This document shows, one piece after another, positions 1-6,108 of a stretch of DNA of 6,108 nucleotides (its first letter is position 1; every line of letters starts with the position of its first letter). The notes beneath the pieces are model-generated. The model was not told where the DNA came from, ran no database searches, and was given only the letters and a program-made list of their open reading frames with translations. The translations under genes were made by a program, and so were the position numbers. Source of the stretch: JALTID01 sp027004335 [NCBI: bacterium] (GTDB taxonomy: Bacteria; JALSQH01); NCBI GenBank assembly GCA_027004335.1, contig JALTID010000243.1:1-6108 (forward strand). The letters run 5' to 3'.

Positions 1-2
1 GT

Positions 3-341
3 TACACAACTCAGGATAATAGCACATATACTACTTATATTCATTTTATTAACATAGTGACAGGTGAAAAATCTAGTTTTTCTTTAAAGGGCGACGAAAT
101 TTCTTTCTTCCTCGGGCTGGCAAGAATTGGTAACTGGTTATATTTTGTTGATGAGAATAGTGATAAATTTTATGCGTACAACTTTAAGACCCATGAAGAA
201 TTCAATCCTGCAGCCCCCCTGGGGGAATTGAAAAAATATCTTTTGGGCTGGGGTCCTTATTTAACAAGAGATGGTAAATATTATGATGTCTCTATACTAA
301 ATGGCAAGCGCATTGTAACTGTGATAGATTTTAGCAGGTAA
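3..341 (+). CDS. C-terminal part of a hypothetical protein, possibly beta-propeller (5' end outside window)
   Basis: The reading frame is open from base 3 to a TAA at 339-341 with no stop before it, so the gene almost certainly begins left of the window. A GTG at 57 lies inside this frame, has no convincing ribosome binding site, and is probably not the start. About 112 residues are visible. They alternate short hydrophobic beta-strand-like segments with polar turns (for example NWLYFVDENSDKFYAY, then YLTRDGKYYDV and KRIVTVIDF). This pattern resembles the last blades of a six-bladed beta-propeller or a WD40-like periplasmic protein. No catalytic motif, transmembrane segment or cysteine pattern is visible. 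The fold is inferred from texture alone and the function is unknown. It reads toward the tRNA gene on the plus strand and is not part of the minus-strand operon. Confidence 0.6.
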   Translation, partial: YTTQDNSTYTTYIHFINIVTGEKSSFSLKGDEISFFLGLARIGNWLYFVDENSDKFYAYNFKTHEEFNPAAPLGELKKYLLGWGPYLTRDGKYYDVSILNGKRIVTVIDFSR

Positions 342-372
342 TTTTTGGCATATAAATCAATTCATAAAGAAT

Positions 373-402
373 AAGCCAATAGTGCGATGTGGCTTTCATT
401 TT
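373..402 (+). terminator. Weak terminator-like hairpin after the partial gene
   Basis: AAGCCA at 373-378 pairs perfectly with TGGCTT at 390-395 across an 11-base loop, and an interrupted T-rich tail (TTCATTTT) follows. It lies 31 bases after the stop of the left-edge gene, where a terminator would be expected. The stem has only 6 pairs and the U-tract is broken, so this is a weak candidate. Confidence 0.3.
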
Positions 403-433
403 GGAGGCAATTTATTGAGAAGGTAACAGATAC

Positions 434-667
434 ATGGAGCAAAAGGGAGATGTTTTTAAAGCCTCTAAACTGATAACCAGCAATACAATAGAGAGATATT
501 TTAGAGATTATCGTCAGTTTAGTTATGGCAAAGGAGTGTTATTCGATGAAGATTTCATTAATTACTTAACTAATCTTGTGTTTTATGACATAAATCAGAG
601 GTTGAAAAATAGACCTCCATTATTGCAGGTGAAAAATGTTGCAACAAATTTTGCGAACAAAAGTTGA
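434..667 (+). CDS. Hypothetical small protein, 77 residues
   Basis: This ATG-initiated frame of 77 codons ends in TGA. A purine-rich GAGAAGG at 417-423 lies 10 bases upstream, which is an acceptable but long spacing for a ribosome binding site. An in-frame stop at 416-418 rules out a longer version. The product is charged and aromatic-rich (IERYFRDYRQFSYGKG near residues 19-34), and its middle (about 39-57) looks helical. It has no signal peptide, membrane segment or recognisable motif. I do not recognise the family. It stands alone between the left-edge gene and the tRNA promoter. It could be a genuine small gene, a degraded fragment of a larger gene, or a chance ORF in AT-rich DNA. No other gene candidate was found between 342 and 727. 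Confidence 0.4.
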   Translation: MEQKGDVFKASKLITSNTIERYFRDYRQFSYGKGVLFDEDFINYLTNLVFYDINQRLKNRPPLLQVKNVATNFANKS

Positions 668-688
668 CAGTACCATATTAATTATATC

Positions 689-717
689 TTGCATAACATC
701 TTTCTATTTGATAAAAT
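689..717 (+). promoter_or_regulatory. Sigma70-type promoter of the tRNA-Ala gene
   Basis: A TTGCAT -35-like box at 689-694 and a TAAAAT -10 box (5 of 6 consensus bases) at 712-717 are separated by exactly 17 bases. The predicted start, about 724, lies only a few bases before the mature tRNA at 728, so the 5' leader would be very short. The -35 box is weak (TTG conserved only); spacing and position make the call. Confidence 0.55.
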
Positions 718-727
718 CATTTGGTAT

Positions 728-803
728 GGGGCTGTAGCTCAGTTGGGAGAGCGCCTGAATGGCATTCAGGAGGTCGGCGGTTCGAGCCCGCTCAGCTCCA
801 CCA
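728..803 (+). tRNA. tRNA-Ala, anticodon GGC
   Basis: The cloverleaf can be folded by eye. The acceptor stem is GGGGCTG (728-734) with CAGCTCC (793-799). The D stem is GCTC/GAGC (737-740 with 749-752). The anticodon stem is CCTGA/TCAGG (754-758 with 766-770) around the loop ATGGCAT, giving anticodon GGC at 761-763, which reads GCC and GCU alanine codons. The T stem is GGCGG/CCGCT around TTCGAGC. The third acceptor pair is G:U, the classic identity element for alanyl-tRNA synthetase, which independently supports the anticodon call. The discriminator is A, and the terminal CCA (801-803) is encoded. A run of six T residues (804-809) follows at once and may serve as a release site. The minus-strand hydrolase gene ends four bases away, so the two transcripts converge. 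Confidence 0.97.
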
Positions 804-807
804 TTTT

Positions 808-1656
808 TTATTTCTCAATTCTTTCTTCAATCCAGTTAAATAGATCCCCGATTGGTTTCTCTTTTTCCACCTCGTTGTAAATCTCGTGGTACATCCCCTC
901 ATAGATTTTTAAGGTTTTATCCTTTGAACCAGCCCTCTCATAAAATTCCTTTGCACCCTCAGGAGAAACAATCTGATCATCCCCGCCCTGCTGGAGAAAA
1001 AGAGGGAGCTGAAGTTTATGTGCTTCCTCAAAGGCTTCTTTCTGAGATCTCAGAAACTCTGTGAACCACCTTGCTGAAACTTTCCTTGTTACCAGAGGAT
1101 CATTCTCATATGCCTTTACAACTTCAGGATCATGGCTTATTAAAGAAGGATCGATTTCATTAGTCATGGATAAAGTAGGTAATATATTTGAAACGAATTT
1201 CCCAACTGCTTCTTTCCACTTTGGAACTTCTACTGCGATCTTAAGTCCAGGACCAGACGCAGCAAGAAGTTTAATCAGATCCTGATATTTCTCACCAAAC
1301 CTTAAAACTATAAGCCCCCCCATGCTGTGCCCCAGTAGGACTATCGGTAAATTTGACCGTTGAGCTGCATTTTCAACGAAAATTTTTGTATCCTCAACAT
1401 AATGATCAAAATTATAAACATGGCCTCTCTGACCATCTGATTTACCGTGTCCCCGAAGGTCATAAAGAAAAACATTATATCCTTTAGAGGTAAAAAAATT
1501 TATAATATTACCATACCTCCCGGAATGTTCTCCCAGACCATGGACCACCACCATGGTGGCTTTTGCGTCATCTACAACATGCCTCTGACAGTAAAGCTGC
1601 AAGCCCCCGATACCTGTAAAAGTATCTTCATGGGGAGATAATTTTTCACCCATCAT
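808..1656 (-). CDS. Alpha/beta hydrolase, monoacylglycerol lipase / lysophospholipase type
   Basis: This is a serine hydrolase of the Hydrolase_4 (monoglyceride lipase, PldB-like) group, 282 residues, the usual family length. The oxyanion-loop motif HGLGEHSGRY starts at residue 39, and DLRGHGKSDGQRGH, diagnostic of monoacylglycerol lipases, starts at 66. The nucleophile elbow GHSMGG places Ser at 111. The acid is probably Asp227 in QGGDDQIV and the base His257 in MYHEIYNE, so the triad is complete. Residues about 140-200 would form the lid. No signal peptide is present, so it should be cytoplasmic. Expected chemistry is ester hydrolysis of monoacylglycerols, lysolipids or similar esters; the true substrate is unknown. 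It is the last gene of the operon and its first ATG overlaps the stop of the MoaD-like gene (TAATG). Two ATG codons are adjacent (1656 and 1653). The second has better spacing (6 rather than 3 bases) from the AGGAGG, so the product may be one residue shorter. Confidence 0.93.
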   Translation of the reverse strand: MMGEKLSPHEDTFTGIGGLQLYCQRHVVDDAKATMVVVHGLGEHSGRYGNIINFFTSKGYNVFLYDLRGHGKSDGQRGHVYNFDHYVEDTKIFVENAAQRSNLPIVLLGHSMGGLIVLRFGEKYQDLIKLLAASGPGLKIAVEVPKWKEAVGKFVSNILPTLSMTNEIDPSLISHDPEVVKAYENDPLVTRKVSARWFTEFLRSQKEAFEEAHKLQLPLFLQQGGDDQIVSPEGAKEFYERAGSKDKTLKIYEGMYHEIYNEVEKEKPIGDLFNWIEERIEK

Positions 1657-1973
1657 TATCCTCCTGCTATACTTGAAATTATAGCAACTTCATCACCATT
1701 TTCTAATTTAGTAGAAAGGTCATCAGGAACATCCTTTCTCTGGCCTCTGTGGATCAAAGTTATCCTGGGATCCTTCATCATCTTCTTAAAAAAATTCCTG
1801 GGGAAACTACCCTTTTCATCAAGACAGATGAAAACCTCCCTGAGGGTTACACCCTCAGGGAGATCCAGTTCAAATTCTCTAGTCATATTCTTACCCTCTA
1901 TAAAAACTCCTACCGTGACCTTAACTTTTACCAGCCCTTCCTGACAGATTCTCTTTTTTAACAGGCCCAGCAT
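1656..1973 (-). CDS. MoaD/ThiS-like ubiquitin-fold sulfur carrier, AOR-associated
   Basis: This protein of 105 residues has the pattern of MoaD/ThiS beta-grasp carriers. An N-terminal strand (VKVTVGVFIEGK, about 17-28) is followed by FELDLPEGVTLREVF (34-48), a helix, a strand RITLIHRGQRK (70-80), the conserved LENGDEVAIISSIAGG region, and a free C-terminal Gly-Gly (104-105). That tail is the site that is adenylated and thiocarboxylated in family members. In MoaD the sulfur goes to the dithiolene of molybdopterin. Its place directly after AOR suggests that it serves the AOR tungsten/molybdenum pterin cofactor, which is inference. It is longer than typical MoaD (about 80 residues) because of an N-terminal extension of about 15 residues. 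I keep the ATG at 1973 because AGGAGGG lies 10 bases upstream, an in-frame TGA lies just before it, and no later ATG, GTG or TTG looks better. It starts 6 bases after the AOR stop. Confidence 0.88.
   Translation of the reverse strand: MLGLLKKRICQEGLVKVKVTVGVFIEGKNMTREFELDLPEGVTLREVFICLDEKGSFPRNFFKKMMKDPRITLIHRGQRKDVPDDLSTKLENGDEVAIISSIAGG
1660..1665 (-). promoter_or_regulatory. Ribosome binding site embedded in the Gly-Gly codons of the upstream gene
   Basis: AGGAGG on the minus strand is formed by the GGA GGA codons for the terminal Gly-Gly of the MoaD-like protein plus one preceding base. It lies 3 and 6 bases before the two candidate ATG codons of the hydrolase. With the TAATG overlap this predicts translational coupling of the two genes. 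Confidence 0.75.
1838..1860 (-). repeat. Perfect 10-bp inverted repeat (3-base loop) inside the MoaD-like gene
   Basis: CCCTGAGGGT at 1838-1847 and its exact reverse complement ACCCTCAGGG at 1851-1860 flank a 3-base loop. The mRNA of the operon would form a GC-rich 10-bp hairpin within codons for about residues 38-46 (LPEGVTLRE). A short T-run follows a few bases downstream on the minus strand. PEGVTL is a common MoaD-family segment, so protein constraint explains some but not all of the symmetry. Confidence 0.8.
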
Positions 1974-1979
1974 CAGTCA

Positions 1980-3986
1980 TCATCCCTCCTTGTAAAGGGC
2001 ATCAACAACATCATTAAGACCAAGTTCTTCAAGGATTTTCTTCTCAGGGATACCGGTTTCAGGGTTCCACCCCATCTCTTCCCAGAATTCACCCACCAGC
2101 CTGTTCATGTCAAGTTTAACTCCTGCAAGAGGACCATATTTAAGAGGTGGATCGCCCTTGGCTCTTGGAGGTATTCTGAAATCTCTTCCAGGGACTATGC
2201 CTTCTCTTGCGTTAAAAGCCTGTCTTAATGTTTTAACTCTTTTAGCAATTCCAAGGTACTCCTCTTCAGAAAGATCCCACCCTGTAACAGCATTGAGCCA
2301 TTTAACAAGAGGCAGTTCAAGACCCACCTGTATCCCAAAGAGACATCCTCCACAGATGCTGTTCAACTCCTGCCAGAGACTTGCATACATCTGACCTTTT
2401 CCTTTATTTTCTGTGGAGTATTTGAACTTAATACTGTAAAGTGGAGGCTCCTTGGGGACATCTTTATACTTTTTGTAAATAGCCATAAGCTCTTGATATG
2501 TGTAAGAAACAATTGTATGCCTTCCCGGAGTTGGTTCACTCTCATAACCAATTCCGTAGCCAGGATCGTACCTTGGATCATGCATGGGGAGCTCCTGACC
2601 CCCGGCATGCATACCAAACTCCCCCATCTCAGGCTTTCCAAGCTTCTCTATGGCCTTTTTTATTCCATCGGCCAGGATATCCCCGATGCCTTCCCTCCTG
2701 ATCATCTTCTCAAGCAACTTATAGGCTGCTTCCCCATTGCCCCAGACAAGTTCAAGACCATCAGTATCAGTCTTGGTAATATAGCCCCTTTCATAAGCCT
2801 CAAAGGCAAATGCTATTGTTTCACCCGCAGATATTGTATCTATCCCCGCTCTATTGGCAAGTTCATTAGCCCTGATAATCACATCAATGTCATCATTTAA
2901 AATTAGTCCACCAAACACACTTAAAGTTTCATACTCAGGTTTGTGTGATTCTTCAAAGCCATATTTTTCTTTACTCAGCTCATAAATACCTCCACATCCG
3001 AGAGGGCAGCTATAGCAGTTATATTTTTCTTTTTCAAAAGCTATCACAGCATCATCACTGATTTTCCGGGCCCTGGGAATGGGGAAATCCACCACTCCAG
3101 CACCGCTCCAGTTTTTAACAGGCAAATCACCATTAAGGGCACTGAGACCAACGATCCCCGATGTTCCATATCTCTTCAAAACAGCTTTCCACTGCCACCC
3201 CTCCTGTCTCACACCAAAGGGAAGCTTCCTGGAAAGCAATCTGGCGAGAAATCTGAGCACAGGTCCTTTTAAAAGAGCTTCCAGAGGCATTTTCCCTTCA
3301 AACTTTTTCATATACTCTCTGGTTACCTCGGTCATCTTTTTTCTGTCAGCTACATTGATTCTTGTCCTTCCAGAAAGAACCACCGCCTTTAAATTTTTGG
3401 AACCCATCACAGCACCAAGTCCGGATCTCGCAGCTATTCTTCCTCTATCGGTGACAATGCCTGAAATAAGACAACCGTTTTCAGCGGCCTGACCTATTGC
3501 AGCAACCTGGACTCTTTTTGCACCTGCCTCCTCCTTAAGCCTCTTTTCAGTTTCCACAGCATCCACGCCCCAGAGATGAGAAGCATCTCTTAACTCAATG
3601 TTGTCCCCGATAATAGCAAGATAAACAGGTTTTTCAGCTTTACCTTTAAAAAAGATGGCATCATACCCTGCTTGCTTTATTGCTGGAGCAAAATAACCCC
3701 CTGAATTTGCATCACCCCATCCGCCAGTCAAGGGAGATTTTCCCACCGCAGTATATCTTCCCACAAAAAGTGCACCTGTACCTGTGAGGACCCCAGCAGT
3801 TAATCCAAAAATCGCCTCGGGGGAAAGGGGATCAACTCCGGCAGATTGCCTCTCCCAGATGATTCTCGCACCAAGTCCGTACCCCCCCAGAAAATTTCTG
3901 TAAAAATTTTCCGGTAACTTTTCCTCCCACCACTTCCCTTCACTGAGATCTACCCATAAAATTTTTCCCATAAATCCACCAGCCAT
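1980..3986 (-). CDS. aor: Aldehyde:ferredoxin oxidoreductase (tungsten/molybdopterin AOR family)
   Basis: This cytoplasmic enzyme of 668 residues belongs to the AOR family, which oxidises aldehydes to carboxylates (or the reverse) with ferredoxin, using a bis-pterin tungsten site and one [4Fe-4S] cluster. The N-terminal family start GGFMGKILWVDL is intact, followed by GGYGLGARI (34-42), VGKSPLTGGWGDANSGGYF (81-99) and SGLGAVMGSKNLKAVV (188-203). The cluster motif CYSCPLGC supplies Cys324, Cys327 and Cys331. The fourth ligand is probably Cys548 in CGGCLFG, with Cys545 as alternative. KPEYETL (349-355), GIDTISAGETIAF (381-393) and ELPMHDPR (465-472) are further family blocks. It is longer than the usual 600-630, with extra sequence near 234-270. 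Neither pterin-binding DxxGL(D/C) motif matches consensus well. AGGAGG overlapping the upstream stop, 4 bases before the ATG, supports the start. A MoaD-like carrier follows and a TRAP binding protein precedes. The substrate is not evident. Confidence 0.96.
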   Translation of the reverse strand: MAGGFMGKILWVDLSEGKWWEEKLPENFYRNFLGGYGLGARIIWERQSAGVDPLSPEAIFGLTAGVLTGTGALFVGRYTAVGKSPLTGGWGDANSGGYFAPAIKQAGYDAIFFKGKAEKPVYLAIIGDNIELRDASHLWGVDAVETEKRLKEEAGAKRVQVAAIGQAAENGCLISGIVTDRGRIAARSGLGAVMGSKNLKAVVLSGRTRINVADRKKMTEVTREYMKKFEGKMPLEALLKGPVLRFLARLLSRKLPFGVRQEGWQWKAVLKRYGTSGIVGLSALNGDLPVKNWSGAGVVDFPIPRARKISDDAVIAFEKEKYNCYSCPLGCGGIYELSKEKYGFEESHKPEYETLSVFGGLILNDDIDVIIRANELANRAGIDTISAGETIAFAFEAYERGYITKTDTDGLELVWGNGEAAYKLLEKMIRREGIGDILADGIKKAIEKLGKPEMGEFGMHAGGQELPMHDPRYDPGYGIGYESEPTPGRHTIVSYTYQELMAIYKKYKDVPKEPPLYSIKFKYSTENKGKGQMYASLWQELNSICGGCLFGIQVGLELPLVKWLNAVTGWDLSEEEYLGIAKRVKTLRQAFNAREGIVPGRDFRIPPRAKGDPPLKYGPLAGVKLDMNRLVGEFWEEMGWNPETGIPEKKILEELGLNDVVDALYKEG

Positions 3987-3994
3987 AATTCCTC

Positions 3995-5005
3995 CTATTT
4001 TCCTTTTTGTATCAGATAAGCCTTCTTTCCTGCATAAAGCAGATTAAGAACCTTCTGAGTTATAATTCCCTCTCTAACCATCCTCTCGGGAAACCCTTTC
4101 AATCTATTTTTAAAAAGATTTCTTTGATCCGGTGTGAGCTTTATAATCTGTATCCCTGCTTCTTTAAAGCCCTCAATTATACCCTTTTCCGATACTGCAA
4201 GTTTTTTATGAATACTATCTGGAAGAGGTGCAAATCCCTTAAGAGAAAGCTGTCGGAATTTTTGAGGCAAAGAATTCCACCACTTTAAGTTACACATAAC
4301 GGCCACCGGCTGGAAAACATGCCTTGATAGAGTTATATACTTCAGATACTGGTACCACCCCAGGGCTGCTGTAAGAATAAGTGTGTTAGAACCACCTTCA
4401 ATAAGACCATTCTTGAAATAGTCAAGAACCCTGGGAATAGGGATAGGGACAGGGATAGCACCAAATGTTTTCCAGAACTCAATATGCATCTTGCTCTGCT
4501 GGGATCTAACTCTCATTCCTACAAGATCAGCAGGGGTTCTGATAGACTTTGTTCTGGAATGAAAATTTCTCCAGCCATGCTCAACAAATCCCATGAGGAA
4601 TAAACCTTTTATCCTTAATTCTTTTTCAAAATAAGGTTGTAAATATCTTCTCGTTACATAATCATACTCCTCGTAACTATCCCAGATAAAAGGGAGTTCG
4701 AATACCTGCATATCGGGGACAAGAGAAGCAACTGCCCCTGTGCTTAACCCTGAACATTCTATCGCTCCATAGAGGGTCTTCTCCGCCATCGTATTCTCAT
4801 CGCCAAGCTGACCACCCATGTAGATTTTCATCTTTACCTGCCCATTACTATTTTGCTCAACAAATTTTTTATACTCCTTAAGAGCCTCATGCCAAGGGGA
4901 ATCCTCAGGAGCGATATTGGCAAACTTCATAATATAAACTCTTGCCCAGAGAGTAGAAGCAATAAAAACAATTAGTATACTCAACCACCCGATTTTAAAT
5001 TTCAT
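3995..5005 (-). CDS. TRAP-type solute-binding protein, DctP/TatP family
   Basis: This periplasmic binding protein of 336 residues has the usual DctP length. Residues 1-21 form a signal peptide (KFK, hydrophobic core, probable cleavage after LWA). Family blocks follow in order: FANIAPEDSPWHEALKEYKKF (28-48), IYMGGQLGDE (61-70), FELPFIWDSYEE (102-113), GWRNFHS (144-150), LVGMRVRSQQSKMHIEFWKTFGA (161-183), YFKNGLIEGGSNTL (196-209) and KYITLSRHV (222-230). Arg167 in MRVRS aligns with the arginine that usually clamps the ligand carboxylate. The position that often reads ENP after GxxDG/GxxEG is SNT here, so ligand preference may differ from C4-dicarboxylate binders. A TatT-like gene precedes it, as for TatP of Treponema pallidum. 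The usual DctQ and DctM membrane genes are absent; the AOR gene begins 8 bases after its stop. GGGGG, 5 bases before the ATG and right after the tatT stop, is the ribosome binding site. Confidence 0.92.
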   Translation of the reverse strand: MKFKIGWLSILIVFIASTLWARVYIMKFANIAPEDSPWHEALKEYKKFVEQNSNGQVKMKIYMGGQLGDENTMAEKTLYGAIECSGLSTGAVASLVPDMQVFELPFIWDSYEEYDYVTRRYLQPYFEKELRIKGLFLMGFVEHGWRNFHSRTKSIRTPADLVGMRVRSQQSKMHIEFWKTFGAIPVPIPIPRVLDYFKNGLIEGGSNTLILTAALGWYQYLKYITLSRHVFQPVAVMCNLKWWNSLPQKFRQLSLKGFAPLPDSIHKKLAVSEKGIIEGFKEAGIQIIKLTPDQRNLFKNRLKGFPERMVREGIITQKVLNLLYAGKKAYLIQKGK

Positions 5006-5016
5006 TTCATCCCCCT

Positions 5017-5883
5017 TTAAAATAACTTATCTATCTTTTTAAGCAATTCTCTTGCCTTATCCTGAGCTGCTTTCTGTTCAGGGACTACATCAGGATAGAC
5101 AGTGACATCTCCTTTAAGGACCTCATTTAAAAGTTTTTTGAAAAGTTTCTTGTCCTCTTTTCTTACAGCGTAAAATTCTGCATAAAGAACTTTAGTCTCA
5201 AGATAATAGGGAGCAATTTTTAAAGATTTTTCAAAATGTTCTTTAGATTTTTCCAGGCTCCCACCCATCAAACTTGGAATAACTGCATAAAACGCCCCCC
5301 AATATCTATCAGGTGCACCATAGAAAAAAGTTATATCAAGCTCAGTTACTCTCTTCATCAATGCCTTAACTTTGGAAAGATTGAAAATAGATTTCATTAT
5401 TCCATAAAGTTTTGACCATTTCCCAAGATTCACAGCAGTCCAGTACATTGCTTCAATGTAGTCCTTGCCCAGTTTTGAAGCAGCCCTGTACCACTTTTTG
5501 CCTGCCTTTTTCACTTCTATGTTTGTTTGAAGAGCTTTGATACCCCAGTCCTTCCCCTGTTCATAATCCTTCAGCATTTTCTCTTTATTTCCTCTGTCAA
5601 AAACCTCAGCAAGGAAATAATAACCCCATGACAATCTAGTGGCAGGAAAATAGCCTTTCGCAGGATCTTTCTCATATGCCTTTTCGTAAAGCTTAAGAGA
5701 GCCCAGAAGATCTTCCTTGTTATACCTGTTTGCCCAGCTTTTGTTTGCATGATTAATCAAGTCCTCGTAAGAGCCCGGTACCACGGGAGACTTAACCACT
5801 TCTGTAACGGGTTCATTGGCGAAAAGACCAACAGAAAAGAAAAAAATAGAAAAGCTTATGATACCCAGTTTTTTCTTTAACAC
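5017..5883 (-). CDS. TatT-like TRAP-associated periplasmic TPR protein
   Basis: This is a TRAP-associated accessory protein of the TatT family, which in Treponema pallidum forms a TPR-repeat complex with the binding protein TatP. I start it at GTG 5883, giving 288 residues: AGGAGG lies 6 bases upstream, and this start gives a clean signal peptide (LKKK, core GIISFSIFFFSVGLF, cleavage near LFA-NE at 22/23). A longer TTG version from 5940 would overlap the upstream stop and put 19 odd residues before the signal. Family blocks are AMYWTAVNLGKW (145-156), GAPDRYWGAFYAVIPSLMGG (189-208), the TPR helix EKSKEHFEKSLKIAPYYLETK, and YAEFYAVRKEDKKLF (234-248). It contains no cysteine, so unlike lipidated TatT it should be a soluble periplasmic protein. 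It heads the operon, 11 bases before the binding protein. Confidence 0.9.
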   Translation of the reverse strand: MLKKKLGIISFSIFFFSVGLFANEPVTEVVKSPVVPGSYEDLINHANKSWANRYNKEDLLGSLKLYEKAYEKDPAKGYFPATRLSWGYYFLAEVFDRGNKEKMLKDYEQGKDWGIKALQTNIEVKKAGKKWYRAASKLGKDYIEAMYWTAVNLGKWSKLYGIMKSIFNLSKVKALMKRVTELDITFFYGAPDRYWGAFYAVIPSLMGGSLEKSKEHFEKSLKIAPYYLETKVLYAEFYAVRKEDKKLFKKLLNEVLKGDVTVYPDVVPEQKAAQDKARELLKKIDKLF

Positions 5884-5889
5884 GAGACT

Positions 5890-5895
5890 CCTCCT
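5890..5895 (-). promoter_or_regulatory. Ribosome binding site that fixes the tatT-like start at GTG 5883
   Basis: A perfect AGGAGG on the minus strand lies 6 bases before GTG 5883-5881. It falls inside any longer reading frame, so it argues for the GTG as the true start rather than the TTG at 5940. Confidence 0.8.
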
Positions 5896-5905
5896 TTTTT
5901 TATAA

Positions 5906-5934
5906 AGGATAGTAAACTTTGATTGATGTGTCAA
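5906..5934 (-). promoter_or_regulatory. Sigma70-type promoter of the tatT-tatP-aor operon
   Basis: On the minus strand a consensus TTGACA -35 box (5934-5929) is followed after exactly 17 bases by TATCCT (5911-5906), which matches 4 of 6 bases of the -10 consensus. The predicted start near 5899 leaves a leader of about 16 bases that just includes the AGGAGG. The box begins 2 bases after the stop codon of the upstream lipase gene. The operon could therefore be expressed separately from the lipase, although read-through is possible because no terminator is visible between them. Confidence 0.6.
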
Positions 5935-5936
5935 TA

Positions 5937-6108
5937 TCAAAAGTCTTCTTTTTCAAGTCTCCTTGCCTCGGAAAGAAAAAAACCAAGATAGTCAAAATTT
6001 GTCATACCAAGGGGCTGGCCTATGATGCCATAATGATCCCCCTCAAGAATTCCTAACCATTCTCCCCACTTTGCAGATTTTATAGATACCATGCCATCGT
6101 TTTCACCC
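5937..6108 (-). CDS. C-terminus of a lipase/esterase, alpha/beta hydrolase fold (5' part outside window)
   Basis: The minus-strand frame is open from the right window edge to a TGA at 5939-5937, giving 56 visible residues. NDGMVSIKSAKWGEW and then LEGDHYGIIGQ match the end of bacterial triacylglycerol lipases, where the aspartate of NDG(L/M)V and the histidine of the D/N-H-x block complete the catalytic triad with a serine that would lie upstream of the window. The gene is therefore probably an esterase or lipase acting on acyl esters. The nucleophile elbow and any signal peptide lie outside the window, so location and exact subfamily cannot be judged. It is on the same strand as the tatT operon, 53 bases before it. 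Confidence 0.75.
   Translation of the reverse strand, partial: GENDGMVSIKSAKWGEWLGILEGDHYGIIGQPLGMTNFDYLGFFLSEARRLEKEDF

What the first reader, a model, noticed from the sequence alone, without database searches (positions are those of the whole stretch)
808..5934. TatT-TatP-AOR-MoaD-hydrolase operon: a TRAP binding pair wired to a tungsten aldehyde oxidoreductase
Seen: five minus-strand genes with gaps of 11, 8, 6 and -1 bases, each with a Shine-Dalgarno site, behind one promoter. Known: TatT/TatP and DctP proteins bind solutes for TRAP transporters; AOR interconverts aldehydes and carboxylates; MoaD-type carriers supply sulfur for the pterin cofactor. Inferred: the ligand captured in the periplasm, or its product, is a substrate of the AOR, giving a combined uptake and redox route for a carboxylate or lipid-derived compound. 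I know of no described pathway with this exact gene set.
Basis: partly seen in the sequence, partly recalled or inferred. Interest (0 to 1): 0.7.

Follow-up and report, generated by a model that had tools for sequence, protein, structure and literature searches.

The report
Lipid-linked tungsten enzyme operon, transporter incomplete
A little-known bacterium keeps five genes together (a shuttle pair probably for greasy acids, a predicted tungsten enzyme that interconverts acids and aldehydes, its cofactor helper and a fat-splitting enzyme) but shows no sign of the membrane gate such shuttles normally feed, so the operon looks like an unusual way of handling fat-derived acids.

Summary
The five-gene operon is real: gaps 11, 8, 6 and -1, a ribosome site before each gene, and a promoter whose two hexamers are kept in the sister genus. 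The one related genome held (another genus) has the same order, but that pair is syntenic elsewhere too. In a sample of 386 genomes, 14 carry this AOR clade: a MoaD-like gene follows the AOR in 12, a monoglyceride-lipase-like hydrolase follows that in 5 (two phyla), and TatT+DctP precede the AOR only in the two sister genomes. None of 80 named AOR loci (a capped set) has TatT+DctP beside it. Two surprises: neither sister genome has a detectable DctM or DctQ, so a TRAP permease is probably absent; and the DctP keeps the carboxylate-binding arginine that Treponema TatP(T) lacks, so 'TatP' is the wrong name. Best reading: a permease-less TatT-DctP pair carries hydrophobic carboxylates released by ester hydrolases, and the AOR interconverts them with aldehydes. 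Ligand and direction are unproven. A new variant of known parts.

The parts
5937..6107 (-). C-terminal fragment of a probable lipase, cut by the contig end, 53 bp before tatT
   Evidence: 79% identical over 56 residues to a longer fragment in the same place in G001; a two-row profile aligns with C-termini of bacterial lipases, E 0.024 at best, with NDG and DH residues kept; no Pfam match
5906..5934 (-). promoter-like site TTGACA-17-TATCCT
   Evidence: hexamers kept in G001 (11 of 12 bases), spacer diverged (5 of 17 kept) (counted)
5017..5883 (-). TatT, TRAP T-component, N-terminal signal sequence by eye
   Evidence: Pfam TAtT 3.6e-37; model pLDDT 87.8; Z 34.2 to 8g52, 26.5 to Tp0956, 21.3 to BstC
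3995..5005 (-). DctP-type solute-binding protein with the carboxylate arginine (R167), N-terminal signal sequence by eye
   Evidence: Pfam DctP 1.1e-58; R167 aligned with the arginine of a DctP that lies beside DctQ and DctM and with Trp in the two P proteins of G015 next to its TatT
1980..3986 (-). aldehyde ferredoxin oxidoreductase (predicted W-bis-pterin, one 4Fe-4S cluster)
   Evidence: Pfam AFOR_N/AFOR_C; C324, C327, C331, C548, T275, E353, H490 kept, PfAOR Y427 is H469
1656..1973 (-). MoaD/ThiS-like sulfur carrier ending in Gly-Gly
   Evidence: Pfam ThiS 1.4e-4; GG end in 13 of 13 aligned relatives; ubiquitin-like fold
808..1656 (-). monoglyceride-lipase-like alpha/beta hydrolase with GHSMG motif
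   Evidence: Pfam Hydrolase_4 1.4e-83; best PDB matches are monoacylglycerol lipases, 6qe2 at 7.3e-49; GHSMG at 109-113
728..803 (+). tRNA-Ala(GGC), convergent with the operon; a boundary, not a part
   Evidence: also in place in G001

Best explanation
The operon handles carboxylic acids released from lipid esters. Step 1 (inferred): the upstream lipase-like protein and the monoglyceride-lipase-like hydrolase cut acyl esters. Step 2 (inferred from fold and residues): secreted TatT, whose solved relatives are helical rings with a hydrophobic pore, and a secreted DctP that keeps the carboxylate-clamping arginine bind and pass on a hydrophobic carboxylate in the periplasm. No DctQ/DctM partner is detectable in the two genomes of this family, so the pair probably hands the acid to the membrane, which a protonated fatty acid can cross unaided (established knowledge, recalled). 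Step 3 (family chemistry, not shown here): the cytoplasmic AOR, whose pterin cofactor is made with the help of the neighbouring MoaD-like carrier, interconverts the acid and its aldehyde with ferredoxin as electron partner. Whether it reduces the acid or oxidises an aldehyde is open.
For: Operon with a conserved promoter. Same gene set in a second genus. AOR-MoaD in 12 of 14 and AOR-MoaD-hydrolase in 5 of 14 clade-AOR genomes, in two phyla. TatT fold matches the T-components of TPAT and the sterol binder BstC. DctP keeps the arginine that favours carboxylates. No DctM or DctQ in either genome, one DctP each. AOR keeps its cluster cysteines and three of four second-shell residues. MoaA is encoded in both genomes. 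Acyl-CoA ligase, acyl-CoA dehydrogenase, thiolase or 2-oxoacid dehydrogenase genes lie near other relatives of this AOR.
Against: TatT+DctP are beside the AOR only in two sister genomes and in 0 of 80 named loci. Those two genomes are syntenic elsewhere as well, so their shared order is weak evidence. The lipase assignment of the upstream fragment is weak (E 0.024). Both genomes are fragmented, so a DctQM could have been missed. An arginine-bearing DctP can also bind small polar acids. No ligand or activity data.
Confidence: 0.42

Rival explanations
1. Two unrelated modules side by side: an older AOR-MoaD-hydrolase cassette, found in another phylum too, and a TatT-DctP cassette that came to lie upstream in the ancestor of this family. 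They share a promoter, but the DctP ligand is not the AOR substrate.
For: AOR-MoaD(-hydrolase) occurs without TatT/DctP in 10 of 12 MoaD-linked genomes; TatT+DctP+AOR in 2 of 14 only, both of one family; general synteny between the two sister genomes.
Against: Gaps of 11 and 8 bp and one conserved promoter tie the modules together; the order has outlasted change at 48-81% of four-fold sites.
Confidence: 0.3
2. An ordinary TPAT-like TRAP importer whose DctQM lies elsewhere in the genome and was lost from the draft assemblies or is too diverged to be detected.
For: DctP and TatT families are typical of TRAP/TPAT systems; G000 is only 80% complete; in G015 seven DctPs go with one detected DctM.
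Against: No DctM and no DctQ in either genome, the sister being 97% complete, while the same searches score in G015 and G041 and in 7 and 5 of 14 control genomes; no permease gene beside the pair in G001.
Confidence: 0.15
3. A Bst-like lipid-trafficking arrangement: TatT and DctP serve an MMPL/RND pump encoded elsewhere, moving a lipid to or from the outer membrane.
For: BstA (MMPL), BstB and BstC are proposed as a sterol transport system (PMC10942540, passages); TatT model matches BstC at Z 21.3; MMPL matches in both genomes.
Against: No MMPL gene beside the operon in G001; MMPL also scores in 12 of 14 control genomes, so its presence says little; the binding protein is DctP, not the phosphonate-binding family of BstB.
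Confidence: 0.13

Closest known systems
TPAT system TatT-TatP(T)-TatQM of Treponema pallidum (Tp0956-0958)
   Same: T-component next to a DctP-family protein; TatT model matches Tp0956 at Z 26.5
   Different: No QM permease detected; DctP keeps the arginine that is Ala in Tp0957; no lipobox cysteine seen in either signal sequence; linked to an AOR
Bst sterol trafficking system (BstA-BstB-BstC) of Methylococcus capsulatus
   Same: T-component plus a binding protein outside a TRAP permease; TatT model matches BstC at Z 21.3
   Different: DctP in place of a phosphonate-binding-family protein; no MMPL gene in the window or beside the operon in G001; no sterol genes in the operon
AOR of Aromatoleum aromaticum (AorABC with MoaD-like AorD and AorE)
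   Same: AOR with MoaD-like gene in the operon (PMC6365974, passages)
   Different: No AorA- or AorC-like gene in this operon
AOR of Pyrococcus furiosus (1aor)
   Same: Best PDB match (1.1e-103); four cluster cysteines and Thr243, Glu313, His448 kept
   Different: Tyr427 is His in this clade, 14 of 14, a change reported for AOR of Clostridium formicoaceticum (PMC12096430, passages)
Monoacylglycerol lipases (6qe2 and others)
   Same: Hydrolase_4 family, GHSMG motif, best PDB matches
   Different: Activity unknown; encoded behind AOR-MoaD in 5 of 14 genomes

Membership tests
TRAP/TPAT transporter | T-component (TatT) of the TAtT family and fold | tested here: met
   Pfam TAtT 3.6e-37, over the cut-off; Z 34.2 to 8g52 and 26.5 to Tp0956
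TRAP/TPAT transporter | TatP(T)-type binding protein lacking the conserved arginine | tested here: not met
   R167 kept; Tp0957 has Ala there (PMC4646407, passages)
TRAP/TPAT transporter | DctQ and DctM membrane subunits | tested here: not met
   No match to PF06808 or PF04290 in G000 (80% complete) or G001 (97% complete); both are drafts
TRAP/TPAT transporter | Transport of a ligand | not testable with these tools
   needs experiment
AOR/WOR family, AOR-like | Four cysteines of the 4Fe-4S cluster | tested here: met
   C324, C327, C331, C548; 14 of 14 clade members
AOR/WOR family, AOR-like | Second-shell Thr243, Glu313, Tyr427, His448 (PfAOR numbering) | tested here: inconclusive
   T275, E353 and H490 kept; Tyr427 is H469 in 14 of 14; the same Tyr-to-His change is reported in one characterised AOR
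AOR/WOR family, AOR-like | Tungsten and aldehyde/acid activity | not testable with these tools
   needs experiment
MoaD/ThiS sulfur carrier | Beta-grasp fold and C-terminal Gly-Gly | tested here: met
   GG in 13 of 13 aligned; ubiquitin-like and MoaD matches by fold
Monoacylglycerol lipase | Hydrolase_4 domain and GxSxG nucleophile motif | tested here: met
Monoacylglycerol lipase | Monoglyceride hydrolysis | not testable with these tools
   needs experiment
Bst system | MMPL pump and phosphonate-binding-family partner in the same cluster | tested here: not met
   Neither was named among the window proteins scanned or the G001 genes around the operon that were scanned or listed; MMPL occurs elsewhere in both genomes

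The most novel reading that the evidence does not exclude
A permease-less fatty-acid uptake route: lipases free fatty acids, a TatT-DctP relay carries them across the periplasm, they cross the inner membrane unaided, and a tungsten AOR traps them by ferredoxin-driven reduction to aldehydes, doing the job that acyl-CoA synthetase does in the classical route.
Probability: 0.1. Interest if true: 0.75.

Novelty: new variant of a known kind. Interest (0 to 1): 0.42.

Why it matters
The ligands of most T-components, and the substrates of the AORs of this clade, are unknown as far as I know. An operon that joins both to two ester-hydrolase-type genes gives each a testable candidate: lipid-derived carboxylates. 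The absence of detectable DctQM in both genomes of the family suggests that TatT-DctP pairs can work outside TRAP transport, which would widen the role of these proteins, as BstC already hints.

Tried and rejected
Considered and rejected: (1) TatP as the name of the second gene, because the arginine is kept. (2) Shared gene order in G000 and G001 as strong evidence, because another contig pair of the two (L136/L137) is syntenic as well and the tRNA-Ala is shared. (3) A TatT beside the AOR in G036: by Pfam the gene is a TPR protein, not TAtT; the similar gene in L085 had no Pfam match at 1e-5. (4) The DctP of L099, more than 5 kb from its AOR, not counted as linked. (5) phmmer of the MoaD-like protein against PDB gave nothing useful; the fold search did. 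(6) Pfam found nothing in the upstream fragment. (7) No paper on 8g52 was found by its code. (8) The organism could not be named: one other genome of its family was found and the other rows share only the domain. (9) Print on the combination: of 13 papers with two or more of the terms TRAP transporter, T component, TatT and aldehyde ferredoxin oxidoreductase, 12 were listed and none of these held the AOR term; of 6 papers one held the AOR term and it held no TRAP term; AOR with monoacylglycerol lipase gave 0 papers. This speaks for that library and those words only.

Limits: the 80 named loci are a capped, pattern-selected set with many short contigs, and one pattern favours the His469 motif (H in 68 of 80, and in 8 of 22 more distant AORs). 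The TatT test on them used a home-made profile of three sequences. The 386 genomes are a sample, and G015's phylum held one genome, G041's three.

Rows dropped: the tree used 63 of 94 AOR rows. The MoaD alignment used 11 of the 12 linked MoaDs plus two from named loci (L052, L056); G174's was left out because the reading frame picked by my script does not end in GG.

Full report
What is there. The window is the whole of a 6108-bp contig in a 1.5-Mb genome that is 80% complete. Five minus-strand genes form an operon: tatT 5883-5017, dctP 5005-3995, aor 3986-1980, a moaD-like gene 1973-1656 and an alpha/beta hydrolase 1656-808, with gaps 11, 8, 6 and -1 and a ribosome-binding site before each. 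A tRNA-Ala lies convergently behind it. It is 79% identical over 56 residues to a longer fragment in the same place in the sister genome, and a profile of the two aligns with the C-termini of bacterial lipases, including NDG and DH residues. The match is weak (E 0.024), and that these residues are catalytic is recalled.

Promoter. TTGACA-17-TATCCT stands in G001 as TTGACA-17-TATGCT with 5 of 17 spacer bases kept (counted by eye). That pattern argues for a real promoter in front of tatT; the lipase-like gene may or may not be read through into the operon.

Conservation. G001 is the only other genome of the family that the searches returned, and of another genus. It has the same five genes in the same order behind the same lipase-like gene. 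Identities over aligned codons are 78% TatT, 69% DctP, 87% AOR, 54% MoaD and 78% hydrolase, and 48% (11 of 23, MoaD) to 81% (17 of 21, lipase fragment) of four-fold sites differ. As a control, another contig pair of the two genomes (L136/L137) is syntenic too, and the tRNA-Ala is in place in both, so order in this pair alone is weak evidence. In a sample of 386 genomes, 14 carry an AOR at E <= 1e-140. A MoaD-like gene follows the AOR in 12 of 14, not found in G057 or G316. A Hydrolase_4 gene follows the MoaD in 5 of 14: G000, G001 and, in another phylum, G041, G059 and G060. TatT and DctP precede the AOR in 2 of 14, the two sister genomes. In the 80 named loci with relatives of this AOR, 0 have TatT and DctP beside it; one (L085) has a weak TatT-like gene nearby and one (L099) a DctP over 5 kb away. 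That set is capped and pattern-selected. In the AOR tree the window groups with G001 at 100, then with G015 and L080 at 87 (SH-aLRT); MoaD linkage is scattered, 13 changes on 63 rows.

No TRAP permease. PF06808 (DctM) and PF04290 (DctQ) have no match in G000 or in G001 (97% complete), whereas both score in G015 and G041 and in 7 and 5 of 14 control genomes. Each of the two sister genomes has one DctP, the one in this operon; each has further, weaker TAtT matches elsewhere. G015 has one complete set, TatT-DctP-DctP-DctQ-DctM, and five further DctPs elsewhere. A non-TRAP role has precedent: BstC, a T-component, is proposed to work with a binding protein and an MMPL pump in sterol trafficking (PMC10942540, passages). 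MMPL proteins are encoded in both genomes but not beside the operon in G001.

The binding pair. TatT has the T-component fold (model pLDDT 87.8; Z 34.2 to 8g52, 26.5 to Tp0956, 21.3 to BstC, with unrelated TPR proteins up to 19.6). The DctP keeps the arginine that clamps the carboxylate, present in 96.8% of 6142 DctP proteins and Ala in Treponema Tp0957 (PMC4646407, passages): R167 aligns with the arginine of G041's DctP, which lies beside DctQ and DctM, while both P proteins next to TatT in G015 have Trp there. That R167 is the Arg-147 position of SiaP rests on this alignment and on recall of the SiaP sequence. The ligand is therefore probably a carboxylate, and the hydrophobic pore of Tp0956 (review PMC5812351, passages) suggests a greasy one. 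Signal sequences were read by eye only.

The enzyme. The AOR keeps the four cluster cysteines and the Thr, Glu and His of the active site; PfAOR Tyr427 is His469 in 14 of 14 clade members, a swap reported for AOR of Clostridium formicoaceticum (PMC12096430, passages). No AorA- or AorC-like gene is in the operon, so ferredoxin is the likely partner (inference). MoaA is encoded in both genomes. MoaD-like genes in an AOR operon are known: aorD and aorE of Aromatoleum (PMC6365974, passages). AORs are described as the only known enzymes that reduce non-activated acids (PMC9295118, start of abstract in a listing), so both directions are possible. Neighbours of other relatives of this AOR include an acyl-CoA ligase (G089), an acyl-CoA dehydrogenase (G316), a thiolase (L037) and 2-oxoacid dehydrogenase genes (G174; those of G311 look alike by eye): acyl metabolism in general, not lipids alone.

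Verdict. TRAP uptake is weakened, and the joined TatT-DctP-AOR arrangement is known here only from one family. I file it as a new variant assembled from known parts, interest 0.42.

Noticed in passing
G015 loci L139, L144, L145, L146, L147: This genome has seven DctP matches but only one DctM match; several DctPs stand with no permease gene in the stretch read. L145 ends close to its DctP pair, so a permease could lie beyond.
   Followed up: partly
L136:1137-2054 and L137:1934-2773: A second, diverged TatT-like protein with no DctP beside it stands in the same place, next to a PPDK-like gene, in both sister genomes.
   Followed up: partly
L032:10528-12513: The AOR of G015, the closest one outside the family (58%), is interrupted by in-frame stops: a pseudogene or an assembly error.
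   Followed up: no
L169:6041-6466: The MoaD-like ORF behind the AOR of G174, as picked by my script, does not end in Gly-Gly.
   Followed up: no
window 434-667 (+) and 57-341 (+): Two small ORFs beyond the tRNA without a Pfam match.
   Followed up: no
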